From Oxalobacter formigenes (lineage in GTDB: Bacteria > Pseudomonadota > Gammaproteobacteria > Burkholderiales > Burkholderiaceae_D): 64,000 bases of DNA. The notes under the pieces were generated by a model. That model did no database searches. It saw only the letters and a list, made by a program, of their open reading frames with translations, and had not been told where the DNA came from. This document shows positions 1-64,000 of the stretch, piece after piece. The DNA is taken from NCBI RefSeq assembly GCF_002127965.1, contig NZ_CP018787.1, positions 372,001 through 436,000 of the forward strand, read 5' to 3'. How positions within the stretch are numbered: the first letter of the stretch is position 1; each line of letters starts with the position of its first letter. A program made the position numbers and the translations under genes.

Positions 1-630
1 TGAAAGCGCTTCCTGAATGTTGGCGATCTGTCCTTCGACATTTTCCTTTTTCAGAAAATCGATGTCTTCTTCCGGGAAGTCGAGTGATGATTCAACCATC
101 ATTCTCAGTTGAATGATATTGGCAACCAGTTCGTGAATTTCTTTTGAAAAGACACCCGACAGGGAGCGGGAAGCAGAACGGACGGCTTCTTCTGTCGTCG
201 CATCGATCAGGTCAGCGATCGCTTCGGCCTGAGCAAGGTCGATTCTGTCATTCAAAAAGGCGCGGCGGGTGAATTCACCGGGTTCAGCCATTCTGAGATC
301 GATTTTTTCACCAGCTAGAAGGCATCTTTTCAGTACCATCTGCAGTACCGTTGTACCGCCATGACCCTGCAATTCGAGAACATCTTCCCCGGTAAAAGAA
401 TTCGGTGCCTTGAAATAAATGGCAAGACCTTCATCAATGATGGATTTATCGGCATCCAGAAAAGGCAGAAAATGAGCGTAACGAGGGGTCAATGGCAAAT
501 CGGCCATTGTGTCCTTGAAAAGCTCGTTGATAAGTGGGTCCAGATTTTTGCCTGAAACACGAACAATGCCGACACCTCCGCGTCCCGGTGGGGTGGCAAT
601 TGCAACGATAGGAGAAGAATCAGTTTTCAT
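1..630 (-). CDS. mnmE: tRNA modification GTPase MnmE (TrmE), N-terminal part
   Basis: The reverse strand reads open from an ATG at 630 to the left edge, so about 210 N-terminal residues are present and the C-terminal half lies outside the window. The product starts [20 protein letters not shown], the characteristic MnmE start, followed by [21 protein letters not shown] and [22 protein letters not shown], the signature of the tetrahydrofolate-binding TrmE N-terminal domain and the beginning of the helical domain. MnmE with MnmG installs the 5-carboxymethylaminomethyl group on wobble uridine 34 of tRNAs. The G domain should begin just beyond the edge. Truncation is due to the window only; no frameshift is seen. 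Confidence 0.95.
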
Positions 631-965
631 TGTAGATTATCTATCAAAACAGGTTGTCATAACTGATGGTTATTTTTCTAATGCATTATCCTTGCTGTGA
701 CGGAAAATGAAAAGTCTTAGAGTGAATTGTCGGGTGTGAACGTGTTATTTTTTACAAAGATTCAGGATGTTTCGGCTAATGTTGCCTGCCGACAAATTTG
801 TATTGATACAAAAATGGTGAATTTGTCTCTCATGAAGGCGAGATAAGTATAAAATTCCTTTTTACACTGTATTTCCTTGCAAGGATTCCGGGCTTTATCG
901 TTTTGCCTGAAACCGGGAATTGCAGTTTTGTTTTCTGATTTGAATTTTTAAAGTGGAGTCATGGA
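631..965. other. divergent intergenic region between mnmE and argD
   Basis: This 335-base AT-rich gap separates the divergent mnmE and argD starts and should hold both promoters. I find no convincing ORF or RNA gene. TATAAA at 850-855, about 20 bases after a TTGTCT, is a weak candidate -10 for argD. A short dyad TGTAT-TG-ATACA lies near 808-819. A GGAG at 955-958 serves the argD start at 966. An earlier ATG at 961 is followed by one codon and a stop and is not used. Confidence 0.4.
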
Positions 966-2219
966 ATGAATGCCCCGGCAAATACTTCGGTCGACAATAA
1001 TGAAAAGATAGTGAATCGCCAGACTTTTGATGAAGTGATGGTGCCTGTATTTGCACCAAATGCATTCATTCCGGTTCGAGGATCGGGCCTTGATCTCTGG
1101 GATCAGGATGGCAAACATTACCTTGATCTGACGGGCGGTATCGCTGTTTCCGGTTTGGGACATGCGCCTGCCGAGCTGGTTGAAGCATTGACCGATCAGG
1201 CAAAGAAGCTGTGGCATGTCAGTAATTACTTTACCAACGAGCCTGTTCTGAAATTGGCGAAAGCCTTGACTGAAGCCACTTTTGCCGAGAAGGTATTTTT
1301 CTGTAATTCGGGTGGCGAAGCGAATGAAGCGGCTTTCAAACTGGCGCGTAAATGGGCTCACAACCACTTTGGCGCAAAGAAGAGCCGCATCGTTTCCTGT
1401 CTGCATTCCTTTCATGGAAGAACCCTGTTTACCGTTACTGTAGGTGGACAGTCGAAATATACGGAAGGTTTCGAACCCTTGCCGCAACAAATCGATCATA
1501 TTCCGTTCAATGATATTGAGGCCGCTCGTGCTGCAATAGGTGACGATGTCTGTGCCGTTGTAGTTGAACCCGTTCAGGGAGAAGGGGGAATTCTCCCGGC
1601 AAGTCCCGAGTATCTGAAAGCATTGCGCCAGATTTGCGATGATAAAAATGCATTGCTGATTTTCGACGAAATCCAGTGTGGTATGGGACGGACAGGGGAT
1701 CTTTTTGCCTATATGGGATACGGCGTTACGCCGGACATCATGACCTCTGCCAAAGCGCTTGGAAACGGTTTTCCTATTGCGGCGATGTTGACGACGACAG
1801 AGATTGCCAACGCCTTTTCGGTCGGTTCCCATGGAACGACATACGGCGGTAATCCTTTGGCCGCAGCCGTTGCATACAAGGCTCTTGAAATTATCAATAA
1901 GCCGGAATTTTTGTCCCGCATTACCGAGGCAGGCAATAAACTGAAGGCAAGTCTTGAAAGGGTTGTCGCTGATTATCCGGGTGTGTTTGCCGGTGTTCGC
2001 GGAAAAGGCCTGATGCTTGGCCTGGTGATGTCGGACAAATATCATGGCAAAGCAGCTGAAATAACTGCTGCCGCAGCACAACAGGGTTTGCTTTTATTAC
2101 TGGCGGGTTATGACGTTATCCGCTATGTCCCTGCGTTGGTTATCAAGGATGAGCATATCGTGCAGGGTGAAAAACTGCTGCGTCAAGCGCTCGATACGTG
2201 GCTGAAGGCTTCTGCCTGA
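966..2219 (+). CDS. argD: acetylornithine aminotransferase family (ArgD/AstC), PLP-dependent
   Basis: A 417-residue class III PLP aminotransferase, the normal length for ArgD. It transfers the amino group between N-acetylornithine and 2-oxoglutarate in arginine synthesis. Visible marks are the GGIAVSGLGHA segment, the phosphate-binding CNSGGEANEAA near 113-122, FDEIQCGMGRTG with Asp234 for the pyridine nitrogen, and SAKALGNGFP with Lys263 as the Schiff-base lysine. The overall text is close to E. coli AstC, so use in arginine or ornithine catabolism cannot be excluded. A GGAG 7 bases upstream supports the start. It stands alone, ends in a hairpin, and argG and argF lie about 58 kb away in the same window. 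Confidence 0.9.
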   Translation: MNAPANTSVDNNEKIVNRQTFDEVMVPVFAPNAFIPVRGSGLDLWDQDGKHYLDLTGGIAVSGLGHAPAELVEALTDQAKKLWHVSNYFTNEPVLKLAKALTEATFAEKVFFCNSGGEANEAAFKLARKWAHNHFGAKKSRIVSCLHSFHGRTLFTVTVGGQSKYTEGFEPLPQQIDHIPFNDIEAARAAIGDDVCAVVVEPVQGEGGILPASPEYLKALRQICDDKNALLIFDEIQCGMGRTGDLFAYMGYGVTPDIMTSAKALGNGFPIAAMLTTTEIANAFSVGSHGTTYGGNPLAAAVAYKALEIINKPEFLSRITEAGNKLKASLERVVADYPGVFAGVRGKGLMLGLVMSDKYHGKAAEITAAAAQQGLLLLLAGYDVIRYVPALVIKDEHIVQGEKLLRQALDTWLKASA

Positions 2220-2227
2220 GATGACAA

Positions 2228-2254
2228 GGGCTCAAAATCGCGTATTTTGAGCCC
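2228..2254. terminator. palindromic hairpin between convergent argD and HTH gene
   Basis: GGGCTCAAAAT at 2228-2238 and its exact complement at 2244-2254 form an 11-bp stem with a 5-base loop. It starts 8 bases after the argD stop. There is no run of T on either side, so termination efficiency is uncertain, but the position between two convergent genes suggests a shared bidirectional terminator. Confidence 0.6.
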
Positions 2255-2296
2255 GGTAAATATAAGAACCACACTGGCAAAAAAGTCCGGCTGTCC

Positions 2297-2626
2297 TTAT
2301 TTGTCTGTCGATCTTTTGGGTTTGAACTGTTTGTCGCTGATACGGAATTTCGAACGGCGATCACCCATCAATCTGCGCAATTCCTTGATACTCAAGTCGC
2401 TGACTTCATGCATACGAATCAGTAATGATGCTCCAACCGGCAACCGGTTGTGTCTGATTTTACTGATAACAGGAGGTGCGACTTCCAGCGCACGTGACAA
2501 CGCTGCATCATTTTTGAGGTTCAGGTGGACAATCAGAGTATCCAGCAGACGGTTTGGATCATATATACGATCTTCCAGACGGTCTTCTTCTGGCTGTATC
2601 GTTGGATTTTTGGCTTTGTTCGTCAT
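2297..2626 (-). CDS. small helix-turn-helix (Cro/CI-like) regulator, conserved hypothetical
   Basis: A 109-residue basic protein. Residues about 28-80 (LLDTLIVHLNLKNDAALSRA onward, with APPVISKIRHNRLPVGASLL) look like a Cro/CI-type helix-turn-helix: ALSRALEVAPPVISKIRHNR has the alanine, small turn and serine-lysine spacing expected of helices 2 and 3. The tail is rich in Lys and Arg. I recognise it as a small protein family of Burkholderiales but no function is established. It is monocistronic, converges on argD, and its upstream DNA is unusually AT-rich. The predicted role is DNA binding; the target is unknown. Confidence 0.6.
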   Translation of the reverse strand: MTNKAKNPTIQPEEDRLEDRIYDPNRLLDTLIVHLNLKNDAALSRALEVAPPVISKIRHNRLPVGASLLIRMHEVSDLSIKELRRLMGDRRSKFRISDKQFKPKRSTDK

Positions 2627-2916
2627 GTTAAAAAATCCTGTTTTGTATAATTCACTTATCTATGCATAAATAAAATTGTCTCTGACAAGATATATTTAGT
2701 GTGCCGTGAGAAAACTGGCAAAAGTTTTTTCATCACGTTAAGTTGCCTAACGTCAATATCGTCTATTTTCTTTAACTGATCAAGACTTTTTTCAATTTCG
2801 ATTCTATCGGATATGAAAAAAGAGGAAATCTTGCATCAATTCAATATGTTTATAATTTTACAACTTTAACAATTACAAATAAAGTAAAAGATGACAAAAA
2901 GATAAGGATTTATGCA
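2627..2916. other. AT-rich intergenic region
   Basis: This 290-base stretch upstream of the HTH gene (minus) and downstream of the mltB-type gene (minus) is clearly richer in A and T than its surroundings, with A/T tracts around 2640-2700 and 2810-2910. It must carry the promoter of the HTH gene. I see no credible gene: the only small ORF (2813-2869) lacks a ribosome-binding site. No strong terminator for the converging transcript from the right was found. Confidence 0.4.
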
Positions 2917-4047
2917 TCACTCTGCGTAACGCCCTGTTTTTTCGAGAAGAACTTTTTTGCCAAGCTCGATTACGGACATGGCGTAAAAGTAGCTTCGGTT
3001 ATATTGGGTAATGGCGAAGAAGTTATCCGTGCCGATCCGATATTCGGTCGGATATGGTCCATTGGGCAAGTCAACGAGACCGTAAAGAAGATTGTCCGGG
3101 GCGAGGGGATCGGTTGAAATGCATTGTGCATTCAATTCTTTTAAAGAGTATGTCGCTTTCAATCCCTGATTGAAGAGGGTTTCGGGAAGTGGGCAATCCA
3201 CGTCAGCTGTAGCCGGGAAAATAACGGGTTTGCCGGTTTTCCAGCCGTGCTGTTTCAGGAAATTGGCGACACTGCCAATGGCGTCAATAGCAGAATTTTC
3301 CAGATCGATTTTTCCGTCTTTATCAAAATCGACTGCATAGGCGCGGATACTGCCGGGCATGAATTGCGGCCAGCCTATGGCGCCAGCGTACGATCCGTAG
3401 ATGCTTAACGGATCTACCTGGTTTTGGGAGCTTAACAGAAGGAATTGTTCGAGCTCCTTGCGGAAAAATTCCTGTCGGCTGGCCTTGTTGGGTGTCTCGG
3501 GGTAGTAAAAGGCCAGTGTAGTCAGTGCATCGAGTGTCCGGAAACGGCCAGTGTCTCTTCCATAAATGGTTTCAATACCGAGGATACCGACGATAATGTA
3601 GGCAGGAACCCCGTATTCTTTTTCGGCCCTGTCGAGATATTTTTCATAGGTGTTCCAGAAGCGAACGCCGGCATTGACCCGGACAGGTTCAATCATTCTT
3701 TGCCGATAAGCCTGCCAGTTTTTTGTTTTACCCGAGCCCGACGGTTTCATCAGCCTGATTGCGGTATGATTGACCCTTGTTCCTTGGAAAAGACAATTTA
3801 ACCGGTTTTTATCGACATGATATTTTGTTGAAAAACGGTCGATGAAATCGGCCAGCGGTGGTTCGATCGTAAATGGAATAGCGGCTTCGCCAGACTCGAC
3901 AGAACCCGGCATGTTTGGAGAAGAAGAACATGTCGATTCGGGCTGGCTGGTGTTTTTTTCGGAAACCTGTCCGAAACAAATTAGCGGAAACAGGATCGAA
4001 ATAAAGAACATCAGGGCAGTTTTTCTGCCGGAATCAAATATCATCAT
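2917..4047 (-). CDS. mltB: lytic murein transglycosylase B (MltB family)
   Basis: Cleaves the MurNAc-GlcNAc bond of peptidoglycan with formation of 1,6-anhydroMurNAc. The protein is about 376 residues from the chosen ATG at 4047, with a hydrophobic signal segment (ALMFFISILFPLICFG). It has the MltB core: VGILGIETIYGRDTGRF with the catalytic Glu about residue 159, then YGSYAGAIGWPQFMPGS and the calcium-site-like DFDKDGKIDL. The frame can be extended to a TTG at 4110, but that would put 21 residues before the signal sequence, so an ATG at 4047 or 4044 is preferred. No lipobox cysteine is visible, so it may be periplasmic rather than lipid-anchored. Monocistronic. Confidence 0.85.
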   Translation of the reverse strand: MMIFDSGRKTALMFFISILFPLICFGQVSEKNTSQPESTCSSSPNMPGSVESGEAAIPFTIEPPLADFIDRFSTKYHVDKNRLNCLFQGTRVNHTAIRLMKPSGSGKTKNWQAYRQRMIEPVRVNAGVRFWNTYEKYLDRAEKEYGVPAYIIVGILGIETIYGRDTGRFRTLDALTTLAFYYPETPNKASRQEFFRKELEQFLLLSSQNQVDPLSIYGSYAGAIGWPQFMPGSIRAYAVDFDKDGKIDLENSAIDAIGSVANFLKQHGWKTGKPVIFPATADVDCPLPETLFNQGLKATYSLKELNAQCISTDPLAPDNLLYGLVDLPNGPYPTEYRIGTDNFFAITQYNRSYFYAMSVIELGKKVLLEKTGRYAE

Positions 4048-4230
4048 GGGATGAAATACTGGAACAATCCATCGAAAAATGAAGTATAACGATTGGAAAG
4101 CGTTGCGCAATATAAAAAATCAGTTAAACAACTTTTAAACGCAATTGTATTGATGGACTGCTCTCTGGAGTATGCGCATGCGCCATCAAAGTATCTGTCT
4201 AGTTTGACCGAATTCAAGATTTGAGAATAT

Positions 4231-5157
4231 ATGACTACTGCTCTTTATTATCATCCGGTTTGCCAGTTGCATGAAATGGGAGAAAATCATCCTGAAAGTC
4301 CTGCGCGTATGCAGGTGATCATGGACGCCTTGAAAGAAAACGGACTGGACCGTGTTCTGGAATATCGTTTGTCTCCTGAAGCCACGGAAGAAGATATCCG
4401 CCGTGTCCATACGCAGGACATGATTTTGAAAGTGAAAAACGACATTCCTGCGCCGGGCGACTATTCTTACGTGGATGAAACCCCCCTGAATCAATACAGC
4501 TGGCAGGCAGCCTTGCGAACGACTGGTGCGGCTGTCGCTGCAACGGATGCCGTGTTGGCCGGTGAAATCGAAAATGCGTTTTGCATCGAACGTCCTATCG
4601 GTCATCATTCGACTATTGGGGAAGCGATGGGCTTTTGTGTTTTCAACAATATCGCAATCGCTGCCATGAGAGCGATCAAGATTCATGGATTGAAAAGCGT
4701 CGCTATCGTCGATATTGACGTTCATCACGGAAATGGAACGGAATATATTTTCTCGTACGAGCCCAGTGTTTTGATGGTCAGTTATTATCAGGAGTATTTA
4801 TACCCCTTCTGCGGCAATGAGAAAGCGCGGGCGAATATGGTGAATGTGCCTGTACCGAAGGGCACTGGCGGCGATGTCATTCGCAAGGTAGTCACTGAAA
4901 AATGGCTTCCAGCCTTGCATAAACATAAACCGGAGATGATTTTTATTTCTGCCGGTTTCGATGCGCACAGGGACGATCCTCTTGGCGATATGAATCTGGT
5001 TGAGGAAGACTATGCCTGGATAACGAAGCAGGTGATGGATATCGCAGCTGAGTACAGCCAGAATCGTGTCGTCAGTTTTTCGGAGGGCGGTTATAACCTG
5101 AAAGCGTTGGCGAACAGTGTTGTCGCACACGTGAAAACATTGGCACGGGTCGATTAA
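4231..5157 (+). CDS. histone deacetylase superfamily (class II HDAC-like) zinc amidohydrolase
   Basis: A 308-residue protein of the arginase/deacetylase fold. The zinc ligands are visible: Asp163 and His165 in DIDVHHGNG and Asp244 in SAGFDAHRDDPLG. The catalytic His pair is His125-His126 in PIGHHST, and the transition-state Tyr is in SEGGYN near the C-terminus. Bacterial members remove acetyl groups from small molecules such as acetylpolyamines or from protein lysines; the substrate here is not deducible. The next gene, rbgA, begins 11 bases after the stop, so they are probably co-transcribed. It is not adjacent to acetoin genes, which argues against naming it acuC. Confidence 0.88.
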   Translation: MTTALYYHPVCQLHEMGENHPESPARMQVIMDALKENGLDRVLEYRLSPEATEEDIRRVHTQDMILKVKNDIPAPGDYSYVDETPLNQYSWQAALRTTGAAVAATDAVLAGEIENAFCIERPIGHHSTIGEAMGFCVFNNIAIAAMRAIKIHGLKSVAIVDIDVHHGNGTEYIFSYEPSVLMVSYYQEYLYPFCGNEKARANMVNVPVPKGTGGDVIRKVVTEKWLPALHKHKPEMIFISAGFDAHRDDPLGDMNLVEEDYAWITKQVMDIAAEYSQNRVVSFSEGGYNLKALANSVVAHVKTLARVD

Positions 5158-5168
5158 GGAACGAAAAA

Positions 5169-6059
5169 ATGGCAATTCAATGGTTTCCGGGGCATATGAA
5201 TGCCGCACGAAAAAAAGCGGCGGAAACAATGGAGACGACCGATCTCGTGATCGAGGTTCTCGACGGAAGGCTTCCCGGAGCCAGCAGCAATCCCATGGTG
5301 GAACAGCTTAGGCTTCATCGCCAGCGTCCCTGTCTTAAAATTCTTAACAAGAGCGATTTGGCCGATCCGGTTGCGACAAAGCAATGGATTGATTTCTATA
5401 ATAGTCAGAAGGGGGTCAATGCGATTGCCCTGTCATGCAGGAATCCTGCGGAAGTGGCGAAAATTCCGGGTATTTGTCAGAAAATCATTCCTCATCGAAC
5501 CGGTCCCGGAAAAACGGCCAGAATAATGATCATGGGAATTCCCAATGTGGGCAAGTCAACGCTGATGAATATGCTGTTGAAACGGCGTGTGGCAGCTGTG
5601 GGTGATGAACCTGCGGTCACGAAAACACAGCAGCGGCTTTATCTGAACAAAAATATGGTGTTGACGGATACACCGGGTTTGCTCTGGCCGAAGATCATGT
5701 ATCCCAGCGATGGATATATGTTGGCGGCAAGCCATGCAGTCGGGGTGAATGCCCTGATCGAGGACGAGGTCGCTGCCTTCCTTGGCGAGGTTTTGTTAAA
5801 GCGTTATCCGCACTTGCTTGAAGCCCGGTATGGTCTGAAGGTCGATGAACTCGATGGCTATGGCGTTGTCGAAGGAGTGGCGATGAAACGCGGATTCAAA
5901 ATCCGTGGCGGTGAACTGGATGTCGAAAAAGGTGCCCATTCTTTCCTTCAGGATTATCGCACCGGCGCGATCGGCCGTATCAGTCTGGAAACGCCGGAGA
6001 GCCGAAAGGAAATGATGGAATCGTCCGTGGCCGAAGAACCAGAACCTGAAAAAGAATAA
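5169..6059 (+). CDS. rbgA: ribosome biogenesis GTPase YlqF/RbgA family (circularly permuted)
   Basis: A 296-residue GTPase with motifs in permuted order: G4 LNKSDLADP near 58-66 comes before G1 GIPNVGKST near 124-132 and G3 DTPG near 164-167. It opens with IQWFPGHMNAARKKA, the family signature. Family members act in late assembly of the 50S subunit. The C-terminus ends in an acidic Glu/Pro tail (EEPEPEKE). It lies directly after the deacetylase-like gene. A 6-bp hairpin (GTCACA/TGTGAC, 6064-6080) follows the stop but has no T run. Confidence 0.92.
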   Translation: MAIQWFPGHMNAARKKAAETMETTDLVIEVLDGRLPGASSNPMVEQLRLHRQRPCLKILNKSDLADPVATKQWIDFYNSQKGVNAIALSCRNPAEVAKIPGICQKIIPHRTGPGKTARIMIMGIPNVGKSTLMNMLLKRRVAAVGDEPAVTKTQQRLYLNKNMVLTDTPGLLWPKIMYPSDGYMLAASHAVGVNALIEDEVAAFLGEVLLKRYPHLLEARYGLKVDELDGYGVVEGVAMKRGFKIRGGELDVEKGAHSFLQDYRTGAIGRISLETPESRKEMMESSVAEEPEPEKE

Positions 6060-6113
6060 ATCCGTCACACTGCTTGTGACTGTCTGGATATGGATAATGT
6101 TTATAATATTTGA

Positions 6114-6839
6114 ATGAAACCGATTGCTCCAGGAACCGTTATTTTTCACCGTTACCGTGGTTACGGTGTGCTCACAGCCGTCAATTTGCTGACTGGCTGG
6201 GTGTCGGCCCGTTTCGGCAATGAGCAGCGTTGTCTCGATCTGAATTTGTCGACGGATGAAGTCCAGCATGCCGATGGCGAACCGATTCTGTTCAGGCTTT
6301 CTCCACCTGACAGGATGCCCCACGGCCGTCTGATGGAGATGGTTTTGAAGTTGCACACTGCCGGATATCAGCGTCTTTATCTCTATTCATGGCCCAAGGA
6401 TGCCGGAATGCACTGGAGATGGCATCTGTTTACCGGTTGCAGGACATGGCTGCAAAGGCCCTGGAGAGAGGGCTGGTACGGTTCAGGTGCAGACTATATA
6501 TTCAATCCTGTGATGGGCTGGGGTGATTTGCCGGGGGCAACGGCAGATGAACTGATCGATGCCCTCGCCAGATTCGATCCGGAAGGGCTTGCGAATGCCC
6601 TTGGGGAAGATGAGGAGCATGCAGTCTGGTTCAGGCGGATTTGTGAGGCTGTGCTTCCCGATTACATGTATAGCCTTGAAAAGAGGCTGAACCCGGACGG
6701 CTCCGTGTCCAATGTATTGCCTGTTTATCCGCTCAGGCAAGGTGTCCCCGATTACGACGGCCCGTCATTGCCATGTCCGCCGGGGTGGAGCAAGCTTCAC
6801 TACGTTAATCCGATCCCGCGCCATTTCTGTTATTTCTGA
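6114..6839 (+). CDS. conserved hypothetical protein, beta-rich N-terminus
   Basis: A 241-residue protein I do not recognise. The first 60 residues (PGTVIFHRYRGYGVLTAVNL, then VSARFGNEQRCLDL) read like a small beta-barrel module of the CarD or Tudor-like kind, where a short basic strand pair is followed by FG-containing strands. The middle is rich in Trp and aromatic residues (LYLYSWPKDAGMHWRWHLF, WLQRPWREGWYGSGADYIF), and the end is Pro-rich with a final HFCYF. There is no signal peptide or membrane segment. Its stop overlaps the next gene's ATG (TGATG), so it is translationally coupled to the asparaginase-like gene. Function unknown. Confidence 0.65.
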   Translation: MKPIAPGTVIFHRYRGYGVLTAVNLLTGWVSARFGNEQRCLDLNLSTDEVQHADGEPILFRLSPPDRMPHGRLMEMVLKLHTAGYQRLYLYSWPKDAGMHWRWHLFTGCRTWLQRPWREGWYGSGADYIFNPVMGWGDLPGATADELIDALARFDPEGLANALGEDEEHAVWFRRICEAVLPDYMYSLEKRLNPDGSVSNVLPVYPLRQGVPDYDGPSLPCPPGWSKLHYVNPIPRHFCYF

Positions 6840-7336
6840 TGGAATATATGAACCTGCATATTATCGCCACTGGCGGAACCTTTGAAAAACATTATGACGA
6901 AATCACGGGTGAGCTCGTTTTTACATCGAGCCACATTCCAGCCATGATGGAACGCGCCCGGGTATCTCAATCGTATACATTCCAAGAGTTGACGATGCTG
7001 GATTCGCTGGACATGCAGGACGCTGATCGTGAGAATATCCTGAAGTCCTGTCGCGAAATTCCGGCCGACCGGATTGTCATCGTACATGGAACGGATACGA
7101 TGCAGGACACGGCGGCGGTACTGGGAAAAGCGGCACTTGAAAAAACGATTGTCCTGACCGGCGCCATGATTCCGTATGAATTCGACCGTTCCGATGCTTT
7201 TTTCAATCTCGGGTTTGCCGTCAGCGCTGTCCAGTTATTGCCCACAGGTGTGTATATCCTGATGAACGGACAAATTTTCAAATGGAATAAAGTGACTAAA
7301 AACCGTCCTATCGGTGTATTCGAAGCGGTATCATAG
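6839..7336 (+). CDS. short-chain L-asparaginase domain protein
   Basis: Only 165 residues, about half of a classical type I or II L-asparaginase (about 330). It contains the N-terminal catalytic domain with both active-site threonine motifs: ATGGTFEKHY (nucleophile Thr) and VHGTDTMQDT (second Thr plus Asp), then VLTGAMIPYEF, which normally carries the catalytic Lys but here lacks it beside the motif. The reading frame ends cleanly with a natural stop and no C-terminal remnant follows, so this is not a recent truncation. Short enzymes of about 170 residues are known, for example from Rhodospirillum rubrum. The start at 6839 overlaps the previous stop; an ATG at 6848 (MNLHIIATGGTF) fits the fold start better. 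Confidence 0.8.
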   Translation: MEYMNLHIIATGGTFEKHYDEITGELVFTSSHIPAMMERARVSQSYTFQELTMLDSLDMQDADRENILKSCREIPADRIVIVHGTDTMQDTAAVLGKAALEKTIVLTGAMIPYEFDRSDAFFNLGFAVSAVQLLPTGVYILMNGQIFKWNKVTKNRPIGVFEAVS

Positions 7337-7395
7337 TACCTGTGCCGGTTTTGTCCGGTTTTTTGTTCATCTGTTAACTTTTATCTATTGATCTC

Positions 7396-8754
7396 ATGAA
7401 TATCGTTATTCTGGCTGCCGGTATGGGCAAACGCATGAATTCGGATTTGCCCAAAGTGCTTCATTCCCTTGCCGGAAAGCCCCTGCTTGCACATGTTCTG
7501 GATACCGCCCGTTCGTTGAACCCCGGCAGACTGATTGTGGTGTATGGACATGGTGGTGAGCTGGTGCAGAAAAAAATAACGGAAAACGATCTGGCATTCG
7601 TCAAACAGGAACCGCAACTTGGTACCGGCCATGCTGTCATGCAGGCAGTATCCTTGCTGGATGAGTCCATGCCGACACTGGTTTTGTATGGCGATGTTCC
7701 CCTGATTGGACAGGCTTCCTTGTCGCGACTGCTTGAGGCAGCAGGAGCGAACAAGCTCGCAATCCTGACTGCCGAACTGGACGATCCGACGGGTTATGGA
7801 AGAATCATCCGTGATAACGGACAGATAAACCGCATCGTCGAACAAAAGGACGGTAATTCCGTTGAACTTGCCGTCAATGAGATCAATACAGGAATCATGG
7901 TGATTCCGACGGTTCCCCTGAAACGCTGGTTGTCTTCTCTTTCCAATAACAATGCGCAGGGGGAATATTACCTGACGGATATCGTCGGCAAAGCGGTTGC
8001 AGAACAGATTGAAGTGACCTCGGCCCAGCCGGATGCGATTTGGGAAACGCTGGGGGTCAACAGCAAGAGACAGCTGGCCGAACTGGAACGGATTTACCAG
8101 AAGAATATGGCAGAAGCCCTGCTCGATAAAGGTGTCGGTCTGGCTGATCCCGATCGCATCGACATACGCGGTTCCCTGACATGCGGCCGTGACGTGTTTA
8201 TCGACGTCAATTGTGTTTTCGAAGGCCATGTCGTTTTGGACGATGGTGTTTTTATCGGGGCGAATTGTGTCATCAGGGATTGTGATATTGGAAAGAATGC
8301 AGAAGTCCGGCCTTTCTGTCATCTCGAAGGCGCGAAAGTCGGTTCGGCTTCCCTGATCGGACCTTACGCCCGTTTGAGGCCGGGAGCCGAACTGGGTGAA
8401 GAAGTGCATATCGGTAATTTCGTTGAAGTCAAAAATAGCCAGATTGCTTCACACAGCAAGGCGAATCATCTTGCCTATGTCGGCGACTCGACGGTCGGTT
8501 CACGTGTGAATATCGGTGCCGGGGCGATTACATGTAATTACGATGGCGCCAACAAACACAAGACGGTCATTGAGGACGATGTTTTCATCGGTACCAATTG
8601 CGAACTGGTTGCACCTGTCAAGGTGGGTAGCGGTGCGACTGTCGGAGCCGGTACGACGCTGACAAAAGACGTTCCTGCCGGATCGCTGACGGTTTCCCGT
8701 GCGAAACAAACGACGATAAATGACTGGAAAAGACCTGAAAAAGAAAAAAAATAA
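7396..8754 (+). CDS. glmU: bifunctional UDP-GlcNAc pyrophosphorylase / glucosamine-1-phosphate acetyltransferase
   Basis: A 452-residue enzyme making UDP-GlcNAc for peptidoglycan and LPS. The N-terminal uridylyltransferase domain shows [31 protein letters not shown] and the EINTGIM segment. The C-terminal left-handed beta helix carries hexapeptide repeats, NHLAYVGD with the catalytic His, and [20 protein letters not shown]. Length and domain order are normal. It is preceded by a 59-base gap with a weak CCGG-loop-CCGG hairpin and T run (7349-7368), so it may have its own promoter. The C-terminus is Lys/Glu-rich. Confidence 0.97.
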
Positions 8755-9032
8755 GCTCTTTTCACTTCAAAAATTGATCAATCGCAGTTTTTCAAATCTT
8801 GGCGCTGTCAAAGTGGCTAAATGGGTTTTTTTCCTGTTATATTGTTGATGAGGCTGTCTTTGCCAGTCAAAGAGAGTTATTCCCTATTCGAGTAAATAAT
8901 TTTGCCATGCCACGACTGATGGCAAGGTTCTGTTATTTCAAAAAGAATAGATGTTCACTTACCTAAAAAATTGTCATTTGGATCTTGTTGCATTTGGCAG
9001 GCCGAGTTCGAAAGAATAGAAAGGAAATGAAT
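8755..9032 (+). promoter_or_regulatory. xfp upstream region with candidate -10 and an inverted repeat
   Basis: The 278-base gap between glmU and xfp has no gene. TATATT at 8838-8843 is a candidate -10, with a poor -35 (TGGCTA, 8814-8819). Downstream in the presumed leader, TTGCCAT at 8902-8908 and ATGGCAA at 8919-8925 form a perfect 7-bp inverted repeat with a 10-base spacer, which could be an operator or a small hairpin. An AAGGA at 9021-9025 is spaced 7 bases from the ATG at 9033, which fixes the xfp start. Confidence 0.4.
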
Positions 9033-11429
9033 ATGGCTAAAGCGGGAAAGCTTGATAAGAGCAGTGAACCTTTGTCGGTTGACATGCTGCATAAAATGAA
9101 TGCCTATTTCAGTGCAGCCAATTATTTGTCCGTCGGACAGATTTATCTGTTCAATAATCCTTTGTTGCGCGAACCTTTAAAGCCTGACGATATCAAGCCG
9201 CGTTTGCTGGGACACTGGGGTACGACACCGGGCCTGAATTTCGTTTATGTCCATATGAATCGTGTGATCAAGAAATACGATCTGGACATGATTTTCGTTA
9301 CCGGTCCGGGACATGGTGGTCCTGCTCTGGTTGCCAATACCTACCTTGAAGGAACGTACAGCGAATTTTATCCCAACGTCTCCGAAGACGAGGAAGGGAT
9401 GAAAAAGCTGTTTACCCAGTTTTCTTTCCCGGGCGGTATTCCAAGCCATACTGCCGCCGAAACGCCGGGCTCGATCAATGAAGGTGGCGAGCTGGGATAT
9501 TCCCTGTCGCACGCTTTCGGCGCGGCTTTCGACAATCCCGATCTGATCGTGACCTGTGTGGTCGGTGACGGTGAAGCCGAAACCGGGCCGTTGGCGACCG
9601 GCTGGCATTCCAACAAATTCATCAATCCGGTTTTCGACGGTGCCGTTTTGCCGATTCTGCATTTGAATGATGCAAAGATTGCAGGGCCGACCGTTTTGGG
9701 TCGCATTCCTCCGAATGAGCTGGACGAACTGATGCGTGGTTACGGTTATGAACCATTTTATGTCGAAGGTTCCGATCCGCTGATCATGCATCAGAAAATG
9801 GCCGCGACCATGGATACGGTCATTACCAAAATCAGGAAAATCCAGGACGATGCACGCAAAAACGGTTTCAAGGAACGTCCACAGTGGCCAATGATCGTTT
9901 TGCGCAGCCCCAAAGGCTGGACTGGCCCGCATGTCGTGGATGGACAGCAGATTGAGGGCACTTTCCGCGCGCATCAGGTTCCGGTCAGTGAAGTCAAGAC
10001 AAACCCGGCCCATCTGAAAATTCTGAATGAATGGCTCTTGAGCTACAAGCCTCATGAGCTGTTCGATGAAACGGGTCGCCTGATACCTGAACTGGCTGAA
10101 CTGGCGCCGAAAGGCTTGCGCAGAATGGGTGCGAATCCCCATGCCAACGGCGGTATTCTGCTGCGTGAATTGCGCATGCCGGACTTCCGGAAATATGCTG
10201 TTGACGTACCGTCACCGGGTGTTGTCGTCGCCGAAAGCACTCGCGTTCAGGGCAATATGATCCGCGATGTTTTCGTTCTTAACGAAGAAGCGAAGAACTT
10301 CCGCGTGTTCAGCCCGGATGAAACGGCATCAAACCGCTGGGGTGCCGTTTTTGAAGTCACGGAACGTTCCTCGATGGACGAAATCAAGCCGACCGACGAC
10401 AAGGTATCCCATACCGGCCGTGTCATGGAAATGCTGTCCGAACATCAGTGCGAAGGCTGGCTGGAAGGCTATCTGCTGACTGGGCGTCACGGTTTCTTCC
10501 CTTGCTATGAAGCGTTCATTCATGTTGTCGATTCGATGTACAACCAGCATGCAAAATGGCTGGAGGTCACGCGTCATATCCCATGGCGTCGTCCGATCGC
10601 ATCGCTCAACTATCTGCTGACTTCCCACGTATGGCGTCAGGATCACAATGGCCTCTCACACCAGAATCCGGGTTTCATCGATCTGGTGATGAACAAGAAA
10701 GCCGACATCAGCCGTGTTTATCTCCCGCCTGATGCAAACTGTCTGTTGTCGGTGACCGACCATTGTATGCGCAGCCGCCATCGTATCAACGTCATCGTCG
10801 CCGGTAAACAGCCTGCCTTGCAGTACCTGAATATGGATGATGCGATCAAGCATTGTTCCGCCGGTATCGGTATCTGGGAATGGGCAAGTAATGACAAGGG
10901 TTCCGAGCCGGATGTCGTCATGGCATGTTGCGGTGATGTCCCGACGCTTGAAACGCTGGCAGCTGTCAAGATTCTGCGTGAACGCTTGCCTGAAGTGAAG
11001 ATTCGCGTGATCAATGTCGTCAATCTGATGACATTGCAGCAGCCGAGTGAACATCCTAATGGTTTGTCGGACAAGGAATTCGACATTCTGTTCACCAAGG
11101 ACAAGCCGATCATCTTTGCCTATCATGGATATCCGTGGCTGATTCATCGTCTTACTTACAGACGAACGAACCATCAGAATATGCATGTCCGGGGCTACAA
11201 GGAAGAAGGTACGACAACGACCCCGTTCGATATGGTCGTATTGAACGATCTGGATCGTTATCATCTTGCCGGGGACGTCATCGACAGACTGCCGAGCCTG
11301 GGTTCACGGGCGGCTTACACCAAACAGTATTTGCGTGACAGACTTCTGGAACACAAGGAGTATGTCTACAAATACGGTGAAGACATGCCGAATATCCGTG
11401 ACTGGAACTGGGCGGATGGCAAGTCCTGA
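9033..11429 (+). CDS. xfp: xylulose-5-phosphate/fructose-6-phosphate phosphoketolase
   Basis: A ThDP-dependent enzyme that splits xylulose-5-P (or fructose-6-P) with phosphate into acetyl phosphate and glyceraldehyde-3-P (or erythrose-4-P). From the ATG at 9033 the protein is about 798 residues, the usual length. Visible are [21 protein letters not shown], the ThDP/Mg motif [36 protein letters not shown] and the C-terminal [16 protein letters not shown]. The frame is open to a TTG at 8985, but the Shine-Dalgarno AAGGA is correctly spaced only for 9033. It is a single-gene unit with a strong terminator. Whether it prefers the pentose or hexose phosphate cannot be read from sequence. Confidence 0.95.
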
Positions 11430-11459
11430 TTGATGGTCGATGTCTTGACCGAAGGTCGT

Positions 11460-11494
11460 AAAACATCCATCGGGAAACCGGTGGATGTTTTTTT
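11460..11494. terminator. strong intrinsic terminator after xfp
   Basis: A 14-bp stem (11460-11473 with 11478-11491, one G-T pair) is closed by a GAAA tetraloop and followed by T residues to 11494. The 5' arm begins with AAAA, so the structure can also terminate queC, which runs towards it on the other strand. Confidence 0.9.
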
Positions 11495-11508
11495 ATGGGC
11501 TGGCTGGA

Positions 11509-12249
11509 TTATTCCGGTTTTCCCCGGGAAATGAATTCTTCAAAGCCTTTTTTTCGCAGCAGACAGGCAGGGCATTCTCCGCAGCCGAATCCCCATGTAT
11601 TCAATTTGTCATGCTCACCAACGTAACAGGTGTGCGTTTCATTGACGATAAGATCGACAAGTCCTTGTCCTCCCAGTTCAGCGGCGAGCTGCCAGGTTTC
11701 TTTTTTATTTTTCCACATCAGCGGTGTGACAAGGTTCAGGCGTGCATCCATTCCGATATTGAGTGCAAGCTGCATGGCCTTGATGGCATCATCCCGGCAA
11801 TCCGGATATCCGGAAAAGTCGGTTTCACACATGCCTCCGACGAGAACGTTCAGATCGCGACGGTAGGCCAGCATGGCGGCGACCATCAGAAACATCAGGT
11901 TTCGACCCGGAACGAAAGTATTGGGCAATCCGTTTTCCATCATCCTTATTTCGACATCCGATGTCATGGCCGTTTCCGACAGGGAACTGATCAATGAAAG
12001 GTCGCAAACGTGGTCTTCACCCAGTTTTTTATTCCATTCTTCGGAAAAATTTCTGATTTTCTGTAGAATGCCGGGCCGGACAGTCAATTCAACGGCATGT
12101 CTTTGTCCGTATGAAAACCCGATGGTTTCGACCTTGTCATAATGGTTCAAGGCCCATGCAAGGCAGGTCGTCGAATCCTGTCCGCCGCTGAAAAGGACAA
12201 GTGCTTTTTTCGTGGATTCTATGGAATGGTTTTGCCGGGTAGTATTCAT
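11509..12249 (-). CDS. queC: 7-cyano-7-deazaguanine synthase (queuosine synthesis)
   Basis: Converts 7-carboxy-7-deazaguanine to preQ0 with ATP and ammonia, a step to queuosine in tRNA. 246 residues. The N-terminal PP-loop is [18 protein letters not shown] near 17-34, and the C-terminal zinc site is [21 protein letters not shown] with four cysteines. It also has [14 protein letters not shown], typical of QueC. Transcribed divergently from tamA across a 215-base gap. I searched the upstream leader for a preQ1 riboswitch consensus and saw none. Other queuosine genes are not in the window. Confidence 0.95.
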
Positions 12250-12464
12250 GTCATTGCCGTCAGGGATTAACAGATTGGCATTTTACAGGATTGTTTTTTT
12301 TCAGGTCGTTTGTGACGGTTTCGTTATTTCGATAAAAAGACAACACAAACAGAAACGATCGGGAAATCCTGAACGGTTTGAGCAATAATGAATGAATGCT
12401 TTCCTTTTACAGATAAGATATTCATCAATTGTCGGTAGGTTAAACGAATAAGATTGTAAATTGC

Positions 12465-14276
12465 ATGGTCAACTTTGAAACAGACAGCATCGGGAACATG
12501 AGAAGGGCGGATTTTGCCGTTTTTTCACCGTCTGTGTTTCTGAAAAGTCTGCTCGTTTTTTTATTCGTCTTATATTCATCGGTGGTCTGTGCCAAACCGG
12601 TTGCTTATGACGTCGTTATCAATGCACCTGAGTCGGTCAAAAAAATACTGATGAATAATCTGGATCTGTTGCGCTGGAAAGGCAACGAACAGATGGATAC
12701 GACACAGTTGAGAAGGCTTTATCGCAATACTCCGGATGAAATACGTCAGCTGGTTGAAACGGAAGGATACTATTCTCCTGTCATCCATACCAGAATGGAA
12801 AAGACCGACAACAATTCCCGAAAGGTCATTATTGACGTCGATCCGGGCAAACCGGTCAAGGTCGCGGCTGTCGATATCACATTCGAGGGAGCGATCACCA
12901 AACAGGCCGAATCTCTCAAACCTGGCATTGAACAGCTGAAAAAAGGATGGGAATTGCCGGTTGGTTCGGTTTTCAGGATGGCCGATTGGGAAGCGGCTAA
13001 GATTGCCTTGTTGAGACAGGTTACAAGAGTACGTTATCCGAGGGCGGAACTGGCAGATACCAAAGCGATCGTCAATCCCGAGACAGATGAAGTGACCCTG
13101 AAAGTCGTGATCAACAGTGGCGATCCCGTCAGGTTCGGGCCGATCAAAATCGTCGGGCTCGAACGTTACGGCAAGGATGTCATCATGGGCTTGAATCCCG
13201 TAAAAGAGGGGCGCACTTTCAGGGAAAACGCTTTGCTGAACTGGCAGTCCCGGATACAGGACAGCGGTTATTTCAGCTCGGTTGAAGTAACGGCCGATCT
13301 TGAATCGGGAAAAGAAGAAGTTCCTATTACCGTAACGGTTGTCGAAAACAAGAAAAAACACGCTGCCGTCGGTGTCGGCTACAGTACGGATACCGGCAAA
13401 CGGATCAGCCTGAATTACGATAACCTGCATTTCCTCGGCCGTGATTACAAATTGAAGAGTTCGGTTGTCCTGCAGACGAAACAGAAAACGGCCAAGGCGG
13501 ATGTTTTTCTGCCTCAGGAACCGGGAGGAATCCGGAACAGTTTCGGTGTTATTTATGACCGTTCGCAGATCGAGGGAGAAGACACCCGGCTGGTCGGTGC
13601 CAATTACCGTCGGGCCTGGGGTACGCAACGGCTGGAAAAATACCTGTCCCTGCAATATCTGAATGAAAACAATCGCATAACGGGACAATCCTATCAAAAA
13701 AGTCAGGCTTTGCCATTGACGTTCGGTATCATCACCCGTCGCCTGAATAACAGGCTTGCGCCGACACAAGGATATGCCTTCGAGGCACAAGTAGGTGGTG
13801 CGGTAGAGCACGTTTTGACTGACAAATCATTTGTACGCGGATATATGAAGGGTATTCATTTCCAGCAACTGGGTGAAAAAGGTGAATTGATTCTTCGTGG
13901 TGAACTGGGCGCACTCGGTTCCAACGGAAAAGAAGGCGTTCCTTCGACTGTTTTATTCAGAACCGGTGGCGACCAATCGGTGCGTGGTTATGCCTATGAA
14001 AGTCTGGGTGTAAAGGATGGAAGTGCTATTGTCGGAGGTCGTTATCTTGCAGTTGCCAGTGTTGAATACCAGTACTATTTCATCAAAAACTGGGGAGTGG
14101 CATTTTTCGTCGATGCCGGTAATGCAGGCGATACGATAAAAGAACTTGATCCCGCCTTCGGCTATGGCATCGGCGGTCGCTGGCGAAGCCCTGCAGGCCC
14201 AATCGGGGTTGATCTGGCATACGGTGAAAGAAGCAGGGAATTCAGGCTTCACTTTTCTTTGGGATTTACATTCTGA
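12465..14276 (+). CDS. tamA: outer-membrane translocation/assembly factor TamA (Omp85 family)
   Basis: A 603-residue Omp85 protein. An N-terminal signal sequence (LLVFLFVLYSSVVCA) is followed by POTRA domains (about residues 45-270, with PVKVAAVDITFEG and PVRFGPIKIVGLERYG) and a C-terminal 16-strand barrel ending in FHFSLGFTF-like text (LHFSLGFTF), a terminal aromatic typical of outer membrane proteins. The VRGYAYESLG motif of the L6 loop is present. TamA works with TamB in moving lipids or autotransporters to the outer membrane. The ATG at 12465 gives a long pre-signal segment; ATG 12498 (MRRADF) is an alternative. tamB overlaps its stop by one base. Confidence 0.92.
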   Translation: MVNFETDSIGNMRRADFAVFSPSVFLKSLLVFLFVLYSSVVCAKPVAYDVVINAPESVKKILMNNLDLLRWKGNEQMDTTQLRRLYRNTPDEIRQLVETEGYYSPVIHTRMEKTDNNSRKVIIDVDPGKPVKVAAVDITFEGAITKQAESLKPGIEQLKKGWELPVGSVFRMADWEAAKIALLRQVTRVRYPRAELADTKAIVNPETDEVTLKVVINSGDPVRFGPIKIVGLERYGKDVIMGLNPVKEGRTFRENALLNWQSRIQDSGYFSSVEVTADLESGKEEVPITVTVVENKKKHAAVGVGYSTDTGKRISLNYDNLHFLGRDYKLKSSVVLQTKQKTAKADVFLPQEPGGIRNSFGVIYDRSQIEGEDTRLVGANYRRAWGTQRLEKYLSLQYLNENNRITGQSYQKSQALPLTFGIITRRLNNRLAPTQGYAFEAQVGGAVEHVLTDKSFVRGYMKGIHFQQLGEKGELILRGELGALGSNGKEGVPSTVLFRTGGDQSVRGYAYESLGVKDGSAIVGGRYLAVASVEYQYYFIKNWGVAFFVDAGNAGDTIKELDPAFGYGIGGRWRSPAGPIGVDLAYGERSREFRLHFSLGFTF

Positions 14277-17200
14277 TGCGACGCCGCCTTTTACTCCTCA
14301 TTTTCATCCCATTCCTTCTGGTGGGAGGACTGGTATGGTTCGTCAGCCAGGAGTGGGCATTGCAATGGATCGTCCAGAGAGTAGTACAGGCAAGTGGCGG
14401 CGATATTGAAATACAGGGAGTCAGTGGAACACTGGCGAGTTCATTCGAAATTGAGAGAATCAGCTACACCAGTCCTGAACGTGATATCGAAGTAACGGAT
14501 TTGCAATTCGACTGGCAACCTTGGCAATTGCTGTCAGGACAACTGGATATTGGAAAAATTTCAGCCTCGAAACTGGTGATTGATATGAAAAAGTCGTCGG
14601 ATGAGCCTTTCAAAATGCCGCAATCGCTGGCACCTCCCGTAGCCATCATGATTTCCGGGGTAAACGTAGATACCGTTTCCGTTTCAGGCATGGGAGTCGG
14701 TGTTGAGTTGAAAGACGTGCATTTTTCGCTGACTGCGGACAGGAATGGTTGGGAGCTGAAGAATCTGGGCTTTGACAGCCCGTTTGGCAATGCGTCCATC
14801 AATGTCGATCTTGAAACCACACAGCCGTTCAAAATCAGGGGGACGCTCCAGTTCGATAATGAACTTGCCAAGGCGACAGCCAGCCTCAAGCTGGGTGGTG
14901 ACCTGAATAATCTGTATGTGTCCGGAAATCTGGATGGCTATGATGCGAAAGCGAAACTGGAAGCCGTCGTCACGCCTTTTGCCCCATTTGTTTTCCAGTC
15001 GGTCCATCTAAGCGCAAAGGGCATCGATCCATCCAGAATCGAATCAAGCTGGCCACAGGCGCAGTTCAATGCGGAAATTCATGTCACTGCACACGAAGAC
15101 AAAACCCTGAAAGGGTCGGTTTCTGTCGATAATTCGAAGCCGGGGCCATTTGACGAAAATTATTTACCCATTCATTCCGTGAAAGCGAAAATCGCGGGCA
15201 ATGTCGATAATGTCCTGATAGATGATGTGTTGCTGGATATGGGCAAAGCGGGGCAGTTTGCTGGAAATGGGCAGTTTTCGACTGAAAAAACAGAAGTGAC
15301 ATTGAAAACTTCCCGTTTCGATCTTCATGAGATTTACTCGAGCATCCGGCCGACACATGTTGCCGGGAAAATCGCTTTTGTCGATGAGGATAAAAAACAG
15401 CTGTTTCTCATACAACTGGAAGAAGCGCGGATCAGGTTGAATGCGCGCGTCACGAAGGTTGAAGACCTGATGACACTTGAAGAAGTATCGCTGAAGGCCG
15501 ATCAAAGTGAAATGCGGATGAGTGGCAAGCTGGATCTGAAGGAACCGCAGGACTTTGAATTCAAGGGCAAGGTCAGCCGTTTCAATTTCGCCGCTTTTGG
15601 CCGTTTCCCGCAGTCTGACCTGAATCTGGACTTTGATGCTTCGGGTCATTTGAAGCCGGAACCGGATATTGAGGTTCATTACAGCTTTTTGCCGAGCCGT
15701 TTGTTTAACCAGCCATTATCCGGAAAAGGCAGTTTCCGGTTAAAAGACAAAGAAGTTCGCAATGCCGACATATCACTGGCACTGGGAGTGAATTCGATTC
15801 GAGCCTCTGGAAATCTGGGACGTTTCGGGGATCGTCTGTCGTGGAAACTGAATGCGCCTGATCTCGGTATTTTCGGCAAAGGTTACAAAGGAAGCATCGC
15901 CGGGGAAGGGGAAGTCTCCGGAGCCTTGAATTCGCTTCGGGTCGGCATGAATTTTGAAGGAAACGACGTTCTTGTCATGGGCCGGTATGGCGCGCGAAAG
16001 ATTCAGGCAAAACTTGAATTCGGTATGGAGTTGAATGACCGGATCGCTGTCGATATCCGTCTGGATGATGCACTGATCGGCTCGGACAAATGGGCGCTGG
16101 TTCATGGGGAAGTGAACGGGACTCTCAGGTCGCACGTCATCACGCTCACAGCGAAAAACGAGTCATTCGACCTGACAGCGAAAGCCTCTGGCGGCCTTGG
16201 AAGAAACAATGTCTGGCAAGGCAAGCTCGAAACCCTCGAAAACAAGGGGAAAATGGCTTTTGCACTCGACTCGTCTGTTCCGGTCAGTATAGGGCCTGAC
16301 GGTTTTTCGCTGAAAAATCTGGTATTGCAGTTACCGAATGGACAGTTGACGGTTCAATCCCTGATCAAGCGTGGTTCTCTTCTTGAAACGACGGGCAATG
16401 CCCGTGGCATTCCACTGGCTTATTTGCTCGCCATGTCGCCGGACTCGAAAAATACAGTCAGAAGCGATTTGACCCTTGGCGCGGACTGGTCCCTGAAAGC
16501 CGACAGGACATTGAACGGGAAATTCCATATTTATCGCGAAAAAGGCGATGTGACTTTACTGGGTGACAACCGGATCAAGCTGGGACTTGGTACGTTCGAC
16601 ATACAGGTGCTTCTTTCCGGAAACAGCGTCAATTTCAATGCGCAGATTGTCAGCGACAAGGCCGGTATGATTCAGGCCAAAGGGATGACCCGACTGGGCA
16701 AGCAAAATGGAAACTGGAGCGTTTCCAGCCAAAGTCCCTTGCAACTGTCGGTTCAGGCCGATATCCCTTCGATTGCATGGATGGGGCCTTTGACCGGGCA
16801 GCCCGATATGGAACTGAAAGGTTCGCTGAATATGGCGATAAGCGCCAATGGCACATTGGGTTCTCCACGTCTGTCGGGCAGCCTGAATGGAAAAGATCTG
16901 GCAGTTAACTGGCTGAGTATGGGGGTCAATCTTTCCAGAGGTGAGTTAGTGGCCGTTTTGAACGGCAATCAGGTACAGATCCAGAAAGGGATCATTTATG
17001 GCCCCGAAGGGAATTTACAGCTCACTGGCGGCGTCCAGCTCAACAAGGGACAGATCAGTACCAATCTCCAGTTCAAAACGGACAAGCTTCTTGTTTTGTC
17101 GAACGTCGACCGGCAATTGGCCATTACCGGGCAGGGGCATTTTTCGCTGGACAAGGATCGTTTGCAACTGATCGGCGACTGGTATGTGAACCGGGCGACA

Positions 17201-18010
17201 ATTGTTCTGACCGATTCCAAAAACGTCACTTACAGCAAGGACGTCATTGTGCTGGGTCGGCCCGAGAAAAAAGCGGATACTCCCATACCTTTGCGATTCA
17301 ACCTTAAAGTCAATCTGGGCGACAAGTTCTATCTGAAAGGCAAAGGGATCAATACCCGGCTTTCGGGACAGATTCAGGCCGTTTCCGCACAGGATAACCG
17401 ATTACGTGTTTTCGGAACCATCAATACAGTGGATGGCTCCTATAGCGCATTCGGGCAGAAGCTGACAATCAAACAGGGACAGATCACGTTTTCCGGGCCG
17501 GTTGAAAACCCGACACTGGATATTCTGGCCGTGCGTGAAGTGCCGGATACGGATGATTCGGTCGAGGTAGGTGTTTCCGTCAAGGGAACGGCGCAGTCAC
17601 CAAGGGTCAAACTCGTTTCGACACCGGAAGTCTCCGATACGGAAAAACTGTCATGGCTTGTGCTGGGCTATGGTGGGGGTGAAAATGGCGATGGCCAACA
17701 GCGCGCGGCGATTGCCGCAGCGGCAGCAGCCATTTTGAGTTCGGAACAGTCGGGCGGCCTTCCTTCGAAGATCGCCAGCACGATCGGGCTGGATGATATC
17801 GGTTTCTCCTCATCTCCCGATCTGGAAGAAACCGTGCTTACCCTGAGCAAGCGGATCTCGTCACGTCTGTACCTGAGCTATGAACAGGGCCTTACCGGCG
17901 CGACCAACCTGATCAAGTTACGCTACATTATTTCCAGACGCCTGTCTCTGGTCGGACAAACGGGAACGGTGACCGCTATCGATTTGCTCTATGACTTCAA
18001 ATTCGACTAG
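14276..18010 (+). CDS. tamB: translocation and assembly module inner-membrane protein TamB
   Basis: A 1244-residue AsmA/TamB-like protein. A single N-terminal anchor (LLLLIFIPFLLVGGLVWFV) is followed by a very long periplasmic beta-rich region and a C-terminal DUF490/TamB domain (KFYLKGKGINTRLSGQIQA, then NPTLDILAVREVPDTDDSVEV, and LYLSYEQGLTGATNLIKLRY near the end). The ATG overlaps the tamA stop (TGATG), which shows translational coupling to its partner. Members form a hydrophobic groove between the membranes that is thought to carry phospholipids. Length is normal for the family. Confidence 0.92.
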   Translation: MRRRLLLLIFIPFLLVGGLVWFVSQEWALQWIVQRVVQASGGDIEIQGVSGTLASSFEIERISYTSPERDIEVTDLQFDWQPWQLLSGQLDIGKISASKLVIDMKKSSDEPFKMPQSLAPPVAIMISGVNVDTVSVSGMGVGVELKDVHFSLTADRNGWELKNLGFDSPFGNASINVDLETTQPFKIRGTLQFDNELAKATASLKLGGDLNNLYVSGNLDGYDAKAKLEAVVTPFAPFVFQSVHLSAKGIDPSRIESSWPQAQFNAEIHVTAHEDKTLKGSVSVDNSKPGPFDENYLPIHSVKAKIAGNVDNVLIDDVLLDMGKAGQFAGNGQFSTEKTEVTLKTSRFDLHEIYSSIRPTHVAGKIAFVDEDKKQLFLIQLEEARIRLNARVTKVEDLMTLEEVSLKADQSEMRMSGKLDLKEPQDFEFKGKVSRFNFAAFGRFPQSDLNLDFDASGHLKPEPDIEVHYSFLPSRLFNQPLSGKGSFRLKDKEVRNADISLALGVNSIRASGNLGRFGDRLSWKLNAPDLGIFGKGYKGSIAGEGEVSGALNSLRVGMNFEGNDVLVMGRYGARKIQAKLEFGMELNDRIAVDIRLDDALIGSDKWALVHGEVNGTLRSHVITLTAKNESFDLTAKASGGLGRNNVWQGKLETLENKGKMAFALDSSVPVSIGPDGFSLKNLVLQLPNGQLTVQSLIKRGSLLETTGNARGIPLAYLLAMSPDSKNTVRSDLTLGADWSLKADRTLNGKFHIYREKGDVTLLGDNRIKLGLGTFDIQVLLSGNSVNFNAQIVSDKAGMIQAKGMTRLGKQNGNWSVSSQSPLQLSVQADIPSIAWMGPLTGQPDMELKGSLNMAISANGTLGSPRLSGSLNGKDLAVNWLSMGVNLSRGELVAVLNGNQVQIQKGIIYGPEGNLQLTGGVQLNKGQISTNLQFKTDKLLVLSNVDRQLAITGQGHFSLDKDRLQLIGDWYVNRATIVLTDSKNVTYSKDVIVLGRPEKKADTPIPLRFNLKVNLGDKFYLKGKGINTRLSGQIQAVSAQDNRLRVFGTINTVDGSYSAFGQKLTIKQGQITFSGPVENPTLDILAVREVPDTDDSVEVGVSVKGTAQSPRVKLVSTPEVSDTEKLSWLVLGYGGGENGDGQQRAAIAAAAAAILSSEQSGGLPSKIASTIGLDDIGFSSSPDLEETVLTLSKRISSRLYLSYEQGLTGATNLIKLRYIISRRLSLVGQTGTVTAIDLLYDFKFD

Positions 18011-18036
18011 GACGGCAAACTTGTCAGGATAAAGGC

Positions 18037-18762
18037 TTAAATTGGTGTAATTTTCCTGATAGTCTGTTTGATCTGCGTGCCGTTTTTTTCGATGAGCAGG
18101 ATTTGAACCGGATACCAGTTATTCCCCGGCGCCAGCCAGACACTGGTTTGCTGGCCTCCATCTTGCCGGGTCAGCTGGACTGTTTTGATCTGGCCCATCG
18201 GGGTTGAAAGCTCGCCGATCTTGACGACTTTGAATACCCAGGGACTGGTTTTGCTGCTGCCTGCGACATTGAATGTCCAACTCGAATTCATGATGAATTT
18301 GTCCGGGTTTGCCCGGGCAACTGAGGCCAGTTGCCAGACGATGCTGGAACGGTCCTGCGTCATGTCCATCATTTTGGAGGTGCTACCGGAAGGGTAGGCG
18401 ATGGTATCTTCAACACGGTTGAAAATCGTTGCCATCGATGCCTTGCGCAAACGTTTTTCCACATATTTTTCCGGCATGAGGCCTTTCGGGCCTACTTGTC
18501 CGGAACTGGTAGCTTCCATGATTTTGCCGAGTAATCCGACACGCGTTTCTGTCTGCAATGTGTACGATTGTTTATCGGCTTTCCATTGAATGGATGAGTT
18601 TCCGTTGATGTTCAAGCCGTTATATTGGGTGGAAACAGCGTATGAAAGATCGGCGGAAGGTGGAATATTGACGTTTTTCGCTGTCTGGGAAGTGGCCGCA
18701 CAGGCAGCGGATGTCGCTATTAATAAACACAGCCAGACAACAATTTGACGGAAACTTTTCAT
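18037..18762 (-). CDS. DUF3108 domain periplasmic protein
   Basis: A 241-residue secreted protein with a signal peptide (VVWLCLLIATSAACA). The rest resembles the DUF3108 family: LSYAVSTQYNGLNINGNSSI, QWKADKQSYTLQTETRVGLL and the late VWLAPGNNWYPVQILLIEKNG. The family has a lipocalin-like or LolA-like beta sheet and no proven function. It converges on tamB with 26 bases between stops and is divergent from rfaE2. In related bacteria such genes often sit near purN or cell-envelope genes; here the only hint is the envelope context (tamAB and rfaE2). Confidence 0.75.
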   Translation of the reverse strand: MKSFRQIVVWLCLLIATSAACAATSQTAKNVNIPPSADLSYAVSTQYNGLNINGNSSIQWKADKQSYTLQTETRVGLLGKIMEATSSGQVGPKGLMPEKYVEKRLRKASMATIFNRVEDTIAYPSGSTSKMMDMTQDRSSIVWQLASVARANPDKFIMNSSWTFNVAGSSKTSPWVFKVVKIGELSTPMGQIKTVQLTRQDGGQQTSVWLAPGNNWYPVQILLIEKNGTQIKQTIRKITPI

Positions 18763-18974
18763 TTCAAACTCACGATTGGCTTATGATATAGGCAATATGA
18801 ATGAAAACAGATCAAAAGTCGATGCCTGATACAAAAGGAAACAAACGGAAAATAGCGACTTTGAGTCTGGATTCATCGGAAATTTGTGCGTAACCCGTAT
18901 AAGACAGCCATCCTTTCCATTCGTTCAGCAAGGAAATGACGGCTATGAAGTGATCATCCTTACCATTTTTTCTC

Positions 18975-19451
18975 ATGGCGCCTTTTTATAAAAAAATCTG
19001 GAACCGGTCTGACCTGAAATCGAAAATCGGGAGTTTGCCCAAACCGGTGGTTCTGACGAACGGGGTTTTCGACATCCTGCATCGGGGACATGTCACTTAT
19101 CTCGCACAGGCAAGGGAATTGGGCGCTTCACTCATTGTTGCCGTCAACACGGACGCATCCGTGAAAAGACTGGGTAAGGGAGATGACAGGCCAGTCAATT
19201 CCTGTGAAGACAGGATGGCGGTACTGGCGGCACTGGAATCGGTGAGTGCCGTTGTCGCGTTCGATGAAGATACGGCGCAGGAAATCGTCCGTGAATGCAA
19301 ACCGGACATTTATGCCAAGGGTGGCGATTACGACGTCAGCGCCATTCCGGAGGGTAAGGAAGTACTTGCTTACGGTGGCAAGGTTGAAGCCATTGCATTC
19401 GAGTTCGACAGATCGACGACTGCTCTTTTGAAAAAGGTAAGAAAAAGCTGA
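18975..19451 (+). CDS. rfaE2: D-glycero-beta-D-manno-heptose 1-phosphate adenylyltransferase
   Basis: A 158-residue nucleotidyltransferase, the stand-alone C-terminal half of HldE. It activates heptose-1-phosphate to ADP-heptose for the LPS inner core. The nucleotidyltransferase signature is [20 protein letters not shown], with the HxGH-type motif, and [17 protein letters not shown] is also typical. The kinase half (RfaE1/HldA) is not in the window. The stop is followed by a small hairpin, CTGA-tact-TCAG, and six T (19448-19464), a weak terminator shared with the converging ttcA. Confidence 0.92.
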
Positions 19452-19469
19452 TACTTCAGTTTTTTCTGG

Positions 19470-20297
19470 CTAGAACGCATCGTCATCATCCGCTGAATCC
19501 GTATTCAGCTGGTTGAAATCGAAAAGATTTTTGTCCATCAAATGGGCAGGAACAACGGTGGACAGGGATGAAAATATATTCTCGATTCTGCCGGGGTATC
19601 GCTTGGCCCAGTCGCGTAGCATGGATTTGATATGCTGTCGCTGCATGTTTTCCTTGGCACCGCAGAGGTTTTTCGGAAAAACGGGATACTGCTGCATTTG
19701 TGCAAATTTTTCCAGATCAGTTTCTTTTACGTTGATCAGTGGACGTATGACGATATGTTTGCCGTCTTTCGATTTCAGCTTGGGCGGCATGCTTTTCAGT
19801 TTCGAACCGAAAAACAGGTTCAGGAAAAAGGTTTCCAGCACATCGTCACGGTGGTGTCCGAGCGCGATTTTCGTCACGCCGAGTTCACTGGCGACTTTAT
19901 AAAGAATACCCCTGCGAAGGCGTGAACAGAGTGAGCAGACCGCTTTGCCTTCCGGTATCAGGCGTTGGATGATGCTGTAAGTGTCCTGTACTTCGATGTG
20001 ATACGGTACCTGTTTTTTTTCCAGATAAGCCGGAAGAATGTCGGTCGGAAATCCGGGCAGCTGCTGGTCAAGATTGACGGCGACGATGTCGAAGTGGATG
20101 GGCGCTCTTGACTGGAGCACGACCAGAATGTCAAGAAGGGCAAAGCTATCCTTGCCCCCTGAAACGCAGACCATGACCTTGTCGTTCTCTTCGATAAGCC
20201 TGAAGTCACCGATCGCCCTGCCGACTTCCCGATAAAGCCGTTTCGTCAGCTTGTTGTTTTCAAAGCCCGCTCTCAGAAATTGCCTGCGTGTAACCAT
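19470..20297 (-). CDS. ttcA: tRNA 2-thiocytidine synthetase TtcA
   Basis: Adds sulfur to cytidine 32 of tRNA using ATP and a 4Fe-4S cluster. About 275 residues from ATG 20297. The PP-loop is [17 protein letters not shown], and the cluster/catalytic cysteines are in [12 protein letters not shown] and KNLCGAKEN. The frame continues upstream to 20369, but that would overlap folB by 49 bases, and [17 protein letters not shown] is a natural start. A GGA lies 4-6 bases before it. Last gene of the operon SDR-folB-ttcA on the minus strand. The C-terminus is very acidic (SADDDDAF). Confidence 0.93.
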
Positions 20298-20320
20298 TTT
20301 TCCAGCCGAATGAGGGTGAG

Positions 20321-20716
20321 TCAGTCTTCGTCTTTGAAACGGAAAATTTCGACACCGATACTGTCGCAATCTTCATAAACATCCGGTTTTTCAGTGGAAA
20401 CGCGCACTGCCATGACCTGCGGATGAGAGAGCAGCATTTTCGCCAGGTCGTCACACAGGGTTTCCTGAAGATTGATGTGGCCTTTCGACGTGCGTTCATA
20501 CAGCGTGTCACGAATGAACGAATAATCGACCACTTCGCCGAGCTGGTCGTTGACTGGGGTCGATATCGCCAGCGGGATGTACAGGTCGACGTTGATCAAC
20601 AGACGCTGTGCGCCTTTTTTCTCGAAATCATAAACGCCGATTTTGACGGGGACTTCGTAGTTGTGCAAAAAGAGGCGACGGCAATCTTTGAGTTTTGGAT
20701 GAAGAAGAGTATGCAT
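20321..20716 (-). CDS. folB: dihydroneopterin aldolase family protein
   Basis: A 131-residue FolB/FolX-type enzyme. It starts the T-fold with [20 protein letters not shown] and ends with [23 protein letters not shown]. It cleaves dihydroneopterin to the 6-hydroxymethyl pterin and glycolaldehyde in folate synthesis, or acts as an epimerase. It sits 4 bases downstream of the pteridine-reductase-like SDR and 23 bases upstream of ttcA, so co-transcription is almost certain. Pairing with the SDR supports a pterin role for both. Confidence 0.88.
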
Positions 20717-20720
20717 GAGT

Positions 20721-21509
20721 TTACGAATTGTTTTGTGCGCTCATTTTAGCGACAAACATGACATCCTGCGAGAGGGGAATTAAATGTTGTCCGCCATCGA
20801 CGACGATGGTGGTTCCGGTTATGGCGGGGGAATTGGCGACAAAACAGACGGTCGAGGCGATATCTTCCGGTGTGCTGGAACGGCCAAGAGGTGTATTTTT
20901 GTGGGCAATTTTAAAGTCCTGTTCCGTCTGTTCGCCTGAAACAAGTGTAATGCCGGGCGCAATGCCGACAACGCGCAGTTTCGGAGCCAGTTCCTGCGCC
21001 AGCAAGGTTGTGGCCGTATTCAGTGCCGCTTTCGACAAGGTATAGGACAGAAAACTCGGGTTCAGATTGTCCAGTTTCTGGTCGAGCAAATTGATGGCGA
21101 CGGATTGGGAACCTTCCGGAGTCATTGCATACAAGGCCCGTGATAACAGGACAGGCGCAGTCAGGTTGGTACGCATATGAAAATCGAGGGCATCGGCCGA
21201 GAAATCGGTCACGCTGTCGTGTTCGAAAACGGAAGCGTTATTGACAAGACAGACTGGCGTTCCAAGAGACTCACGAACACGGTTTAACAACTGGTTGACG
21301 GCATCTTCGTCGGTCAGGTCGCAATGGAGCGCAACTGAACGCCTTCCCATTTTCCGGATATCTTCTGCTGTTTCAATCGCTTCAATTTTGGAAAACCGGT
21401 AGTGGACAGCGACATCCCAGCCATGTTTGGCGAGGGTCAGGGCGATAACCCGCCCGATCCGACGGGCTGCGCCGGTTACGATAGCGATTTTTTGTCGATT
21501 TTCAGTCAT
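20721..21509 (-). CDS. short-chain dehydrogenase, pteridine reductase/FolM-like
   Basis: A 262-residue NADPH-type SDR. The N-terminal motif TGAARRIGR replaces the usual TGxxxGxG with the RRIG form typical of pteridine reductases and FolM. Further marks are VNNASVFEHD, the catalytic SYTLSKAALN (Tyr and Lys) and PGITLVSGE. The likely reaction is reduction of dihydropterin or dihydromonapterin. First gene of the operon with folB and ttcA; the promoter lies in the 158-base divergent gap shared with the MidA gene. The exact substrate is unproven. Confidence 0.8.
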   Translation of the reverse strand: MTENRQKIAIVTGAARRIGRVIALTLAKHGWDVAVHYRFSKIEAIETAEDIRKMGRRSVALHCDLTDEDAVNQLLNRVRESLGTPVCLVNNASVFEHDSVTDFSADALDFHMRTNLTAPVLLSRALYAMTPEGSQSVAINLLDQKLDNLNPSFLSYTLSKAALNTATTLLAQELAPKLRVVGIAPGITLVSGEQTEQDFKIAHKNTPLGRSSTPEDIASTVCFVANSPAITGTTIVVDGGQHLIPLSQDVMFVAKMSAQNNS

Positions 21510-21667
21510 GCCTGATATCAGGTTCCCGTCAGATAAGGATTATGAAATTGTACGTGAATCATAAACGATCGCACCATATTACCTTATGATGGAGGGTAAT
21601 TTATCGCCTTGTTGTCGATTCGTTTCGACCGATTTTGCAGCCGACCTTCTGTTTTTCATATTGAATC

Positions 21668-22819
21668 ATGAATTTATCTGAGCTTTCCCCGGATTTGCCG
21701 GCTTTGTCCGCTTCGCTTGAAAAACGGATTATGGCTGATATCGGAGAAAAATCCGGATGGATATCGTTTGCCGATTATATGCAGCAGGTCCTGTATACCC
21801 CATTGCTGGGATATTACAGTGGTTCTCTGGTAAAGCTGGGAGAAGCGGGAGATTTCACGACGGCTCCTGAAATGACGGATTTATACGGTCGTACTCTGGC
21901 ACAGGCAATGATCCCTTTGCTTGAACAGACGGGGGCGAACATTCTTGAACTGGGCGCAGGAACGGGAAAGCTGGCGTTCGATGTTCTGACCGCTTTGGCC
22001 GGGGCCGGTATCCGGATCGGAAAATACCGGATTCTGGAACTGTCTGCCGAATTGCGCCAACGGCAACAGGTATCCTTGAAAGGATTCGACAATGTCGAGT
22101 GGTTGACAGTTTTGCCAGAGCGATTTGACGGAGTGGTGCTCGCCAATGAAGTGCTGGACGCGATGCCGGTTCATCTGGTCAAAAAGTACGGGAGCGGATG
22201 GTACGAAACGGGCGTATCTGTTCATGACAATCGGCTGGTATTCGCGGATATTCCATGTGAAGAATCTCTTGTCGATACCATCCGGCAAAGCATTCCCGAC
22301 CATGTGAATTTGCCTGTCGGTTATCAGACGGAAGTGCATATTCATGCTCGTGGATTCATCAAAACGCTTTCGGAAATGCTGGCCAAGAGCGCTTGTGCAG
22401 CGGCGATTCTGATCGATTATGGATTTCCGGCGCACGAATATTATCATCCGGACAGAAGTGCCGGTACGCTGATGTGCCATTTCCGACACAGGGGACATGA
22501 CGATCCTTTTTTTCTGCCGGGTCTGCAAGACATTACGGCTCATGTCAATTTTACGGGGATGGCCCAAATGGCGTCCGATCATGGACTGGACGTGATTTGC
22601 TATGCCAGCCAGGCCTCCTTTTTGCTGGCTTCGGGGTTGCCGGATTTGCTTTCAAACGGTTCGGCAGAGTCAGGCAACAGCCGGGCGGGACAATTACAGG
22701 CCGTTCAAAAACTGCTTTCGCCAGCTGAAATGGGCGAGTTGTTCAAGGTGATGGTGCTGGGACACAAAATAGAACCGCCCGCTTTCATGCTGGATATCGA
22801 TAAAAGCGGGCGCTTGTAG
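21668..22819 (+). CDS. MidA/NDUFAF7-family SAM-dependent methyltransferase
   Basis: A 383-residue protein of the DUF185 family. The SAM-binding motif is NILELGAGTGKLAFDVL near 96-112, with PLLGYYSGSLVKLGEAGDFTTAPEMTDLYG before it, a strong family signature. Downstream are DGVVLANEVLDAMPVHLV and LIDYGFPAHEYYHPDRSAGT. The mitochondrial homologue dimethylates an arginine of complex I; bacterial substrates are not established. Divergent from the SDR-folB-ttcA operon, an arrangement I associate with other betaproteobacteria. Confidence 0.85.
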   Translation: MNLSELSPDLPALSASLEKRIMADIGEKSGWISFADYMQQVLYTPLLGYYSGSLVKLGEAGDFTTAPEMTDLYGRTLAQAMIPLLEQTGANILELGAGTGKLAFDVLTALAGAGIRIGKYRILELSAELRQRQQVSLKGFDNVEWLTVLPERFDGVVLANEVLDAMPVHLVKKYGSGWYETGVSVHDNRLVFADIPCEESLVDTIRQSIPDHVNLPVGYQTEVHIHARGFIKTLSEMLAKSACAAAILIDYGFPAHEYYHPDRSAGTLMCHFRHRGHDDPFFLPGLQDITAHVNFTGMAQMASDHGLDVICYASQASFLLASGLPDLLSNGSAESGNSRAGQLQAVQKLLSPAEMGELFKVMVLGHKIEPPAFMLDIDKSGRL

Positions 22820-22834
22820 ACAGGACGAAAAGCT

Positions 22835-23434
22835 TTATTTTTTTGTTTTTGTCACTATTTTCGAAGTCAGGTCTTTCCGTTTGACCGGTTCAGACCAGAC
22901 CTTGATTTCCCTGACCTTGTCTCGCCGCATGTCCATTGCCCATCCACCGCGACCGGAAGTCGTTTCAGCCCATCCTGAAAGAGGAATGGACAAGGGGATT
23001 TTGACAGTGGCGTTTTTCTTGTCAGCCAGTTGCATGTAAGACTGGATAGCGATCTGTTCCATGATTTTCTGGGCTGGCGGAGAACAGTTGTCGCGAATGT
23101 AAGCGCGGGCATTCGGATTCTGAAGCACTTTCTGCCAGTCGGTTTCACCCGGAACGGTGTTGTACAGTCCTTTCATGAATCTTATCGCGCCAGCTTCGCC
23201 ATCTGCGAAAGTCAGATTGAACTCGTACTGTGCGACATATGTCCACAGGCCAGGCAGGGAGTCGGTTTTCTTGTAATCGTCAACCTTGATCCATTTGCAC
23301 TTGTAGGCGTCGGAGAGCATTTCCACCATATCTTCATCATTGGGGCGTGCACAGCCCGTCAATATGGATGCCAGTGATGCGATAAGAAAAAAGGATAAAA
23401 GGGATTTGTATCGGGTCAAATTTCTGAAAATCAT
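22835..23434 (-). CDS. putative lipoprotein of unknown function
   Basis: A 199-residue protein with a lipoprotein signal: basic start, hydrophobic FFLIASLASI, then the lipobox LTGC with Cys28. The mature part has no domain I recognise. It contains two later cysteines (YKCKW and RDNCSPP), a central LTFADGEAGAIRFMKGLYN and a basic C-terminus ending KTKK. It converges on the MidA gene with 15 bases between. It may form a unit with the DUF1840 and comM genes transcribed from the right, though a 122-base gap separates them. Confidence 0.6.
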   Translation of the reverse strand: MIFRNLTRYKSLLSFFLIASLASILTGCARPNDEDMVEMLSDAYKCKWIKVDDYKKTDSLPGLWTYVAQYEFNLTFADGEAGAIRFMKGLYNTVPGETDWQKVLQNPNARAYIRDNCSPPAQKIMEQIAIQSYMQLADKKNATVKIPLSIPLSGWAETTSGRGGWAMDMRRDKVREIKVWSEPVKRKDLTSKIVTKTKK

Positions 23435-23556
23435 TCGTCGGGGCCTGTCAGGTTGTGCAAAGTCTTTTGACTATTTTACAAAAATGTTGCCAATGAGATC
23501 AAAAGATATTGTAGCGTACACCAAACTGGCCCGTTTGAAACCCATTTATGCGTCTT

Positions 23557-23955
23557 TTACGTTTGAACGCCCCAGTAAATGTCTTTCTTTTTCTTGTTGG
23601 CCGCTTTCAGCAGTTGCATGAAGGGATAGGTTCGTGCCGAAAAACTGACAGGAGGTTCGGGCCGGGTGACTTCTTTTTTTCTGTCATCCTTTGGATCTTT
23701 GCCTTCTTCCTCTTCTTCTTTTTCCTTCTTTTCCCGTTCTTCTTTTTCGATTCTTTCGCGTTCGGCCTTTTCCTGTGCCTCGATCATTTTGCGGCGCTCG
23801 ATTTCATTTTCAAGTTTGACGATGGCGTCGGCTGTTTGTTCAGCAGTAATGATGCCTTTGTCAGTATCTTTGTTCAGAAGATCGAGGATCTGTTTGGCAT
23901 TTTCTTCAAACATGATGATGTCGCCGCCAGCTTTGGATTTGAATATCACCAGCAT
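23557..23955 (-). CDS. DUF1840 domain protein with charged coil
   Basis: A 132-residue cytosolic protein. The start MLVIFKSKAGGDIIMFEENA and KGIITAEQTADAIVKLENEI match DUF1840, a small proteobacterial family with no known function. Residues about 50-95 are an almost uninterrupted Lys/Glu-rich helix likely to be a single helix or coiled coil (for example EREEKKEKEEEEEG-like text). The C-terminal 35 residues (FSARTYPFMQLLKAANKKKK) resume the conserved family pattern. Family members are usually shorter, so the charged insert looks like a lineage-specific expansion. Confidence 0.7.
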   Translation of the reverse strand: MLVIFKSKAGGDIIMFEENAKQILDLLNKDTDKGIITAEQTADAIVKLENEIERRKMIEAQEKAERERIEKEEREKKEKEEEEEGKDPKDDRKKEVTRPEPPVSFSARTYPFMQLLKAANKKKKDIYWGVQT

Positions 23956-24004
23956 ATTTTTCTCCCTGAAAATGTGACGAGCCAGAATACGTTAACCGGG
24001 CAAG

Positions 24005-25525
24005 TCAGGTTTCGCGTAATGTTCTTCTATATTGTATGGCTTCTGCAATATGTTCTTGTTTGATATTAACAGTTTGTGCAAGATCGGCGATAGTGCGACC
24101 GATCTTGAGGATTCTGTGATAGGCACGGGCCGACCACATGAAACGGTTCATCGCTTCTTTCAGCAGATTTTCCCCGGCTTCATCCAGTCTGCAGAATTCG
24201 TCGATTTCTTTCGTGTTCAACAGGTTGTTCGCTTTTCCCTGCCGCTCAAGCTGAATGCGCCAGGCATCGCAAACCCGTTTGGCAATCGTTGCGGATGAGT
24301 CTCCGGGAGGCTGTCGGGACAGTTCTTCCTGTTTCAGCGCATTGACCTGAATCTGGATATCGATCCGGTCGAGCAGGGGGCCGGATATTTTTCGCTGGTA
24401 TCGGGCTACGGCGTCCGGTGTGCAGTGACATTTTCCGGATGGATGGCCGAGATATCCGCACGGACAGGGATTCATGGCTGCGATCAGCTGGAAACGTGCA
24501 GGAAAGTCGGCCTGTCGCGCTGCACGGGAAATGACGATATGGCCTGATTCAAGCGGCTCGCGCAGAACTTCCAGAACATGGCGGTCGAATTCGGGCAATT
24601 CATCCAGAAACAAAACGCCTCTGTGTGCAAGTGAAACTTCACCCGGCCGGGGTGAACCACCGCCACCGATCAGGGCAATGGCAGATGCGGTATGATGCGG
24701 CGAGCGGAAGGGGCGGGTTTTCCATTGGGACGCCTGAAATTTGCCGGTCACGGATGAAATGGCGGCTGATTCGATTGCCTCGTCTTCCGTCATGGGCGGC
24801 AATATTCCGGGAAAGCGGGATGCCAGCATTGTTTTGCCGGTTCCGGGAGGTCCGCTCATCAGGACGCTGTGATTTCCTGCGGCAGCGACTTCGAGCGCTC
24901 TTTTGGCCTTTTGCTGGCCTTTGACTTCGTCAAAATCGGGATACCGGGGATAAACGTTATCCGTGCCTGAAACATGAGGCGCCAGCACCGGAGTCTCAGG
25001 CAAACCATTCAGATGGGCACACACATCCAGCAGGGTTTTTGCTGGCAATATCGTCAGATTGCGCACAAAGGCCGCTTCATCGGCATTGTCGTAGGGCAGG
25101 ATGAACCCCTGTCTTGATGAAGCTGTATTCGATTTCGCAATGGCGAACGACATGGCCAGTGCGCCCCGAATGGGACGCAGTTCACCGGACAAAGACAGTT
25201 CGCCGGCAAATTCGTATTTGTCCAGATGGTCTGTATTGATCTGTTTCGAAGCTGCGAGAATACCCAGTGCGATGGGCAAATCGAAGCGTCCGGATTCCTT
25301 GGGCAGATCAGCCGGAGCCAGATTGACCGTGATCCTTCTGGCCGGGAACTCGAATCGGGCATTCTGGATGGCGGCCCTGACTCGGTCCTTGGCTTCCTTG
25401 ACTTCCGTTTCCGCCAGCCCGACTATCGTAAAAGAAGGCAATCCATTCGCCAGATGCACTTCAACGGTGACTTCAGGCGCGTCCATACCAGCCAGCGCAC
25501 GGCTTTTGAGGATGGCAAGACTCAT
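24005..25525 (-). CDS. comM: ComM/YifB family Mg-chelatase-like AAA+ ATPase
   Basis: A 506-residue protein with an N-terminal Lon-protease-like domain (EVTVEVHLANGLPSFTIVGLA), a Mg-chelatase AAA+ domain with Walker A LMSGPPGTGKTMLASRFPGILP and Walker B GVLFLDELPEF, and a C-terminal helical domain (ARAYHRILKIGRTIADL). MNPCPCGYLGHPSGKCHC holds conserved cysteines. ComM is a hexameric helicase that extends branch migration during natural transformation. Its ATG overlaps the ubiK stop by four bases, so it is the second gene of that operon. Complete and apparently functional. Confidence 0.9.
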   Translation of the reverse strand: MSLAILKSRALAGMDAPEVTVEVHLANGLPSFTIVGLAETEVKEAKDRVRAAIQNARFEFPARRITVNLAPADLPKESGRFDLPIALGILAASKQINTDHLDKYEFAGELSLSGELRPIRGALAMSFAIAKSNTASSRQGFILPYDNADEAAFVRNLTILPAKTLLDVCAHLNGLPETPVLAPHVSGTDNVYPRYPDFDEVKGQQKAKRALEVAAAGNHSVLMSGPPGTGKTMLASRFPGILPPMTEDEAIESAAISSVTGKFQASQWKTRPFRSPHHTASAIALIGGGGSPRPGEVSLAHRGVLFLDELPEFDRHVLEVLREPLESGHIVISRAARQADFPARFQLIAAMNPCPCGYLGHPSGKCHCTPDAVARYQRKISGPLLDRIDIQIQVNALKQEELSRQPPGDSSATIAKRVCDAWRIQLERQGKANNLLNTKEIDEFCRLDEAGENLLKEAMNRFMWSARAYHRILKIGRTIADLAQTVNIKQEHIAEAIQYRRTLRET

Positions 25526-25788
25526 TTTTTATCGGATGAAGAAGCGCTTTCGGATTGCTGTATCCGGTTTTCAAGATCGGACAGGCGCTTTTCCAGCATG
25601 TTGATGCGGTTTTGCAACTGGACAATCGTCAGTCTCTGGACTTCATATTCTTCAGTGGTGACCAGTTCCAGTTTGGAGACAGCCTGTGTCAATATGGCGC
25701 GAACGTTCCGTTCGATATCTTTTGCCGGGGAGCTATCCATGATCTGTCCCAGTTTCGATTGAAGTTCATCCAGTATTTTTTTACTCAT
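25522..25788 (-). CDS. ubiK: ubiquinone biosynthesis accessory factor UbiK (BMFP/YqiC)
   Basis: An 88-residue protein. The N-terminal amphipathic helix (ILDELQSKLGQIMDSSPAKD) and the C-terminal trimeric coiled coil (LQNRINMLEKRLSDLENRIQ) are typical of the family. It binds lipids and UbiJ and supports the ubiquinone-synthesis complex. A good AGGAGA lies upstream (25795-25800 on the minus strand). The stop overlaps comM. Confidence 0.85.
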   Translation of the reverse strand: MSKKILDELQSKLGQIMDSSPAKDIERNVRAILTQAVSKLELVTTEEYEVQRLTIVQLQNRINMLEKRLSDLENRIQQSESASSSDKK

Positions 25789-26160
25789 TTCATCTCCTTT
25801 TCCGGAAAAAGAATGTTTTGAACAATAAGTGGGACAGACGACACAATATTAAAGGATTTTAGACGGATGAGTCTATTTTGGTGGCGCTATTGGCGAGCCT
25901 GTTGCGATAAACGTGACTTTTTTACCCGATCCATCGTAAAAAACGCATAAAACGTATGTATGGATTCCTGTTTTTTCGGCTGGCTCAGCAATATTTTTCA
26001 GGAACGGTTAGTATATTAATTTCCACGCGGCATGATTTTGATGCCTGCTGAAAATGATATACAGTTACGAATAACTGAGCATCAGCAACAGGCCGATTTC
26101 CGGATGCTTTATTATCGGAAGTTGTCCAATTATGCACTTGTTGTGTACTGAAGGATTTTT
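25789..26160. other. 372-base divergent gap between ubiK and gshA
   Basis: No gene is visible. A perfect 6-bp inverted repeat CAGTTA-CGAA-TAACTG lies at 26062-26077, and TATATT and TATACA boxes near 26011 and 26058 are possible -10 elements without a good -35. An AAGGA (26151-26155) serves gshA. In several Burkholderiales, as I recall, glnK and amtB occupy this place; here nothing resembling them remains. Confidence 0.4.
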
Positions 26161-27456
26161 ATGGTTCCTCATTTGGTTACTGCATTGAACGGCCCTCTTC
26201 TAGAGCTGGAAAAAACGATTATCGATTCGACGCCTGCCATCGAAAGATGGTTCAGGCTGGAATGGCAGGATCATACGCCGCCATTTTATTGTTCGGTCGA
26301 TTTGAGAAATGCCGGGTTCAAACTGGCGCCGGTCGATACCAATCTGTTTCCGGGCGGATTCAATAATCTGTCGGTCGAGATGTTGCCGCTGGCTGTGCAG
26401 GCGACGATGGCGGCGATCGAAAAGTATTGTCCTGATGCAAAAAATCTTTTGCTGGTGCCGGAAAGTCATACCCGCAATACCTATTATCTCCAGAATATCG
26501 CACGCCTGATCAAGATTTTGCGTCAGACGGGGCTGGATGTCCGGATCGGATCGCTTTCGGAAGACATCAAGGAACCGACGCCACTGATCTTGCCCGATGG
26601 CACGACCTTGATGATGGAACCCTTGAAACGTATCAATAACGGTCGTCGTGTCGGGGTCGATGATTTCAATCCGTGTACGATTTTGTTAAATAACGATCTT
26701 TCTTCGGGGACTCCGGAGATATTGAGGAACGTTTATGAACAAAGTCTGTTTCCGCCCTTGCATGCGGGCTGGACAGTGCGGCGAAAGAGTAATCATTTCG
26801 CGGCGTATGACGATGTTGCCAAGCGGTTTTCGAAAATGCTGGGAATCGACCCCTGGTTGCTGAATCCGTTTTTCTCGAAATGCAGTCATGTCAATTTCAG
26901 CGAACATGAAGGTGAAGAATGTCTGGCGGCCAGCGTTCATTCCGTTTTGACGAAAATCCGTCGCAAATACAAGCAGTACGGCATCAAGGAAAAACCGTTC
27001 GTTATCGTCAAGGCCGATGCCGGCACGTATGGCATGGGTATCATGACCGTGACCGATGCAAGTGAAGTGAAAGATCTGAATCGCAAGCAGCGTAACAAGA
27101 TGTCTGTCGGCAAGGAAGGCTTGCCGGTACGTGACGTCATCATTCAGGAGGGTGTTCACTCATTTGAACGGGTCGATGAAGCGGTTGCGGAACCGGTTGT
27201 TTATATGATCGATCGTTATGTTGTCGGTGGTTTTTACCGGGTCAATGAAAAACGGGATATCAATGAAAACCTGAATGCACCCGGTGCACATTTCGTTCCT
27301 CTGGCTTTTGCGCAACAGCATACCATTCCGGACAGAAGCGCCGAACCGGGTACGGCTGCGCCGAACCGTTTCTATATGTACGGAGTCGTGGCCCGTCTGG
27401 CACTTCTGGCGGCTTCTATTGAACTGGAAAGAACCGATCCTGACATGCAGGGGTAA
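26161..27456 (+). CDS. gshA: glutamate-cysteine ligase, proteobacterial (Acidithiobacillus-type) family
   Basis: A 431-residue enzyme for the first step of glutathione synthesis, joining the gamma-carboxyl of Glu to Cys. It belongs to the type first seen in Acidithiobacillus, distinct from E. coli GshA: PPFYCSVDLRNAGFKLAPVD, NLFPGGFNNLS, LLVPESHTRNTYYL, FVIVKADAGTYGMGIMTV and the PVVYMIDRYVVGGFYRVN segment. GshB follows 9 bases after the stop, so the pathway is complete. First gene of a run that goes on to PTS genes. Confidence 0.92.
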   Translation: MVPHLVTALNGPLLELEKTIIDSTPAIERWFRLEWQDHTPPFYCSVDLRNAGFKLAPVDTNLFPGGFNNLSVEMLPLAVQATMAAIEKYCPDAKNLLLVPESHTRNTYYLQNIARLIKILRQTGLDVRIGSLSEDIKEPTPLILPDGTTLMMEPLKRINNGRRVGVDDFNPCTILLNNDLSSGTPEILRNVYEQSLFPPLHAGWTVRRKSNHFAAYDDVAKRFSKMLGIDPWLLNPFFSKCSHVNFSEHEGEECLAASVHSVLTKIRRKYKQYGIKEKPFVIVKADAGTYGMGIMTVTDASEVKDLNRKQRNKMSVGKEGLPVRDVIIQEGVHSFERVDEAVAEPVVYMIDRYVVGGFYRVNEKRDINENLNAPGAHFVPLAFAQQHTIPDRSAEPGTAAPNRFYMYGVVARLALLAASIELERTDPDMQG

Positions 27457-27465
27457 TCGAATCCT

Positions 27466-28407
27466 ATGGAACTGGCGTTTTTTGCGGACCCGCTTGGCGA
27501 GTTCAAGCTTGAAAAAGATTCCACTTTTGCCATGATGGCGGAAGCGGCGAAGCGGGGACATCGTATTGTCGCTTTCGGACAGGGCGATTTTGCGCTTGAC
27601 AGGGATGAAGTCACGGTCAGGGCATCCCATATCGAGTTGACGGGGAAAGAGGACGCCAGCTGGTTCCGTGTCCTTGAAACCCGAAACCGGCGACTGGAAT
27701 CGTTTGACGCGGTTATCGTGCGCAAGGACCCGCCTTTCGATGTCGAGTATGTCAACTCGACTTATTTCCTTGAACTGGCGGAAAAAAAAGGTGCAAAAGT
27801 TTTCAATCGCCCCGAAGCTATCCGCAGCCATAATGAAAAACTGACGATCGCACAGTTTCCCGAGTTTATCGTACCGACGCTGGTCACCTCCGATGAAAAC
27901 CGTTTGCGTGCTTTTCATCGGGAACATCATGACGTCATTTTGAAACCCTTGAACGCAATGGGCGGTACGGGTGTTTTTCGTGTCCGTGTAGATGGCATCA
28001 ATCTCGGCGCCATTATTGAAACGCTGACGGAAAACGGTCATAAAACCGTCATGATGCAGAAATATATTCCCGAGATCGCCAGGGGGGATAAAAGGGTATT
28101 GCTGATCAATGGACAGCTTGTTCCCTTTGCTTTGGCGCGAATCCCGCAGAATGGCGAAATCCGTGGCAATCTGGCGGCGGGCGGGCTCGGCAGGGCGCAG
28201 CCGCTGTCGAAACGCGACAGGCAAATAGCCGAAACATTGGCGCCCGTTCTGGCCGAAAGGGGATTGTTCCTTGTCGGGCTCGACATTATCGGTGACTGGC
28301 TGACCGAAGTGAACGTGACCAGTCCCACCTGTTTTCGGGAAATCACGAGCCAGACCGGATTCGACGTGGCGAGGATGTTTGTCGACGAGCTTGAAAAAAC
28401 GGTTTGA
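27466..28407 (+). CDS. gshB: glutathione synthetase
   Basis: A 313-residue ATP-grasp ligase that adds glycine to gamma-glutamylcysteine. Evident are FFADPLGEFKLEKDSTFAMM, IVRKDPPFDVEYVNSTYFLE, the ATP-grasp loop KPLNAMGGTGVFRV and the C-terminal DIIGDWLTEVNVTSPTCFRE, where Glu and Asn bind magnesium. Length is normal. It is coupled to gshA. A 133-base gap with a TTTGAT/ATCAAA dyad (28451-28467) separates it from the PTS genes. Confidence 0.95.
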   Translation: MELAFFADPLGEFKLEKDSTFAMMAEAAKRGHRIVAFGQGDFALDRDEVTVRASHIELTGKEDASWFRVLETRNRRLESFDAVIVRKDPPFDVEYVNSTYFLELAEKKGAKVFNRPEAIRSHNEKLTIAQFPEFIVPTLVTSDENRLRAFHREHHDVILKPLNAMGGTGVFRVRVDGINLGAIIETLTENGHKTVMMQKYIPEIARGDKRVLLINGQLVPFALARIPQNGEIRGNLAAGGLGRAQPLSKRDRQIAETLAPVLAERGLFLVGLDIIGDWLTEVNVTSPTCFREITSQTGFDVARMFVDELEKTV

Positions 28408-28540
28408 CCGACGGATTTTATTCATTACAATGTATTGAATATGTCAGCTCTTTGATGCCGGATCAAACCGGATGGCTGGCTTTTGATCATAATTGAACGA
28501 CATTTGGGACGTTCTTCTTTTCACTGATTGACGGGACGAG

Positions 28541-28948
28541 ATGGTAGGCATACTCCTTCTTATGCATGAGCCTTTGGCAGACGCTTTCATGACGACAGCG
28601 ATGCACCTGTTCGAGGGCGAGCAGGGACGCATTGAGGCAATCGATGTCAAGCCTGACCAGGACATTTGTGAGGTCAACGGAATTGCCATCGAGGCAATAA
28701 GGCGTCTCGACGATGGGTCCGGCGTACTGGTTTTGACGGATGTTCTTGGTGGTACCCCCTCCAATTGCTGTCACCAGCTTTCTGCTGAAAACAAGGTTCA
28801 GGTTCTGACAGGGGTCAGCCTGCCCATGTTACTCCGGGCGATTACATATCGGCAGAACGATCTGGAAACGGTTATCGAAAAAGCTTTGTCCGGAGGAAAA
28901 AACGGAGCGGTTCGTATCGATCCTTGCGAAGACAGCACATCGAAGTAA
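28541..28948 (+). CDS. PTS EIIA component, mannose/fructose subfamily
   Basis: A 135-residue EIIA-Man type protein. The phosphorylated His is His9 in ILLLMHEPLADAF; VLVLTDVLGGTPSNCC and LTGVSLPMLLRAI complete the family fold. No EIIB, EIIC or EIID gene accompanies it. It lies upstream of HPr and EI in the arrangement seen in other betaproteobacteria, where the relay is thought to be regulatory (nitrogen, polyhydroxybutyrate or virulence control) and not for sugar uptake. Confidence 0.88.
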   Translation: MVGILLLMHEPLADAFMTTAMHLFEGEQGRIEAIDVKPDQDICEVNGIAIEAIRRLDDGSGVLVLTDVLGGTPSNCCHQLSAENKVQVLTGVSLPMLLRAITYRQNDLETVIEKALSGGKNGAVRIDPCEDSTSK

Positions 28949-28987
28949 AGCCGATGGGGCCTTATTTGCCGGAAAAGTTCAATGCAT

Positions 28988-28999
28988 TGTTTATAAACA
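28988..28999. promoter_or_regulatory. 12-bp palindrome upstream of ptsH
   Basis: TGTTTATAAACA is a perfect palindrome 43 bases before the HPr start. It contains TATAAA and so could be an operator overlapping a -10, or only an AT-rich -10 by chance. No good -35 is present. Confidence 0.3.
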
Positions 29000-29041
29000 G
29001 AACTTTCGTCCGCTTGCGGTTTAATCTCATTACATACGAAT

Positions 29042-29311
29042 ATGGTACAGACGGAACTGGAAATCATTAACAAGCTGGGTTTGCACGCCCGGGCATCTGC
29101 CAAACTGACGCAACTGGCATCGAAGTACAGCTGTGAGGTCTGGATGACACGCAACAATCAGCGAATCAATGCCAAATCCATCATGGGAGTCATGATGCTG
29201 GCCGCTGGCAAAGGTTCAAAGGTTTTGCTCGAAACGGATGGCGTCGATGAAGAAGAATGCATGGATGCCCTGAAAAAGCTGATCAACAACAAATTTGGTG
29301 AAGCGGAATAA
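29042..29311 (+). CDS. ptsH: phosphocarrier protein HPr
   Basis: An 89-residue HPr that accepts phosphate from EI on His15 (NKLGLHARASAKL) and passes it to EIIA. Ser46 lies in NAKSIMGVMML, the context phosphorylated by HPr kinase in organisms with HprK, which many betaproteobacteria have; hprK is not in this window. EI follows 4 bases after the stop. Confidence 0.95.
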   Translation: MVQTELEIINKLGLHARASAKLTQLASKYSCEVWMTRNNQRINAKSIMGVMMLAAGKGSKVLLETDGVDEEECMDALKKLINNKFGEAE

Positions 29312-29315
29312 TTGA

Positions 29316-31106
29316 ATGCAGGCCGGTAAAAATATGGCATCTTTCGCACTGTTCGGAATATCGGTTTCACGCGGCATTTCCATTGGCCGGGCTCATCTCG
29401 TTGCCCGTGCGGCCATGGATACCCGGCACTACCTCATTCCCCAGGAAAAGGTGGAGGCGGAAGTGCTTCGCTTGCAGAATGCGCTCGATACTGTCCAGAA
29501 AGAGCTGGAAGCGATCTGGACAACCCTGCCGCAGGATGCGCCTGTCGAGCTGGGCGCATTTCTGGATGTGCATGCCATGATACTGGCCGACTCGATGATA
29601 GCGAAGGAGCCTTTCAATATCATCCGGACGCGCCGTTACAATGCCGAATGGGCGCTTTTGACCCAGATCGAGGAATTGTCTGCACGCTTCGATAATATCG
29701 AAGATCCCTATTTGAGGGAACGAAAAGCGGATATCGAGCAGGTCGCCGAACGGATCATGAAAGTGCTGACCGGCACGCAAACCGATTTCACCCCGGTCAT
29801 GACTGAACCGGATGGCGAACGCATTGACATGATCGTCGTTGCTTACGACATTTCGCCTGCGGATATGCTTCAGTTCCGGGACGATACGTTCAGCGGTTTT
29901 GTCTCAGAAATCGGCGGACGCAATTCGCATGCCGCCATTGTCGCTCGCAGTATCGACACGCCTGCCGTATTCGGTCTGGCCGGGGCATTATCCCTTATCA
30001 GACAGGATGACTGGCTGATTGTCGATGCTGATGCGGGAATCGTTATCGTCAATCCGACGTCTGTCGTCCTTGAGCAGTATCGAGCCAGACAGGCTGCACA
30101 GGCAAGGGCACGGAAAAAACTGAGCAAACTGAAAAAGACGCCTGCCGTGACAATTGACGGTACTCCTGTCACCCTGCTTGCCAACATCGAATTTCCGGAC
30201 GATTGCAAGGCCGCACTTGAAAACGGGGCAGTCGGAATCGGCCTGTTCCGGTCAGAATTTCTTTTCATGGGACGCAACGGCAATATCAGCCGGATTCCGG
30301 GTGAAGAAGAACAGTTCGAGGCCTATAAAAAAGCGGTTACCCTTATGAAGGGCCGTCCGGTTACCATCCGGACAATCGATATCGGTGCTGACAAACCGCT
30401 CGGCACGCCGGAGACGAGTACATTGAACCCGGCGCTGGGCAAACGGGCTATCCGGTATTGTCTGGCAGAGCCCGAGCTGTTTCTTGCCCAGTTGCGTGCC
30501 ATCTTGCGTGCTTCGGCGTTTGGCCCCGTAAAACTGTTGATCCCGATGCTGGTGCACGCTTTTGAAATCGACCAGACGCTGGCTTTCATTGAAGAGGCGA
30601 AGGCGCAGCTACGTGAAGCGAAAATCAAATTCGACGAGAAAATCCAGATCGGTGCCATGGTGGAAGTGCCAGCGGCCATTCTGGGATTGCCGATGTTCAC
30701 GTCCCGCCTCGATTTCATTTCGATCGGTACAAACGACCTGATCCAGTATGCATTGGCAATCGACCGGGTCGATCCCGAGGTCGCCCATCTTTATAATCCA
30801 TTGCATCCGGCCATTCTGACAATGTTGTCGATGACGATCTGGGCGGCGGACAAGGCAAATATTCCGGTGTCCATTTGCGGCGAAATGGCGGGTGACGCTC
30901 ATTTGACGCGGCTGTTGCTCGGTATGGGCTTGCGCGAGTTTTCAATGCACCCGGCCCAGCTCCTGAATGTCAAACAGGAAATTCTTTCAAGCAACATGAA
31001 ATTGCTGAAACCGAAGGTGGACAAGGTATTGTCGCTGGTGGAAGAAGCGGCTATCGAAGAGGCGGTCCAGCAATTACAGCTTGAAAAAACTGCCGATCAA
31101 AGTTAA
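29316..31106 (+). CDS. ptsI: phosphoenolpyruvate-protein phosphotransferase (PTS enzyme I)
   Basis: A 596-residue enzyme I that takes phosphate from PEP and gives it to HPr. The phospho-His is His205 in EIGGRNSHAAIVARS (the usual Thr before Ser is Asn here). The PEP-binding domain shows GIGLFRSEFLFMGR, VTIRTIDIGADKP and VSICGEMAGD with the catalytic Cys. The start at 29316 has a GGAA 8 bases upstream; ATG 29334 (MASFALFGI) is a possible alternative. Last gene of the run. The following 271 bases belong to the metX control region. Confidence 0.93.
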   Translation: MQAGKNMASFALFGISVSRGISIGRAHLVARAAMDTRHYLIPQEKVEAEVLRLQNALDTVQKELEAIWTTLPQDAPVELGAFLDVHAMILADSMIAKEPFNIIRTRRYNAEWALLTQIEELSARFDNIEDPYLRERKADIEQVAERIMKVLTGTQTDFTPVMTEPDGERIDMIVVAYDISPADMLQFRDDTFSGFVSEIGGRNSHAAIVARSIDTPAVFGLAGALSLIRQDDWLIVDADAGIVIVNPTSVVLEQYRARQAAQARARKKLSKLKKTPAVTIDGTPVTLLANIEFPDDCKAALENGAVGIGLFRSEFLFMGRNGNISRIPGEEEQFEAYKKAVTLMKGRPVTIRTIDIGADKPLGTPETSTLNPALGKRAIRYCLAEPELFLAQLRAILRASAFGPVKLLIPMLVHAFEIDQTLAFIEEAKAQLREAKIKFDEKIQIGAMVEVPAAILGLPMFTSRLDFISIGTNDLIQYALAIDRVDPEVAHLYNPLHPAILTMLSMTIWAADKANIPVSICGEMAGDAHLTRLLLGMGLREFSMHPAQLLNVKQEILSSNMKLLKPKVDKVLSLVEEAAIEEAVQQLQLEKTADQS

Positions 31107-31154
31107 AAAAGGTTTTCATACAGAAAAATAGTATGAGCTTGTTTGTGTGCCGGT

Positions 31155-31183
31155 TTGACGATATGAAATGACTTCGTTATGCT
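31155..31183 (+). promoter_or_regulatory. sigma-70 promoter for metX
   Basis: TTGACG (31155-31160) and TATGCT (31178-31183) are separated by exactly 17 bases. The expected start point near 31190 coincides with the first base of the riboswitch stem at 31191, which mutually supports both calls. Confidence 0.8.
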
Positions 31184-31190
31184 AGCGATA

Positions 31191-31265
31191 TTGCGCCGAT
31201 TTGAACGAGACAGCTTGCGGGCGCAAAAGGGGATCCTGAATAAATAAATACGGCTAAAGCGAGCT
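31191..31265 (+). ncRNA. SAM-II (SAM-alpha) type riboswitch upstream of metX
   Basis: The leader carries the SAM-II pattern: stem P1 TTGCGCC (31191-31197) with GGCGCAA (31220-31226), loop elements GATTTG (31198-31203) and GCTTGC (31213-31218), an A-rich linker, then GCTAAA (31253-31258). In the known structure the UUGC of the loop pairs with GCUA of the tail in an H-type pseudoknot that encloses SAM. Here 31212-31218 is in addition complementary to 31259-31265. An intrinsic terminator follows directly. Position before metX, the entry to methionine synthesis, fits SAM feedback. A covariance-model score could not be run. Confidence 0.85.
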
Positions 31266-31272
31266 TGGATGC

Positions 31273-31308
31273 AAGCCCGATATGCTGACGCTATTGGGCT
31301 TCTTTTTT
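31273..31308 (+). terminator. riboswitch-controlled intrinsic terminator
   Basis: A 10-bp stem (31273-31282 with 31292-31301, one G-T pair) with a 9-base loop, followed by CTTTTTT. GCTTGC of the aptamer (31213-31218) is fully complementary to GCAAGC (31271-31276), which would break the 5' arm; this pairing is a plausible antiterminator when SAM is absent. Confidence 0.85.
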
Positions 31309-31377
31309 ATCAGGAACAGGTTAACGGAATGATCGTTGCAACAAAGCCTGGCGATCATCGATTAAGACAGAATTTTC

Positions 31378-32520
31378 ATGCCATCAGTTGGAATCGTTTC
31401 ACCACAATCCATGCATTTTGCCGAACCGCTTGTTTTGCAGAGCGGGGCGTCGATTTCGGATTACACACTGGTATATGAGACATATGGTGAACTGAATGCG
31501 GATAAAACGAATGCCGTTCTGGTTTGCCATGCCTTGAATGCCTCACATCACGTCGCCGGTTATTATGTCGACAATCCGAAAGACACCGGTTGGTGGGACA
31601 ATATGGTCGGGCCCGGTAAAGCGGTCGACACAGACCGTTTCTTTGTAATTGGAGTCAACAATCTGGGATCGTGTTTCGGATCGACCGGGCCGATGGATAT
31701 CAATCCCGAGACCGGTAAGCCGTATGGCGCCAATTTCCCGGTTCTGACTGTCGAAGATTGGGTCGATGCGCAGGCCAGACTGGCGGACGCATTGGGTATA
31801 GACTGTTTTGCTGCCGTTATGGGAGGCTCGCTCGGTGGCATGCAGGCACTGGCATGGACCATGCAATATCCCGACCGTGTCCGTCATGCTGTCATCATCG
31901 CTTCGACTGCTCGCCTGTCTGCCCAGAATATCGCATTCAATGATGTGGCCCGTCAGGCCATTCTCTCCGATCCGGATTTTCATGGCGGCGATTTTTACGC
32001 GCATGGTGTCGTGCCGAAGAACGGCTTGCGTGTCGCCCGCATGGTCGGTCATATCACTTACCTTTCCAACGACGACATGTCGGAAAAGTTCGGTCGTGAC
32101 CTTCGTTCGGGTGAATACAAGTTCGGTTATGGTGTCGAGTTCGAAATCGAATCCTACCTGCATTATCAGGGTGAGAAGTTCTCGGCCTATTTCGACGCCA
32201 ATACGTATTTGCTGATTACGCGCGCGCTTGATTATTTCGATCCGGCTGCGCAGTATGGAGGCGACCTCGACAAGGCTTTGGCAGGAACGAAAGCGGATTA
32301 TCTGCTGGCTTCGTTTACGACAGACTGGCGTTTTTCTCCTGAATGCAGTCGTGCGATTGTCCGTTCACTGGTCAGTAATGGCAGAAAAGTCACATATGCG
32401 GAAATCGACGCGCCACACGGGCATGACGCTTTTCTTCTGGAAGACTCGCGTTACCATAAAGTGGTCCGGTCTTATTATGAGCGTATCTGGCAGGAAATTA
32501 ACGGAGGCATACGGTCATGA
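31378..32520 (+). CDS. metX: homoserine O-acyltransferase MetX
   Basis: A 380-residue alpha/beta hydrolase-fold transferase that activates homoserine for methionine synthesis. The nucleophile Ser is in [15 protein letters not shown], and the late [13 protein letters not shown] holds the catalytic His. [19 protein letters not shown] and [15 protein letters not shown]-like text ([18 protein letters not shown]) fit MetX. Acetyl or succinyl specificity cannot be assigned safely; with MetW beside it, succinyl transfer is common in proteobacteria. The ATG overlaps nothing upstream; the stop overlaps the metW start (ATGA). Confidence 0.93.
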
Positions 32521-33137
32521 ATATGCCTAAACTGAAAAATCTGCGGGCAGACCTCGCTTTCATTTCCAGCTGGGTCAAGGACGGTGCTCATGTGCTCGAT
32601 CTGGGGTGTGACGATGGGGCAATGCTTGAATATCTTCAGAAGACGAAAAACTGTACCGGTTATGGCGTCGAAATCGACGATTTGAAAATTCCCGGATGCG
32701 TTCTTCGCGGTATCAGTGTCATTCAGCACAATCTTGAAAAGGGATTGCCCTTTTTCAAGGACGATTCGTTCGATACGGTTTTATGTCTTTCGGCCTTGCA
32801 GATGATGCAGCATGTTGAAGGGTTGTTGCGTGAAATGGCCAGGGTTGGCAATGAAGCGATCGTTTCTTTTCCGAATTTCGCCTACTGGCCCCATCGTTTT
32901 TCATTGTTGGGTGGCAAAATGCCGGTTTCGCTGGAATTGCCTTATGAATGGTATGACACGCCCAATCTGAGATGCGCAACGCTGAAGGATTTCGAAAATC
33001 TGGCCGATCTGGTCGGGTGGAAGGTAGCCGATTGCGTGGCCTTGCATGACGGCAAACCGGTGACTTTCATGCCGAACTGGCGGGGCAGTCTTGCCGTTTT
33101 CCGGCTTCAGAAGAAAATTAATTCCAAACGCACATAA
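32517..33137 (+). CDS. metW: methionine biosynthesis protein MetW
   Basis: A 206-residue class I SAM-methyltransferase-like protein. The SAM motif is [19 protein letters not shown], then YGVEIDD and [19 protein letters not shown]. The partner of MetX: in proteobacteria MetW is required with MetX for full homoserine acylation. It overlaps metX by four bases and ampG by one, so the three are one transcript under the riboswitch. Confidence 0.92.
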
Positions 33138-34390
33138 TGTCCCTCGATAAAAAATGGAAAGCCATACTCGATCCGCGTTTGCTGATCTGTGTGTTCCTTG
33201 GCTTTTCATCCGGATTGCCCTTGTTTATCCTGCTGACGCTTTTGCAGGCATGGCTGACGAAATCCGGTCTTTCCATCAAATCGCTTGGGCTCTTTGCCCT
33301 TGTCATGTTTCCTTATACATGGAAATTCCTGTGGGCACCTCTGATGGACCGCTATTCCTTTCCATTGCTGGGCCGGCGTCGGGGCTGGATGGCATTGACC
33401 CAGATTTTGCTTTTTTTCTGTATCGGTTTTCTGGGGTGGCTCGATCCTGTCACGGAATTGACGATGGTTGCCATCCTGACGACTGTGATCGCATTTCTTT
33501 CGTCAAGTCAGGACATCGTCGTGGATGCCTTCCGGCGTGAACTCTTGCCGGATGAGGAACAGGGGCTGGGCAGTGCGATTCACGTGAATGCCTATCGCGT
33601 GTCGGGAATGGTTCCCGGCGCATTGTCGCTTATTCTGGCCGATATGATGAGCTGGTCCGGCGTTTTCTGGGTAACGGCTGCCTTCATGCTGCCCGGCCTG
33701 ATTTGCACGCTCGTCATCAGTGAACCGAAAATTCATGGCGCGCCACCGAAAACCATCCGTGAAGCGGTCGTGCTGCCTTTCACGGAATTCATCGGGCGGG
33801 CTGGCTGGAAAAGCGCCTTGTTCATTTTATCGTTCATTTTCCTGTACAAGCTGGGCGACAGTCTGGCGACTGCGCTGGCGACCAAATTCTATCTGGATCT
33901 GGGATTTACGATGACCCAGATCGGCGTGATTGCCAAGACAACCGGATTCTGGGCAAGTCTTATCGGCGGCCTTTTGGGCGGCATATGGATAATCGGGCTG
34001 GGAATCAACCGGGCCTTGTGGGTCTTCGGCGCCGTTCAGGCGCTGGCTATTCTCGGATTTTCATGGATGTCGCTGGAAGGCCCCAATCCGATGTTGCTTG
34101 CCGCCGTGATCGGTTTCGAGGCATTTGGCGTCAGTCTCGGTACAGCCGCGTTTGTGGCTTATATTGCAACGACAACGGATGAACGTTATACGGCGACACA
34201 ATTTGCGCTGTTCACCAGTCTTGCTGCCGTTCCAAGGACGTTTATCAATGCGTCTGCCGGGTATATCGTGGATCAGACAGGCTGGTTCATGTTTTTCAAC
34301 CTGTGCTTCATTCTGGCGTTACCGGGCATGATGTTGTTGCCAAAAATTGCGCCCTGGCGACAAAAACGGCATTTGGCACAAGAACAATAA
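33137..34390 (+). CDS. ampG: AmpG-type muropeptide MFS permease
   Basis: A 417-residue membrane protein of the major facilitator superfamily with about 12 hydrophobic segments. It begins LLICVFLGFSSGLPLFILLTLLQAWL, followed by MFPYTWKFLWAPLMDRY and SSQDIVVDAFRRELLPDEEQG, all typical of AmpG. It imports GlcNAc-anhydroMurNAc peptides from the periplasm for wall recycling, for instance products of the MltB-type enzyme at 2917-4047. Its start overlaps metW (TAATG). Being behind a SAM switch is probably incidental read-through. Confidence 0.88.
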   Translation: MSLDKKWKAILDPRLLICVFLGFSSGLPLFILLTLLQAWLTKSGLSIKSLGLFALVMFPYTWKFLWAPLMDRYSFPLLGRRRGWMALTQILLFFCIGFLGWLDPVTELTMVAILTTVIAFLSSSQDIVVDAFRRELLPDEEQGLGSAIHVNAYRVSGMVPGALSLILADMMSWSGVFWVTAAFMLPGLICTLVISEPKIHGAPPKTIREAVVLPFTEFIGRAGWKSALFILSFIFLYKLGDSLATALATKFYLDLGFTMTQIGVIAKTTGFWASLIGGLLGGIWIIGLGINRALWVFGAVQALAILGFSWMSLEGPNPMLLAAVIGFEAFGVSLGTAAFVAYIATTTDERYTATQFALFTSLAAVPRTFINASAGYIVDQTGWFMFFNLCFILALPGMMLLPKIAPWRQKRHLAQEQ

Positions 34391-34440
34391 AAAAATTTCC
34401 ACGATGAGTGTAAAATTTCCGATTTGAAAAATAAATCGCT

Positions 34441-34475
34441 TGTTGCCTGATTTTTATGGCAATAATCAGGCAACA
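34441..34475. repeat. 12-bp perfect inverted repeat in the trpB leader
   Basis: TGTTGCCTGATT (34441-34452) and its exact complement (34464-34475) flank an 11-base loop. A second hairpin, CATCCC/GGGATG (34485-34505), follows. There is no T run, so it is not a standard terminator. It may be an operator, an mRNA-stabilising hairpin or a factor-dependent end for ampG. Confidence 0.6.
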
Positions 34476-34539
34476 GACGGATGGCATCCCCCACCGGCAG
34501 GGATGAACATTCGAAAATGAATTGAAAATGGGAGAAAGT

Positions 34540-35742
34540 ATGGCGCAGGAATTTTTGGAAATGCCCGACAAGGACGGTTTCTTTGGTGAATTTGGCGGGC
34601 AGATGATTCCGCCTGAATTGAAAGCGGTGATGGATGACATCGCCAACGCTTATGAAGAGGTTCGCAACTCCAGGGAATTTCAGGATGAACTGTCCGATCT
34701 TTACACCCATTATGTCGGTCGCCCGAGCCCTATATTCTATGCAAAAAGACTGACAGAACGTCAGGGCGGCGCACGTATCTTTTTGAAGCGTGAAGACCTG
34801 AACCATACCGGTGCGCACAAGATCAATCACTGTCTGGGACAGGCACTGTTGGCCAAGCATATGGGCAAGACAAAAGTGATCGCCGAAACCGGTGCCGGAC
34901 AGCATGGTGTGGCCATGGCAACGGCGTGTGCGCTGGTCGGTATCCCATGTGAAATCCATATGGGTGAAATCGATATCGCAAAAGAACACCCCAATGTCAC
35001 CAAGATGAAAATTCTGGGATGTAATCTCATTGCGGTTACCCGCGGTACCAAAACGCTGAAAGACGCTGTCGACAGTGCCTTTGAGGAATACCTGAAAGAT
35101 CCGAAAAACTTCCTGTATGCTATCGGTTCCGTTGTGGGGCCTCATCCGTTCCCGAAAATGGTACGGGACTTCCAGAGTATTGTCGGCAAGGAAGCCCGTG
35201 AACAGTTTTTGCAGAGGGAAAACAAACTGCCGGATGTCGTGACGGCCTGTGTCGGTGGCGGTTCGAATGCGATCGGTATTTTTACTGAATTCCTGCCGGA
35301 TGAATCCGTGAAACTGGTCGGTATCGAGCCTGCCGGTAAAGGATTGGATACGCCGGATCATGCTGCTACCTTGAGCCTTGGCACGAAGGGAACGCTCCAC
35401 GGTTTCAAATGCTATAACCTGCAGGATGAAAAAGGCAATCCATTGCCGGTTTATTCGATTGCGTCCGGACTCGATTATCCGGGTGTCGGCCCTCAGCACT
35501 GCTATCTGAAAGATATCGGCCGCGTCCAGTATGAAGCGATTACAGACGAGGAATGTCTGGACGCTTTCCTTGTTTTGTCGCGTATTGAAGGCATTATTCC
35601 AGCGCTGGAAAGCTCCCATGCCGTGGCTTATGCGATGAAAGTCGCCAAAGAACTCGGTCCGGACAAAACCATTCTGGTCAATCTGTCCGGAAGAGGCGAC
35701 AAGGACGCTGACTTTATCGCCAATTATCTGGGCATCAACTGA
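34540..35742 (+). CDS. trpB: tryptophan synthase beta subunit
   Basis: A 400-residue PLP enzyme joining indole and serine. The PLP lysine is Lys94 in [11 protein letters not shown] and the catalytic Glu116 is in [14 protein letters not shown]; the phosphate loop is [10 protein letters not shown]. An open frame to TTG 34522 and ATG 34528 exists, but GGGAG at 34530-34534 is placed for ATG 34540. trpA, trpF and other trp genes are absent from the neighbourhood, whereas in many betaproteobacteria trpF-trpB-trpA are clustered. The next gene, xth, converges with no gap. Confidence 0.93.
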
Positions 35743-36525
35743 TCAGATTTTTGCGTCGTACCGTATCGTCAGGGGAGCGTGGTCTGAAAACCGCTCTCCC
35801 TTGTAGATGTCGGCTGAAACCGCTTTTTTCGCAATACCCGGTGTAGCGATCTGGTAATCGATTCGCCACCCGACGTTTTTTGCGTAAGCCTGACCGCGAT
35901 TGCTCCACCATGTATAGGCCTCACCGGTCGTATCCGGATGCAGGAGGCGATAAACATCCACCCATCCCAGTTCATCGAATACATCGGTCAGCCACGCCCG
36001 TTCTTCGGGCAGAAAACCGGAATTTTTCTGGTTGCTCTTCCAGTTTTTCAGGTCGATTTCCTTGTGGGCTATATTCCAGTCGCCGCAAATGACGAATTCG
36101 CGGCCACTGTCTTTCAGTTTTTTCAGGTATGGATAGAATTCATCCATGAAACGGAATTTGGCTTCCTGTCGCTCAGGTGAAGAGGAACCGGAGGGGGCAT
36201 AGAGCGAGACAAGGCTGAAATCCCTGAAGTCGCACTGGAAATAACGTCCTTCCGCGTCGAATTCCTTGCTGCCGAAACCGTTTTCGATCTTGTCGGGCAT
36301 TGTTTTCGTGTAGATGCCTGTTCCTGAGTAGCCCTTTTTTTCCGCGCATTCAAAGTAGCCCTGATAACCGTCAGGTGTGGCGACTTCGGGCGTGATATCA
36401 CAGGACTGGGCCTTGATTTCCTGAAGGCAGACGAAGTCTGAACCGGAGCGGTTCATCCAGTCGAGAAATCCTTTTTTGACGGCGGAACGGATACCGTTGA
36501 GATTGACGGAAGTAATGGAGAACAT
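35743..36525 (-). CDS. xth: exodeoxyribonuclease III
   Basis: About 260 residues from ATG 36525. A metal-dependent AP endonuclease and 3'-phosphodiesterase of the exonuclease III family. Catalytic landmarks are Glu36 in VCLQEIKAQ, ICGDWNIAH (Asp and Asn) and the final FSDHAPLTIRY with the active His. Upstream in-frame starts at 36534 and 36552 exist but lead into non-conserved sequence. It ends exactly where trpB ends, on the other strand, and is divergent from pyrE. Confidence 0.92.
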   Translation of the reverse strand: MFSITSVNLNGIRSAVKKGFLDWMNRSGSDFVCLQEIKAQSCDITPEVATPDGYQGYFECAEKKGYSGTGIYTKTMPDKIENGFGSKEFDAEGRYFQCDFRDFSLVSLYAPSGSSSPERQEAKFRFMDEFYPYLKKLKDSGREFVICGDWNIAHKEIDLKNWKSNQKNSGFLPEERAWLTDVFDELGWVDVYRLLHPDTTGEAYTWWSNRGQAYAKNVGWRIDYQIATPGIAKKAVSADIYKGERFSDHAPLTIRYDAKI

Positions 36526-36647
36526 GAGTGTCATGAATATCTGAAAGTACACATGATACTAAAAATAAAACGAACACGTGCGAGCTACCTCTCCGATTGA
36601 TGACACGTTACAATATCGATGTTCTTTTTGAGAGATTGGGGATTGAA

Positions 36648-37316
36648 GTGAGTCAGTTAAGAGAAGAGTTTATCCGCTTTGCAGTTGACTGCGGAGTGTT
36701 GCGTTTCGGGGAATTTATCACCAAGGCAGGCAGAACGTCTCCGTATTTTTTCAATGCGGGTTTGTTCAATGACGGACAGTCGCTGGGGACACTGGCCGAT
36801 TATTATGCCGATACCTTGCTGGAATCCGGTGTTTCTTTCGACATGTTGTTCGGCCCTGCCTACAAGGGCATTCCGCTCGTGGCGGCTGTTGCAATATCTC
36901 TGGCCAGAAAAGGCCGCAATGTCCCGTTTGCATACAATCGCAAGGAAGCAAAGGATCATGGCGAGGGCGGTGTGATTGTCGGCGCGCCTTTGAAAGGCAA
37001 GGTCGTGATCATCGATGACGTGATTTCGGCAGGCACATCTGTCAATGAATCTGTCAATATCATCCGGAATGCAAATGCGACTCCGGGAGTTGTTCTGATT
37101 GCACTGGACCGGATGGAACGTTCCGGGAAGGATGACGCCTTGTCTGAACTGTCCGCCGTTCAGGAAGTACAGAAGGCATACGATATGCCAGTCCTTTCCA
37201 TTGCCAATCTGGATGACCTGCTGGGCTATCTCGCCAAAGCGGGTGCTTCCCCGGAAATGAACCAGTACCAGAAGGCGGTCAAGGCGTATCGCGACAAATA
37301 CGGTTCAGTAAACTGA
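36648..37316 (+). CDS. pyrE: orotate phosphoribosyltransferase
   Basis: Adds phosphoribosyl to orotate in pyrimidine synthesis. From the GTG at 36648 the protein is about 222 residues, the family length, beginning SQLREEFIRFAVDCGVLRFG; GGGG lies 6 bases upstream. The frame continues to ATG 36600 or TTG 36597, adding 16-17 non-conserved residues, so these are less likely. Motifs: KAGRTSPYFFNAG, MLFGPAYKGIPL, NRKEAKDHGEGG and the PRPP loop VVIIDDVISAGTS. A strong terminator follows. Confidence 0.93.
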   Translation: MSQLREEFIRFAVDCGVLRFGEFITKAGRTSPYFFNAGLFNDGQSLGTLADYYADTLLESGVSFDMLFGPAYKGIPLVAAVAISLARKGRNVPFAYNRKEAKDHGEGGVIVGAPLKGKVVIIDDVISAGTSVNESVNIIRNANATPGVVLIALDRMERSGKDDALSELSAVQEVQKAYDMPVLSIANLDDLLGYLAKAGASPEMNQYQKAVKAYRDKYGSVN

Positions 37317-37318
37317 TG

Positions 37319-37350
37319 AAAAAAGCCCCTTAAAAGGGGCTTTTCTTTTA
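37319..37350. terminator. intrinsic terminator between pyrE and moeB
   Basis: AAAAGCCCC (37321-37329) pairs with GGGGCTTTT (37336-37344) around a 6-base loop and is followed by CTTTT. It begins just after the pyrE stop and, being symmetrical with A and T flanks, should also stop the converging moeB transcript. Confidence 0.9.
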
Positions 37351-37352
37351 TG

Positions 37353-38126
37353 TCAGACAGCTTGTTTGAGCTTGTTCCGGGCGGAACAGACAGGGCAGTC
37401 GGGATTGCGGTCGATCCCGATCCTTGTCCATTCCATTGTCAATGCATCGAGCAGAAGCAGGGAACCTGCCAGAGACGTGCCGATACCGGCGGCGAGTTTC
37501 AAGGCTTCGGCTGCCTGCATGGTGCCGATAATCCCGACCAGCGGTGCGAAAACGCCAACCTGCGCGGCTTTCAGATCCTCGAAATGCTGGTCTTCCGAAA
37601 ACAGGCAGGCGTAACAGGGGGAATCATCACGCCGTGGATCGTAAACCGAGATTTGCCCGTCGAACTGGACGACGGCACCGGATACAAGTGGAACGCCAGC
37701 GGCCATGCAGGCGCGATTGACAATCAGGCGTGTTTTGAAATTGTCGGTGCAATCAAGAACGACATCCGCAGTCCTGACGAGTTCGGGCAAAGACGTTTCA
37801 TCCATCCGATCGGTTATGGTAACAATATCGATCGTCGGGTTAATGCCGGTCAGTGTCTGTTTTCCTGATTCAGCCTTGTTTTTGCCGATCCGGTCTGTTG
37901 AGTGAAGTATCTGGCGCTGAAGGTTGGTCAATTCCACCTGATCGTTGTCGACCAGTGTCAACTTGCCGAAACCGCCGGAAGCCAGATACATGGAAGCAGG
38001 GGAGCCGAGTCCACCTGCCCCGATCACCAGAACATGCGAGTTGGCAATTTTATCCTGACCTTCGTAACCAAGATCTTTCAGCAATATGTGACGCGAGTAG
38101 CGTACTTCCTGTTCTTCATTCATCAC
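37353..38126 (-). CDS. moeB: MoeB/ThiF-family sulfur carrier adenylyltransferase
   Basis: A 257-residue E1-like enzyme that adenylates the C-terminal glycine of MoaD or ThiS. It shows RYSRHILL at the start, the nucleotide loop VLVIGAGGLGSPASMYLASGG, DNDQVELTNLQRQ and VVLDCTDNFKTR. Zinc is bound by CYACL and CPVCS near the C-terminus. No rhodanese domain is attached. It is the last gene of gpmA-envC-ctpA-moeB. Molybdopterin versus thiamin use cannot be decided from sequence. Confidence 0.88.
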   Translation of the reverse strand: MMNEEQEVRYSRHILLKDLGYEGQDKIANSHVLVIGAGGLGSPASMYLASGGFGKLTLVDNDQVELTNLQRQILHSTDRIGKNKAESGKQTLTGINPTIDIVTITDRMDETSLPELVRTADVVLDCTDNFKTRLIVNRACMAAGVPLVSGAVVQFDGQISVYDPRRDDSPCYACLFSEDQHFEDLKAAQVGVFAPLVGIIGTMQAAEALKLAAGIGTSLAGSLLLLDALTMEWTRIGIDRNPDCPVCSARNKLKQAV

Positions 38127-38143
38127 TTTTGACCTTTGCCGGT

Positions 38144-39565
38144 TTATTTTTTCCTGGTTTCGTCGTTTTTCTTTTCTTCCGGTTTGACTTTGGAAAGCTG
38201 AACCGGTTTCCCTTTCAGGTGGTTCAGTGCCTGCATCAGCTGGAAGTCTTTTTTCGTGCCGTATTCGATCGGCTTGTATTTCTTGGCCGATTCCAGCAGC
38301 TTGATTTCTTCGTCCTGATTCAAGCGGTCTTCGTTCTTGACTTCATCCGTGCCATTCGTCAGGTGCTTCGACAAATCGGCTTCACGAAGGCGCAGTCCAT
38401 TGATTCCATCGCCTTCTGCCGTTTCATCGACCATCAGGTCCGGTACGATACCTTTTGCCTGAATGGAGCGGCCGCTTGGTGTGTAATAACGGGCGGTCGT
38501 CAGCTTGACTGCCGTATCTTTCGAAAGGGGGCGAATCGTTTGTACGGACCCTTTGCCGAATGTCTGGGTACCCATAATAGTGGCGCGTTTGTGATCCTGC
38601 AGAGCACCGGCAACGATTTCAGAAGCGGAAGCCGAGCCGATATTGACCAGTACGACGACCGGAACGTTCTTGATCTGGGCTGGCAGTTTTGCCAGAGGGT
38701 CATTCAGGGTTCTGCCTGCATAATATTCCGGACGGGCGTAAAAGACCGCCTTTGATTCCGGCAATTGGCCGTTGGTCGAAACAACGACCGAATCCTGTGG
38801 CAGGAATATGGATGCCACGCCGATCGCTCCCGGCAGGATGCCGCCCGGATCGTTTCTCAGATCGAGAACGACACCTTTGATCTTCGGATTCTTGGCATAG
38901 AGCTTGCTAATGTGCGTGACGAGGTCTTCAACAGTCGGTTCCTGGAACATGGAGACCCGCAGCCATGCATATCCGGGTTCGATCATTTTCGATTTCACGC
39001 TTTTGACCTGGATTTCTTCACGGACAAGCGTAATAACGATGGGTTTGTTGACGTTTTTACGGGCAATCGTGAGCGTGATTTTCGTATTGGGATCGCCGCG
39101 CATTTTCTTGACTGCCGCGTCGAGTGTCATATCCTTGACAGATACGCCATCCAGTTTGGTGATCAGATCGCCCGGCTTGATGCCTGCACGGTAGGCAGGT
39201 GTGTCTTCGATAGGTGAGATGACCTTGACGTAACCGTCTTCGGTGCCGACTTCAATGCCCAGACCGCCGAATTTGCCCTGAGTCCCTTCTTTCAATTCCT
39301 GGAGGGCTTTCTTGTCGAGATAGGCCGAGTGGGGGTCAAGTGAAGCCACCATGCCTGAAATGGCATCAGTCAGCAGTTTCTTGTCTTCGACCGGTTCGAC
39401 ATAGTCGGATTTGATCAATCCGAATACATCGGCAAGTTGTCTCAATTCATCAAGCGGCAAAGGTGCCGTCTGCTTTTGGGCCATGGCGGAGAATTGTACC
39501 GACGCGAAAACGCCGATGATCACTCCGAGAACTACCAGCAGAATGTTACGAAATTTATTACGCAT
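38144..39565 (-). CDS. ctpA: C-terminal processing peptidase, S41 family
   Basis: A 473-residue periplasmic serine protease. An N-terminal anchor or signal (ILLVVLGVIIGVFASVQFSA) is followed by GMVASLDPHSAYLDKK, a PDZ domain (LGIEVGTEDGYVKVISPIED, PAYRAGIKPGDLITKLDG) and the catalytic core LVNIGSASASEIVAGALQD with the Ser and TFGKGSVQTI with the Lys. The C-terminus is Lys/Glu-rich. It lies 3 bases after the M23-type gene, a common pair in which the protease and a LytM activator act on the wall. Confidence 0.92.
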   Translation of the reverse strand: MRNKFRNILLVVLGVIIGVFASVQFSAMAQKQTAPLPLDELRQLADVFGLIKSDYVEPVEDKKLLTDAISGMVASLDPHSAYLDKKALQELKEGTQGKFGGLGIEVGTEDGYVKVISPIEDTPAYRAGIKPGDLITKLDGVSVKDMTLDAAVKKMRGDPNTKITLTIARKNVNKPIVITLVREEIQVKSVKSKMIEPGYAWLRVSMFQEPTVEDLVTHISKLYAKNPKIKGVVLDLRNDPGGILPGAIGVASIFLPQDSVVVSTNGQLPESKAVFYARPEYYAGRTLNDPLAKLPAQIKNVPVVVLVNIGSASASEIVAGALQDHKRATIMGTQTFGKGSVQTIRPLSKDTAVKLTTARYYTPSGRSIQAKGIVPDLMVDETAEGDGINGLRLREADLSKHLTNGTDEVKNEDRLNQDEEIKLLESAKKYKPIEYGTKKDFQLMQALNHLKGKPVQLSKVKPEEKKNDETRKK

Positions 39566-39568
39566 GTA

Positions 39569-40975
39569 TCACCTAGTCGATATCCAGTCCGAAGGGTTTA
39601 AAGCATGTCCACTACGTCGCAATTCGAAGTATAACCCGGTTTCCCCGTTTTCACCGCTGTTGCCCGCGGTAGCGACGGTCTCGCCGCTGCCGACAGTATC
39701 TCCTACCCGTTTGTTCAGGGTTTGAGCATTTCCGTAAATCGTCATGTAATGATCACCGTGGTCGATAATAATCAATCTGCCGAAACCGCGAAGGGTGTCG
39801 GCAAAGATAACCTTGCCGCCTGCAACGGAATGGACGGGGGCACCTGCCGATGTTTTGATAAAGATGCCTTTCCAGCTCGGGCCGTCAGCGCGTTTCATGC
39901 CATATCTGGCGGTAATGGTTCCCTGTACAGGCATTCTCAAAGAGCCACGTTTCTTGCCGAATGCGCTTGCAGTATCGGCTTTATAAGGCGTTTCCCTGAC
40001 GATTTCAGCCTGTGATTCCTGTTTTTGAGGACGGGATTGGGTTTTTCTGGCCTGTTTCGTCTGTCTCGATTGTTTTGCCTGTTTTCTGGCCTGTTGTTCG
40101 GCAAGACGTGCTTGTGCCGCCCTTTTTTCAGCCGCTTTTCGTTGCTCTTCAATCTTTCTGGACAAACGGTCGACCAGACCACCCAGACGTTTTTCATCCT
40201 GTGCGAGACGTTCGGCTTCTTTTTTCTGGTTGCTTAACTTGTCGGAGAGCTGGGCGACAAGAGCGGCGTGCCGGGCTTTTTCCTTTTCAAGAACCTGTTT
40301 TTGTTCGCTTGTCTTGCTGGCGATTTTATCCAGTTCCTGCTTTGTTTCTTTTGTTTCCGACTTTTTGGCATCGACTGCCTTGATATTCTGGCGAAGGGAT
40401 GCGATCAGTTGCGAGTATGCCGTCGAATAGTAGTTCATGTATTGCATTTCGCGGCTGATCCGGTTCGGGTTGTCACCGGAAAACAGCAGTTTCATCCGGT
40501 CTTCACCGCCTGAAACATATTGTTGTTGCATCAGTTTTGCCAGTTGTTTTTGTTGTTTGGCAACGGTTGCCGTCAGCTGTGCCTGTTCGGAAGAAAGCTG
40601 GGTCAGTTTGTTTTCAGTTACCGCTTTTTTCTGTCCGAGCTCTGCCAGCGAACGTTCGGTAGTCGATATGGCTTTCTGGGATTGGGTCAACGCTTCGCTG
40701 GCCTTGCCTTTTGCGACTTCGGTTTTCCCGATTTCCTTTTTCAGGGTATTCAATCGGGTGTGGACTTTTTTCTGTTCGGTTTCGGCGGCCTGTTTCTGTC
40801 TGGCCGTGTCACCTGCTTTTTTTGAGGTCGTTTTTGACTTGCCACGTTTAGATGCGGCTTTTTTATTGACCTGTTTCTGCTGCTTGGTTGAGGTCGCTTT
40901 TTGCTTTGCGTGAACAGTCAGCGACGAAGCTGTCGCGTAGACAAGCAGGAAGAGGAAAAAGAGTGCTTTTTTCAT
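39569..40975 (-). CDS. envC: EnvC-like murein hydrolase activator (coiled coil + LytM/M23)
   Basis: About 468 residues from ATG 40975. A signal peptide (ALFFLFLLVYATASSLTVHA) precedes a Lys-rich stretch, two long coiled-coil segments (about 60-290) rich in Gln, Lys and Glu, then a C-terminal LytM domain (SLRMPVQGTITARYGMKR, HSVAGGKVIFADTLRGFGRL, IDHGDHYMTIYGN). Zinc-binding His of true M23 enzymes are incomplete (no HxGxD at the first site), as in EnvC, which activates amidases without hydrolysing. A TTG at 41017 is in frame but precedes the signal peptide and is rejected. Confidence 0.85.
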   Translation of the reverse strand: MKKALFFLFLLVYATASSLTVHAKQKATSTKQQKQVNKKAASKRGKSKTTSKKAGDTARQKQAAETEQKKVHTRLNTLKKEIGKTEVAKGKASEALTQSQKAISTTERSLAELGQKKAVTENKLTQLSSEQAQLTATVAKQQKQLAKLMQQQYVSGGEDRMKLLFSGDNPNRISREMQYMNYYSTAYSQLIASLRQNIKAVDAKKSETKETKQELDKIASKTSEQKQVLEKEKARHAALVAQLSDKLSNQKKEAERLAQDEKRLGGLVDRLSRKIEEQRKAAEKRAAQARLAEQQARKQAKQSRQTKQARKTQSRPQKQESQAEIVRETPYKADTASAFGKKRGSLRMPVQGTITARYGMKRADGPSWKGIFIKTSAGAPVHSVAGGKVIFADTLRGFGRLIIIDHGDHYMTIYGNAQTLNKRVGDTVGSGETVATAGNSGENGETGLYFELRRSGHALNPSDWISTR

Positions 40976-41036
40976 GCATTTTGCGAGGCAAAATTGAATC
41001 GGATCATTTTGCCTCAAAAAGGTAAGGATCGCAAAA

Positions 41037-41783
41037 TTAACTTGCGCTGCCCTGTGCTTCCACTTCCTGCAAGGCTTCGGCGATTTGTGCCGGATCGCCC
41101 AGGAAATAATGACGTATCGGTTTCAAATCGTCATCCAGTTCGTAAACAAGGGGCTGGCCGGTCGGTATGTTCAAAAGGGCGATATCCTTGTCGCTGATGC
41201 CATCCAGTTCCTTGATCAGGGCACGCAGGCTGTTGCCGTGGGCAGCAACGAGAATGCGTTTTCCTTTCCGGATTTCAGGTGCGATCGATTCAATCCATAA
41301 AGGTTTGACGCGAGCGACTGTGTCTTTCAGACTTTCGGTCAGCGGAATCTGTTCACGTTTCAAGGTTGCATAAGCGGGGTCATTATAGGAAGTTCTCGGA
41401 TCGCCCGGATGGAGCGCATCGGCGGCTATTTCGTAGCTTCTGCGCAACATATGAACCTTGTGTTCGCCGTATTTTTTGGCGGTTTCGGCCTTGTTCAGGC
41501 CCTGAAGCGCACCGTAATGACGTTCATTCAAACGCCAGTCGCATACTACCGGAACCCACATCAAATCCATTTCATCAAGCACGATCCACAGTGTTCTGAT
41601 GGCTCTTTTCAGTACTGAAGTGTAAGCCAGGTCAAACTCGAAACCTGCTTCCCGCAAGACGCGGCCAGCGGCTCTGGCTTCTTTCTTGCCTCTTTCCGTC
41701 AGGTCCACATCGGTCCAGCCGGTAAACCGGTTCTCGAAATTCCAGATGGACTGCCCATGCCGCATGAAAACAATTTTATGCAT
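41037..41783 (-). CDS. gpmA: 2,3-bisphosphoglycerate-dependent phosphoglycerate mutase
   Basis: A 248-residue dPGM interconverting 3- and 2-phosphoglycerate. The phospho-His motif is [11 protein letters not shown], and further signatures are [27 protein letters not shown] and [12 protein letters not shown] with the second His. First gene of the operon with envC, ctpA and moeB (62 bases to envC). Divergent from the rhodanese-grxC-secB-gpsA operon across 95 bases that must contain both promoters. Confidence 0.95.
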
Positions 41784-41878
41784 AATCGAAATGAATATAA
41801 GTTATCTCGAATGTCTCGTGTCTTTCTATTTTATAATGTATCAGTTTGATTATCGTTGACTTCTAGCAGGTATATCTC

Positions 41879-42277
41879 GTGAATTTTATTAAAGACAACA
41901 TTTTTTGGATTTGTGTAGCCTTGTATTGTATCGGTGCGCTGGTGTGGCCTTATATCCGGAAGGGAGCAAAAATCTCTCACGCCGAAGCCACAAAAATGAT
42001 CAATAAGGGAAAAACGACTATTATAGATGTCCGTGATGTGAAGCAGTATCAGGCCGGACATATTTTGAATGCGGTTCATGTTCCTTTGACCGGTCTTGAA
42101 GAAAGACTTCCAAAACTTGATAAATTCAAGGGCCAGACTATTATTGTCGTCGATGAGGCAGGAAAGGAGGCCGGGAAAGCGGCAGCCATACTGAAAAAAG
42201 CTGGCTTCAAGCCGGTCAACAGCCTGTCTGGCGGTATGAATAAATGGGTCAGTGAAGGTTTGCCTGTAACCAAATAA
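41879..42277 (+). CDS. membrane-anchored rhodanese-like protein lacking the catalytic cysteine
   Basis: A 132-residue protein starting with GTG at 41879 (AGG about 8 bases before). Residues 8-25 form one membrane anchor (IFWICVALYCIGALVWPY), then a rhodanese domain: TTIIDVRDVKQYQAGHILNA and SLSGGMNKWVSEGLPV. The active loop, normally CxxGxRS, reads DEAGKEA: Asp92 replaces Cys, Glu97 replaces Arg, Ala98 replaces Ser. It therefore should have no sulfurtransferase activity. First gene before grxC, secB and gpsA, a conserved order. Confidence 0.85.
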   Translation: MNFIKDNIFWICVALYCIGALVWPYIRKGAKISHAEATKMINKGKTTIIDVRDVKQYQAGHILNAVHVPLTGLEERLPKLDKFKGQTIIVVDEAGKEAGKAAAILKKAGFKPVNSLSGGMNKWVSEGLPVTK

Positions 42278-42300
42278 ACAGATGAGAAGGGAATACGGAT

Positions 42301-42564
42301 ATGACGGCTAATGTCGTGATGTACAGCACAACGGTTTGCCCTTATTGCCGCATGGCGGAACAGTTGCTGAAAAACCGCGGGGTAACGGAGATCAAAAAAA
42401 TCCTGATCGACAATGATGAAAAACTGCGTGCTGAAATGATGGAAAAAACCAGCCGGCGTACGGTGCCGCAAATTTTTATCGGCGATACGCATGTCGGCGG
42501 TTTCGACGATCTTTCAGCATTGGACAAAGCCGGCGAACTGATGCCGCTGCTTGAAAAAGCTTAA
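42301..42564 (+). CDS. grxC: glutaredoxin 3 (GrxC type)
   Basis: An 87-residue dithiol glutaredoxin. The active site is STTVCPYCRMAEQLL, Cys13 and Cys16, then TVPQIFIGDTHVGGFDDL, where the cis-proline and GG bind glutathione. It uses glutathione made by GshA and GshB in this window. Placed 23 bases after the rhodanese gene and 29 before secB. Confidence 0.95.
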   Translation: MTANVVMYSTTVCPYCRMAEQLLKNRGVTEIKKILIDNDEKLRAEMMEKTSRRTVPQIFIGDTHVGGFDDLSALDKAGELMPLLEKA

Positions 42565-42593
42565 CCATTTTATAAAACCAATCCGGAGTAAAT

Positions 42594-43064
42594 ATGTCTT
42601 CCGAGGCTACTCAACCAGTTTTTCATATTCAAAGCGTTTATTTAAAAGACTTGTCTCTTGAACAACCCAATTCCCCGGCCATTTTTCTGGAAAAGCAAAT
42701 GCCGGAACTGGAAGTGGCGATCAATGTCGGTTTCGAACCACTGGGTGAAACGACTTTCGAATCGACGGTAACGGCAACCGTAACGGCAAAAATCGGTGAC
42801 AAGACCGCTTATCTGGTTGAAGGTAAACAGGCAGGGATTTTTGAAATACGCGGTATTCCGAAAGAAGCGATGGACCAGATCCTTGCCATTTCATGTCCTT
42901 CCATTATTTATCCTTATCTGCGTTCGAATATTGCCGACATGATTTTACGGGCCGGTTTCCCTCCGGTTCATCTTGCAGAAATCAATTTCGAAACCTATTT
43001 CCAGGATCGTATGCAGGCTCAGGAGCAGGCACAGGAAACGGCAAACGAAGCAAAACCACACTGA
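42594..43064 (+). CDS. secB: protein-export chaperone SecB
   Basis: A 156-residue tetrameric chaperone that keeps preproteins unfolded and hands them to SecA. Marks are [35 protein letters not shown] and the SecA-binding [13 protein letters not shown]-like segment ([23 protein letters not shown]). The C-terminal tail is Gln/Glu-rich and lacks zinc ligands, as usual for SecB. Start has GGAG 7 bases upstream (42584-42587). Confidence 0.96.
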
Positions 43065-43100
43065 TAAAGTTCCTTCAGTTTTAAAACGGGACGACAGAAA

Positions 43101-44120
43101 ATGAACATTACTGTTCTTGGTGCGGGAGCATGGGGAACCGCTATTGCCATTCATCTGGCAAAGCGGCATTCGGTCATGCTCTGGGACCGCAATAAAAAGG
43201 TCGTTAGTGAAACAGTCCAGACACGTCAGAATATGACGGGTTTGCCGGGTTTTACCCTGCCTGAATCAATCATACTGACTTCCCGTTTCGAAGATGCCGT
43301 CGCTCATGGTTCAGGCTCGGATGCATTGACGATCATTGCCACGTCCGTTTCAGGTTTGCGTTCGGTTTCCGGCAGGCTGAAAGATAGCGGGGTCATCAAT
43401 CTGATCTGGCTGTGCAAGGGTTTTGAGGAAAATACCGGTCTGTTGCCGAATCAGGTTGTTGCGCAAACGCTCGGCAGTCAGGTCGATATGGGCGTATTGT
43501 CGGGTCCGTCATTTGCTCAGGAAGTCGCTGCCGGTTTACCCTGTGCATTGACCGTTGCATCCATGTCGATGTCACTGCGAAAAATCGTGGTGGAAGCAGC
43601 CAACGGCGGCAATATGCGCATTTATTCCAGTGATGATGTCACCGGTGTTGAAGTCGGTGGGGCTGTCAAAAATATTCTGGCCATAGCAACGGGTATGTCC
43701 GATGGGGTGGGTTTTGGAATGAATGCCCGTGCAGCCCTGATTACGCGTGGTCTGGCCGAGATTACCCGGCTTGGAGTCGCTCTTGGGGGAAGGCCTGAAA
43801 CCTTTATGGGGCTGACGGGAATGGGGGATCTCATTTTGACCTGTACTGGCGATTTGTCACGCAATCGTCGTGTCGGTCTTGAAATGGCAAAAGGCAAGAC
43901 GCTTGAAACGGTCATTGCCGAGCTGGGGCACGTTGCCGAAGGCGTCCGTTGTGCCCAGACTGTCCGGATGCTGGCGGCCAAGGCCGGTGTGGAAATGCCG
44001 ATTACGAATGCGGTTGTAGGTGTTTTGTTCGACAAGGTATCGATCAAAAGTACGGTATCCCAGCTGCTTGCCCGTCATGTTCGCGATGAAGCGGATACTC
44101 TTTATCTGAAAGAACCGTAA
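43101..44120 (+). CDS. gpsA: NAD(P)H-dependent glycerol-3-phosphate dehydrogenase
   Basis: A 339-residue enzyme that reduces dihydroxyacetone phosphate to sn-glycerol-3-phosphate for phospholipids. It has the Rossmann loop VLGAGAWGTAIAIHLAKR, LSGPSFAQEVAAGLP, the catalytic Lys in EVGGAVKNILAIATG and LTGMGDLILTC. Last gene of the operon; its stop codon lies in the loop of the terminator hairpin. Confidence 0.95.
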   Translation: MNITVLGAGAWGTAIAIHLAKRHSVMLWDRNKKVVSETVQTRQNMTGLPGFTLPESIILTSRFEDAVAHGSGSDALTIIATSVSGLRSVSGRLKDSGVINLIWLCKGFEENTGLLPNQVVAQTLGSQVDMGVLSGPSFAQEVAAGLPCALTVASMSMSLRKIVVEAANGGNMRIYSSDDVTGVEVGGAVKNILAIATGMSDGVGFGMNARAALITRGLAEITRLGVALGGRPETFMGLTGMGDLILTCTGDLSRNRRVGLEMAKGKTLETVIAELGHVAEGVRCAQTVRMLAAKAGVEMPITNAVVGVLFDKVSIKSTVSQLLARHVRDEADTLYLKEP

Positions 44121-44147
44121 AACGGCGGTTCTTTCAGTGTCTTTTTA
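44106..44147 (+). terminator. intrinsic terminator overlapping the end of gpsA
   Basis: A perfect 12-bp stem, CTGAAAGAACCG (44106-44117) with 44126-44137, has the gpsA stop TAA in its 8-base loop and is followed by TGTCTTTTTA. Codons for the last four gpsA residues form the 5' arm. It lies against the end of glnE on the other strand. Confidence 0.88.
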
Positions 44148-46907
44148 TCAGTCCGCTTCATTTGACGGATGCAGAAGAACCAGATTCCACAGTTTTTTGA
44201 CTTCGTTGACCTGATCGGTGACTTCATCGGGTTCAACCTTGGCCTGATCGGCTCCCTGCATGCGTATTTCGTGTTGCCGCTTTCTGAACTGCCGGTAAAT
44301 GGCGGATACTTTTTCGCCTGCCTCTTCAGGAATCAGATTGAGTTTTTCACTCATCTTCAATAACGCGATATTGCCGAAATTGTCTGTCAGTTCGGGATAT
44401 TCGCGTGAATATTCAAGCACGAGGTATTGAACGATGAATTCAATGTCGATCATCCCTCCTGCATCATGTTTCAGATCGAAAAGGGTCGACCGGTTAGGGT
44501 GGCTCTCGTGAATTTTTTCACGCATTTTCAAAATTTCCTGCCTGAGCCATTGCCGGTCCCGTGGCTGGCGCAGTATCCGGTCACGCAATGCCTCAAACCG
44601 CTTGCCGATATTTTCGTCTCCTGCACAGAATCGGGCACGGGTCAACGCCTGATGTTCCCATGCCCATGCCGATTCTGCCTGATAACGTTCGAAAGAATCG
44701 ATGGAAGAGACCATCAGGCCGCTGGCACCGTCGGGGCGCAAGGCAATGTCGATATCGAACAGGATGCCTGCCGATGTCGAACTGGTCATCCATGTAATGA
44801 AGCGCTGTGCCAGTCGTGCGTATAGCATCGGAGCGTCGGGATGGTCGTCGTCGTACAAAAAGATCAAATCCAGATCGGAAGCATATCCCAGTTCCTTTCC
44901 ACCCAGCTTGCCGTAAGCGATGACAGCAAAACGGGGGATATCCCTGTGGCGTTTTGGCATCGCAAGCCATACTTCCTTCAAGGCGGTTTCAACGATGATG
45001 TCCGCCAGCCTGGACAAATGATCGGCCAGTCTCTCGACTGTCAATCCACCCGCCAGATCCTGTGCCAGAAAACGGAACAGCTGGGCATGATGGGCTTCGC
45101 GCAGGGTATCCATCATCAGTTCGGTGTCTCCCCGTTGCAATTCGAGTTGCTGTTCCAGTTCGGCCGTGAAAGAAGGCCAGTCGGGTGGCGCCAGCAGTGT
45201 TCTGGCATCAAGCAATTCATCCAGCAGGATCGGATGGCGTGTCAGATAGCGGGCAGCCCATTCGCTGGCATCGAGCATGCGTATCAACCGTTGTGTCGCT
45301 GCCGGAAATTCAGTCAGAAGCGATAGATATGCCGTACGGCGGGAAATCGATTCAAGGAAGTCGAGAAGCCGGCCCAGTGTGACGACTGGCGCATGGCTGC
45401 TTTTCAGCAGTTCCGGCAGTGTGGTGTTGATAAAGGTAACCAGTCTGGTTCGGGTACTGTCTGAAAGGGATTGAATACGATTGGTTTTCCAGAATGACAA
45501 AAGTCGTCTTGCCGCATTGTCGGCTTCAGCGAAACCGAACGATTCCAGTTTTGTCTGGATAGAATGAATCTGTTCATCTTCCGACTGGGAAGAAAGCAGC
45601 GGTTGCGGAATAACCGGTTTCGAGTTGTCTTCCTTCGAGGATTTGTCACTGAATATTTCATCGAACTGTGACGATACAAAGCTTCTGTGCTTTTTCAGCT
45701 CATCAAGCAGTTCTGAAGTGGTTTCCATTCCCATCGAGTTGGCAATCAGGAGAAGCTCGTTTTCATTGGCAGGCAGGGAATGGGTTTGGGCATCGTCGAG
45801 ATACTGGATACGGTGTTCCAGATTACGAAGGAAAGTGTATGAATCGAGCAGGGCATTCGCAATGTCGTCATCAAGCTGTCTTTTTTCGACCAGAATATGA
45901 AGGATGTTCCGGGTTGATTTGTCTTGCAAGGCAGGTTCTCTTCCACCCCGGATAAGCTGGAACATCTGGGCCAGAAATTCAATTTCCCGTATGCCACCGC
46001 GTCCCAGTTTGACGTTGTTGCTGCGTTCGGGGTGAAGCTTTTCCTGCCGGATGACGTCTGCACGAATCTGCTGGTGCAGGTTCCGGATGGCATCGATGAC
46101 ACTGAAATCCAGATACCGGCGATAAATGAATGGATGCACGATTTCCTGCAGCGCCCGGATATCATCCGGATTGCCGGTTATCGGACGTGCCTTGATCCAG
46201 GCGTATCTTTCCCATTCTCGTCCCTGAACGATCAGATATTGCTCGACCATATTGGTGCTGGCTACAAGAGGGCCGGACTCTCCGTTGGGTCTCAAGGCCA
46301 TATCGACGCGGAAAGTGAAGCCGTCTTCGGTAATTTCCGAGAGAGCCTTGATGAACCGTTTGCCCAGCCGGGTAAAAAATTCCTGATTGGAAAGCGGACG
46401 TTGTCCCGGTTCAGTCGTTTTTGTTTCCCCGTTTTCGGGATAAACGAAGATGAGGTCGATATCTGACGAAACGTTCAGTTCTCCCCCCCCAAGTTTCCCC
46501 ATTCCGAGAATAATCATTTCCTGAGGTGTGCCAGAATGGGCTCCGATCGGTGTACCGTGAGCGGCTGTCAATTCTTCGGAAAGTGTTTTCAGATGGGTAC
46601 GGATGGCGAATTCGGCAAATCGCGTCATCGTTTCGACGACTTCCGATAAATCGGCTTTTCCGGACAGGTCGCGTTCAATGATGGCGCATATCAGTAGGTT
46701 TCTCAGGCGCCGCATCGCTCTCGGCAAAGGATAGCCATCGTCCATTTCGCGCTTTAACAGGGCTTCAAGATTCAGCCGGTTCAATGGTTGAGTAATGAGC
46801 GACTGGATTTTCGCTGTCCGTTTTTCACGGCTGGCATTCATCCAGTGCATGTAAAAATGGGACGCCTGTTCTGCAGGAATGAGGGATGGCTTCATATTTT
46901 GTAACAT
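44148..46907 (-). CDS. glnE: bifunctional glutamine synthetase adenylyltransferase/deadenylase
   Basis: A 919-residue GlnE, full length. It has two nucleotidyltransferase domains: N-terminal deadenylase ILGMGKLGGGELNVSSDIDL and C-terminal adenylylase AYGKLGGKELGYASDLDLIF, each with the GSDxD-type acidic triad, joined by helical regions. It turns glutamine synthetase off and on in response to PII and glutamine. The start may be 46907 or ATG 46895 (MKPSLIP). Divergent from yhdP over 112 bases. Confidence 0.95.
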   Translation of the reverse strand: MLQNMKPSLIPAEQASHFYMHWMNASREKRTAKIQSLITQPLNRLNLEALLKREMDDGYPLPRAMRRLRNLLICAIIERDLSGKADLSEVVETMTRFAEFAIRTHLKTLSEELTAAHGTPIGAHSGTPQEMIILGMGKLGGGELNVSSDIDLIFVYPENGETKTTEPGQRPLSNQEFFTRLGKRFIKALSEITEDGFTFRVDMALRPNGESGPLVASTNMVEQYLIVQGREWERYAWIKARPITGNPDDIRALQEIVHPFIYRRYLDFSVIDAIRNLHQQIRADVIRQEKLHPERSNNVKLGRGGIREIEFLAQMFQLIRGGREPALQDKSTRNILHILVEKRQLDDDIANALLDSYTFLRNLEHRIQYLDDAQTHSLPANENELLLIANSMGMETTSELLDELKKHRSFVSSQFDEIFSDKSSKEDNSKPVIPQPLLSSQSEDEQIHSIQTKLESFGFAEADNAARRLLSFWKTNRIQSLSDSTRTRLVTFINTTLPELLKSSHAPVVTLGRLLDFLESISRRTAYLSLLTEFPAATQRLIRMLDASEWAARYLTRHPILLDELLDARTLLAPPDWPSFTAELEQQLELQRGDTELMMDTLREAHHAQLFRFLAQDLAGGLTVERLADHLSRLADIIVETALKEVWLAMPKRHRDIPRFAVIAYGKLGGKELGYASDLDLIFLYDDDHPDAPMLYARLAQRFITWMTSSTSAGILFDIDIALRPDGASGLMVSSIDSFERYQAESAWAWEHQALTRARFCAGDENIGKRFEALRDRILRQPRDRQWLRQEILKMREKIHESHPNRSTLFDLKHDAGGMIDIEFIVQYLVLEYSREYPELTDNFGNIALLKMSEKLNLIPEEAGEKVSAIYRQFRKRQHEIRMQGADQAKVEPDEVTDQVNEVKKLWNLVLLHPSNEAD

Positions 46908-47019
46908 CGGGTAAATATCGTTTCATGAAGGTATCGCAATCAATATTCTTCATGATTGATTAAATAATCGGTATGCCGTTGTGGTATTTTACGTTTATTA
47001 ACGCTAATTCTTCTATCTA

Positions 47020-50000
47020 ATGCAGCCTGATCGGCAAGAAAATCAGAATAAACACGAATCCCGGAGCGCATGGTGGTCACGTTCCGCGGATGCTTTTGCC
47101 GATTTCGCTTATCGCTACCAGACGATCATCAAGGTGGCGCTGGTCGTATTTTTCATTTTTTATTTTGCTTTCGCAGCGATTTTTCTCGGCCTGCGCTATG
47201 TCGTTTTGCCTCATGTCAATGAATATAAGACAGAAATAGAAAAGCTGGCGAGCGAATCGATCGGAAAGAACGTCCGGTTTTCGAAAATCACTGCTTCCTG
47301 GTATGGCTTGCAACCGAAAGTCGACCTTGAAAACGTGACGCTTTCAGACGATCGTGGCAAGGAATATGTCAGGCTGAAAAATGTTTCAGCGGTTGTTTCA
47401 TGGTGGTCTGTGCCACTGATGGATTTGAGACTGGCTTCTCTTGTCGTCGACAAACCGGATATCAATATTTCCAGAGACAGGGACGGCAGGTTTTACGTTG
47501 CCGGTATTCTTGTCGATCCGGAAAAGCAAACTGAAAGTGGCGTCGCCGACTGGATTTTAAAGCAGCATGAAATCATTGTCAGGGATGGAGCCATTCACTG
47601 GAAAGACGATTTCAGGCATGCCGCCGAATTGAATCTGGACCAGTTCAACTTCGCTATGAAAAACCGTGGCCGAAAGCATCGATTCCGGCTCACTGCCGTT
47701 CCGGATGCGCATATTGCCGATTCCATCGATATCCGGGGCAATTTGTCTCACCCCCGGTTTGAAAAGAAAGTATCCGATGTTTCAAAATGGAAAGGCGATC
47801 TGTATGTTGCCTTGCCCAACCTCAACGCCGACCAATGGAAAAAATACGTCGATCTTCCGGTCGAACTGGACGGGGGAACGGGTTCCATACAGGTATGGGC
47901 CGGTGTAGATAAATCCCGATTGACGGAAATTTCTGCAGAGCTTGATCTGAAAAACCTGAAACTCAGGTTGCGAAAAGATCTTCCTGTACTCGATCTGGCT
48001 TTTGCGACAGGCCGGTTCGATATGAAAAGGCTGGTGAATGCCGGGGCAGAGGATGACTTGCAGGCGCATCCGTTCTATTCCTACGGAGTCGACAAATTGT
48101 CCCTGAAAACGGTTTTGGGCAAGGTTTTGAATGATGCCAGTTTTACGGCCAGTTATTTGTCTCCCGAGGGAGATAATCAGCTGGCAAAGACAAAGGTCGA
48201 TGTCAAAAGACTGAATCTGGGCGAGCTGGGAAATTTTCTTCCCTATCTGCCGCTTGATAAAGAATTGAGCCAGCAGATCAGGCGATATGAACTTGGCGGC
48301 CAGTTGTCCAATTTCAGTCTGAGCTGGGAAAACGCACAGGATGAATTGAAGGCTTATTCCGTGAATGGAAATTTCAGCCAATTGACCTTGCGTGAAACGG
48401 CAGACGGTTATCAATCGAGCAAGCCCGGTCTTTTGCCGTCCAATATCGGATTTCAAAATCTGACCGGTTCCGCTTCCGTGAATGAATACGGCGGTAACCT
48501 GGAACTCGATTCACCGAAGTCAACCCTGATTTTACCGGTTTACAGCCGTGCGGTGCCTCAGCAATTCGATGAGCTGAAAATGGATGTGCAATGGCAACGT
48601 TCGCTGAAAAATGTCCTGACCGTCAAAATGAAAGATATCGCTTTCAGGCAAGCCGATGTGAAGGTCAAGGTGTCGGGACAATACACGAAAGAACTGGCCA
48701 ATAAAGAGGATTTATACGGTTCGGTTGATGCGACAGCCAGAATCGAAAATCTGGATATCGACAAGGTAAAGCACTACATTCCCCTACAAACGCCAAAAAC
48801 CCTTAAAGAATGGTTATCCGGTGGTCTGAAAGGCGGCAAGGTCAGTGAAGGGGTGATTCAGATTAAAGGTAATCTGGCCGATTTTCCTTATTCCGTCGAA
48901 AAAAAGAAGAACACTGGCGTTTTCAAGGTCAATGCAAAAATCGTGGACGGTGTGCTGAATTACGCTCCTGACATGGTTAACAGGAATACGCGTAAACCGG
49001 CATGGCCCATTATTGAAAAAATACAGGGTGAATTTCGTATGGATGGCAGCCTGCTTTCCATTCATGCCGACAAGGCTTCAACCAATAATGTCGGGTTGAA
49101 AGATGTCGATGTGGTCATTCCGAATGTATTGGCCGACAATCCCGTTTTGAATGTCGATGGAAAAGCAAACGGGACACTCCAGAATTTTGTCGGTTTTGTA
49201 AATGCGACGCCGGTTATCGACTGGATTGGTCATCTGACCGATGAAACGACTGCAACGGGTAATGCCGATTTGCTGCTTGAAATGCAATTGCCTCTCGAAA
49301 AGATGGAAAAGTCCGTCGTCAAGGGCACTCTGAAGTTCGGTGGAAACGATATTGTCCTGTTCAGGGAGCTTCCGACAATTGCCAAAACACAGGGGCAGCT
49401 GTATTTTTCGGAAAAGGGATTTGCGCTTGAAAAAATCAGTGCCAATTTCCTGCATGAACCCGCTTCGATAAGCGGTGGAACCCAGCCGAATGGACGTTTC
49501 CTCGTCCGTGCGGAGGGAACATTGAGTTCGCGGGGGCTTCAGCAGGTTTATTCCGGGGGTATCATGAAACAGCTTGTCGGCAAACTGTCCGGCAGCACGC
49601 CATTTTTGGTCAATATTACCGACAATGAATTGAAAGTCAATTCCAGCCTGAAGGGGCTTAAAATCGATCTGCCTGCCCCATTGGGCAAACAGGCAGCCAG
49701 TACGGTTCCCCTGAAGTTCCAGATGGATAACCGGCCTGCGGTCAATGGCATCTCGCGCGATGTCATCGATATTGCCTATGGCGAAAATATCGCTGCCCGA
49801 TATCTGCGCCAGAAGACAAGACAGGGTAGCTGGCAGGTCGTCGAGGGCGGTCTTGCCATAAACAGGCCGGTACGTACGCGACCCGGCGTGACCCTTGATC
49901 TCAGCATGCACAATCTGGATTTCAACGAATGGGCCAATGTACTGAGTTCCCTGTCTTCGGAAGCTGCCAGAGGGAGGGCAAATGATGCGGCTTCTGGCGG

Positions 50001-51099
50001 AGGCCTGGAACAATATATCGATCCGGATCATTTTTCGATTGTCGCGGATGAATTGATGTCGATGGATACCTGGCTGACGAATGTCAGTCTGAATGGTTCC
50101 CGGTCGAAAAACTCGATCGAGGCGTCTATCCGGTCCGATCAGATGAACGGGCAGATCAAGTGGATTGACAGCAATATCCGTCAGGTGGAAGGGAAGCTCA
50201 TTGCGCGACTTTCGTCCATGAACATTTTGCCTTCCTCGGTCAAGAAAGCCTCCGATATGTCTGGCAGGGAAAATGTCCGTCGTATTCCGGCACTCGATAT
50301 TATCGCTGACGATCTGGTCCTTTATGGAAAACATCTCGGCAGGACAGAAATCATTGCCAACAATGTCAATTTTCAGGGAGGACGGGAATGGCGGATCAAC
50401 AAACTGAAAATCACCAATCCCGATGCCATTCTCGATGCATCGGGAAGCTGGATTTCCTCAACAGGCAATAAGCAGCAGACGAAACTGAACTATGTCCTGA
50501 ATATCAGGGATGCCGGAAAATTGCTGGACCGCTTCGGTTACAAGGGATTGATCCGTCGTGGAAAAGGCGAAATGAAAGGCGAGGTGAGCTGGGATGGCTT
50601 GCCGTTCGCGCTGGATATCCCGTCCATGTACGGCAAACTCTCACTCAAGATCGGAGCGGGACAATTCCTGAAAGCGGATGCCGGGGCGGCACGGCTCTTG
50701 AGTGTTATCAGTCTGCAATCATTGCCCAGAAGGCTGACCCTTGATTTCAGGGATGTTTTTTCCAAGGGTTTTGCGTTTGACGATATCAGCGCGACTGCAC
50801 AGATTGCGAAAGGCATCATGAAAACGGACAATATGAAGATGATGGGCCCCAATGCAACTGTGCTGATGGATGGCAGCGTTGACATTGCAAAAGAAACCCA
50901 GAACCTGCATGTTGCAGTGATCCCCGATTTCAATGCTGCCGCCGTTTCGCTGGCTTACGGGTTTATCAATCCTGCCATTGGAATTGGCACGTTCCTTGCT
51001 CAATTATTCCTGCAAAAGCCTTTGATGAAAGAGCTGACGCATGAATATCAAATTACCGGTTCATGGACGAATCCTGAAATCAGCGAGATAAAACGCTAA
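47020..51099 (+). CDS. yhdP: YhdP family AsmA-like envelope bridge protein
   Basis: A 1359-residue protein with one membrane segment (about residues 38-62, VALVVFFIFYFAFAAIFLGL), then a long periplasmic beta-taco of DUF3971 and AsmA-like C-terminal type: FSKITASWYGLQPKVDLENV near the start, VNFQGGREWRINKLKIT and GAARLLSVISLQSLPRRLTL near the end, where AsmA-like proteins carry a conserved amphipathic stretch. YhdP, TamB and YdbH move phospholipids to the outer membrane in E. coli. With tamB it makes two of these in one window. The nitrilase gene follows after 60 bases. Confidence 0.9.
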   Translation: MQPDRQENQNKHESRSAWWSRSADAFADFAYRYQTIIKVALVVFFIFYFAFAAIFLGLRYVVLPHVNEYKTEIEKLASESIGKNVRFSKITASWYGLQPKVDLENVTLSDDRGKEYVRLKNVSAVVSWWSVPLMDLRLASLVVDKPDINISRDRDGRFYVAGILVDPEKQTESGVADWILKQHEIIVRDGAIHWKDDFRHAAELNLDQFNFAMKNRGRKHRFRLTAVPDAHIADSIDIRGNLSHPRFEKKVSDVSKWKGDLYVALPNLNADQWKKYVDLPVELDGGTGSIQVWAGVDKSRLTEISAELDLKNLKLRLRKDLPVLDLAFATGRFDMKRLVNAGAEDDLQAHPFYSYGVDKLSLKTVLGKVLNDASFTASYLSPEGDNQLAKTKVDVKRLNLGELGNFLPYLPLDKELSQQIRRYELGGQLSNFSLSWENAQDELKAYSVNGNFSQLTLRETADGYQSSKPGLLPSNIGFQNLTGSASVNEYGGNLELDSPKSTLILPVYSRAVPQQFDELKMDVQWQRSLKNVLTVKMKDIAFRQADVKVKVSGQYTKELANKEDLYGSVDATARIENLDIDKVKHYIPLQTPKTLKEWLSGGLKGGKVSEGVIQIKGNLADFPYSVEKKKNTGVFKVNAKIVDGVLNYAPDMVNRNTRKPAWPIIEKIQGEFRMDGSLLSIHADKASTNNVGLKDVDVVIPNVLADNPVLNVDGKANGTLQNFVGFVNATPVIDWIGHLTDETTATGNADLLLEMQLPLEKMEKSVVKGTLKFGGNDIVLFRELPTIAKTQGQLYFSEKGFALEKISANFLHEPASISGGTQPNGRFLVRAEGTLSSRGLQQVYSGGIMKQLVGKLSGSTPFLVNITDNELKVNSSLKGLKIDLPAPLGKQAASTVPLKFQMDNRPAVNGISRDVIDIAYGENIAARYLRQKTRQGSWQVVEGGLAINRPVRTRPGVTLDLSMHNLDFNEWANVLSSLSSEAARGRANDAASGGGLEQYIDPDHFSIVADELMSMDTWLTNVSLNGSRSKNSIEASIRSDQMNGQIKWIDSNIRQVEGKLIARLSSMNILPSSVKKASDMSGRENVRRIPALDIIADDLVLYGKHLGRTEIIANNVNFQGGREWRINKLKITNPDAILDASGSWISSTGNKQQTKLNYVLNIRDAGKLLDRFGYKGLIRRGKGEMKGEVSWDGLPFALDIPSMYGKLSLKIGAGQFLKADAGAARLLSVISLQSLPRRLTLDFRDVFSKGFAFDDISATAQIAKGIMKTDNMKMMGPNATVLMDGSVDIAKETQNLHVAVIPDFNAAAVSLAYGFINPAIGIGTFLAQLFLQKPLMKELTHEYQITGSWTNPEISEIKR

Positions 51100-51159
51100 T
51101 CAATCAGGGATTCCTTGTCCGCTTTCGTGAAAACCTGTCGATAGAATAAGGAGTTGAAG

Positions 51160-51957
51160 ATGACTAAAGTAGCCGCCGTTCAAATGGTCTCCACCCCTGT
51201 CGTGAGTGAAAATATCGAAACGGCACGGCGGTTGATCGGCGAAGCGGCACAAACCGGTGCACAACTGGTGCTTTTGCCTGAATACTGGCCCAGTATCGGC
51301 TTAAACGATGCCGAGCGCATCCATCATGCCGAACCGTTTGGTTCGGGTCCCATTCAGGACTTTATGGCAGAGATGAGCCGGAAATACGGCATATGGCTGA
51401 TCGGTGGGACCTTGTCCCTTGTTTCACAGCAACCGGGAAAAGTACTGAATAGCTCGCTGGTTTATACCCCCGAAGGTGAAAACATTGCGCGATACGACAA
51501 GATTCACCTGTTCGGTTTTGCGACGGAACGCGAGTCGTATGATGAGTCCGCTTCGATTTGCGGTGGGGATGATGTTGTGACGTTCGATGCGCCATTTGGG
51601 AAAGTCGGCCTGTCGGTTTGTTACGATTTGCGCTTTCCGGAACTGTACCGCGCTTTCGGGGAGTGTACATTGATTGTCGTGCCGGCAGCGTTTACGTATA
51701 CAACGGGCAAGGTTCACTGGGAAGTGTTGCTTCGTGCACGGGCCATCGAAAATCAGGCCTACGTTCTGGCGGCAGCCCAGGGAGGGCGTCATGCTACCGG
51801 TCGGCGAACATGGGGGCATACCATGCTGATCGATCCGTGGGGTGAGGTCAAGGCTGTCTTGCCAGAAGGCGAAGGTGTCATTGCCGGTGAACTGGACGTC
51901 GATCTGCTTGCATCGATTCGCGAGAAATTGCCTGCCCTGAAACATCGCAAACTCTGA
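51160..51957 (+). CDS. carbon-nitrogen hydrolase (Nit/omega-amidase-like)
   Basis: A 265-residue nitrilase-superfamily amidase. The Glu-Lys-Cys triad lies in LVLLPEYWP, IARYDKIHLFGF and GLSVCYDLRFPELYRA. The order between yhdP and tldD is common in proteobacteria. Closest known role is hydrolysis of deaminated glutathione or 2-oxoglutaramate; which one is not decidable. The start is ATG 51160, with AAGGAG 6 bases before it; a TTG at 51154 would overlap that site. Confidence 0.88.
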   Translation: MTKVAAVQMVSTPVVSENIETARRLIGEAAQTGAQLVLLPEYWPSIGLNDAERIHHAEPFGSGPIQDFMAEMSRKYGIWLIGGTLSLVSQQPGKVLNSSLVYTPEGENIARYDKIHLFGFATERESYDESASICGGDDVVTFDAPFGKVGLSVCYDLRFPELYRAFGECTLIVVPAAFTYTTGKVHWEVLLRARAIENQAYVLAAAQGGRHATGRRTWGHTMLIDPWGEVKAVLPEGEGVIAGELDVDLLASIREKLPALKHRKL

Positions 51958-52144
51958 TATTTATCCCGATTACCTGAATTCGCCCGATTTCAGACATGCC
52001 AGCAGAAGTGTTGGCATGACGCAATCTCATGAATGGTTTTATCGCTTATATTGACTTCATTCCACGTCAAATTGGAGCATCGGATGCACCTTTTTGGACA
52101 ATACACTACAATCAGGGTCTGAACCGATAACGAGGATTTTCTTC

Positions 52145-53605
52145 ATGCCTTCGCAAACGACCGAAAAAGACAGTCTTGATCTGGCCAAATCTATTCTTCT
52201 CGAACCATTCGGGCTGGATGAGCCTGCCCTGATCAGGGCAATGGGAACTATTTTCAACCATCAGGTCGATTATGCCGACCTGTACTTCCAGTTTACGAAA
52301 AATGAAAGCTGGAGTCTTGAAGAGGGCATTGTCAAAACGGGAAGTTTTTCCATCGATCAGGGTGTCGGCGTTCGGGCTGTCGCAGGGGACAAGACGGCTT
52401 TTTCCTATTCTGACGATATATCCGGCAGGGCACTGGAAGACGCTGCCAAGGCGACCCGTACCATCGGGCGTCAGGGAGAAGGGAAGGTCAAACTGGCTTC
52501 GGTGATAAAACCGGTCGAAAATCATTCCCTTTACATCCCCAATGATCCGTTGCAAACAATCAGCGCGGCAGAAAAGGTCGCTCTTCTTGAAAAAGTGGAA
52601 AAACTTGCCAGAGCCGCCGACCCGCGTATCGTTCAGGTCATGGCTGGTCTGGCCGGTGAATTCGACGTTGTTCTCGTCGCGCGCAGCGATGGTGTTCTGG
52701 CTGCCGATGTCAGACCGTTGATCCGCCTGTCGGTAACGGTGATTGCCGAACAGAACGGCCGTCGTGAAATGGGAACCAGTGGCGGCGGTGGCCGTTACGG
52801 CTATGCCTATTTTACGGATGAGCTCATCAGCCATTATGTCAACGAAGCGACCCGTTCGGCACTGGTCAATCTGGAAGCGAAACCGGCTCCGGCAGGTCCG
52901 ATGACGGTTGTGCTCGGTTCCGGATGGCCTGGCGTATTGTTGCATGAAGCGATCGGACATGGTCTGGAAGGCGACTTCAACCGCAAGGGATCGAGCGCTT
53001 TTTCCGGACGGCTTGGCGAAAAGGTCGCGGCCGATGGCATTACGGTGGTCGATGACGGTTCCATCCGGAACCGGCGGGGATCGCTGAATATGGACGATGA
53101 AGGCAATCCGACACAAAGGACGGTTTTGATTGAAAACGGTATTTTGAAGGGGTATTTGCAGGATACCTTAAATGCCCGTTTGATGAATATGGCCGTGACC
53201 GGCAATGCACGTCGTGAGTCGTTTGCCCATCTGCCGATGCCCCGTATGACCAATACCTTCATGCTCGCGGGAGACAGGAATCCCGAAGAGATCATCGCGT
53301 CGGTCAAAAATGGTTTGTATGCCGCCAATTTCGGGGGCGGTCAGGTCGATATTACCAACGGCAAGTTCGTTTTTTCGGCCAGTGAAGCGTATGTGATAGA
53401 AAATGGCAAACTCGCCTATCCGGTCAAGGGAGCCACTCTGGTCGGCAACGGCCCTGACATTTTGAAACGCGTTACAATGGTCGGTAACGATATGCAACTG
53501 GATTCCGGCGTCGGCGTTTGCGGTAAAGAAGGCCAAAGCGTTCCGGTCGGAGTCGGCCAGCCGACACTTCGTATCGAAGATGTCACAGTTGGCGGAACGG
53601 TTTGA
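52145..53605 (+). CDS. tldD: metalloprotease TldD
   Basis: About 486 residues from ATG 52145 (an AGGA 8 bases upstream). TldD with TldE/PmbA forms a heterodimer that degrades small unfolded peptides. The zinc motif is [18 protein letters not shown], with HExxxH. Also typical are [14 protein letters not shown] and [20 protein letters not shown], and the C-terminal [20 protein letters not shown]. The partner tldE is not in the window. The frame extends to TTG 52094 without conserved sequence. Confidence 0.92.
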
Positions 53606-53624
53606 AGACAAAAAAAAGAAAATT

Positions 53625-53653
53625 TTGTCAGACTTGAAAACTTGGTATAGAAT
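53625..53653 (+). promoter_or_regulatory. sigma-70 promoter for the aroG leader
   Basis: TTGTCA (53625-53630), a 17-base spacer and TAGAAT (53648-53653). Expected start near 53660, 31 bases before the leader ORF. It begins about 20 bases after the tldD stop. Confidence 0.75.
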
Positions 53654-53690
53654 AAATAAATAGATCAACGAAACTGCTTGCCACATAAAA

Positions 53691-53774
53691 ATGTTTAACT
53701 TCGTTTATTTCTGGTTTTTTTACTTTAGCTATTCCAGCCCATTGGCGGAGGAGAAGCGGCAAGCGCTCGTATAA
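53691..53774 (+). CDS. aromatic-rich leader peptide for aroG attenuation
   Basis: A 27-codon ORF ending in TAA at 53772. It begins MFNFVYFWFFYFSY: of the first 14 residues, 6 are Phe, 3 Tyr and 1 Trp, then SSPLAEEKRQALV. Such density of the three end-product amino acids just before the gene of the common pathway's first enzyme is the mark of an attenuator leader. Downstream is a strong terminator (53794-53822). Codons 18-20 contain TTGGCGG (53742-53748), able to pair with the terminator's 5' arm as an antiterminator. The ATG has only a poor ribosome-binding site, the main weakness. No similar leader is recalled for aroG in this group. Confidence 0.8.
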   Translation: MFNFVYFWFFYFSYSSPLAEEKRQALV

Positions 53775-53793
53775 AGAGAACAAACCACATTCT

Positions 53794-53822
53794 AAAAACC
53801 GCCAGGATCTGGCGGTTTTTTT
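53794..53822 (+). terminator. attenuator terminator before aroG
   Basis: A 12-bp stem (53794-53805 with 53809-53820), a 3-base loop and seven T at 53816-53822. It lies 23 bases before the aroG ATG, after the leader stop, so it acts inside the leader and not at the end of tldD. CCGCCAG of its 5' arm (53799-53805) also pairs with TTGGCGG (53742-53748). Confidence 0.9.
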
Positions 53823-53845
53823 GTTTTATCAAAACTGGAAAGATC

Positions 53846-54907
53846 ATGGACACTACTGACGATTTGAGAATTCTTGCTATGAAAGAACTGACACCACCCG
53901 CTCACTTAATCCGTGAATTTCCTTGCGAGGAAAAGGCGGCCGAAACGGTTTCGGGTTGCAGAAAAGCGATTCAGCGCGTTTTGCACAATCAGGACGATCG
54001 GCTTGTCGTTATTATCGGACCCTGCTCCATTCACGATCCGAAAGCAGCCATGGAATACGCTCACCGTCTGGCTGAAGAAAAAGAACGTTACGGCGATGAA
54101 CTGGTTGTCGTCATGCGCGTCTACTTCGAAAAACCGCGTACGACAATCGGATGGAAAGGCTTGATCAACGATCCTTTCATGGATCACAGCTACCGTATCA
54201 ACGAAGGTCTTCACATTGCCCGGGAGTTGCTCCGTGACGTCAATGAACTGGGTCTTCCTGCCGCAACGGAATACCTCGATATGATCAGCCCGCAATACGT
54301 TGCCGACATGATCAGCTGGGGTGCGATCGGCGCCAGAACCACGGAATCGCAGGTTCACCGTGAATTGTCTTCGGGTCTTTCGTGCCCGGTTGGTTTCAAG
54401 AACGGAACCGACGGCAATATCAAGATCGCCATCGATGCCATCAAGGCAGCTTCACATCCGCACCATTTCCTTTCCGTCACAAAAGGTGGCCATACCGCCA
54501 TTTTCGAAACGGAAGGCAATCAGGATTGCCACATCATTTTACGTGGTGGTTACAAGCCGAATTACGATGCGGCCAGTGTGAACGAAGCAGCCAGGGCAGT
54601 TGAAGCGGCAGGGCTGGCACCGAAAATCATGATCGACGCTTCTCATGGCAATAGTTCCAAGAAAGCGGAAAATCAGGTGCCGGTTTCTCTGGAAGTCGGT
54701 GAAAATATCGCCAAAGGCGATGACCGTATCATCGGCCTGATGATCGAATCGAATCTTGTTGGTGGCCGTCAGGATCATGAAGTCGGCAAGAAACTGGTAT
54801 ACGGCCAATCCGTAACGGATGCCTGTATCGGTTGGGAAGACAGCAGCAAATTGCTGGGTCAACTGGCTGAAACCGTTAAACGTCGCAGGGATGTATTGAA
54901 AAAATGA
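53846..54907 (+). CDS. aroG: 3-deoxy-7-phosphoheptulonate (DAHP) synthase, class I
   Basis: A 353-residue AroF/G/H-type enzyme joining PEP and erythrose-4-phosphate, the first step to Phe, Tyr and Trp. Signatures: VVIIGPCSIHDPKAAMEYA, RVYFEKPRTTIGWKGLINDP, WGAIGARTTESQVHRELSSG and ACIGWEDSSKLLGQLA. The residues near the start that fix Phe or Tyr sensitivity are not enough to name the isoform. Regulated, by inference, through the leader described at 53691. Terminator follows. Confidence 0.93.
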   Translation: MDTTDDLRILAMKELTPPAHLIREFPCEEKAAETVSGCRKAIQRVLHNQDDRLVVIIGPCSIHDPKAAMEYAHRLAEEKERYGDELVVVMRVYFEKPRTTIGWKGLINDPFMDHSYRINEGLHIARELLRDVNELGLPAATEYLDMISPQYVADMISWGAIGARTTESQVHRELSSGLSCPVGFKNGTDGNIKIAIDAIKAASHPHHFLSVTKGGHTAIFETEGNQDCHIILRGGYKPNYDAASVNEAARAVEAAGLAPKIMIDASHGNSSKKAENQVPVSLEVGENIAKGDDRIIGLMIESNLVGGRQDHEVGKKLVYGQSVTDACIGWEDSSKLLGQLAETVKRRRDVLKK

Positions 54908-54918
54908 AGAAAATAATC

Positions 54919-54951
54919 AAAGCCGCCTGAATGCAAAAGGCGGCTTTTTTT
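54919..54951. terminator. intrinsic terminator between aroG and yajQ
   Basis: AGCCGCCT (54921-54928) pairs with AGGCGGCT (54938-54945) over a 9-base loop, followed by T residues to 54951. A residues before the stem make it usable for yajQ, whose stop codon lies in the T run at 54950. Confidence 0.9.
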
Positions 54952-55435
54952 AATCGCGGAAATTGTTGAAGTCCAGTGGCAGGTCGGCCACTTCCTTGCG
55001 GAGCATGGCCATCGTCGATTGCAGGTCATCCCGTTTGGCTCCGGCAACGCGAACCGCATCGCCCTGAATGCTGGCCTGGACTTTCAGTTTGCTGTCCTTG
55101 ACCAGTTTGACGATTTTTTTGGCACTGTCACCCTGAATGCCATTTTTGATGGTAACGACCTGTTTGACCTTGTCGCCACTGATTTTTTCGATTTTGCCTT
55201 CGTCCATGAAGCGGATATCGACCTTGCGTTTGGTCATTTTATTGTTCAGGACATCCTTGACCTGACCCAGCTGGAATTCGGAATCGGCAAAAACAGTCAA
55301 CTCATGTTCTTTTTGATCAACACGGGCATCACTGCCCCTGAAATCGAAACGGGTGCCGATTTCCTTGTTGGCCTGATCGACGGCGTTGTGGACTTCAACC
55401 ATGTTGGCTTCGGAAACTACATCAAAAGATGGCAT
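54950..55435 (-). CDS. yajQ: YajQ family nucleotide-binding protein
   Basis: A 161-residue protein with two ferredoxin-like ACT-type halves. It starts [20 protein letters not shown] at ATG 55435 and has an AAGGA 6 bases upstream; a 13-residue extension to 55474 is unlikely. [20 protein letters not shown] and [19 protein letters not shown] are family text. Homologues bind cyclic-di-GMP or nucleic acids. It converges on aroG; the stop is in the shared terminator. Confidence 0.9.
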
Positions 55436-55565
55436 AGCGATCCTTTCGTTTATTTTCTCGACAGAAGACGTCAATAGTCATTAAGATAGTAAAGTCTATT
55501 GTATCGGACAAAATACTGAACGGCTACCTTCTGCGTCCTGACCCCGTTACCCATTTACGAAACTC

Positions 55566-56594
55566 ATGAACTCCATGCCTTCCCTGCAACACGATTTTTC
55601 ACTTCGTTCCTTCAATACTTTCGGCATCGATGCAAATGCGTCGTCTTATCTGGAGATAACGTCTTCCGATGATCTGTTTCAGGTTTTCAACAATCCGGAA
55701 CTGATGTCGCAGCCGCGGCTGGTGATCGGTGGGGGCAGCAATCTGCTTTTGACGGACCATTTTTCAGGACTTGTCCTGCGTATGGCAATGAAGGGAATGA
55801 ACGTCGAGCGGGAAGATGCCGATGCGGTTTATGTCCGCGCGGCAGCCGGTGAAAAATGGCATGATCTCGTGAGCTGGACACTGGAACAGGGATATGGTGG
55901 TCTGGAAAATCTTTCATGGATTCCCGGAACGGTCGGGGCGGCGCCTGTACAGAATATCGGTGCCTACGGTTCCGAATTGAAGGATTGTTTCCATTCTCTG
56001 AAGGCGTTCGATTTCAGGGGTGGAAAAGTCGTCGAACTCAGCAAGTCCGATTGCCAGTTCGCCTATCGGCACAGTATTTTCAAGACTGATTTCAAGGACC
56101 GGTTCATCATTCTCGATGTCTGTTTCGCGTTGCCGAAGGCATGGAAACCCAATGTGGCGTATGCCGAGGTGGATAAAGAACTCGCTGCCCGAAAAATGGC
56201 CAATCCCACAGCAGCTGACATCAGCAGAGTGATTATCGATATCCGGCAACGCAAATTGCCCGATCCGGCAGTCACTGGAAACGCAGGCAGTTTCTTCAAA
56301 AATCCGACAGTTGAAGCGGAAAAACTGCTGGAACTGAAAAAAGACTATCCTGCCATGCCGTCCTATGAACAGCCTGACGGCACTTACCGGCTGGCGGCTG
56401 GCTGGTTGATCGACCAGTGCGGCTGGAAGGGCAAACACTATGGCAATGCAGGGGTTTGCGAAACACAGGCGCTGGTGCTGGTCAATCGGGGGAATGCCTC
56501 CGGCAAGGAAATTGCCGAACTCTCCGAGGCGATAAAAAAAGACGTTTTCGACACATTCGGGATCAGGCTGGAACCGGAACCGGTTTTCGTCTGA
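55566..56594 (+). CDS. murB: UDP-N-acetylenolpyruvoylglucosamine reductase
   Basis: A 342-residue FAD enzyme that makes UDP-MurNAc. It is of type I, with the E. coli-like extra loops. Marks are FNTFGIDANA, VIGGGSNLLLTD, IPGTVGAAPVQNIGAYG, the Arg in FAYRHSIFK, the Ser in GNAGSFFKNPTV and the Glu near the end in RLEPEPVFV. ATG 55575 (MPSLQ) is a possible alternative start. It has the opposite orientation to mtnA, with stops touching. Confidence 0.94.
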   Translation: MNSMPSLQHDFSLRSFNTFGIDANASSYLEITSSDDLFQVFNNPELMSQPRLVIGGGSNLLLTDHFSGLVLRMAMKGMNVEREDADAVYVRAAAGEKWHDLVSWTLEQGYGGLENLSWIPGTVGAAPVQNIGAYGSELKDCFHSLKAFDFRGGKVVELSKSDCQFAYRHSIFKTDFKDRFIILDVCFALPKAWKPNVAYAEVDKELAARKMANPTAADISRVIIDIRQRKLPDPAVTGNAGSFFKNPTVEAEKLLELKKDYPAMPSYEQPDGTYRLAAGWLIDQCGWKGKHYGNAGVCETQALVLVNRGNASGKEIAELSEAIKKDVFDTFGIRLEPEPVFV

Positions 56595-57653
56595 TCATTG
56601 ATTCTTTTTGACGAAGTCGGCCAGCTCGCCAGCTGTCAGTGTGGTGTTATCGACGATTCCTTTTTCCGTGATCAGCGCGGTAACCAGTTCTGCCGGTGTG
56701 ACGTCGAATGCGGGATTACGGATCGAAACGCCTTCCGGCGCCCAGTGGCAATCCCTGAAACCTTTTATTTCATCGACAGGACGTTCCTCGATGGGTATTT
56801 CTTCGCCTGTCGCCAGAGACAGATCGATAGTGGAAAGCGGACAGGCGACGTAAAAAGGAATATTGTGCCGTTTTGCGAGTACGGCGACCATATAGGTGCC
56901 GATTTTATTGGCGACGTCGCCATTGGCAGCCACCCTGTCGGTTCCGACGACGACAGCATCGATTTCGCCCCGGCTCATCAGATGGCCGGACATGTTGTCC
57001 GTGATGAGTGTCACCGGTATGTTTTCCTGAACCATTTCCCACGCCGTCAGACGTGCACCTTGCAAAAAAGGCCGTGTTTCATCGGCGAAAACGGAAATGC
57101 GCTTGCCCGCTTCGACAGCGGAACGGAAAACGCCGAGAGCGGTGCCATGGCCTGCCGTTGCGAGAGCTCCGGCATTGCAGTGGGTCAGAACACGTGAACC
57201 ATCCGGCAAGAGAGACGCGCCGTATTCGCCCATTGCCCGGTTGATCCGGATATCTTCTTCAAGAATTTCGTGCGCCGTGCCAAGGAAAATATCGGCCAGT
57301 TCCGGCTGGTTTTTAGCCTGATGGGTTTCCCACAGTTTTCTCATCCTGTCCAACGCCCAGAAGAGATTGACGGCAGTCGGTCGACTGGCCGCCAGAGCCT
57401 TGAAACCTTCTTCAAGAGAGGTGGAGAAAACGTTTGACGCTTCATTTTTTCGCAGAATCGCTTCAAGCGCGACTCCATAAGCGGCCGCAACACCGATGGC
57501 GGGAGCACCTCTGACAACCATGTCACGAATGGCCTTGGCGACACTTTGCGCAGAATCGCACGCGATGTATTCGATGCGATGTGGCAGGATACGCTGATCG
57601 ATCATTTCGATAGCGCTGCCGTTCCAGCGCAGGGTTTCAACATGATTGCCCAT
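56595..57653 (-). CDS. mtnA: S-methyl-5-thioribose-1-phosphate isomerase
   Basis: About 352 residues from ATG 57653, with GGGGAG 8-12 bases upstream. It isomerises 5-methylthioribose-1-P (or 5-deoxyribose-1-P) to the ribulose form. Marks are MVVRGAPAIGVAAAYG, the catalytic Cys in LTHCNAGALATAGHGTALG and the Asp in VVGTDRVAANGDVANKIGTY. It is the last gene of mtnP-aldolase-apt-mtnA; mtnB, mtnC and mtnD of the full methionine salvage are not nearby. Confidence 0.93.
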   Translation of the reverse strand: MGNHVETLRWNGSAIEMIDQRILPHRIEYIACDSAQSVAKAIRDMVVRGAPAIGVAAAYGVALEAILRKNEASNVFSTSLEEGFKALAASRPTAVNLFWALDRMRKLWETHQAKNQPELADIFLGTAHEILEEDIRINRAMGEYGASLLPDGSRVLTHCNAGALATAGHGTALGVFRSAVEAGKRISVFADETRPFLQGARLTAWEMVQENIPVTLITDNMSGHLMSRGEIDAVVVGTDRVAANGDVANKIGTYMVAVLAKRHNIPFYVACPLSTIDLSLATGEEIPIEERPVDEIKGFRDCHWAPEGVSIRNPAFDVTPAELVTALITEKGIVDNTTLTAGELADFVKKNQ

Positions 57654-57658
57654 CTGGT

Positions 57659-58186
57659 TTACTCCCCGTCGAAAGCGCAAAGGGCGAAAGTGGAACAGCC
57701 CAGTTTCTCCAGCAGTTTGTCACCTTTCAGTTCGGGCAGATTGACGAGAAAAGCGCATTCCACCACTTCGCCGCCACATTTCCGGATCAGCTTGATGGCC
57801 GCCTCCGCCGTTCCGCCTGTTGCAATAAGGTCGTCTACCAGCAGAATCCGGTCGCCCGGCATGATGGCGTCGGTATGGACCTCAATGGTACTCGTTCCAT
57901 ACTCGAGATCATAACTTTCTTCCAGTGTTTCGCAGGGCAGTTTGCCTTTTTTGCGGATGAGAACCAGCCCGGCATCCAGACAGTAGGCAAGAGGTGCCCC
58001 CAGAAGAAACCCTCGGGATTCAATCACGGCGATGCGGTCGATTTTCAGGTCTTTATATTGTTCAACGAGTTGATTGACAGCGGCTTTCAACCCTTCCGGA
58101 TTATGCAACAGTGTTGTGATATCACGGAACTGGACGCCTTTTTTGGGATAGTCGGGAATGGTGCGGATGTAATCGGTCAATGACAT
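57659..58186 (-). CDS. apt: adenine phosphoribosyltransferase
   Basis: A 175-residue enzyme converting adenine and PRPP to AMP. The PRPP loop is ILLVDDLIATGGTAEAAIKL, with RGFLLGAPLAYCLDAG and IRTIPDYPKKGVQFRDITTL as family text. Five bases separate its stop from mtnA. Within this operon it is well placed to recover the adenine freed by MtnP. Confidence 0.94.
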   Translation of the reverse strand: MSLTDYIRTIPDYPKKGVQFRDITTLLHNPEGLKAAVNQLVEQYKDLKIDRIAVIESRGFLLGAPLAYCLDAGLVLIRKKGKLPCETLEESYDLEYGTSTIEVHTDAIMPGDRILLVDDLIATGGTAEAAIKLIRKCGGEVVECAFLVNLPELKGDKLLEKLGCSTFALCAFDGE

Positions 58187-58209
58187 TTTTCGGTTCTCTG
58201 GCTGGTGGT

Positions 58210-58890
58210 TTATTTTTTGAAATAATCGCGGAATTTTTCGTGAACGGCACTCATCTGTTTTTCGGACAGAATTTTCAGATGGCCGGTTTGCAGTATGCGC
58301 CAGTATTGTTCACATAAGGATTCCACTTCGATGGCGATTGCCATCGCATGTTCGAGGTTATGACCCAGTGCGAGCATGCCGTGATGGGCAAGCAGGCAGG
58401 CATACCGGTTTTCAAGGCAATCCAGTGCACTGTCCGAGAGTTCCTGTGAGCCGAACAGGGCATATGGTGCGCAGGGGATCGTGTTGCCGCCGGTTACGGC
58501 AATCATGTAATGAAAGGGCGGGACTTCAAGCTGCAAGCACGCCAGTGTAGTCGCGAACGGTGAGTGAGTGTGCATTATGGCATGAATTTCCGGACGAGAA
58601 TCGTAAATGTCCCGGTGCATCCGCCATTCACTGCTGGGTTTGCCACCTTCGACGGTTTCACCCGACATGTTCATGAGACAGATGGACTCCGGTGTCATTT
58701 TTTCGGGATCGATGCCGCTTGGCGTGACCAGAAAACTGTCTGAACCCTTGAACGTCGTTTCGCATCGTGCACTGATGTTGCCGCAGGAACCGCGATTCAT
58801 GCCAATGGATACGAGGCGTTGACTGGCTTCGACAATTTGCGATGCCTTTTCTTTATCCGTGCCTGAAAGCGAGACAGATCGGGTTGCCAT
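58210..58890 (-). CDS. class II (FucA-like) aldolase, candidate 5-(methylthio)ribulose/5-deoxyribulose-1-phosphate aldolase
   Basis: A 226-residue class II aldolase/adducin protein. By comparison with L-fuculose-1-phosphate aldolase the zinc ligands are Glu88 (PSSEWRMH), His107 and His109 (IMHTHSPFA) and His170 (LLAHHGMLAL). GSCGNISAR and LVTPSGIDPEKMTPES are also typical. The neighbours mtnP and mtnA suggest it splits 5-methylthioribulose-1-P, or the 5-deoxy form, into DHAP and an aldehyde, the Ald2 role. MtnB (dehydratase) belongs to the same superfamily but is usually distinct in sequence. The ATG overlaps the mtnP stop (TGATG). Confidence 0.8.
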   Translation of the reverse strand: MATRSVSLSGTDKEKASQIVEASQRLVSIGMNRGSCGNISARCETTFKGSDSFLVTPSGIDPEKMTPESICLMNMSGETVEGGKPSSEWRMHRDIYDSRPEIHAIMHTHSPFATTLACLQLEVPPFHYMIAVTGGNTIPCAPYALFGSQELSDSALDCLENRYACLLAHHGMLALGHNLEHAMAIAIEVESLCEQYWRILQTGHLKILSEKQMSAVHEKFRDYFKK

Positions 58891-59762
58891 CACGGTTTTC
58901 CGTTTTTGAAAACGCGACCGGCCACTGCACTGAGCTTCAAGACGATTTCGGGGTCTCTGGAAGCAGGTGGCGTGATGATGGCATTATCCAGCGCGAAGCG
59001 ACATGAACAGGCTGGCGCCGATGAATCGGAATGAATACGGGGTATGATGTTCTTCAGAAGGGTTTGTGCATTGGCTGCATTTTCAGACAGGGTTTTGATA
59101 ATTTGTTGCGTCGTGACATGATCATGTTCGGGATGCCAGCAGTCATAGTCCGTGACCATCGCAATGCTCGTGTAGCACATCTCCGCTTCACGGGCCAGTT
59201 TGGCTTCGGGAATATTGGTCATCCCGATAACGTCGCAGTTCAGGCTCCGGTACATTTCCGATTCGGCACAAGTCGAAAACTGGGGGCCTTCCATCGCCAG
59301 ATACGTTCCGCCCAAGACGGTGTCGATACCGATTTCCTGTGCGGTCTGATGAATGAGATCCGAAAGGCGGGAGCAAGTCGGATGAGCCATCGCCACGTGA
59401 GCGACACAACCGCGTCCGAAGAACGACCGTTCACGGGATATCGTCCGGTCGATGTATTGATCGACGATGACGAAGGTGCCGGGTCTGAGGTTTTCTTTCA
59501 GTGAACCGACTGCACTGACGGAAATGATGTCGGTCACGCCCACTCTTTTCAAAACGTCGATGTTGGCGCGGTAATTGATGTCGGTGGGGGACAATATGTG
59601 ACCGCGCCCATGCCGTGGCAGGAAAACCAGTTGCTGTCCGTTGAGCTGTCCGAACAATAATTCGTCGGAAGGAGCACCGAAAGGGGATGCTATTGCTTCC
59701 CAGTGTTTGTCCGCAAGCCCTTCAAGCTGGTAGATGCCGCTGCCGCCAATGATGCCGATCAT
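58890..59762 (-). CDS. mtnP: 5'-methylthioadenosine phosphorylase
   Basis: A 290-residue nucleoside phosphorylase that splits MTA (or 5'-deoxyadenosine) with phosphate into adenine and the sugar-1-phosphate. It starts IGIIGGSGIYQLEGL, then FLPRHGRGHILSPTDINYRA, GGTYLAMEGPQFSTCAESEM and IGMTNIPEAKLAREAEMCYT. First gene of the salvage operon, 170 bases after argG's end. The base specificity (MTA against MTI or guanosine) rests on the DYDCWH text and context. Confidence 0.93.
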   Translation of the reverse strand: MIGIIGGSGIYQLEGLADKHWEAIASPFGAPSDELLFGQLNGQQLVFLPRHGRGHILSPTDINYRANIDVLKRVGVTDIISVSAVGSLKENLRPGTFVIVDQYIDRTISRERSFFGRGCVAHVAMAHPTCSRLSDLIHQTAQEIGIDTVLGGTYLAMEGPQFSTCAESEMYRSLNCDVIGMTNIPEAKLAREAEMCYTSIAMVTDYDCWHPEHDHVTTQQIIKTLSENAANAQTLLKNIIPRIHSDSSAPACSCRFALDNAIITPPASRDPEIVLKLSAVAGRVFKNGKP

Positions 59763-59870
59763 GTGTATTCCTGCTGGTTGTCATTTTCAGACGTCATTAT
59801 TGAATGACAGAAATGATTATGCAAGCTTTCAGGAATGCATGCCGGGATGGCAAGAGGATAATTTCCCGTA

Positions 59871-59912
59871 AAAAAAGCGGCTTTAATCCCAGTCAGGATA
59901 AAAACCGCTTTT
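59871..59912 (-). terminator. intrinsic terminator for argG
   Basis: On the minus strand AAAAGCGG with ATCC pairs with GGAT and CCGCTTTT, leaving a short loop and one interior mismatch, followed by a run of T (the complement of A at 59870-59876). It lies 21 bases after the argG stop. Confidence 0.85.
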
Positions 59913-59932
59913 ACAGGATGCCGGAACGTTTC

Positions 59933-61156
59933 TTATTTCTGGCGAGCTTTTGCTGCAATGCGCAGGCGCAGAGCATTCAGTTTGATGAAGCCAGCCGCGT
60001 CTTTCTGGTCGTATGCACCGGCATCGTCTTCAAAAGTCGCGATGGTCGAGTCGAACAGGGAATCGGACTTGGAATCACGGCCGACAACGATGACGTTGCC
60101 CTTGTACAGTTTCAGGCGGACAGTACCGTTGACGTGTTCCTGTGTATGGTCGATCAGTTTTTGCAGGGCGACACGTTCAGGAGCCCACCAGTAACCGTTA
60201 TAGATCATCGAGGCGTAACGTGGCATCAGGTCGTCTTTCAGATGGGCGACTTCACGATCCAGCGTCAGGGATTCGATGGCTCTGTGAGCGGTCAGGATGA
60301 TGGTGCCTCCCGGGGTTTCGTAGCAGCCACGGGACTTCATGCCGACGTAACGGTTTTCGACCAGATCCAGACGGCCGATACCATGTTTTCCGCCAAGGCG
60401 GTTCAGTTCGGTCAAAACGCTTGCTGCCGACATGCGTTTGCCGTTGATGGCAACGATATCGCCTTTTTCGAATTCAACGTCAATGTATTCTGGCTGATCC
60501 GGTGCTTCTTCAGGGCTGACTGTCCAGCGCCACATGGAGGTTTCCGGTTCGGCGTTGGGATCTTCCAGATGTCTGCCTTCGTAGCTGATGTGCAGCAGGT
60601 TGGCATCCATCGAATAAGGTGCGCCGCCCTGTTTGTGTTTCATGTCGATTTCGATCCCGGCGTCTTCTGCGTATTTCAGCAGTTTTTCACGGGACAGAAG
60701 ATCCCATTCACGCCATGGGGCGATGATCTTGATGTTCGGCATCAGGGCGTATGCGCCCAGTTCGAAACGGACCTGATCGTTACCCTTGCCGGTTGCGCCA
60801 TGAGCGATCGCGTCTGCACCGGTTTCACGGGCGATTTCGATCAGTCTTTTTGCGATCAGCGGACGGGCGATACTGGTGCCCAGCAGATATTCACCTTCAT
60901 AAATCGTATTGGCCCTGAACATCGGGAACACGAAGTCGCGAACGAATTCCTCACGCAGGTCGTCAATGAAAATGTTTTCAGGTTTGATACCGAATTTAAG
61001 GGCTTTCTGACGGGCCGGGTCGAGTTCTTCGCCCTGTCCGAGATCGGCTGTGAAGGTGACCACTTCACATTGGTATGTGTCTTGCAGCCATTTCAGGATG
61101 ACCGAGGTATCCAGACCGCCAGAATAGGCCAGGACAACTTTTTTAATGTCGCTCAT
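59933..61156 (-). CDS. argG: argininosuccinate synthase
   Basis: A 407-residue ATP-dependent ligase joining citrulline and aspartate. Marks are the PP-loop [49 protein letters not shown] and [16 protein letters not shown]-like text ([15 protein letters not shown]). It is downstream of argF, with a hairpin between them, and acts with it in the last steps of arginine synthesis; argH is outside the window. Confidence 0.96.
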
Positions 61157-61298
61157 AGAGTGTCTTTCGATTGTTTCAGTTTGAAAGGAATCCGGAATTT
61201 GAATCTGGAATATCGTTCAGATATAGCAAACTCTCATTTTATGCCGTTTCAGGTAAAACGGGAACATGTCAGTGTGGAAAACGCCAGACAAGGAAACA

Positions 61299-61323
61299 CC
61301 CTGTCACGCAATGCATGACAGGG
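61299..61323 (-). terminator. hairpin between argF and argG
   Basis: CCCTGTCA (61299-61306) and its complement TGACAGGG (61316-61323) form an 8-bp stem 8 bases after the argF stop on the minus strand, with only a T-poor tail. It may end or reduce transcription from argF into argG. The gap to argG (174 bases) also carries ATATC-gttca-GATAT at 61210-61224. Confidence 0.45.
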
Positions 61324-61330
61324 AAAGGAT

Positions 61331-62248
61331 TTATTCTTCTACCTTGCCTTTGACGAGATATTCAAGCAGGGCTTTCTGGACGTGCAGCCTGTTTTCCGCT
61401 TCGTCCCACACAACGGATTGTGGGCCGTCGATGACTTCGGCAGTGACTTCCTCGCCACGATGGGCAGGCAGGCAGTGCATGAACAGGGCATCCGGTGCGG
61501 CGTGACGCATTTTTTCAGCATCGACGTTCCAGTTGGCGAACGCTTTCTTGCGTACTGCGTTTTCTTCCTCGAAGCCCATACTGGTCCATACGTCGGTCGT
61601 AACCAGATGGGCGCCTTCGCATGCATCTGCGGGGTTGTCGAACTGGGTAAAGTGGCTGTGATCCGGTGAAACCAGTTTGAAGTCGATGTCGTATCCCCTG
61701 GGAGTCGAGACGTTGACGTGGAAGCCGAAAACTTCCGCCGCCTGCAGCCAGGAATACAGCATGTTATTGGCGTCACCGATCCATGTGACGGTTTTGCCTT
61801 TGATGGAACCCCGATGTTCGATAAAGGTGAAAACGTCGGCAAGTACCTGGCATGGATGGTGCTCGTTCGTCAAACCGTTGATGACCGGCACGCGTGAATA
61901 GGCCGCAAAGCGTTCGATGATTTCATGGCCGAAAGTACGGACCATGATGACGTCGGACATGCGGGACATGACCTGTGCCGCATCTTCAATCGGTTCTCCC
62001 CTGCCCAACTGGCTGTCGCGTGTGTTGAGGTAAATGGCTGTACCGCCGAGCTGATGCATACCTGCTTCAAAAGAGAGGCGTGTCCTGGTGGAACTTTTCT
62101 CGAAAACCATGACAAGCGTACGGTCGAGAAGAGGGTGGTATGGCTCGTAATTCTTGAACTTGCGCTTGATAACGTGCGCGCGTTTGATCAGGTGTTCGTA
62201 TTCAGCCAGAGTTAAATCGGAAAATTGAAGATAGTGTTTGATGGTCAT
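61331..62248 (-). CDS. argF: ornithine carbamoyltransferase
   Basis: A 305-residue anabolic-type OTCase forming citrulline from ornithine and carbamoyl phosphate. The carbamoyl phosphate site is FEKSSTRTRLSFE, then LGRGEPIEDAAQVMSRM, VINGLTNEHHPCQVLADVFT and FMHCLPAHRGEEV, with the catalytic HCLP. Length and motifs are complete. It shares a region with argG and is preceded by 165 bases after rsgA. Confidence 0.96.
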   Translation of the reverse strand: MTIKHYLQFSDLTLAEYEHLIKRAHVIKRKFKNYEPYHPLLDRTLVMVFEKSSTRTRLSFEAGMHQLGGTAIYLNTRDSQLGRGEPIEDAAQVMSRMSDVIMVRTFGHEIIERFAAYSRVPVINGLTNEHHPCQVLADVFTFIEHRGSIKGKTVTWIGDANNMLYSWLQAAEVFGFHVNVSTPRGYDIDFKLVSPDHSHFTQFDNPADACEGAHLVTTDVWTSMGFEEENAVRKKAFANWNVDAEKMRHAAPDALFMHCLPAHRGEEVTAEVIDGPQSVVWDEAENRLHVQKALLEYLVKGKVEE

Positions 62249-62356
62249 ATACGACTATGGCAGCTAAAAAGTGTGCTGCGTGAACGTTTTTAATGTTTGA
62301 TTATAGTTGATTTTTCGAAATTTTAAAAAAAACGGGGTTTTTGCTCATTTTTTCTG

Positions 62357-62377
62357 GCATTTTCAGTCTGAAAATGC
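62357..62377 (-). terminator. inverted repeat downstream of rsgA
   Basis: GCATTTTCAG (62357-62366) and CTGAAAATGC (62368-62377) are exact complements with a 1-base centre, giving about a 9-bp stem. It lies 37 bases after the rsgA stop. A T run comes some 25 bases further on; it may be the rsgA terminator or an operator for argF. Confidence 0.45.
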
Positions 62378-62413
62378 ACGGTTTTCAAAAAAGTCCATTC
62401 ATGGCAAAAGCTT

Positions 62414-63310
62414 TCAGAACACTTTCTGTTCCGATTCATGCACGAGCTGTTTGTACAGTTCGTGGCGCATAGGTGATATGTCGCCTTTTGCCACAGCTTC
62501 AAGAACGGCACATCCCGGCTCGGTCAGATGATGGCAATTGTAGAAACGGCAGTGTCCGAGACAGGGTCTGAACTCCGGAAAAGCCCGCTCGAGCATCCCT
62601 TCAGTCAGGTGATACAAGCCGAATTCCTGAAAGCCCGGAGAGTCGATGACGGCGGTATTGTCATCGATCTGGTACATCCGGGTGAACGTAGTGGTATGTT
62701 TCCCCGAGTTCAGCACAGTGGAAATTTCACGTGTGGCAATATCGGCACCCGGTACCAGCAGGTTGACGATGGTGGATTTACCCATTCCGGATTGTCCAAT
62801 CAGAATGGTCGACCGGTTTTCAATAATCGGCAACAAGATCGAAAGCGTTTCTTCCGGATTCGCTGTCGCCGAAACTTCATGGACGGCATAACCGAGTTTT
62901 TTATAGAAACCGGCACGCTGGCGGGCTCTCTCAAGCTGATCGGTGATGTCGATTTTGTTCAGGATGAGATGAACCTCGATTCCGGCTGCTTCAGCCGCCA
63001 CAAGCGCGCGAGATACAAGGTCGTCGGAAAAGCTGGGTTCCGTGGCAATGACGATGAACAGCTGGTCGACATTGGCCGCCAGCAATTTGGATTTATACTG
63101 GTCCGAGCGATATAGCAGGGAATGCCGTTCCGAAATGGATTCGATGACGGCCTGCCCTTTGGCTGTCGGCATGATATTGACGCTGTCTCCGACCGCAACG
63201 TCGCTTTTCTTTCCGCGAGTGACACAATGAAGCATTTCACTGCCTGTGCTCGCCAGATAATGACGGCCATGTGCGGCAATAATCCGGGCGTGCATCATAT
63301 TCTTTGTCAT
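62414..63310 (-). CDS. rsgA: small ribosomal subunit biogenesis GTPase RsgA
   Basis: A 298-residue circularly permuted GTPase. An OB-fold start is followed by G4 [12 protein letters not shown]1 [20 protein letters not shown] and G3 [10 protein letters not shown], then a zinc domain with [18 protein letters not shown]. It helps late maturation of the 30S subunit. The ATG overlaps the stop of the M48 gene by four bases. A second GTPase for the large subunit, rbgA, is also in the window. Confidence 0.95.
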
Positions 63311-64000
63311 GAGTGTCCCAGTAAATGATTGATTCGCTGGCTGGCTGGCGGATGGGAATCGTAAAATGCCGAATGGAGCGGGTCCGGTGTCAAAGTGGAG
63401 GCATTGTCCTGATACATTTTGACGAGAGCGTGAACCAGATCGTCTGCCTGTGTGTACTTTGCCGAAAAGGCATCTGCCTCGAATTCATGTTTGCGTGAAC
63501 TGATTGCCATCAGGGGGGACAAAAAGAAAGTGAAGATAGGCAGAGTCAGGGCGAAAAGAATAAGCGCCACGGCGTCACTACCGCCAGCCGGTATGGAATC
63601 GACGCCCAGTCCGGCATAAAACCAGCTCTGGTTTTTGAGGTAACCGAGAATGGCAAGAAAAACAAGAGACAGAATGCTTGTGGCGAGCATGCGTTTCATG
63701 ACGTGTTTCAGGCGGAAATGGCCCAGCTCATGAGCCAGAACGGCTTCTATTTCTTCCGGTGACAGCTTTTCAATCAGGGTATCGAAAAAAACGACCCGTT
63801 TGGCGGCGCCGAAACCGGTAAAGTAGGCGTTTCCATGTGCACTCCGCTTCGAACCGTCCATGACGAAGAGGCCTTTGGACTGGAAACCCACGCGTTTCAT
63901 GAGGTCCTCGATTTTCAGGCGCAACTGTTCATCCTGCAAGGGAGTGAATTTGTTGAAAAGCGGGGCGATGAACGTTGGATACAGAAACAGCATCAGATAC
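63307..64000 (-). CDS. M48 family (Ste24-like) membrane metalloprotease, C-terminal part
   Basis: The minus frame is open to the right edge; about 230 C-terminal residues are seen, roughly half of a typical Ste24-type enzyme of about 415. The zinc motif is [14 protein letters not shown] (HExxH), the third ligand Glu is in [16 protein letters not shown], and the membrane segments are [15 protein letters not shown]-like and [19 protein letters not shown]. CaaX-type and HtpX-like relatives process membrane proteins. It is followed without gap by rsgA, an order I know in betaproteobacteria. The N-terminal half lies outside the window. Confidence 0.92.

Follow-up and report, generated by a model that had tools for sequence, protein, structure and literature searches.

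DAHP synthase commits carbon to all aromatic amino acids, and in enteric bacteria it is controlled through separate isozymes and repressors. In the genome of Oxalobacter formigenes, a single such enzyme, encoded by aroG, was detected: no second DAHP synthase and no type II enzyme were found, and the other PF00793 match is a KDO8P synthase (434.1 bits), so that a shared sensor of aromatic amino acids is plausible. We asked whether this sensor could be a leader peptide encoded upstream of aroG, as proposed in an earlier, sequence-only reading of the 64,000-nucleotide (nt) stretch of DNA analysed here (hereafter, the window), and, if so, how it would work, which amino acids it would sense and how widely it occurs.

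Anatomy of the aroG leader

The leader follows tldD, with the leader-peptide open reading frame (ORF) starting 85 nt after this gene, and comprises the following elements.

53625-53653, + strand: promoter-like sequence of the sigma-70 type, TTGTCA-17-TAGAAT (10 of 12 positions match), corresponding in the alignment to the promoter-like site of relatives
53691-53774, + strand: leader-peptide ORF of 27 codons, MFNFVYFWFFYFSYSSPLAEEKRQALV, without a Shine-Dalgarno (SD) sequence; its register FYFSYSSPxAVEKR is conserved in the family
53694-53732, + strand: aromatic control codons, F2 to Y14; the last, Tyr14 (53730-53732), begins 14 nt before GGCGG
53728-53739, + strand: segment 1, GCTATTCCAGCC, 5' arm of the protector hairpin, inside the ORF and overlapping the last control codons (1:2 hairpin, -10.9 kcal/mol)
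53742-53757, + strand: segment 2, TTGGCGGAGGAGAAGC, 3' arm of the protector hairpin and 5' arm of the antiterminator, beginning with TTGGCGG (53742-53748); GGCGG is invariant in 43 of 43 aligned leaders
53785-53804, + strand: segment 3, 3' arm of the antiterminator (CC, 53785-53786; TTCT, 53790-53793; CCGCCA, 53799-53804), which includes the 5' arm of the terminator (antiterminator duplex, -15.1 kcal/mol)
53794-53820, + strand: intrinsic terminator hairpin of segments 3 and 4 (segment 4, TGGCGG, 53810-53815), 12 pairs followed by T-rich sequence (-16.5 kcal/mol; 97% of the 3:4 cells paired across 43 leaders)
53846-54907, + strand: aroG, 3-deoxy-7-phosphoheptulonate (DAHP) synthase, the presumed controlled gene (NCBIfam AroG equivalog NF006723, 573.8 bits against a cut-off of 568)

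The aromatic ORF, the promoter-like site and the terminator upstream of aroG were all found where the sequence-only reading had placed them, and transcription probably starts near 53660. Its count of 10 Phe, Tyr or Trp residues among the first 14 is confirmed (residues 2, 4, 6, 7, 8, 9, 10, 11, 12 and 14 of the ORF), and the complementarity it had noticed between TTGGCGG and CCGCCAG (53799-53805) is present, with six Watson-Crick pairs and one U-G pair. In 20 simulated 64-kb sequences, the maximum number of aromatic residues per 14 was 7 (14 sequences), 8 (5) or 9 (1), and one more stretch in the six frames of the window (23704-23748) equals the density of the leader. This stretch lies in a second, very Phe-rich reading on the + strand (23686-23748, FFLFFFFLLFPFFFF), possibly a membrane protein.

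The unconstrained fold of the leader has a minimum free energy of -47.8, compared to -33.65 +/- 3.74 for shuffled sequences (z = -3.78). Taken alone, the promoter and terminator matches in this single region are near the chance expectation from shuffles (1 promoter versus 0.9 and 1 terminator versus 1.5), so that the case for a regulatory leader depends on comparison with relatives. These near-chance counts, the lack of an SD sequence and the ease with which Phe codons arise in T-rich DNA, of which the F-rich stretch at 23704 is an example, would also suit another explanation, in which the hairpin attenuates transcription constitutively or closes the tldD transcript, and the F/Y-rich ORF arose as a by-product of T-rich spacer DNA and is not translated.

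Conservation of the leader within Oxalobacteraceae

AroG matches at E<=1e-40 were identified in 193 of the 195 genomes of the family, and in 28 of the 30 best loci, an F/Y-rich ORF is located at the same place; the exceptions are L018, with an ORF containing only three consecutive aromatic residues (MHQVALSTCIFYFSHSSPKAVE), and L012, without an ORF. The encoded peptides share the theme ...FYFYFSYSSPxAVEKR, specified by TTTACTTTAGCTATTCCAGCCCnnnGGCGGTGGAGAAGCGG, and CCGCC-loop-GGCGGTTT begins 54-70 nt after the start of GGCGG. Two loci, L012 from the genus of the window and L040 from the same family, have aroG genes inside the leader-bearing clade with no recognisable leader and appear to be losses.

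A covariance model, R1, built from 43 distinct Oxalobacteraceae leaders, matched 191 of the 195 family genomes at E<=0.01 and 186 at E<=1e-5. With 37 genomes set aside (35 that gave the model a sequence and two more that hold an identical one), the stricter threshold was reached in 149 of the 158 genomes unrepresented in the model. The genome of the window contains one strong match, at the aroG site, the next one having an E-value of 0.05. Among the best 150 matches, 128 are in genomes for which the position of aroG is listed, the other 22 falling outside this check, and all 128 are located 20-397 nt (median 40) upstream of aroG on the same strand, which argues against a mere constitutive terminator or a tldD transcript end. 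Five rows were dropped: L008 and L022 (segments identical to those of L007 and L017), L100 (apparently the contig of L002), L172 (short upstream sequence) and L082 (chance match). The leader of L122 (Undibacterium; R1 score of 93.3 bits) lies farther upstream than the 420-520-nt scans reach, so that short upstream scans can miss leaders.

No second target gene of the leader was found among 15 further matches to this Oxalobacteraceae-based model that were read (16 regions, with L235 left out). A real F/Y leader is present in five of these (L220, L228, L229, L230 and L231), in each case, according to a motif check, before a DAHP synthase gene; the remaining 10, judged by eye, look like chance terminators. 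In L220 (G139:C1:500-4000), a second aroG copy carries the leader RNA, and the aromatic ORF lacks the usual stop, continuing in frame through the terminator into aroG.

Spread of the leader beyond the family

Searching aroG upstream regions from the order and 80 named contigs, we found the same architecture in Burkholderia, Paraburkholderia, Caballeronia and Cupriavidus (MSAKFYFYFFWHLRPLADREG type), in several other Burkholderiales families, in Xanthomonas, Dyella, Pseudoxanthomonas and Stenotrophomonas (SFYFWYYGFPMPLAEEG type), and in the alphaproteobacteria Bradyrhizobium, Devosia, Mesorhizobium and Methylosinus (SYFWYFSYDSSLAAGG type). In the contigs examined from Erwinia, Pantoea, Pectobacterium, Serratia, Citrobacter, Buttiauxella, Shewanella, Enterovibrio, Colwellia, Thiocapsa, Methylotenera, Thauera, Azoarcus and Dechloromonas, with one aroG locus per genome, the leader was not found. 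Members of Burkholderiales family f22 have two tandem aroG copies behind a single leader (G437:C1:3050118-3052433 and G342:C1:2562344-2564623).

A strict detector, which requires an F/Y/W-rich ORF, a terminator and, between them, a complement of at least 6 nt to the 5' arm of the terminator, was positive in 81 of 178 aroG upstream regions, a non-random set consisting mostly of the best AroG matches and including near-duplicates (L008, L022 and L100). The row of the window passed via a T-rich 7-nt complement, not via TGGCGG (6 nt). None of the 178 reverse strands and none of 890 dinucleotide shuffles were positive, another result that is hard to reconcile with a by-product of a T-rich spacer. 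Among the named contigs that were long enough, 32 of 79 were positive. R1 matches upstream of aroG at E<=0.05 add 22 of the 97 strict negatives, two of them weak (L134 and L159) and with matches at the far end of the gene (L139, L147 and L167) excluded. A following GGCGG is present in 92 of 101 leaders, a set defined by the CCGCC...GGCGG terminator, so that this rate is not independent. In L044, L144 and L165, no GGCGG was detected; here, the partner of the terminator arm may instead be a shifted complement (AGCGGT, GCTGGC).

On a quick AroG tree of 87 rows (midpoint root, 15 near-duplicates removed), the presence of the leader requires 10 changes, compared to 28.3 for shuffled labels; the count is 10 with L122 treated as leader-bearing, alone or together with L134 and L159, and 11 with L122 scored as leaderless. 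Nearly all leader-bearing rows (46 of 48) belong to one 57-row group (SH-aLRT 97), and alphaproteobacterial aroG joins that of Xanthomonadales (SH-aLRT 92). This distribution fits an old leader that would have been lost several times and transferred together with aroG, a single origin being unproven. The proposal of a leader-peptide attenuator of aroG is thus supported by the conserved F/Y-rich ORF, GGCGG and CCGCC/GGCGG terminator upstream of this gene in Oxalobacteraceae and beyond; a conserved aromatic ORF before aroG, which the sequence-only reading had suggested seeking in relatives, is indeed present in this family and in other groups.

Frame and start of the leader ORF

The aromatic residues of the leaders are frame-specific, with 6.38 per 8 codons in the frame picked as the richest, compared to 2.27 and 1.57 in the others, and 85 of the 89 leader ORFs start with ATG. 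In Burkholderiaceae, most of the variation among leaders falls on third codon positions (26 minority bases versus 13 and 8; 12 distinct leaders, without L049 and L118). A frame-specific aromatic run with an in-frame ATG, the third-position excess in Burkholderiaceae and, as described below, a distance of 14 nt between the last aromatic codon and GGCGG in several classes are all unexpected for an untranslated spacer, and together with the position before aroG and the clean controls of the strict detector, they make the explanation by a constitutive or tldD-derived terminator very unlikely.

Third codon positions in Oxalobacteraceae are no freer than the others (78, 57 and 71 minority bases at positions 1, 2 and 3; 36 of 43 rows), which points to a constraint at the RNA level too. 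The strong nucleotide conservation around GCTATTCCAGCC...GGCGGTGGAGAAGC in this family, third positions included, might be taken to indicate that the leader is a metabolite- or protein-binding element, that is, a riboswitch or the target of an RNA-binding regulator, which senses an aromatic compound, the ORF being incidental. We regard such an element as extremely improbable: the conserved block is not retained in Burkholderiaceae, xanthomonads and alphaproteobacteria, where the aromatic ORF, GGCGG and the terminator are kept, no complex structure is apparent (20 pairs in two hairpins), and no Rfam match above the cut-off covers a leader.

The match to the anti-SD sequence is weaker at the start of the leader than at the start of aroG in 85 of 87 loci (mean of -0.77 versus -5.99 kcal/mol). 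The weak ribosome-binding site that had been named as the main doubt is therefore seen; judging from these comparisons, an SD-less leader start is a conserved trait of the family rather than a defect of the copy in the window, and so loses its force as a doubt. In 19 of 35 leaders from outside Oxalobacteraceae and Burkholderiaceae (alphaproteobacteria, 8/10; xanthomonads, 2/7; others, 9/18), a distance of 5-9 nt separates the end of the best -10 hexamer from the ATG, compared to 9.4% in shuffles; the corresponding counts are 1/38 for Oxalobacteraceae and 0/16 for Burkholderiaceae. In the window, the -10 element ends 37 nt before the leader ATG. By eye, TATCA[A/C] was recognised 8-9 nt before the ATG in all seven xanthomonads. 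The leaders outside these two families are predicted to be often leaderless, with an RNA beginning at the start codon of the ORF.

Spacing, computed folds and the proposed mechanism

The first base of the last aromatic codon is located 14 nt before GGCGG in the window, in 27 of 42 Oxalobacteraceae (20 nt in 10) and in all seven xanthomonads. The same spacing was found in 5 of the 8 measurable alphaproteobacterial leaders and in 6 of 16 Burkholderiaceae (17 nt in 9 of the 16), and in the remaining clades, in only 4 of 16 measurable leaders (11 nt in 5). The residues between the last aromatic codon and GGCGG differ despite the shared spacing. A stalled ribosome reaches about 14 nt beyond its A site, so that a ribosome stalled at the last aromatic codon would cover segment 1 and leave GGCGG free. 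The stop codon follows GGCGG by 16 nt in 16 of 42 family members, where the terminating ribosome would mask segment 2. In the window, this distance is 28 nt, so that GGCGG would be unmasked, and termination must use the 1:2 hairpin.

Computed folds of the window leader agree with this geometry. With a ribosome stalled at Tyr14, such that RNA 53744-53805 is freed and the 3' arm of the terminator is not yet made, the optimal structure is the antiterminator (-17.0 kcal/mol). The terminator forms in the complete RNA when segment 1 is free or when 53757-53788 is masked by a ribosome at the stop codon. The terminator is still optimal in the complete RNA freed by a stalled ribosome (-23.9), so that antitermination requires segment 3 to be taken before segment 4 is made. 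Such order dependence, with segment 3 paired before segment 4 exists, is the same as in classical attenuators.

We therefore have considerable confidence that the leader is a ribosome-mediated transcription attenuator of aroG. The window combines a short ORF rich in codons for the end products of the pathway (10 of 14 F/Y/W, conserved in frame), an intrinsic terminator between this ORF and the structural gene, and a mutually exclusive antiterminator and protector hairpin around the control codons, the last apparent from sequence, spacing and computed folds, with weak covariation. In the proposed scheme, transcription would start near 53660, and the short ORF would be translated as RNA polymerase moves on. 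When charged tRNA-Phe or tRNA-Tyr, and possibly tRNA-Trp, is scarce, the ribosome would stall on the late aromatic codons, covering segment 1 (53728-53739) and halting just before GGCGG at 53744; the free segment 2 would then pair with segment 3, preventing the formation of the terminator, and aroG would be transcribed. When aromatic amino acids are plentiful, the ribosome would reach the stop codon, segment 2 would be masked or folded onto segment 1, and the terminator would form, ending transcription near 53824.

Pairing and covariation

Another pair that the sequence-only reading had included, GCTTGCC (53676-53682) with GGCAAGC (53758-53764), is only partly borne out: both segments are present and pair in the unconstrained fold of the window, but they are not conserved and are particular to it. 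As a working segment pair, it was rejected because L002 and L003, which are closest to the window by AroG, do not have the full 7-bp pair; of the 18 loci compared from other genera, 16 have CTTGCCA at the -35 position instead. The conserved competing 5' arm, in place of GCTTGCC, is segment 1 at 53728-53739.

Among 40 representatives, the terminator arm of each leader pairs with its own segment 2 at -16.88, compared to -13.94 +/- 0.47 for shuffled segment 2, and none of 100 shuffle sets was as low. The difference between matched and permuted 2:3 pairs is modest (-16.88 versus -16.25; 194 of 5000 permutations as low, for the 40 hand-picked representatives). The 1:2 hairpin has 89.7% of its cells paired, with a covariation score of 0.088 that is below those of slid versions (0.103, 0.117 and 0.139), and tests against shuffled segment 1 showed no excess strength (mean z of -0.39; 11 of 43 below -1), these means including an invalid L107 row that was anchored on a later GGCGG. 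A conserved ACCGAATTTCTT-like element precedes the terminator (53780-53793 in the window, and in relatives) and extends the antiterminator past CCGCC; when the core is kept fixed, its pairing is better than that of shuffled sequences (z below -1) in 24 of 43 leaders, the Massilia/Janthinobacterium group not being among them.

Covariation support for the attenuator helices is weak. The compensatory changes that had been anticipated in the paired segments are found to a small extent at best, the pairing core being nearly invariant; such changes are scarce because the 2:3 core shows no variation inside Oxalobacteraceae. In Oxalobacteraceae, the base that follows GGCGG pairs with the one preceding CCGCC in 41 of 42 leaders, and the base that precedes GGCGG is paired in 16 of 42; in the other leaders, these counts are 7 of 47 and 37 of 47, respectively, so that the 2:3 helix is extended differently between the groups. 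The few candidate matching changes are GCCGCC with GGCGGC, in three of the four Bradyrhizobium loci and in Mesorhizobium; CCGCCAGTT with AACTGGCGG in L049; and CCGCCT with AGGCGG in L108/L109, which may be due to chance, given that the position preceding GGCGG is paired in no more than 16 of 42 Oxalobacteraceae. Counter-examples come from xanthomonads (GGCGGA with GCCGCC) and others.

Which amino acids are probably sensed

Phe is present in all 89 leader peptides, Tyr in 88 and Trp in 44. By clade, the leaders with Trp among their first 20 residues number 9/42 for Oxalobacteraceae, 12/16 for Burkholderiaceae, 7/7 for xanthomonads, 10/10 for alphaproteobacteria and 9/19 for the others. Control by all three amino acids, as originally proposed, is thus doubtful for the window, given the rarity of Trp in its family, although the xanthomonad and alphaproteobacterial leaders all contain Trp. 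The signals in the window are likely to be Phe and Tyr.

As a refinement of the attenuator model that does not exclude it, the species of the window might sense only Phe and Tyr, its lone Trp codon being accidental, in which case the tri-aromatic claim fails here; we lean towards this version. Apart from the low count of Trp in the family, the nearest relatives, L002 and L003, have no Trp, and Trp8 is 32 nt before GGCGG, too far upstream for a ribosome stalled there to cover segment 1. On the other side, Trp is located within the aromatic run in all 17 xanthomonad and alphaproteobacterial leaders, and Trp sensing may be ancestral.

A broader and more tentative scenario is that one peptide integrates the charging of tRNA-Phe, tRNA-Tyr and tRNA-Trp at the entry to the shikimate pathway, as part of an SD-less, often leaderless attenuator that would be old in one AroG clade and would have moved with aroG between betaproteobacteria, Xanthomonadales and alphaproteobacteria; the terminated RNA and the peptide could also act in trans, as reported for rnTrpL/peTrpL of Sinorhizobium meliloti.

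Comparison with known systems

With one DAHP synthase detected, this genome seems to rely on a single RNA switch that mixes aromatic codons, and the same predicted switch recurs in beta- and alphaproteobacteria and Xanthomonadales but has no entry in Rfam. The switch offers a way of testing how a single peptide weighs several tRNAs and how an attenuator can be timed by a leader ORF that lacks a ribosome-binding site, and it could serve as a target when Cupriavidus, Paraburkholderia or similar strains are used to produce aromatic compounds. An attenuator of aroR-aroF in Corynebacterium glutamicum was reportedly described by Neshat et al. in 2014. In that system, as outlined in later accounts, a leader peptide with Phe-Tyr-Phe precedes a DAHP synthase gene, and transcription goes up under Phe limitation (PMC11802643, PMC4046766). 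The resemblance to the window, an aromatic leader peptide upstream of a DAHP synthase gene, is one of description; C. glutamicum belongs to another phylum, and F-Y-F is the only run of residues named in the passages cited, one of which turns to Tyr next. TrpR and the repression of DAHP synthase are mentioned in one of these accounts (PMC11802643).

Among Rfam families, the closest is Phe_leader (RF01859), which represents E. coli pheL, like the window leader a Phe-rich ORF before a terminator. The window matches this model over its full length, at 37.1 bits, below the gathering score of 55 (E-value of 7.7e-05 with 301 bases searched), and among the loci of 33 relatives, only L165 matches it at E<=0.5 (30.5 bits). 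Unlike the window leader, pheL is described as controlling pheA, not a DAHP synthase gene (PMC11802643). Neither in the window nor in the 33 relatives' loci did any Rfam 15 family reach its gathering cut-off over a leader; sub-threshold matches (for example, to RNAI) overlap some leaders, and one tRNA is present elsewhere in L014.

Three further systems share individual traits with the aroG leader, as far as the cited texts describe them. The uORFC-13-1 motif upstream of Acholeplasma aroF is likewise a predicted upstream ORF, with at least one Phe codon, before a terminator and a DAHP synthase gene, and unlike the aroG leader, it is reported only from Acholeplasma and environmental sequences (24 representatives; PMC8632094). 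Attenuation of a DAHP synthase gene, aroF, has also been hypothesised or predicted in E. coli and Shewanella, and is said to respond to tRNA-Tyr (PMC8632094; PMC2659441, citing Camakaris 1980); an aroG-type leader was not found in the two Shewanella loci examined. The trpL/rnTrpL leader of S. meliloti acts as a ribosome-dependent attenuator, and its transcript starts directly with the AUG of the leader ORF (PMC7298713), a leaderless start as predicted for many aroG leaders outside Oxalobacteraceae and Burkholderiaceae; it differs in having Trp codons and in controlling trpE(G).

Among open-access papers, represented mostly by titles and the beginnings of abstracts, we found no report of an aroG attenuator in beta- or alphaproteobacteria or Xanthomonadales. 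The kind of regulation is already known from the trp and phe attenuators and from aroR-aroF of C. glutamicum, and the proteobacterial aroG leader family is not in Rfam 15. Compared with these systems, the aroG leader family appears notable for its unusually wide spread and for a predicted start that is SD-less or leaderless.
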